A stretch of 15,950 nucleotides of DNA from an uncultured Desulfomonile sp. (GTDB lineage Bacteria; Desulfobacterota; Desulfomonilia; Desulfomonilales; Desulfomonilaceae): the NCBI GenBank assembly GCA_903853735.1, contig CAINUH010000241.1, positions 1 to 15,950 on the forward strand, read 5' to 3'. Of this stretch, positions 1-15,950 are shown piece by piece (positions within the stretch are counted from its first letter, which is position 1; each line of letters opens with the position of its first letter). The notes beneath the pieces are model-generated. The model saw only the letters and a list, made by a program, of their open reading frames with translations, was not told where the DNA came from and did not search any database. Both the position numbers and the translations under genes were made by a program.

Positions 1-1349
1 GTGATTATGGCACGCAGAATCTCGTAACAAACTGTCGTTTGAGATTTCAGGAACCCTTTTCCCTCACAATAAGGACATTGTTCGCACATCGTCCGCGTAA
101 GGCTCTCCCTCGTGCGCTTTCGGGTCATCTGGACAAGCCCTAGCTCGGAAATCTTGAGAATATTGGTTTTCTGTTTATCCCTTCTGAGAGCCTCCATCAA
201 TGCGTTGGACACTTTCTCACGATCTGCAGGTCGGTCCATATCTATGAAATCGACTATAATAATGCCGCCTATATTTCGCAATCGCAACTGGTAGGCTATT
301 TCTTTGGCTGCTTCCAGGTTAGTCTTGAGAATGGTTTCCTGAAGATTGCGTTTCCCCACATATCTGCCCGTGTTTACGTCTATGGCTACCAGGGCTTCTG
401 TAAAATCAATGTTGATGTAGCCCCCTGACTTCAGCCAGACCTTACGTCCCAGGGCTTTGTTCAATTCCATTTCGATGCCGAAATTGTCAAAAATGGGCTC
501 ATCCCCTTCATAGAGTTCGACGCAAGGTTTGAGGAACGGCATGAACGTGTCCATGAAATCGAGAATCCGCTGACAATGCTTTGGAGAATCCACAACAAGT
601 CGAGTTACGTTTTCCGTGAACAGATCCCGGACCCCCCGCAAGCACAGGTCCAAGTCTTCGTAAATCAGGGATGGGGCAGGGACTTTCTTCTCTTTCTCCA
701 AGATGCGCTGCCAAGTGCCCTCCAGAAAGTTCAGGTCGGCCAACAACTTATCGGCCGTCTCATGTTCACTGACCGTTCGCACTATGATTCCGCAGGAAGG
801 TGGTTTTATCTCGCTGATTACTTCTTTTAGTCTCTGGCGCTCAACTTCATTTTCAATGCGTCTTGAAATCCCAATGTGGTCGACAGTAGGCATGAGAACC
901 AAATGCCTGCCGGGAATTGATATGTGAGACGTTATTCTCGCTCCCTTACTTCCCAGAGGTTCCTTGGATATTTGCACCAACAAATCCTGATTTTCCTGGA
1001 GGAGATCCTCAATAGGAAATAATTCCTGGATCTGATCGCTGATATTGTTTGGGATGGAATTTTCTTGTTGCTCAGAATCCTCATCCTCCTCCTGGTTCAC
1101 GATAAGGTTCAGATCGTGTACTGGGTGATGGATATCTCCGACATAAAGGAAAGCTGCCCTGGGAAGGCCGATATCCACAAAAGCGGCCTGCATCCCTGGG
1201 AGCACTTTGATTACCCGCCCCTTGTAAATGTTGCCGACGATACCGCGCTCGCCCTTCCGTTCAAGATGTATTTCCGCGACCTGACCGTCCTCAATGAGAG
1301 CCAGTCGGGTTTCCCTCTTTGTCGCGTTCATGATGATCTCACTGGACAT
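1..1349 (-). CDS. rng: Ribonuclease G/E family endoribonuclease, C-terminus cut by window edge
   Basis: This is a cytoplasmic endoribonuclease of the RNase E/G family, which processes rRNA and mRNA 5' ends. The frame is open for 449 codons to the left edge; E. coli RNase G is 489 residues, so about 40-60 residues are missing. An S1 RNA-binding region lies at about residues 35-130, followed by the 5'-sensor and DNase I-like catalytic region. The two metal-binding aspartates are visible as Asp324 (AIDVNTG) and Asp367 (IIIVDFIDM), 43 residues apart as in RNase E (D303/D346). The Zn-link CPYC motif (Cys425, Cys428) follows. The ATG at 1347-1349 has an AAAGGA Shine-Dalgarno (1357-1362) 7 bases upstream and overlaps the end of the upstream radical SAM gene by 11 bases, so the two are probably translationally coupled. 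The family call is very sure; RNase G rather than RNase E is inferred from the short length. Confidence 0.95.
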   Translation of the reverse strand, partial: MSSEIIMNATKRETRLALIEDGQVAEIHLERKGERGIVGNIYKGRVIKVLPGMQAAFVDIGLPRAAFLYVGDIHHPVHDLNLIVNQEEDEDSEQQENSIPNNISDQIQELFPIEDLLQENQDLLVQISKEPLGSKGARITSHISIPGRHLVLMPTVDHIGISRRIENEVERQRLKEVISEIKPPSCGIIVRTVSEHETADKLLADLNFLEGTWQRILEKEKKVPAPSLIYEDLDLCLRGVRDLFTENVTRLVVDSPKHCQRILDFMDTFMPFLKPCVELYEGDEPIFDNFGIEMELNKALGRKVWLKSGGYINIDFTEALVAIDVNTGRYVGKRNLQETILKTNLEAAKEIAYQLRLRNIGGIIIVDFIDMDRPADREKVSNALMEALRRDKQKTNILKISELGLVQMTRKRTRESLTRTMCEQCPYCEGKGFLKSQTTVCYEILRAII

Positions 1350-3888
1350 GCGAGAATCCTTTGTTATCGACACTGAACGTGTCATACTGGACGGAAGTCT
1401 TCGTCATCTTCAGGGACACTGAATCGGTTCTGGTCAACCCGAGTATTGCCAGCACGGCGTCCCACGGGTGTACCGACCCTTCCGGACCTACTTTGAGAGT
1501 CATTCTTAATACCTTGCCTCTCACATCAAGATCACTCACCCAGTCCTTGAGATCCCTTCTTCTGGGCTTGCCTTTCCGCACGCTGCAAATTTCCACGTGG
1601 GGCGAGACACTGAATTCTGCCACCCGACGTTTTGCATCTTCGCCCGAGAAGGAATCAGAAAAATTTATTTCGTACGTAACTTCTTGAATTTTACCAGAAA
1701 CCTGCGGCTCGTTCAATGATCTTTCTTCCAGGCCCACGAGTTTGAGTCCGTCCGGGAGAGCTATTTGAAGGCTTCGTATGATTTCTTCCGCCATCTGACC
1801 AGAGTGTACCAACTCAAAATCTACGAACTCTGCGAAACTCTCAATTCCAAGCCCCAGGGGAGGCGAAAACCTTAACTTGGGATGAGGATGAAACCCTTTG
1901 GAATAGTCCAGCTCCAAACCAGCCCTCCTGAAAGCACGATGAAACACCCTTACAATGTCATGATGGCCAAGGAAGCGCATTCTGCCAAGCTTCGCGTAGC
2001 AGAGTCGGAACCTGCGGATTCCCAACTCCAATGAACCGGTCTTGAGGTGTGATTGCCTATTTTCCTCGGTTATTGAGCCGGCAGCAAGTTTTGGTTCTAC
2101 TTTGCTGAAATCACAAACGCCGCACCCGGTACATTCATTGAAACGACAATCGGCCGTCATTTCTTCCGAAAGGGCCTTCTCCCATTCTCGTACGAGGTAT
2201 TCCCGCGATACCCCTGTATCAATAAAATCCCAAGTCAATTCATCGTGCATCGATTTTTGCTCAAGGTATCCGTGGGGGTACACTTGGTTCTCCCCAAAGG
2301 TATCCATCCAGAGATCGAACTTGAGCTGATCCGCCCAACCATCAAATCTGGCGCCTTTTTTAAATACCGTTTCTATCACATTCGACAACCGACTGTCACC
2401 GCGTGCCAGAACACCTTCCAGGAAGGAGGTTTTTGCGTCGTGAAACTTCACGATCACCCCTCGCTTTTGAAAATATCTTGCTATGTATTGCTGCCTACGT
2501 CTCGTTTCTTCCATGGAAATCTGCTTAGTCCATTGGAAGGGTGTGTGGGATTTCGGAACAAAGGTTGAGAGCGATGCCGTTATACGCCCTCCTGCGGCCC
2601 ATTTTGACGCTTTTCTGATAAGACCCACCATTCCGTCCAGATCCGGATCAGTCTCAAAAGGCAACCCGATCATGAAATATAGCTTAATCGAAGTCCAACC
2701 TTGCCTGAAAGCCACGGTTATCGCCCTTTCCAGGTCTTCCTCGGTATTTCCTTTGTTGATGATCCGCCGCAGTCTGTCGGTTCCAGCTTCCGGAGCCAGA
2801 GTGAACCCTGTCTTGCGAACCTTCCGAATGTGTTCAGCCATTTCCGAGTCAAAGGTGTCGGTCCTCAGCGAAGGAAGAGATATCGCGACTTTGCCGGGTG
2901 TGAATTCAGCCGCCATTATCTTGATCAATTCCCCAATGTGGGAATAATCACCGGTGGAAAGGGAAAGCAAGGCAACTTCTTCCCAACCGGTTGATGCGAT
3001 GCTGTTTCTTGCCAGCGTCAAGATGGTTTCTGGCTCTCGCTCCCTGACAGGTCTATAAAGCATTCCCGCCTGGCAGAATCGGCAGCCCCTGGTACACCCC
3101 CTGGCGATTTCCAAGCCGACACGGTCATGGACGGTCTCGCAAAAAGGCACTATCAGTCGGCTGGGGAAATGCGCTTTTTCGAGATCTGCCACAATGCGCC
3201 TATGAACTATGTCTCCTTTCTCGTGAAGCGAAGGCACAAACACGCCTGCCACTTGCTTCCATTGCTCGAGGAGGTCCTCTCTTGCACTTCCCGACGCTTT
3301 CCATTGGACCTGGGCGTGGGCCAGTTCCAATATTGCTTCTTCCCCGTCTCCGATCGCAAACGCGTCGAAAAAGGGTGACAATGGGACAGGATTGAAGGCG
3401 ACAGGGCCGCCGCCAACGACAAAGGGGTGATCCATAGTTCTATCTTCGGCGCGCAGGGGGATGCCTCCCAGTTCCAACATTTGAAGAACATTGGTTGCAC
3501 ACAGTTCGTACTGCAAGGAGAAACCCAAGAAATCGAGATGAGAAAGCGGTGTCCCGCTCTCGAGAGTCACAAGGGGTCTGTGTTCTTTCCTCAGTAGACT
3601 TTCCATGTCCGGCCAGGGCGCAAAGACTCTTTCAGCATACAGATCTTCCTGAGAATTCACTATCGAACAAAGGATCTTAAGTCCGAGGTGTGACATCCCC
3701 ACCTCGTACACATCCGGAAAGGCAAAGGCGATATGGAGTTTGATATGGTGAATATTCTTGATTACTGAATTGATTTCACCGCCAATATAACGGACTGGCT
3801 TTTGGACCAAGAGCAAGAGGTCTTCCGCAATTTCGGAGGACGAACAGGGTTGTTCAGAGAAATTCGTTAGTATCGGTGTTTCTGTCAT
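1339..3888 (-). CDS. B12-type radical SAM protein fused to DUF2344 (TIGR03960/TIGR03936-like)
   Basis: This 849-residue cytoplasmic protein has three parts. Residues about 35-230 resemble the cobalamin-binding-like N-terminus of the family. A radical SAM core follows, with the 4Fe-4S CxxxCxxC motif at Cys265, Cys269 and Cys272 (GCTRGCRFC) and a glycine-rich strand downstream. A DUF2344 domain occupies about residues 627-849 (RMRFLGHHDI, KGFHPHPK). Between core and DUF2344 there is a second cysteine cluster (Cys581, 586, 589, 592; CRFNECTGCGVC) that could hold another Fe-S cluster or zinc. The family is conserved next to rng in many Desulfobacterota and Firmicutes but, as far as I know, its substrate is not established. 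The frame also opens at a TTG at 3933, but that codon has no ribosome site. I prefer the ATG at 3886-3888, although its AAGGGAG lies a long 15 bases away. The end overlaps rng by 11 bases. Confidence 0.9.
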   Translation of the reverse strand: MTETPILTNFSEQPCSSSEIAEDLLLLVQKPVRYIGGEINSVIKNIHHIKLHIAFAFPDVYEVGMSHLGLKILCSIVNSQEDLYAERVFAPWPDMESLLRKEHRPLVTLESGTPLSHLDFLGFSLQYELCATNVLQMLELGGIPLRAEDRTMDHPFVVGGGPVAFNPVPLSPFFDAFAIGDGEEAILELAHAQVQWKASGSAREDLLEQWKQVAGVFVPSLHEKGDIVHRRIVADLEKAHFPSRLIVPFCETVHDRVGLEIARGCTRGCRFCQAGMLYRPVREREPETILTLARNSIASTGWEEVALLSLSTGDYSHIGELIKIMAAEFTPGKVAISLPSLRTDTFDSEMAEHIRKVRKTGFTLAPEAGTDRLRRIINKGNTEEDLERAITVAFRQGWTSIKLYFMIGLPFETDPDLDGMVGLIRKASKWAAGGRITASLSTFVPKSHTPFQWTKQISMEETRRRQQYIARYFQKRGVIVKFHDAKTSFLEGVLARGDSRLSNVIETVFKKGARFDGWADQLKFDLWMDTFGENQVYPHGYLEQKSMHDELTWDFIDTGVSREYLVREWEKALSEEMTADCRFNECTGCGVCDFSKVEPKLAAGSITEENRQSHLKTGSLELGIRRFRLCYAKLGRMRFLGHHDIVRVFHRAFRRAGLELDYSKGFHPHPKLRFSPPLGLGIESFAEFVDFELVHSGQMAEEIIRSLQIALPDGLKLVGLEERSLNEPQVSGKIQEVTYEINFSDSFSGEDAKRRVAEFSVSPHVEICSVRKGKPRRRDLKDWVSDLDVRGKVLRMTLKVGPEGSVHPWDAVLAILGLTRTDSVSLKMTKTSVQYDTFSVDNKGFSHVQ

Positions 3889-3946
3889 GCAGTGTGAGGT
3901 ATGCTCCCTTAATCTGTGGCATCGTGTAGCCAAGGAATGATAACAT

Positions 3947-3980
3947 AAAAGAGATAACCCTCAGGCGAGTCATCTCTTTT
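3947..3980. promoter_or_regulatory. Hairpin in divergent intergenic region
   Basis: A perfect 9-bp inverted repeat has arms AAAAGAGAT (3947-3955) and ATCTCTTTT (3972-3980). The 16-base interior can itself fold (CTC 3960-3962 with GAG 3967-3969). On the plus strand the right arm runs into six Ts (3977-3982), so it looks like an intrinsic terminator. However, no plus-strand gene ends nearby, and it sits between two divergently transcribed genes. It could be an operator, a leader hairpin of the downstream acyl-CoA synthetase gene, or a transcription barrier. The repeat is seen directly; its role is inferred. Confidence 0.4.
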
Positions 3981-4042
3981 TTGTGTAGGAGATGAGTCCG
4001 CTACGGCCTAACAAGACAAACATCTGTTGGAGGTATCAGTTT

Positions 4043-5509
4043 ATGCCGGATATGGCAAGAAACCCGCTCTACAGCATTATGCATCCAAGGAGTGTGGCTT
4101 TCTGGGGCGCTTCGAACAATCCAATGAGAATGGGCAGCGTCCAGTTGGGTGAACTTCTCGCCATGGGATTTGAAGGTCCCGTATATCCTATTCACCCCAG
4201 CGAAAAAGTTGTCATGGGATTGCCTGCGTATTCGACTGTAGCCGATACCCCCGGCCCTGTCGACCTGGCGATCTTGGTATTGCCCACTGGCGTGGTTCCG
4301 GAAATTCTTGAGGAATGCGGCCAGGCAGGCATAACGAGGGCCATCGTGGTCTCGGCGGGCTTTGGGGAGATCGGCACTGAGGGTAAGGAACTTCAGGACA
4401 GGATAACCAGAATATCTCGCAAATATGGAATAAGTTTTATCGGGCCCAATTGTATTGGAGTCATAAATCCTCGACACAAACTGAATACCACTTTTTATCC
4501 TTATGATGCCTCTCCCGGTTTTATTGGGATGGCCTCCCAGAGTGGCAGCTTTGTCACCCAGATGTTCGTGCATCTGGAGAAATTCGGTCTCGGTTTCAGC
4601 CAGGGATTTAGCGTTGGCAATGAAGCGGTCATTGACATAACAGACTGCATTGACTACCTGGGGCAATGCCCTGAGACCCAAGTAATCGGTCTCTATATCG
4701 AGGGAATAAAAAGGGGGGGCGAATTCCTTCGAATAGCCAAGGAGGTGTCGAAGACAAAGCCCATCGTGGCCTATTACATAGGAGGATCTGATGCGGGCAG
4801 CCGGGCCGGACTGTCTCACACCGGAGCTTTAGCCGGGCCTGATGCACTTTATGATGGTATCTTTGAACAGTGCGGTGTCATTCGTGCAAAGTCTATCGAG
4901 GAACTGTTCGATTTTTGCTATGTACTTGGAAGCCAACCGCTTCCTAGAGGCAACAGACTGGCTGTATTGACAAATTCCGGAGGGCCGGGAGCCGCAGCAG
5001 CGGACGCCGCGGACCGCAGCGGTCTTGATCTGGCCGACTTCTCGCCGCCCACAATCGAGCAGCTCAAGCAACTTGTCCCCCACACCGCGAGCATAAGCAA
5101 TCCTGTTGACATGACGTTTGCCAGGAATCACAGGGATTACTTGGAGACCTTGCCCCGAATTTTGCTGAATGATGATCAAGTAGACGCGTTGTTTTTATAT
5201 TTTCTTATGCCACATAAAAGAGTCATAAATTCAGTAATCAGTGCCATGGTGGACAGTTCGGCAGACGTAGCCAAGATAGGAGCCAAATACTTAAGAGGTC
5301 AGGCTATCTCAGCCGCGACCCTCGGCCATACCTACGGCAAACCCCTGGTTGGCGCCAGCTTCTATACGCGGTCCGAACCTTTTATTCGTGAAGTGCAGGA
5401 CCGAGGGCTCCCAGTGCTTCCCAGCCCTGAGAGAGCTGTCAGAGCCTTGGGTGCTCTTTACCGTTACGCGTGCTTCAGAAAGGCTATTGAGAAAGAAGCG
5501 TTCTTATGA
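4043..5509 (+). CDS. ADP-forming acyl-CoA synthetase, alpha-type subunit (CoA-binding, no ATP-grasp)
   Basis: This 488-residue protein has the alpha-subunit architecture of NDP-forming acyl-CoA synthetases: an N-terminal Rossmann CoA-binding domain (PRSVAFWGASNNP, PIHP) and two succinyl-CoA-ligase-like flavodoxin domains. The phosphohistidine of the family is visible as His259 in LSHTGALAG, and the SQSGSF turn is present. The family makes ATP from acyl-CoA plus ADP and phosphate, or the reverse, via a phosphohistidine passed to an ATP-grasp domain. That ATP-grasp domain is absent: the protein stops at the usual alpha length and no beta gene follows. Start: the ATG at 4043 has GGAGG (4029-4033) 9 bases upstream. 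An earlier in-frame ATG at 3992 has AGGAG almost touching it and is less likely. The acyl substrate cannot be read from the sequence, and a beta partner would have to be encoded elsewhere. Confidence 0.88.
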   Translation: MPDMARNPLYSIMHPRSVAFWGASNNPMRMGSVQLGELLAMGFEGPVYPIHPSEKVVMGLPAYSTVADTPGPVDLAILVLPTGVVPEILEECGQAGITRAIVVSAGFGEIGTEGKELQDRITRISRKYGISFIGPNCIGVINPRHKLNTTFYPYDASPGFIGMASQSGSFVTQMFVHLEKFGLGFSQGFSVGNEAVIDITDCIDYLGQCPETQVIGLYIEGIKRGGEFLRIAKEVSKTKPIVAYYIGGSDAGSRAGLSHTGALAGPDALYDGIFEQCGVIRAKSIEELFDFCYVLGSQPLPRGNRLAVLTNSGGPGAAAADAADRSGLDLADFSPPTIEQLKQLVPHTASISNPVDMTFARNHRDYLETLPRILLNDDQVDALFLYFLMPHKRVINSVISAMVDSSADVAKIGAKYLRGQAISAATLGHTYGKPLVGASFYTRSEPFIREVQDRGLPVLPSPERAVRALGALYRYACFRKAIEKEAFL

Positions 5510-5592
5510 CTCCTACCGAAAAAATCTGCACGGTGGGAAAATCAGGCTAACACACCGTAGGCGATAGGTTTTTATTTAGGTATTCCAATATC

Positions 5593-5967
5593 TTGCAAAT
5601 CATCTCAACAGGAGCGGCAACTGAACCGTTTCTCACAAAGACGGGTGAGCGGATGCTTGAGTACGTGGATGAAGGCCGCTTCCGCTCAATCTGTCAAACC
5701 GCTTTGGAAGGACTGGCTTCCAGGAAGCTCAACCTTGCGATGTTGATCGAACGCCGGGCTCTGGCTCAGGCCGAAAATCGCCATGCTAATCTAGTGGGGC
5801 AAGAACCACATGATGACCCTCCGGCAACTTTTTACGAAACCCGAGATGATTCCGGCTTCAACGGCCTGGTATTTGGCGGATCTCGGAGAGGCGCGCGGCA
5901 AACAGGAACTTTTCACGCGCCAATCTCCGCAACGACTGCGATTCCTGCGCGAGCACTCACTCATTGA
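5593..5967 (+). CDS. Unrecognised small ORF upstream of fic, possibly a gene remnant
   Basis: The frame is open from 5551 with a TTG at 5593 and an internal ATG at 5653, and runs out of frame into the fic gene. Up to about residue 72 the composition looks protein-like, with a charged helical stretch containing LEGLASRKLNLAML and IERRALAQAEN. After 5810 the frame overlaps the securely coding fic frame and is probably meaningless. There is no convincing Shine-Dalgarno before either start. I do not recognise a family. It may be the 3' remnant of a gene whose 5' part was lost when this segment was inserted or decayed, or a short partner of the Fic protein. Otherwise only a weak inverted repeat (5530-5558) is seen in the 300 bases before fic. 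Confidence 0.25.
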   Translation: MQIISTGAATEPFLTKTGERMLEYVDEGRFRSICQTALEGLASRKLNLAMLIERRALAQAENRHANLVGQEPHDDPPATFYETRDDSGFNGLVFGGSRRGARQTGTFHAPISATTAIPARALTH

Positions 5968-6862
5968 AAGCGCTGTCTCATCCAACCGCATAGAAGGGAT
6001 CGAGATTGACAAGCCACGCGTAAACACGATCATTTTTGGCAGGCCTGTTCTTCGCGACCGAAATGAGGAAGAAGTTCATGGTTATCGCGAAGCGCTCCGG
6101 TTGATTCATGAGGACTCCTTACACCTGCAGATTGACGAAGAGACAATCCTGATGCTTCATCGGCTTGCCAAGGGCGACATCTGGGACGCAGGACGGTACA
6201 AGGAAAAGAATGGCGATATCATCGAAAGACACGCCGACGGCTCGTCACGCATTCGGTTCAAAACAGTCCCTGCAGCTCAAACGCGCGGTTCCACTCGTGA
6301 ACTGGCTCAGCTCTGGGAAAACTCAATCCTCGATCGCTGGGCCCATCCTTTGATCGCCATGGCGGCTTTCAACCTTGATTTTCTATGTATACACCCGTTT
6401 CGTGACGGCAATGGTCGCGTTTCTCGCCTCTTGCTGCTCCTTCAATGCTACCATCTCGGCTATCAGGTAGGCCGTTACATCAGTCTTGAGCGGATCATCG
6501 AGCAAAACAAGGAACGGTATTACGAAACACTTGAACAGAGTTCCACACATTGGCATGAAGGCAGGCATAATCCCTGGCCCTATATCAACTATCTCCTGTT
6601 CGTTCTCATAACGGCTTACCGAGAATTCGAGCAGAGGCTCGATCTGACCCAGAGTCAACGCGGCGCAAAGACCGAAATGATTGAAGAAGCCATCAACGCC
6701 ATGCAGGGAGAATTTACGCTAACAAAACTGGAACAGGCCTGCCCCAGTGTCAGTCGGGACATGATCCGACGTGTTCTTCGAGAGCTTCAACGAGTGGGAG
6801 GTGTCGAGTGTCTTGGCCGAGGCCCGGGAGCCAAGTGGAAGAAAAAGGGTATTACCTCTTAA
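5810..6862 (+). CDS. Fic family protein adenylyltransferase, class II, with C-terminal winged helix
   Basis: This 350-residue Fic-domain protein is of the kind that transfers AMP from ATP to hydroxyl side chains of target proteins. The catalytic motif HPFRDGNGRVSR (residues 195-206) matches HPFx(D/E)GNGRxxR completely, with catalytic His195. An N-terminal inhibitory motif S58-x3-E62-G63 (SNRIEG) matches (S/T)xxxE(G/N), so the autoinhibitory helix is on the same chain and ahead of the Fic core: class II. Residues about 285-350 look like a winged helix-turn-helix (TLTKLEQACP, SRDMIRRVLRELQRVG), suggesting DNA binding and possible autoregulation. Start: tandem ATGs at 5810 and 5813, with only a weak G-rich sequence upstream. 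Its stop codon lies inside an inverted repeat (6851-6872) leading into a broken methyltransferase gene. The enzyme appears intact; its target is unknown. Confidence 0.93.
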   Translation: MMTLRQLFTKPEMIPASTAWYLADLGEARGKQELFTRQSPQRLRFLREHSLIESAVSSNRIEGIEIDKPRVNTIIFGRPVLRDRNEEEVHGYREALRLIHEDSLHLQIDEETILMLHRLAKGDIWDAGRYKEKNGDIIERHADGSSRIRFKTVPAAQTRGSTRELAQLWENSILDRWAHPLIAMAAFNLDFLCIHPFRDGNGRVSRLLLLLQCYHLGYQVGRYISLERIIEQNKERYYETLEQSSTHWHEGRHNPWPYINYLLFVLITAYREFEQRLDLTQSQRGAKTEMIEEAINAMQGEFTLTKLEQACPSVSRDMIRRVLRELQRVGGVECLGRGPGAKWKKKGITS

Positions 6863-6884
6863 AAGAGGTAATAAAGAGGGTAAT
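6851..6884. promoter_or_regulatory. Cluster of three GGTAAT half-sites, operator-like
   Basis: A perfect 10-bp inverted repeat has arms ATTACCTCTT (6851-6860) and AAGAGGTAAT (6863-6872) separated by AA. It is followed by a third, direct copy AAGAGGGTAAT (6874-6884) that touches the ATG of the methyltransferase remnant at 6885. The repeat covers the fic stop codon. Three GGTAAT units within 34 bases, placed right at a start codon, look like a repressor site rather than a terminator, since no T run follows. The winged-helix tail of the upstream Fic protein is a natural candidate for the binder, but this is inference. Confidence 0.45.
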
Positions 6885-7270
6885 ATGATCCCAAAGGAAT
6901 GCAAACGCATTGCCGAGGTCTCGAAACACTCAGCTCGGGAGACGTCCATCCGTCATGGCCACCCATCCACATTGAGTTCATAGCCAATTTCGCAAACTGG
7001 GACAACTCTGCTAATAAAGAGTTTCTCGAGACGAGTCGCGCCCACGTGAAGGCCGCACACCCTGAAGAACCTCCGCTTGTGGACCCGTCCGCAGGCGGTG
7101 GCTCAATCCCCTTGGAGGCACTTCGGCTGGGATGCGACGCATTCGCCGGCGACCTCAATCCTGTGGCCTGTCTCATTCTCAAGGTGATACTGGAAGACAT
7201 CCCAAGGCATGGCCCTGCACTGGGGTTTACAGATTTTTTTGCAGGCAAGATGCCTGCGCTCCCAGCCTAA
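6885..7270 (+). pseudogene. Remnant of DUF1156-type DNA methyltransferase
   Basis: Two pieces of one protein family lie in different frames. From the ATG at 6885 the frame gives the N-terminal signature of DUF1156 methylases (SKHSARETSIRHGHPSTL) and then hits a stop at 6981-6983. A second frame, open through 6975-7270, continues with a downstream part of the same protein: FIANFANWDN, then DPSAGGGSIPLEALRLGC, which is the AdoMet-binding DPxxGxG motif region, and DLNPVACLILK with IPRHGPAL. The expected intervening segment (the WWARRP region) is missing, so there is an internal deletion with frameshift near 6975. The protein then ends in a short palindromic repeat (7241-7257) instead of the rest of the enzyme. 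Intact members are several hundred residues longer and occur in defence islands. The gene is clearly dead. Confidence 0.8.
7241..7257. repeat. Short palindromic repeat GCAGGC-AAGAT-GCCTGC
   Basis: A perfect 6-bp inverted repeat with a 5-base loop follows seven Ts (7234-7240) and is followed by GCTCCCAG. It ends the homology of the methyltransferase remnant. Translated, it gives AGKMPALPA in one frame and RQDACAPS in another. From general knowledge, these peptides turn up often at the ends of spurious ORFs in several phyla, which suggests a dispersed REP-like or MITE-like element. Only one copy is in this window, so its repetitive nature is inferred. Confidence 0.4.
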
Positions 7271-7424
7271 CCAAAAAGACTTTTGAGAAGCAGTTTAGCC
7301 GTCACTACGAAGCAGACTTCTTAAACGGGATCGGTCAGTTCCCGAAAATATTGGTCCGACCAAGCCGCGTTGGTATCAAATGGCCCTTCTTCGGGGGCTC
7401 TCGCCACCGGGGATTCGAGATTAA
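7271..7424. other. Gap between methyltransferase remnant and selenoprotein, no gene seen
   Basis: No supportable gene lies here. A plus-strand frame stays open across it but shows no family signature and runs antisense into the selenoprotein gene. The only structure seen is a 13-base palindrome, TTGGTC-C-GACCAA (7351-7363). No clear intrinsic terminator for the minus-strand selenoprotein gene was found. Confidence 0.4.
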
Positions 7425-8081
7425 TCATCTCACAGATAGATATGGTTCAGCCTTCTTGGTCCAAGAGCTGTTTGGGTAAGCTGCCAAGAGTTTTTCGTAC
7501 GTTTCCTGCATTACCTTCAGGTCTTTTGTGCTTTTGAAACGGGCCACCCCCCAATAATACATCGCTTCAGGAGCCTCCTCACTTTTCGGATAACCGGATA
7601 CCAGCCGGCTGAAGTCGGAAGCCCCTTCGGCATACTGGCCCGCCTGGAGTTTCACCTTTCCAATTCCTAGCATGAGAGCTGAAATTAAGTTCTCGGGGGA
7701 GAGGAATCCTTCATTTCGGTATACCTCATTCCCTTGAGCATCCAGGGCGATGAGAGTCGGCGTCCACGTGACCCGGAAACGAACCGCAAGCGGTTGTTGA
7801 TCGTAACGCATTCGAACCGGGATCACGTTGTGCCGCATGAATTCTATTACTGCCGGGTTGGGATACGTAACCGCATCCATTTTTTTGCAGCCCATTCAAT
7901 TTGGGTTGAAAAAATCGATGAAAACAGTCTTGTTTTCAGAACGTGACTGCGCCATTGCCGCATCGAAATCCGTCAGCCACTGAATGCCCTGAACATGCGA
8001 TCCGTTTGTTTGAGCCCATGAAATACCCGTAGCCTGAAAGACCACAAGCAGACCCACGATCACCAACGCCGGATGTCTCAT
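7425..8081 (-). CDS. Secreted thioredoxin-fold selenoprotein (UxxC) with C-terminal TPR-like helices
   Basis: Read through one in-frame TGA (7896-7898), this is a 218-residue protein. It has an N-terminal signal peptide of about 23 residues (hydrophobic VIVGLLVVFQ, cleavage near SWA-Q). A thioredoxin-like domain follows: strand VFIDFFNPN, active site U62-M-G-C65, and the cis-proline TPT turn at about Pro108 (VTWTPTLIALD). About 80 residues of TPR-like helices close the protein (LQAGQYAEGASDFSRLVSGYP, then YEKLLAAYP). The TGA is exactly where the first Cys of CxxC is expected, and both sides belong to one fold, so selenocysteine insertion explains the gene. It is likely a periplasmic thiol/selenol reductase or isomerase. 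Start: ATG at 8079-8081 with AAGGAG 7 bases upstream; a TTG two codons earlier is too close to that site. The alternative is a nonsense mutation of TGC/TGT. No conventional neighbour in its operon is visible. Confidence 0.85.
7861..7878 (-). promoter_or_regulatory. Candidate bacterial SECIS hairpin
   Basis: In the mRNA, 17 bases after the UGA, GGAUGCG can pair with CGUAUCC around the four-base loop GUUA. All seven pairs form, one of them G-U. The loop begins 25 bases after the UGA and its first base is G. This agrees with the general description of bacterial SECIS elements: an apical loop about 16-37 bases downstream, with a conserved G in the first two loop positions. The hairpin lies inside the coding region, as bacterial SECIS elements do. 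The pairing is seen directly; SelB recognition is inferred. Confidence 0.65.
7896..7898 (-). other. In-frame TGA, predicted selenocysteine codon (Sec62)
   Basis: The codon lies between FFNPN and MGCKKMD in an otherwise unbroken frame of 61 codons before and 156 after it. It takes the place of the first cysteine in a thioredoxin CxxC, giving U-M-G-C. The following ATG (7893-7895) has no Shine-Dalgarno, which argues against a separate downstream gene. Confidence 0.8.
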
Positions 8082-8416
8082 TGCCAATCTCCTTGGAAAG
8101 TAGTCACAGCGGCCTTTCTATGGCACAGAACTCACCATCGTGAAAGCACATTCGTCTCAAAAGATCTCTAAGCACCTACCAGTTTCAGGCCTATTCGGGC
8201 TAACCGCCCACTGAACCCAGTACATACTGCTGCTTCTTGTGAATCGATGCCTCTTTCAAGTCGCGTAACAGCCTCATGTAATCCATAAGGGAGGTGATGA
8301 TGTTGTTTCTTGTAACCACTTGACCGCCAATCGTGGAACGGATACAAGGTCATACATCGTTATCCGTATAATTCTTTGGAGTTCAGCCTCTGGGAATTCC
8401 CGATGTAGTAGTGTAC
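8082..8416. other. Divergent intergenic region between selenoprotein and first cbiA gene
   Basis: No supportable gene is seen. A 61-codon minus-strand frame (8168-8353) lacks a ribosome site and any recognisable motif. The region should carry the promoters of both divergent genes. On the plus side there is a good -10 candidate (see 8367-8372) and a perfect palindrome GGGAATTCCC at 8392-8401. I looked for a cobalamin riboswitch because of the downstream gene. A piece resembling part of the B12 box (around 8200-8215) is present, but without the rest of the conserved structure. Confidence 0.4.
8367..8372 (+). promoter_or_regulatory. Candidate -10 hexamer for cbiA copy 1
   Basis: The sequence is a perfect TATAAT. 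No convincing -35 hexamer lies 15-18 bases upstream, nor is there an extended -10 TG. Initiation about 7 bases downstream would give a leader of about 38 bases carrying the GGGAATTCCC palindrome. This is a weak call based on one hexamer. Confidence 0.25.
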
Positions 8417-9907
8417 ATGCCCATGACTTTTGGCGTCCCAAGAATAATCACCGCGGCTCTCAGAGGAGGTGCCGGTAAGACGCTTATCACAGTGGGGCTG
8501 ATTGCAGCCCTCCGGCGGAGAGGGATCCTGGTGAGCGCTTTCAAGAAAGGCCCCGACTACATCGACGCGGGGTGGTTAGGTCTGGCAGCAGGTCGTGAAT
8601 GTTACAATTTGGACCAGTACCTGTTCAACAATGAAACGTTGAAGTACTCGTTTCTGAGGAGATCTCAAGGGGCACATGCGGCCATCATCGAAGGAAACCG
8701 TGGGCTGTTCGACGGGGTAGATTCTAACGGAAGTTATAGTACTGCTGAATTGGCCAAGTTGTTAAAATCTCCGGTAATACTAATTATAGACGCGACGAAG
8801 ATGACTCGGACCGCCGTTGCTCTGGTGCTTGGATGTAGTGCCATGGATTCCGATCTGAAGTTGGCCGGAGTAATTCTCAACCGAGTAGCAGGAGACCGAC
8901 ATGAAAGAATTCTACGAGAATCCATTGAGAACACCTGCTCGGTTCCGGTTATTGGCTCGGTTATTAAACTGTCCTTAGCCAACTTTCCTCAAAGGCATTT
9001 AGGTCTTCTCCCCTTGCATGAGCATCCAGCGGCGGCGGAGTTTGTGGAGGAAGCCGGCAACATTGTTGAGCGGTCCGTGGATCTGGATGGACTGATGAGA
9101 ATAGCCGGCTCGGCAGATCAATTCGGCTCAGCGCCAATTGATGTTTCAAATCGTGAGGGGGATAAGAATAGGTCTCACAAAGGCATCCGAGTAGGGATAA
9201 TGAAAGATTCGGCGTTCCAATTCTACTATCCGGAAAACCTGGAATCCCTCACTTCAACAGGTGCTCAACTCGTCCCAGTCAGTGCCCTGGAGGCGTCGGA
9301 GCTTCCCGATTTGGACTGTCTATACATAGGGGGCGGTTTTCCCGAGATGTATGCTGAACGATTGGCAGACAATGCAGGTTTCAGGCGGTCTCTTTTGAAC
9401 GCCATTGACCGGGATCTGCCGGTTTATGCGGAGTGTGGCGGTCTCATGTACCTGTCCAGGAGCATCCGCATAGACGAAAGAGTGTTTCCCATGGTGGGAG
9501 TTTTCCAAGCCGACACTGTTCTGGAAAGAAAACCACAGGGACTGGGCTATGTCCGCGTGCAAGTGGCACAACCGAACCCATTTTACCCTGTCGGCGCGAT
9601 CCTATCCGGCCACGAGTTTCATTATTCATCGGTGTCAGGGCTGGATCAATCTGGAATGGGATACGCCTTTGAAGTATTGAGGGGGCACGGCATAGACGGT
9701 CGCCGTGACGGCATGTTTGTTCGCAACACCTTAGGCACCTACATGCACGTCCATTCGTTAGGCGAACCACTGTGGGCTTGCGGCATCCTCAAAAAGGCTT
9801 CAGAATTCAGAAGGCTATCCAGTGTAAAGCGAATTGAGGGATTCCGTAAAGAGTCTGATCAAACTCTTACAGGGTGCAAGCAGAAACAACATCAAAATGG
9901 TATTTGA
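8417..9907 (+). CDS. cbiA: Cobyrinate a,c-diamide synthase family amidotransferase, tandem copy 1
   Basis: This family uses glutamine and ATP to amidate the a and c acetate side chains of cobyrinate; relatives amidate siroheme (DsrN) or Ni-sirohydrochlorin (CfbB). The 496-residue protein starts with an ATP-binding P-loop domain, with GGAGKT at residues 17-22, FKKGPDYIDAGW and EGNRGLFDG. It ends with a class I-like glutaminase domain carrying the nucleophile Cys340 (YAECGGLMYL) and a histidine near the end (YMHVHSLGEP). Length fits the family (about 450-500). The start is not fixed by a clear ribosome site. GTG 8411, ATG 8417 and ATG 8423 are possible; 8417 gives the same distance to the P-loop as copy 2. 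It is about two thirds identical by eye to copy 2 over the N-terminal half. Which tetrapyrrole it uses cannot be decided here. Confidence 0.9.
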   Translation: MPMTFGVPRIITAALRGGAGKTLITVGLIAALRRRGILVSAFKKGPDYIDAGWLGLAAGRECYNLDQYLFNNETLKYSFLRRSQGAHAAIIEGNRGLFDGVDSNGSYSTAELAKLLKSPVILIIDATKMTRTAVALVLGCSAMDSDLKLAGVILNRVAGDRHERILRESIENTCSVPVIGSVIKLSLANFPQRHLGLLPLHEHPAAAEFVEEAGNIVERSVDLDGLMRIAGSADQFGSAPIDVSNREGDKNRSHKGIRVGIMKDSAFQFYYPENLESLTSTGAQLVPVSALEASELPDLDCLYIGGGFPEMYAERLADNAGFRRSLLNAIDRDLPVYAECGGLMYLSRSIRIDERVFPMVGVFQADTVLERKPQGLGYVRVQVAQPNPFYPVGAILSGHEFHYSSVSGLDQSGMGYAFEVLRGHGIDGRRDGMFVRNTLGTYMHVHSLGEPLWACGILKKASEFRRLSSVKRIEGFRKESDQTLTGCKQKQHQNGI

Positions 9908-10034
9908 AGATACCGTGTGCTTGAGGTCAAGAAAGACAAGAGAGTGCGATCTCAGTCAAATCGGTCACATCGGATACGAGAACCGGCCCGACAATTCAAT
10001 GCAGCGTCCCACATTTTTGGAGAGTGAACTGAAG

Positions 10035-11465
10035 ATGGCAGACAATATTAACGTTCCCAGGATAGTGCTGGCAGCCCTTAAAGGAGGTGCGGGCAAGACT
10101 TTTATCACCGTTGGATTGGCCGCAGCGCTCCGGAGGAGGGGACTATCCTTGGCAATGTTCAAGAAAGGCCCCGACTATATCGACGCAGGCTGGCTCGGCT
10201 TGGCTGCCGGATGTAATTGTTACAATCTCGATGCCTATCTGTTCGAACAAGACGTTGTCACGGATTCGTTCCTGAAAAGGTGCGCTGGTAGTCAAGCAGC
10301 GCTCATTGAGGGCAATAGGGGTCTTTTCGACGGAGTCGACTCCATGGGTAGGTACAGCACGGCAGAACTTGCAAAGCTGTTGAAAGCGCCGGTCATAATA
10401 ATCGTTGATGCAACCAAGATGACGCGGACAGCGGCAGCGCTTGTCCTGGGCTGCAAAGTCCTTGACCCCGATTTGGCAATACAAGGCGTAATATTGAATA
10501 GAGTGGCAGGCGCAAGACATGAAAAGGTGCTCGGTGAATCGATTGAGAATGTCTGCTCGATTCCGGTCCTCGGATCTGTCGGTAAGATAGCGGTTGAACA
10601 TTTTCCTCAGCGGCATCTCGGAGTACTTCCATCATACGAGCATCCCCAGGCCCAGGGCTTTCTTGAAGAAGCCGCGGATGTTGTTGAGAGGAGTGTTGAT
10701 TTGGATTGCTTGCTGGAAATAGCATCCTGCGCAGAAGTCCTTGCCCCAAGAGATGATCTGGAACTCTTCCGAGACAAGCCCGCTCTGTATGCCGGCCTGA
10801 AAATAGGCGTCCTAAAGGATTCAGCCTTCCAGTTTTACTACCCTGAGAACCTTGAAGTCCTTTCCGCTACCGGAGCGGAACTCGTCGAAATAAGTGCCCT
10901 TGAGCCTATGAGGCTTCCTCCAATAGATGCCTTGTACATCGGTGGCGGCTTTCCCGAAACCCACGCCGGCATTCTCGCTCAGAATTCAGTTTTCAAGGAG
11001 TCCATTCGAGATGCCGTTGAGGGTGGACTCCCCGTTTATGCCGAATGTGGCGGATTGATGTATCTGTCTAAGTCGCTGCGTATCGATGATAGGGTCTATC
11101 CTATGGTAGGAGTGTTCCCCGTTGACACGGTACTGGAACGAAAGCCTCAAGGGCACGGCTATATTCACGTAGAAGTCTCTGGAATTAACCCGTTTTTCCA
11201 GATAGGGACCTCCTTGACCGGCCACGAATTCCACTATTCGTACGTTACACCAATCCGAGAGCACGATGCTTCGTATGCGTTCAAAGTACTGAGGGGACAT
11301 GGCATGGATGGCATGCATGACGGTATATGCAAATACAATGCTCTGGGGACTTATGTGCATCTGCATGCCCTCGGTGCACCGCTTTGGGCCGATGGTATCC
11401 TGGCTCGTGCCAAGGATTTTAGCAAGGGACTCAACAAACATGGGAAATCGAACTCATTTGCATGA
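10035..11465 (+). CDS. cbiA: Cobyrinate a,c-diamide synthase family amidotransferase, tandem copy 2
   Basis: This 476-residue paralogue of the preceding gene has the same domain order: P-loop GGAGKT at residues 17-22, FKKGPDYIDAGW, EGNRGLFDG, glutaminase nucleophile Cys338 (YAECGGLMYL) and terminal YVHLHALGAP. All the catalytic signatures seen in copy 1 are kept, so both copies appear active. The frame is open from 9834, inside copy 1, but homology begins at the ATG at 10035, which has GGAGAG around 10018-10023. The preceding 127 bases carry no recognisable gene. The 3' end overlaps the helicase gene start by 26 bases. The divergence between copies suggests either an old duplication with different substrates (cobyrinate versus siroheme or another sirohydrochlorin derivative) or acquisition of a paralogue. 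Family assignment is sure; the reaction is not. Confidence 0.9.
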   Translation: MADNINVPRIVLAALKGGAGKTFITVGLAAALRRRGLSLAMFKKGPDYIDAGWLGLAAGCNCYNLDAYLFEQDVVTDSFLKRCAGSQAALIEGNRGLFDGVDSMGRYSTAELAKLLKAPVIIIVDATKMTRTAAALVLGCKVLDPDLAIQGVILNRVAGARHEKVLGESIENVCSIPVLGSVGKIAVEHFPQRHLGVLPSYEHPQAQGFLEEAADVVERSVDLDCLLEIASCAEVLAPRDDLELFRDKPALYAGLKIGVLKDSAFQFYYPENLEVLSATGAELVEISALEPMRLPPIDALYIGGGFPETHAGILAQNSVFKESIRDAVEGGLPVYAECGGLMYLSKSLRIDDRVYPMVGVFPVDTVLERKPQGHGYIHVEVSGINPFFQIGTSLTGHEFHYSYVTPIREHDASYAFKVLRGHGMDGMHDGICKYNALGTYVHLHALGAPLWADGILARAKDFSKGLNKHGKSNSFA

Positions 11466-13464
11466 TCAATACAATACAATACGAGCCATGCTAGGACCTG
11501 ATGGGATCGTGGCCCAGTCGATAAGAGGGTATGAACATCGCAGACAGCAGATCGACATGGCCCTGGAAGTATTCAAATCCCTTCAATCAGGTGAACGTCT
11601 CATCATAGAAGCTCCCACCGGCACGGGCAAAACCCTGGCCTATCTGATTGCTGCTGCGTTGAGCCGCAAAAAGGTGGCCATATCCACGGGCACCAAGAAC
11701 CTTCAAGAGCAGTTGTTCTTCAAAGATGTGCCCTTTGTCCGAAAAAACATTTTCCCTGGTCTCAAGACAGCTCTTCTCAAAGGCCGGGGTAATTTTGTCT
11801 GCCACTCCCAGATGAGGCGTTTTTTGCGGCAGCCTTACTTGCAGGCGAATGACGATTCCAATTCTTTGAAAGACATACTGGATTGGTACAGGGCGACTAA
11901 AGCCACCGGACAAGGAGATAGGGCCGAACTGGAAAACCTTTCGGACGATAACAGTATTTGGCCGGAAATTTCCTCGAGCACTGAAACCTGCCTCGGTAAG
12001 AGATGTCCCGACAAAGAGGAATGCTTTGTCTTGAAAATGAGGGCCCGCGCGGCCGATTCCGACCTGATGATCGTCAATCATCACTTGCTCGCGTCCGATC
12101 TTGCCGTGAGAGAAGCCGGATTCGGAGAAGTTATTCCACGTTACGAAGCACTAATAGTGGACGAGGCACATGGGTTTGAAGACGCGGCGACCAAGCACTT
12201 CGGCTTTCACATCAGCTTTTTCAGGATAGCTCGTTTCGTCCGTGATGCCCGCTCCGAGCTGAACGAATCAAAAGTGTCCGACCAAAAGTTTCTCAAAGCC
12301 CTCAGCGAGGTAGAAGATAAGAGTAGACGTATCTTTGCCATTTTCCCTGATGTGGGCTCACAGGGGACACGATTCGGTCCAGTCGATCCAGAGGTGGCTG
12401 AAACCCGAAACATAATCTGTGGCAACCTGGACAGCCTTGCTTCGATGATTCGAAACTTACCCCAGGCAACGGAAGAACTGCGCGCCGTTGCTCGGAGAGC
12501 CAATGATATTAGTGCTGAAATCAAAACCACCCTCACTGACCAACCTTCAGGTGAATATGCGTGCTGGGCTGAGCGTCGCGAGAGAACCTTGATGCTTCAT
12601 GCTTCCCCCGTGGATGTAGGCCCAATCATTCGCCCCACACTTTACGAAAAAGTCCCAGCCATCGTATTCACTTCGGCTACCCTGTCTTCCGGTGAAACTT
12701 TTGACTACTTCAAGGCTCGACTGGGATTAGATGGCGAGTTCCAGTGTTCTGAAATTATTTTGGATTCTCCATTTGACTTTGAGAGACAAACGATGCTTTA
12801 CATCCCCAAGTCGATTCCTCAGCCCAACGATCCGGCCTTTTCCGATGCGATGGCCACTACAGTTTCTGAGATCTTGAAACGAACAAGGGGAAGAGCGTTC
12901 GTCCTTTTCACTTCGTATCGAAACATGGAATTGGTGTACAGGAAAGTTGAAGGGACAGTCCCTTTCCCCTTAATGATACAGGGTTCCCGTCCCAAGAGTC
13001 GGTTGCTGAAAGATTTTCGGGAAACACCTGGAGCGGTTCTCTTCGCCACCGCGTCGTTTTGGGAAGGAGTTGATGTTCAGGGGGAGGCTTTGTCGTGCGT
13101 TATTGTAGATCGCCTGCCATTCGCTTCTCCTAATGACCCAATAGTTTCCGCCCGGCTGGAAAAACTGAAGAATGAGGAGAAAGAACCCTTTTATTCCTTT
13201 CAAGTACCCATGGCCGTAATCAGTCTCAAACAAGGGCTTGGAAGGTTGATACGCACGGGCTCGGACAGAGGGATTCTTTGTATTCTTGATGTGAGGATCC
13301 TTAAGAAACCTTATGGTCAAGTTTTCTTCAAGAGCCTTTATTCGAGTCCGTTGCGCCATGACTATCGTGACATAGAATCGTTCTTTACCCAAAATAATGC
13401 TGGTCCTGAGACACAGACCAAAGGGGCAAAATCGACACGGCGAACAATAACACCTCGATCCTGA
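11440..13464 (+). CDS. DinG/XPD-like Fe-S superfamily 2 DNA helicase
   Basis: This 674-residue ATP-dependent 5'-3' helicase belongs to the DinG/XPD (Rad3) group. Walker A is EAPTGTGKT (residues 57-65) and the DEAH box is VDEAHG (around 240-245). The Fe-S cluster cysteines between them are Cys121, Cys184, Cys189 and Cys195 (NFVC, then CLGKRCPDKEEC). Motif III is TSATLSSG (411-418) and motif VI is QGLGRLIRTGSDRG (598-611). The family unwinds forked or R-loop DNA in repair and replication restart. No exonuclease domain is fused, unlike Gram-positive DinG. Start: the ATG at 11440 has AAGGGA (11424-11429) 10 bases upstream and overlaps copy 2 of cbiA by 26 bases. A later ATG at 11488 has no ribosome site. 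The overlap implies co-transcription with the cbiA pair, although the functions look unrelated. Confidence 0.92.
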   Translation: MGNRTHLHDQYNTIRAMLGPDGIVAQSIRGYEHRRQQIDMALEVFKSLQSGERLIIEAPTGTGKTLAYLIAAALSRKKVAISTGTKNLQEQLFFKDVPFVRKNIFPGLKTALLKGRGNFVCHSQMRRFLRQPYLQANDDSNSLKDILDWYRATKATGQGDRAELENLSDDNSIWPEISSSTETCLGKRCPDKEECFVLKMRARAADSDLMIVNHHLLASDLAVREAGFGEVIPRYEALIVDEAHGFEDAATKHFGFHISFFRIARFVRDARSELNESKVSDQKFLKALSEVEDKSRRIFAIFPDVGSQGTRFGPVDPEVAETRNIICGNLDSLASMIRNLPQATEELRAVARRANDISAEIKTTLTDQPSGEYACWAERRERTLMLHASPVDVGPIIRPTLYEKVPAIVFTSATLSSGETFDYFKARLGLDGEFQCSEIILDSPFDFERQTMLYIPKSIPQPNDPAFSDAMATTVSEILKRTRGRAFVLFTSYRNMELVYRKVEGTVPFPLMIQGSRPKSRLLKDFRETPGAVLFATASFWEGVDVQGEALSCVIVDRLPFASPNDPIVSARLEKLKNEEKEPFYSFQVPMAVISLKQGLGRLIRTGSDRGILCILDVRILKKPYGQVFFKSLYSSPLRHDYRDIESFFTQNNAGPETQTKGAKSTRRTITPRS

Positions 13465-13625
13465 AGTGCAAGCCGCAGTGCCATGTTCTCGTCATGGTCG
13501 AAGCGCGTTACAAAAACTTCATCCCCGGATGACACCGTCGCGAGAGCAGCGAATCAATCTCGACAAAACTCTTGGCAATGAATATAGTATGTTTCAATCG
13601 CCTGACAGCGGATAGATGAAGGTTT

Positions 13626-13647
13626 ACGGTAACTGAATGATCACCGT
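13626..13647. repeat. Imperfect inverted repeat upstream of stress-type gene
   Basis: ACGGTAA (13626-13632) and TCACCGT (13641-13647) match as inverted repeats at six of seven positions with an 8-base spacer, about 80 bases before the next gene. It is placed where an operator could be. Chance cannot be excluded. The rest of the 265-base gap (13465-13729) shows no gene. Confidence 0.2.
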
Positions 13648-13729
13648 TGAAAAAAGTCCGCGTGCTTTCGGGCAATTGGCAAATATCTAGGCATGGACAG
13701 AAAATTCTAACACAGACAGGAGGAAAAAC

Positions 13730-14260
13730 ATGAGCGGATCGGACACCAATGCAGTTGTAAGCGTATACGAAACCCACAATTTGGCCGAGAGCGCTGTCAA
13801 GGAACTTCAGAAGGCTGGGCTCGATATGAAAAGACTCTCCATTGTGGGCAAGGATTACCACACGGAGGAGCATGTAGCAGGGTACTACAATACTGGGGAC
13901 CGCATGAAGGCCTGGGGCAAAATAGGGGCCTTTTGGGGAGGACTCTGGGGTCTGCTCTTTGGCGCGGCCTTCTTTGTAGTCCCCGGCATAGGTCCCGTTG
14001 CCGTGGCCGGTCCACTAGTAAGTTGGATCGTAGGTGCACTGGAAGGAGCTGTCGTTGTGGGGGGCGCGAGTGCCATCGGTGCAGGGCTGGCTAGTATAGG
14101 CATCCCCAAAGATAGTATCATCAAATATGAGACCCAATTGAAAGCCGATAAGTTCATTCTCCTATTCCACGGGACTGCCGAAGAGATGGAAAAAACCCGC
14201 GGCATTCTCGAGAAAACACAAGCCACTGAAATAAATGTGCATGGTGAATCGGCAAGCTAA
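13730..14260 (+). CDS. General stress protein 17M/YflT-like small membrane-inserting protein
   Basis: This 176-residue protein begins with a short alpha/beta domain (residues 6-45: AVVSVYETHNLAESAVKELQ, then LSIVGKDY) like the N-terminus of the YflT/GSP17M 'general stress protein' group. A glycine- and alanine-rich hydrophobic segment follows at about 60-126 (GAFWGGLWGLLFGAAFFVVP, then GAGLASIGIP), able to form two or three membrane helices with glycine-zipper spacing. A charged C-terminal part returns to the soluble fold (KFILLFHGTAEEMEKTRGIL). The biochemical role of the family is not defined. The start is very well supported by AGGAGG (13718-13723) 6 bases before the ATG. The gene stands alone, in the same direction as its neighbours. 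I saw no clear terminator after it. Confidence 0.75.
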   Translation: MSGSDTNAVVSVYETHNLAESAVKELQKAGLDMKRLSIVGKDYHTEEHVAGYYNTGDRMKAWGKIGAFWGGLWGLLFGAAFFVVPGIGPVAVAGPLVSWIVGALEGAVVVGGASAIGAGLASIGIPKDSIIKYETQLKADKFILLFHGTAEEMEKTRGILEKTQATEINVHGESAS

Positions 14261-14414
14261 CCTTTTTCCCTAAATCAAGGCTAAATTCGCCAGGTCAACT
14301 CGGTAGCCGATCCGTTTTTCCAAGGAAATGAAATGATCTTGGAGCATGGCGTTTCTTGGTATATGTTATGCTGTGAAATTCATTGATACGATGCTTAGGA
14401 AAGGAGTAGTCGAA

Positions 14415-15950
14415 ATGCGGTGGCGAAACAGTATGATCGGCATAATAGCATTTGTAATGGCTGTGATGTTAGCCTTGGTCGTCTGTTCTTCCGATCCCAC
14501 GGCGGCCCAACAAAAGAAACCAAACTTCATCATGATCATGACCGACGACGTAGGTTGGGGTGATTTGGGATGCTATGGAGGTGGCGAGAACCGTGGTTGC
14601 CCAACGCCTAACCTGGACCGCATCGCCTCAGAGGGCATGCGCTTCACAAACTATTATGGTCAGGCAAGTTGCACCGCAGGCCGAGCTTCATTCATTACAG
14701 GCCGGATTCCTATTAGGACGGCTCTTTCAACCGTGTTGGCTCCAGGCGATGCCAATGGCCTAAAAAAAGAGGATCCCACCATAGCCGAGGCCCTGAAAAA
14801 CCTTGGGTACCAGACGGCTCAGTGGGGTAAATGGCATCTCGGTGACCGTCCAGAAACTTTCCCAACGGAGCACGGCTTTGATGAGATGCATTATATGCTC
14901 CCATATTACGCGGGCGTTTACGCATACGACTATCTGCCCTTGCAGCCCGATTTCCCGACACACAACAAGAAATTCATGGAGGCCTGGAGCAAGGTCAACC
15001 TCAGCCAGTGGGAAGGTAAAGCCGGAGAAGCCCCCAAGATTATGAAGAAAAAGTTTGGCTATGAGGACCTGGAGACTGTTGATGATATCATTCGTGAAGA
15101 TGCTGCCAATTACATCAAAAAACACGCCAAGGACGATAAGCCGTTTTTCATGTACATCTGTTTCATGAAGGTGCATAACCCTAACAATCCCTCCCCGCGT
15201 TTCAAGGGAAAATCACCGGGTGGCGGCCGCTATCTCGACTCTCTTATGGAGTTGGATGACAACTCTGGTCAAATAATGCAGGCCGTACGTGACGCGGGTA
15301 TTGCTGAGAACACTCTGGTTGTATGGACCACCGACAATGGGGCATGGGTGGATGCCTGGCCCGATGCGGGTTACACTCCTTTCCGCGGCATGAAAGGGAC
15401 CTCCTTCGAGGGAGGGTTCAGAGTTCCCGCGATGGCATGGTGGCCTGGGCATATAAAGCCAGGCACAGTGGCCAACCAGATTATGTCTCACATGGACTGG
15501 TGGCCCACCTTTGTCAAACTGGCTGGAGGAACTCCCCCTACTCGCATTTGGAAAGACAACTACGGCAAGGACATAGTCTTTGATGGAATTGAAAACAGCG
15601 ACTTTATTCTGGGAAAAGGGCCATCCAACCGAGACCATTTTTTCTACATTAATGACTTGGCGTTTGGTGGCTTGAGAGTAACCAATTTTAAGCTATTGTT
15701 CACGGCCAAAGACACTTGGCTTGGGCCTGACCTGAACCTGGCCTTTCCTGCGCTTTATAATCTCTGGTGGGACCCGGGTGAGCAGTATGACGCTATTTTT
15801 AATGGCGCCGCACCGACGCGGGGTGACTTAAAAACCTCTCCTGGGAGATACGCGGGAGAAGATCACGGTTGGATCGTCGAAATGGCGCAACCGTATTTCG
15901 ACCAATTCTTTGGAGAACTGACGACGTGCCCGAACCGACCCACAATACCA
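14415..15950 (+). CDS. Secreted formylglycine-dependent sulfatase, C-terminus cut by window edge
   Basis: An alkaline-phosphatase-superfamily arylsulfatase, open for 512 codons to the right edge without a stop. The N-terminus is a signal peptide (hydrophobic residues 7-23, MIGIIAFVMAVMLALVV; likely cleavage after about residue 31, PTAA). Metal ligands Asp44-Asp45 (IMTDDVGWGD) and the active-site signature C86-T-A-G-R90 follow. This is the CxAxR form in which the cysteine is oxidised to formylglycine, probably by the anaerobic radical SAM maturase anSME. Further landmarks are GKWHLG and TTDNGA, the second metal site. The family hydrolyses sulfate esters outside the cytoplasm; the natural substrate is unknown. 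The ATG at 14415 has AAGGAG (14401-14406) 8 bases upstream. Only a short C-terminal part should be missing. No maturase gene is in the window. Confidence 0.93.
   Translation, partial: MRWRNSMIGIIAFVMAVMLALVVCSSDPTAAQQKKPNFIMIMTDDVGWGDLGCYGGGENRGCPTPNLDRIASEGMRFTNYYGQASCTAGRASFITGRIPIRTALSTVLAPGDANGLKKEDPTIAEALKNLGYQTAQWGKWHLGDRPETFPTEHGFDEMHYMLPYYAGVYAYDYLPLQPDFPTHNKKFMEAWSKVNLSQWEGKAGEAPKIMKKKFGYEDLETVDDIIREDAANYIKKHAKDDKPFFMYICFMKVHNPNNPSPRFKGKSPGGGRYLDSLMELDDNSGQIMQAVRDAGIAENTLVVWTTDNGAWVDAWPDAGYTPFRGMKGTSFEGGFRVPAMAWWPGHIKPGTVANQIMSHMDWWPTFVKLAGGTPPTRIWKDNYGKDIVFDGIENSDFILGKGPSNRDHFFYINDLAFGGLRVTNFKLLFTAKDTWLGPDLNLAFPALYNLWWDPGEQYDAIFNGAAPTRGDLKTSPGRYAGEDHGWIVEMAQPYFDQFFGELTTCPNRPTIP

Follow-up and report, generated by a model that had tools for sequence, protein, structure and literature searches.

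A predicted exported UxxC thioredoxin-like selenoprotein with a TPR-like tail, encoded across an in-frame TGA in an uncultured Desulfomonile sp.

The stretch of DNA analysed here, hereafter the window, comprises 15,950 nucleotides of a contig from an uncultured Desulfomonile sp. (CAINUH010000241.1). Its minus strand carries, at 7425..8081, a single frame of 218 codons closed by a TGA stop (7425..7427), the sole interruption being another TGA at codon 62 (7896..7898). The ATG at 8081-8079 was taken as the start codon, with a Shine-Dalgarno-like AAGGAGA just upstream (8088..8094, minus strand), and no AAGGAGA-like ribosome site was found in the window sequence upstream of the ATG that directly follows the internal TGA. 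The observation of one frame split by an internal TGA, on which the initial annotation was built, was confirmed: the two abutting pieces, ending in FFNPN and beginning with MGCKKMD, share a single frame and belong to one gene, as had been claimed, and the ribosome site lies before the upstream half only. By comparison with TGA-bearing relatives, the frame from 8081 is conserved across the UGA at 7898-7896, which occupies the catalytic Cys column, and the gene almost certainly encodes a selenoprotein.

The neighbouring genes include two tandem cobyrinate a,c-diamide synthase (CobB-type) genes at 8411-9907 and 9834-11465, which are diverged paralogues with a shared repeat, and a Fic-domain protein at 5810-6862, a possible AMP-transferase. 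A 123-residue ORF without a Pfam match at 6899-7270 is perhaps a gene remnant; it contains a DPSAGGGSIPLEA motif, which we take to resemble the start of a DNA methyltransferase. A TIGR03960-type radical-SAM neighbour was found to be closest to Desulfomonile/Desulfomonilaceae metagenome-assembled genomes, with values of 78% for locus L008 (residues 6-471) and 62% for L001 (residues 13-839).

The thioredoxin-like domain was assigned to approximately residues 35-136 (7674..7979, minus strand) on the basis of Pfam matches, alignments with 2kuc and 3f9u and the columns invariant among 21 members of the family, and comprises D56, U62, C65 and the TP of the cis-Pro loop (P108). The read-through protein matched Thioredoxin_2, Thioredoxin_7 and TPR_6, all above cut-offs, with E-values of 2.1e-12, 1.3e-9 and 1.9e-9, respectively. 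The best Pfam match was PF13098 (residues 48-136), with 47.7 bits against a gathering score of 27, and PF13899 was matched at residues 34-114. Codon 62 was aligned to the first active-site Cys of both 2kuc and 3f9u, the two structure alignments displayed (2fwe and 7aye were also matched in the PDB), and the residue at U+3 was Cys in all 82 rows that bear a TGA, a set with four duplicates; the assignment of the TGA to the leading Cys of a thioredoxin CxxC, proposed from the window alone, was borne out. The residues invariant among the 21 members include D56, F57, N59, P60, U62, C65, T107 and P108. The pair T107-P108, assigned from sequence to the cis-Pro loop after the active site and invariant in 21/21, corresponds to the cis-Pro turn that had been expected in the downstream half. 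An Asp six residues before the site together with a cis-Pro is the pattern of reducing thioredoxins. The TPR-like tail, also anticipated in the initial annotation, covers approximately residues 138-206 (7464..7668, minus strand) and was recognised by TPR_6 at residues 172-205 (38 bits against a gathering score of 26.3), by a weaker Pfam match to TPR_14 at residues 138-170 and by the TIGR02795 YbgF region at residues 141-212; TPR_6 was detected in 19 of the 21 members (E 0.01). A single-sequence AlphaFold model of the window protein (pLDDT 44) was too poor to use. A selenocysteine at codon 62, within a predicted UxxC thioredoxin-like site followed by a TPR tail, is well supported.

Relatives of the gene were sought at several taxonomic levels, in genomes reached through the loci matched by the radical-SAM neighbour. 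A contig scan with the window protein itself confirmed no relative. Within the class of genome G001 (42 genomes), all 22 strong matches (E <= 1.8e-25) contained exactly one TGA, and these were spread over 12 genomes with up to five copies per genome. A profile of the alignment of 21 members, and hence built from Sec members, was applied to 395 genomes of the phylum with at most eight candidates scored per genome, and gave 92 matches with E <= 3.5e-34, 81 with a TGA (75 genomes) and 11 without (hand count). Eighteen of these 81 TGA rows, like G017:C65 of the class, rest on a computed stop count, and one of the 81, G016:C2, also shows a TAG, which is its own end. In total, 80 distinct Sec members from about 70 assemblies (hand count) were read base by base, and 63 of these belong to the 81 phylum rows; four duplicate rows had been dropped, and the set includes several close relatives or copies within one genome. 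Among 32 further genomes, including Geobacter and other phyla, the TGA form was found in one, Geobacter sp. OR-1 (via L020), and TGA-free matches (E 1e-26 or better) were found in three, via Nitrospirae, Calditrichia and Caldisericaceae loci. In the family to which Geobacter sp. OR-1 belongs, the gene was present in 3 of 13 genomes, with a TGA in all three. The 14 TGA-free profile matches, which are separate from the 80 members, had Cys at the Sec column in 12 cases (six CxxC and six CxxS); the distant homologues L211 and L212 had neither Sec nor Cys at the site. Homologues with Sec and others with Cys at position 62, which had been named as the check on the selenoprotein reading, were both obtained. 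The window gene is, on this comparative evidence, a member of a predicted Sec family that occurs in many sulfate reducers and bacteria related to them (Desulfobacterota). Among the strong matches of the phylum, Sec forms far outnumber Cys forms (81 versus 11, with a profile built from Sec members); Table 2 of PMC2398784 gives 22 Sec and 2,098 Cys forms for the 'Trx-like 2' class.

A bacterial SECIS-type hairpin was predicted at 7861..7878 (minus strand) from its fold, its agreement with a published model and its covariation, with a 7-bp stem, a 4-nt GUUA loop starting 24 nt after the TGA and a folding energy of -10.4 kcal/mol. These values fall within the bacterial SECIS model as described in PMC13188914, which has a stem of 4-16 bp, a loop of 3-9 nt with a G in its first two positions and a distance of 16-37 nt between TGA and loop. 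When scored by a purpose-written script that allowed contiguous stems only, hairpins conforming to the model at -5 kcal/mol were found in 77 of the 80 members; six other offsets gave 7-12 of 80, and 9.0 of 80 were expected after synonymous randomising. None of the 12 Cys homologues had such a hairpin at -5 kcal/mol; L204 reached -3.7, and L203 had a stem of 5 bp in that position but lacked the loop G (-4.7), perhaps a hairpin remnant. For the window alone, 14 of 200 synonymous randomisations folded as well, so the hairpin is unremarkable with the amino acids fixed, and none of 200 dinucleotide shuffles did, but for a window stretch that had been cut to fit. Over the 80 members, the z values from synonymous randomisation had a mean of -1.27 and lay below 0 in 76 cases; at seven other offsets the means ranged from -0.25 to 0.14. 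The codon columns flagged for excess synonymous identity (excess > 0.25, n > 40) were +7 (GAT in 53/56) and +10 (ACG in 64/67), both inside the hairpin; smaller excesses were seen at +5, +9 and +11, and also at some columns outside the hairpin with few rows (e.g., +14, n 25). The stem in register was paired in 89.9% of cells, compared with 22-68% when slid by 1 to 4 positions, and in 21 of its cells both sides had changed; 500 shuffles gave 3.2 such cells on average and never more than 9. Sliding gave 2-18 double-changed cells, the highest values being those at +3 (18, with 22% pairing) and -2 (14, with 68% pairing). Judged from the aligned members, the stem is one that covaries across the family. 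Changes in the protein accompany those of the RNA pairs (MDAVTYP, METVTFP, MGAVTYP and MNTGPYS), such as D to E with Y to F, so that a SECIS within the coding sequence is an RNA structure constraining the enzyme beside its active site.

The arrangement TGAATG, in which the TGA of the window is directly followed by an ATG, is a layout known from coupled genes and would allow two genes, a 61-residue peptide and a 156-residue protein made by termination and reinitiation. An ATG at this place occurs in only 4 of the 80 members and an Ile codon in 61, which speaks against reinitiation; such a split would moreover sever the thioredoxin fold just before its active site, and the reading frame, the U+3 Cys and the hairpin persist across the family. 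Reinitiation was rejected as highly improbable. A TGA lies one base from TGC or TGT, and six homologues are CxxC here, so the codon could be pictured as a Cys codon mutated in a pseudogene or misread in sequencing. The same TGA recurs in the 80 distinct sequences and is followed by the covarying hairpin, and substitution rates argue in the same direction. In the three of eight pairs that were unsaturated on both sides of the TGA (five being saturated on at least one side), dN was well below dS on either side, with dN/dS values of 0.196/1.236 upstream and 0.209/1.082 downstream for the window and L125, 0.031/0.420 and 0.078/0.602 for L138 and L140, and 0.016/0.179 and 0.030/0.172 for L137 and L138. 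A pseudogene or misread codon was discarded as exceedingly unlikely, and selenocysteine insertion in a functional gene is the reading retained.

The selenium machinery was surveyed in the same class of 42 genomes. SelA and SelB were found over cut-off in all 12 genomes that carry the family, compared with 35 and 37 of the 42, respectively, for the class overall. tRNA-Sec was over cut-off in 10 of the 12 carriers and in 38 of the 42 class genomes; in the carriers G003 and G011 no tRNA-Sec exceeded the cut-off of RF01852. In 14 control genomes, SelB, SelA and tRNA-Sec were over cut-off in two, one and five, respectively, and low tRNA-Sec scores mean little because five of the controls also pass the RF01852 cut-off. 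The genome of locus L008 (G007) contains SelB, a SelA split into two pieces, of which one is over cut-off, and a tRNA-Sec of 68 bits whose anticodon is TCA. A frame open across a TGA would also be produced if TGA had been reassigned as a general sense codon, e.g., for Trp or Gly. TGA is not generally reassigned, since 31 of the 80 members end in TGA, as does the window gene itself; the Cys at the TGA column in 12 of 14 TGA-free homologues and the presence of SelA and SelB in all carriers of the class likewise point away from reassignment, which was rejected with a probability close to nil. As an observation on the machinery itself, three of the 42 class genomes contain a second, divergent SelB match adjoining a tRNA-Sec-like gene of 52-56 bits: G014 (L246:1235-1322 and 1453-3339), G015 (L247:573-662 and 821-1894) and G033 (L248:261-348 and 442-1524). 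The anticodon of the adjoining tRNA is GCA (Cys) in G014 and G015 and TCA in G033, and the high-scoring tRNA-Sec of G014 has the anticodon TCA. The SelB-adjacent gene may put Sec or Cys at UGC/UGU codons; selC*-type tRNA-Cys has previously been reported.

A signal peptide was predicted at approximately residues 1-23 (8013..8081, minus strand; end approximate, SWA|Q) from hydropathy and from the members of its clade. The N-terminus of the window protein contains a hydrophobic, signal-peptide-like stretch (11-residue hydropathy of 3.4) and no Cys for a lipobox, and the protein is highly likely to be exported. Export calls were made from hydropathy and position, with start codons chosen by a script. 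By this start-site heuristic, the Sec lies about 30 residues from the start in 74 of the 80 members, which lack a signal-peptide-like stretch; the other six, including the window protein, possess one and have U as residue 62. The extracytoplasmic location given in the initial annotation is accordingly predicted for the window protein and not for most of the family. The exported form was found in four genomes, among them G007 (61% identity) and G017 (63%). In a tree of 91 rows, which included 11 of the TGA-free matches and was rooted at the midpoint for drawing only, the six exported members formed one side of a branch with support of 100/99 and were joined to four cytoplasmic Sec members with 97/88. 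As the exported six lie in one clade joined to cytoplasmic Sec members, export looks like a derived trait of that clade, and the family seems to record a single step by which a cytoplasmic selenoenzyme became an exported one. Four shorter cytoplasmic members (L141-L144), whose active site reads UGAC and whose TPR-like tail is likewise shorter, formed a separate group (100/100). The members L182 and L237-L239, which include that of Geobacter sp. OR-1, constitute a subfamily with the motif DFWFDGUxGC and a different SECIS stem, GAAUACGG..CCGUAUUC, and the Cys form L202 groups with it. L202 lies inside a 100/100 group and L203 on a long branch of unsure placement (97/72), and their position among Sec members suggests loss of Sec to Cys; the other nine Cys rows stand apart from the Sec members.

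Taken as a whole, the locus is very probably one Sec-reading gene for an exported protein that joins a DsbD-gamma/thioredoxin-like domain, the bearer of the U62-M-G-C65 site, to a TPR-like tail and is predicted to be a periplasmic thiol reductase. The protein would leave the cytoplasm by the general Sec pathway and work in the periplasm as a thiol:disulfide (selenenylsulfide) reductase, in which U62 would attack substrate disulfides and C65 would resolve the intermediate, with the TPR tail docking a partner or client. Periplasmic thiol reduction is thus the function that we infer. Electrons would come from a membrane transporter of the DsbD/CcdA type, possibly TsoB. The best NCBIfam matches of the window protein were the C-terminal regions of TsoB and DsbD, both of which were also matched by 21/21 members. 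The C-terminal domain of DsbD (PRK00293, NF001419) matched residues 23-135 with 41 bits; this domain is a periplasmic reducing thioredoxin domain, which has Cys and not Sec, is part of a membrane protein and lacks a TPR tail. The top NCBIfam match, to positions 447-567 of TsoB (NF045694), reached 44.9 bits, far below the cut-off of 805. TsoB is a rhodanese/DsbD fusion that spans about 570 positions; the full-length copies detected contain two or three TGA codons, and TsoB was observed at L244 and L245 and in G001, G008, G015, G016 and G017.

The direction of catalysis was weighed against other roles for a selenoprotein. An oxidase, an isomerase, a peroxidase-like enzyme or a selenium or metal carrier would be compatible with the absence of a conserved operon partner, none being found in 48 loci beyond clusters of four to six loci, and exported thioredoxin folds include isomerases, 2kuc itself being labelled a putative disulphide-isomerase. 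The best profiles, on the other hand, were those of the DsbD C-terminal region, TsoB and thioredoxin, with no DsbA or DsbC model among the matches listed; all 21 members have the Trx-type Asp at six residues ahead of the site, and Sec often sits in reducing enzymes. A role as net reductase is accordingly favoured with some reserve, and one of the other roles is the less probable but real possibility. Two larger neighbour clusters, of 29 and 14 loci, overlap the gene on the opposite strand and were set aside as antisense frames.

The relation to TsoB was considered separately. TsoB was over cut-off in 7 of the 42 class genomes, all seven of which carry the Sec-thioredoxin-TPR family (7 of the 12 carriers), and was present in three of the four genomes with the exported form; it was not found in G007, which has that form. 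This co-occurrence could be explained by common ancestry, and TsoB is a doubtful candidate for the electron donor. A speculative and improbable extension would be that, in bacteria of the Desulfomonilaceae type, the exported Sec-thioredoxin-TPR protein and the membrane selenoprotein TsoB form a selenium relay that passes electrons through the membrane to disulfides or oxidised sulfur compounds in the periplasm; the origin of the relay would lie in the gain of a signal peptide by a cytoplasmic Sec-thioredoxin of the wider phylum.

UxxC selenoproteins with a thioredoxin-like domain are already on record, namely the 'Thiol:disulfide interchange protein' assigned to PF13098 (PMC13188914, Table 1), the 'Trx-like 2' class with cd02953 (PMC2398784, Table 2) and a 'thiol:disulfide interchange' selenoprotein in Syntrophus aciditrophicus and two Geobacter species (PMC1794560, Table 3). 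The first of these, compared by description only, has the same UxxC and the same Pfam family as the window protein and is described in the portions available without mention of the TPR tail that the latter possesses. More broadly, TPR is not mentioned in the available portions of PMC13188914, PMC9312934, PMC1794560 and PMC2398784, nor is tetratricopeptide in those of the first two; the available portion of PMC13188914 likewise does not mention secreted proteins or a signal peptide, and no entry of its Table 1 names a TPR tail. Literature searches returned nothing on point for selenoproteins combined with TPR or tetratricopeptide, with Desulfomonile, or with DsbD and a signal peptide. The initial annotation had called the protein not a widely described family, which holds for the TPR-tailed architecture as far as these sources go and does not hold for UxxC DsbD-gamma-like selenoproteins as such (PMC13188914, PMC2398784). 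The exported, TPR-tailed form would add a new variant to the UxxC thioredoxin-like selenoproteins already known, with the 'thiol:disulfide interchange' family on that list compared by description only.

No NCBIfam model was over cut-off for the window protein, and none was for the 21 members among the matches listed at 1e-5. Ordinary annotation would likely cut these genes in two or shorten them, given that no NCBIfam model scored above its cut-off in these scans; a selenoprotein family predicted in 75 of the 395 phylum genomes sampled is concerned. The selenoprotein TsoX (NF045809, HSGNPxU) has a UxxC with an NPxU motif according to Table 1 of PMC13188914, which resembles the NPxUxGC of the window protein, and its model was among the matches listed neither for the window protein at 1e-3 nor for any of the 21 members at 1e-5. 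The Trx7/PDZ (NF041199) and VPGUxxT (NF041383) models showed weak kinship to the thioredoxin region of the window protein, with 20.2 and 25.5 bits, far below their cut-offs of 300 and 275 bits, respectively; their motifs are given as CxxU and VPGU in the same table. A further VPGUxxT model, NF041382, was found to match 4 of the 21 members.
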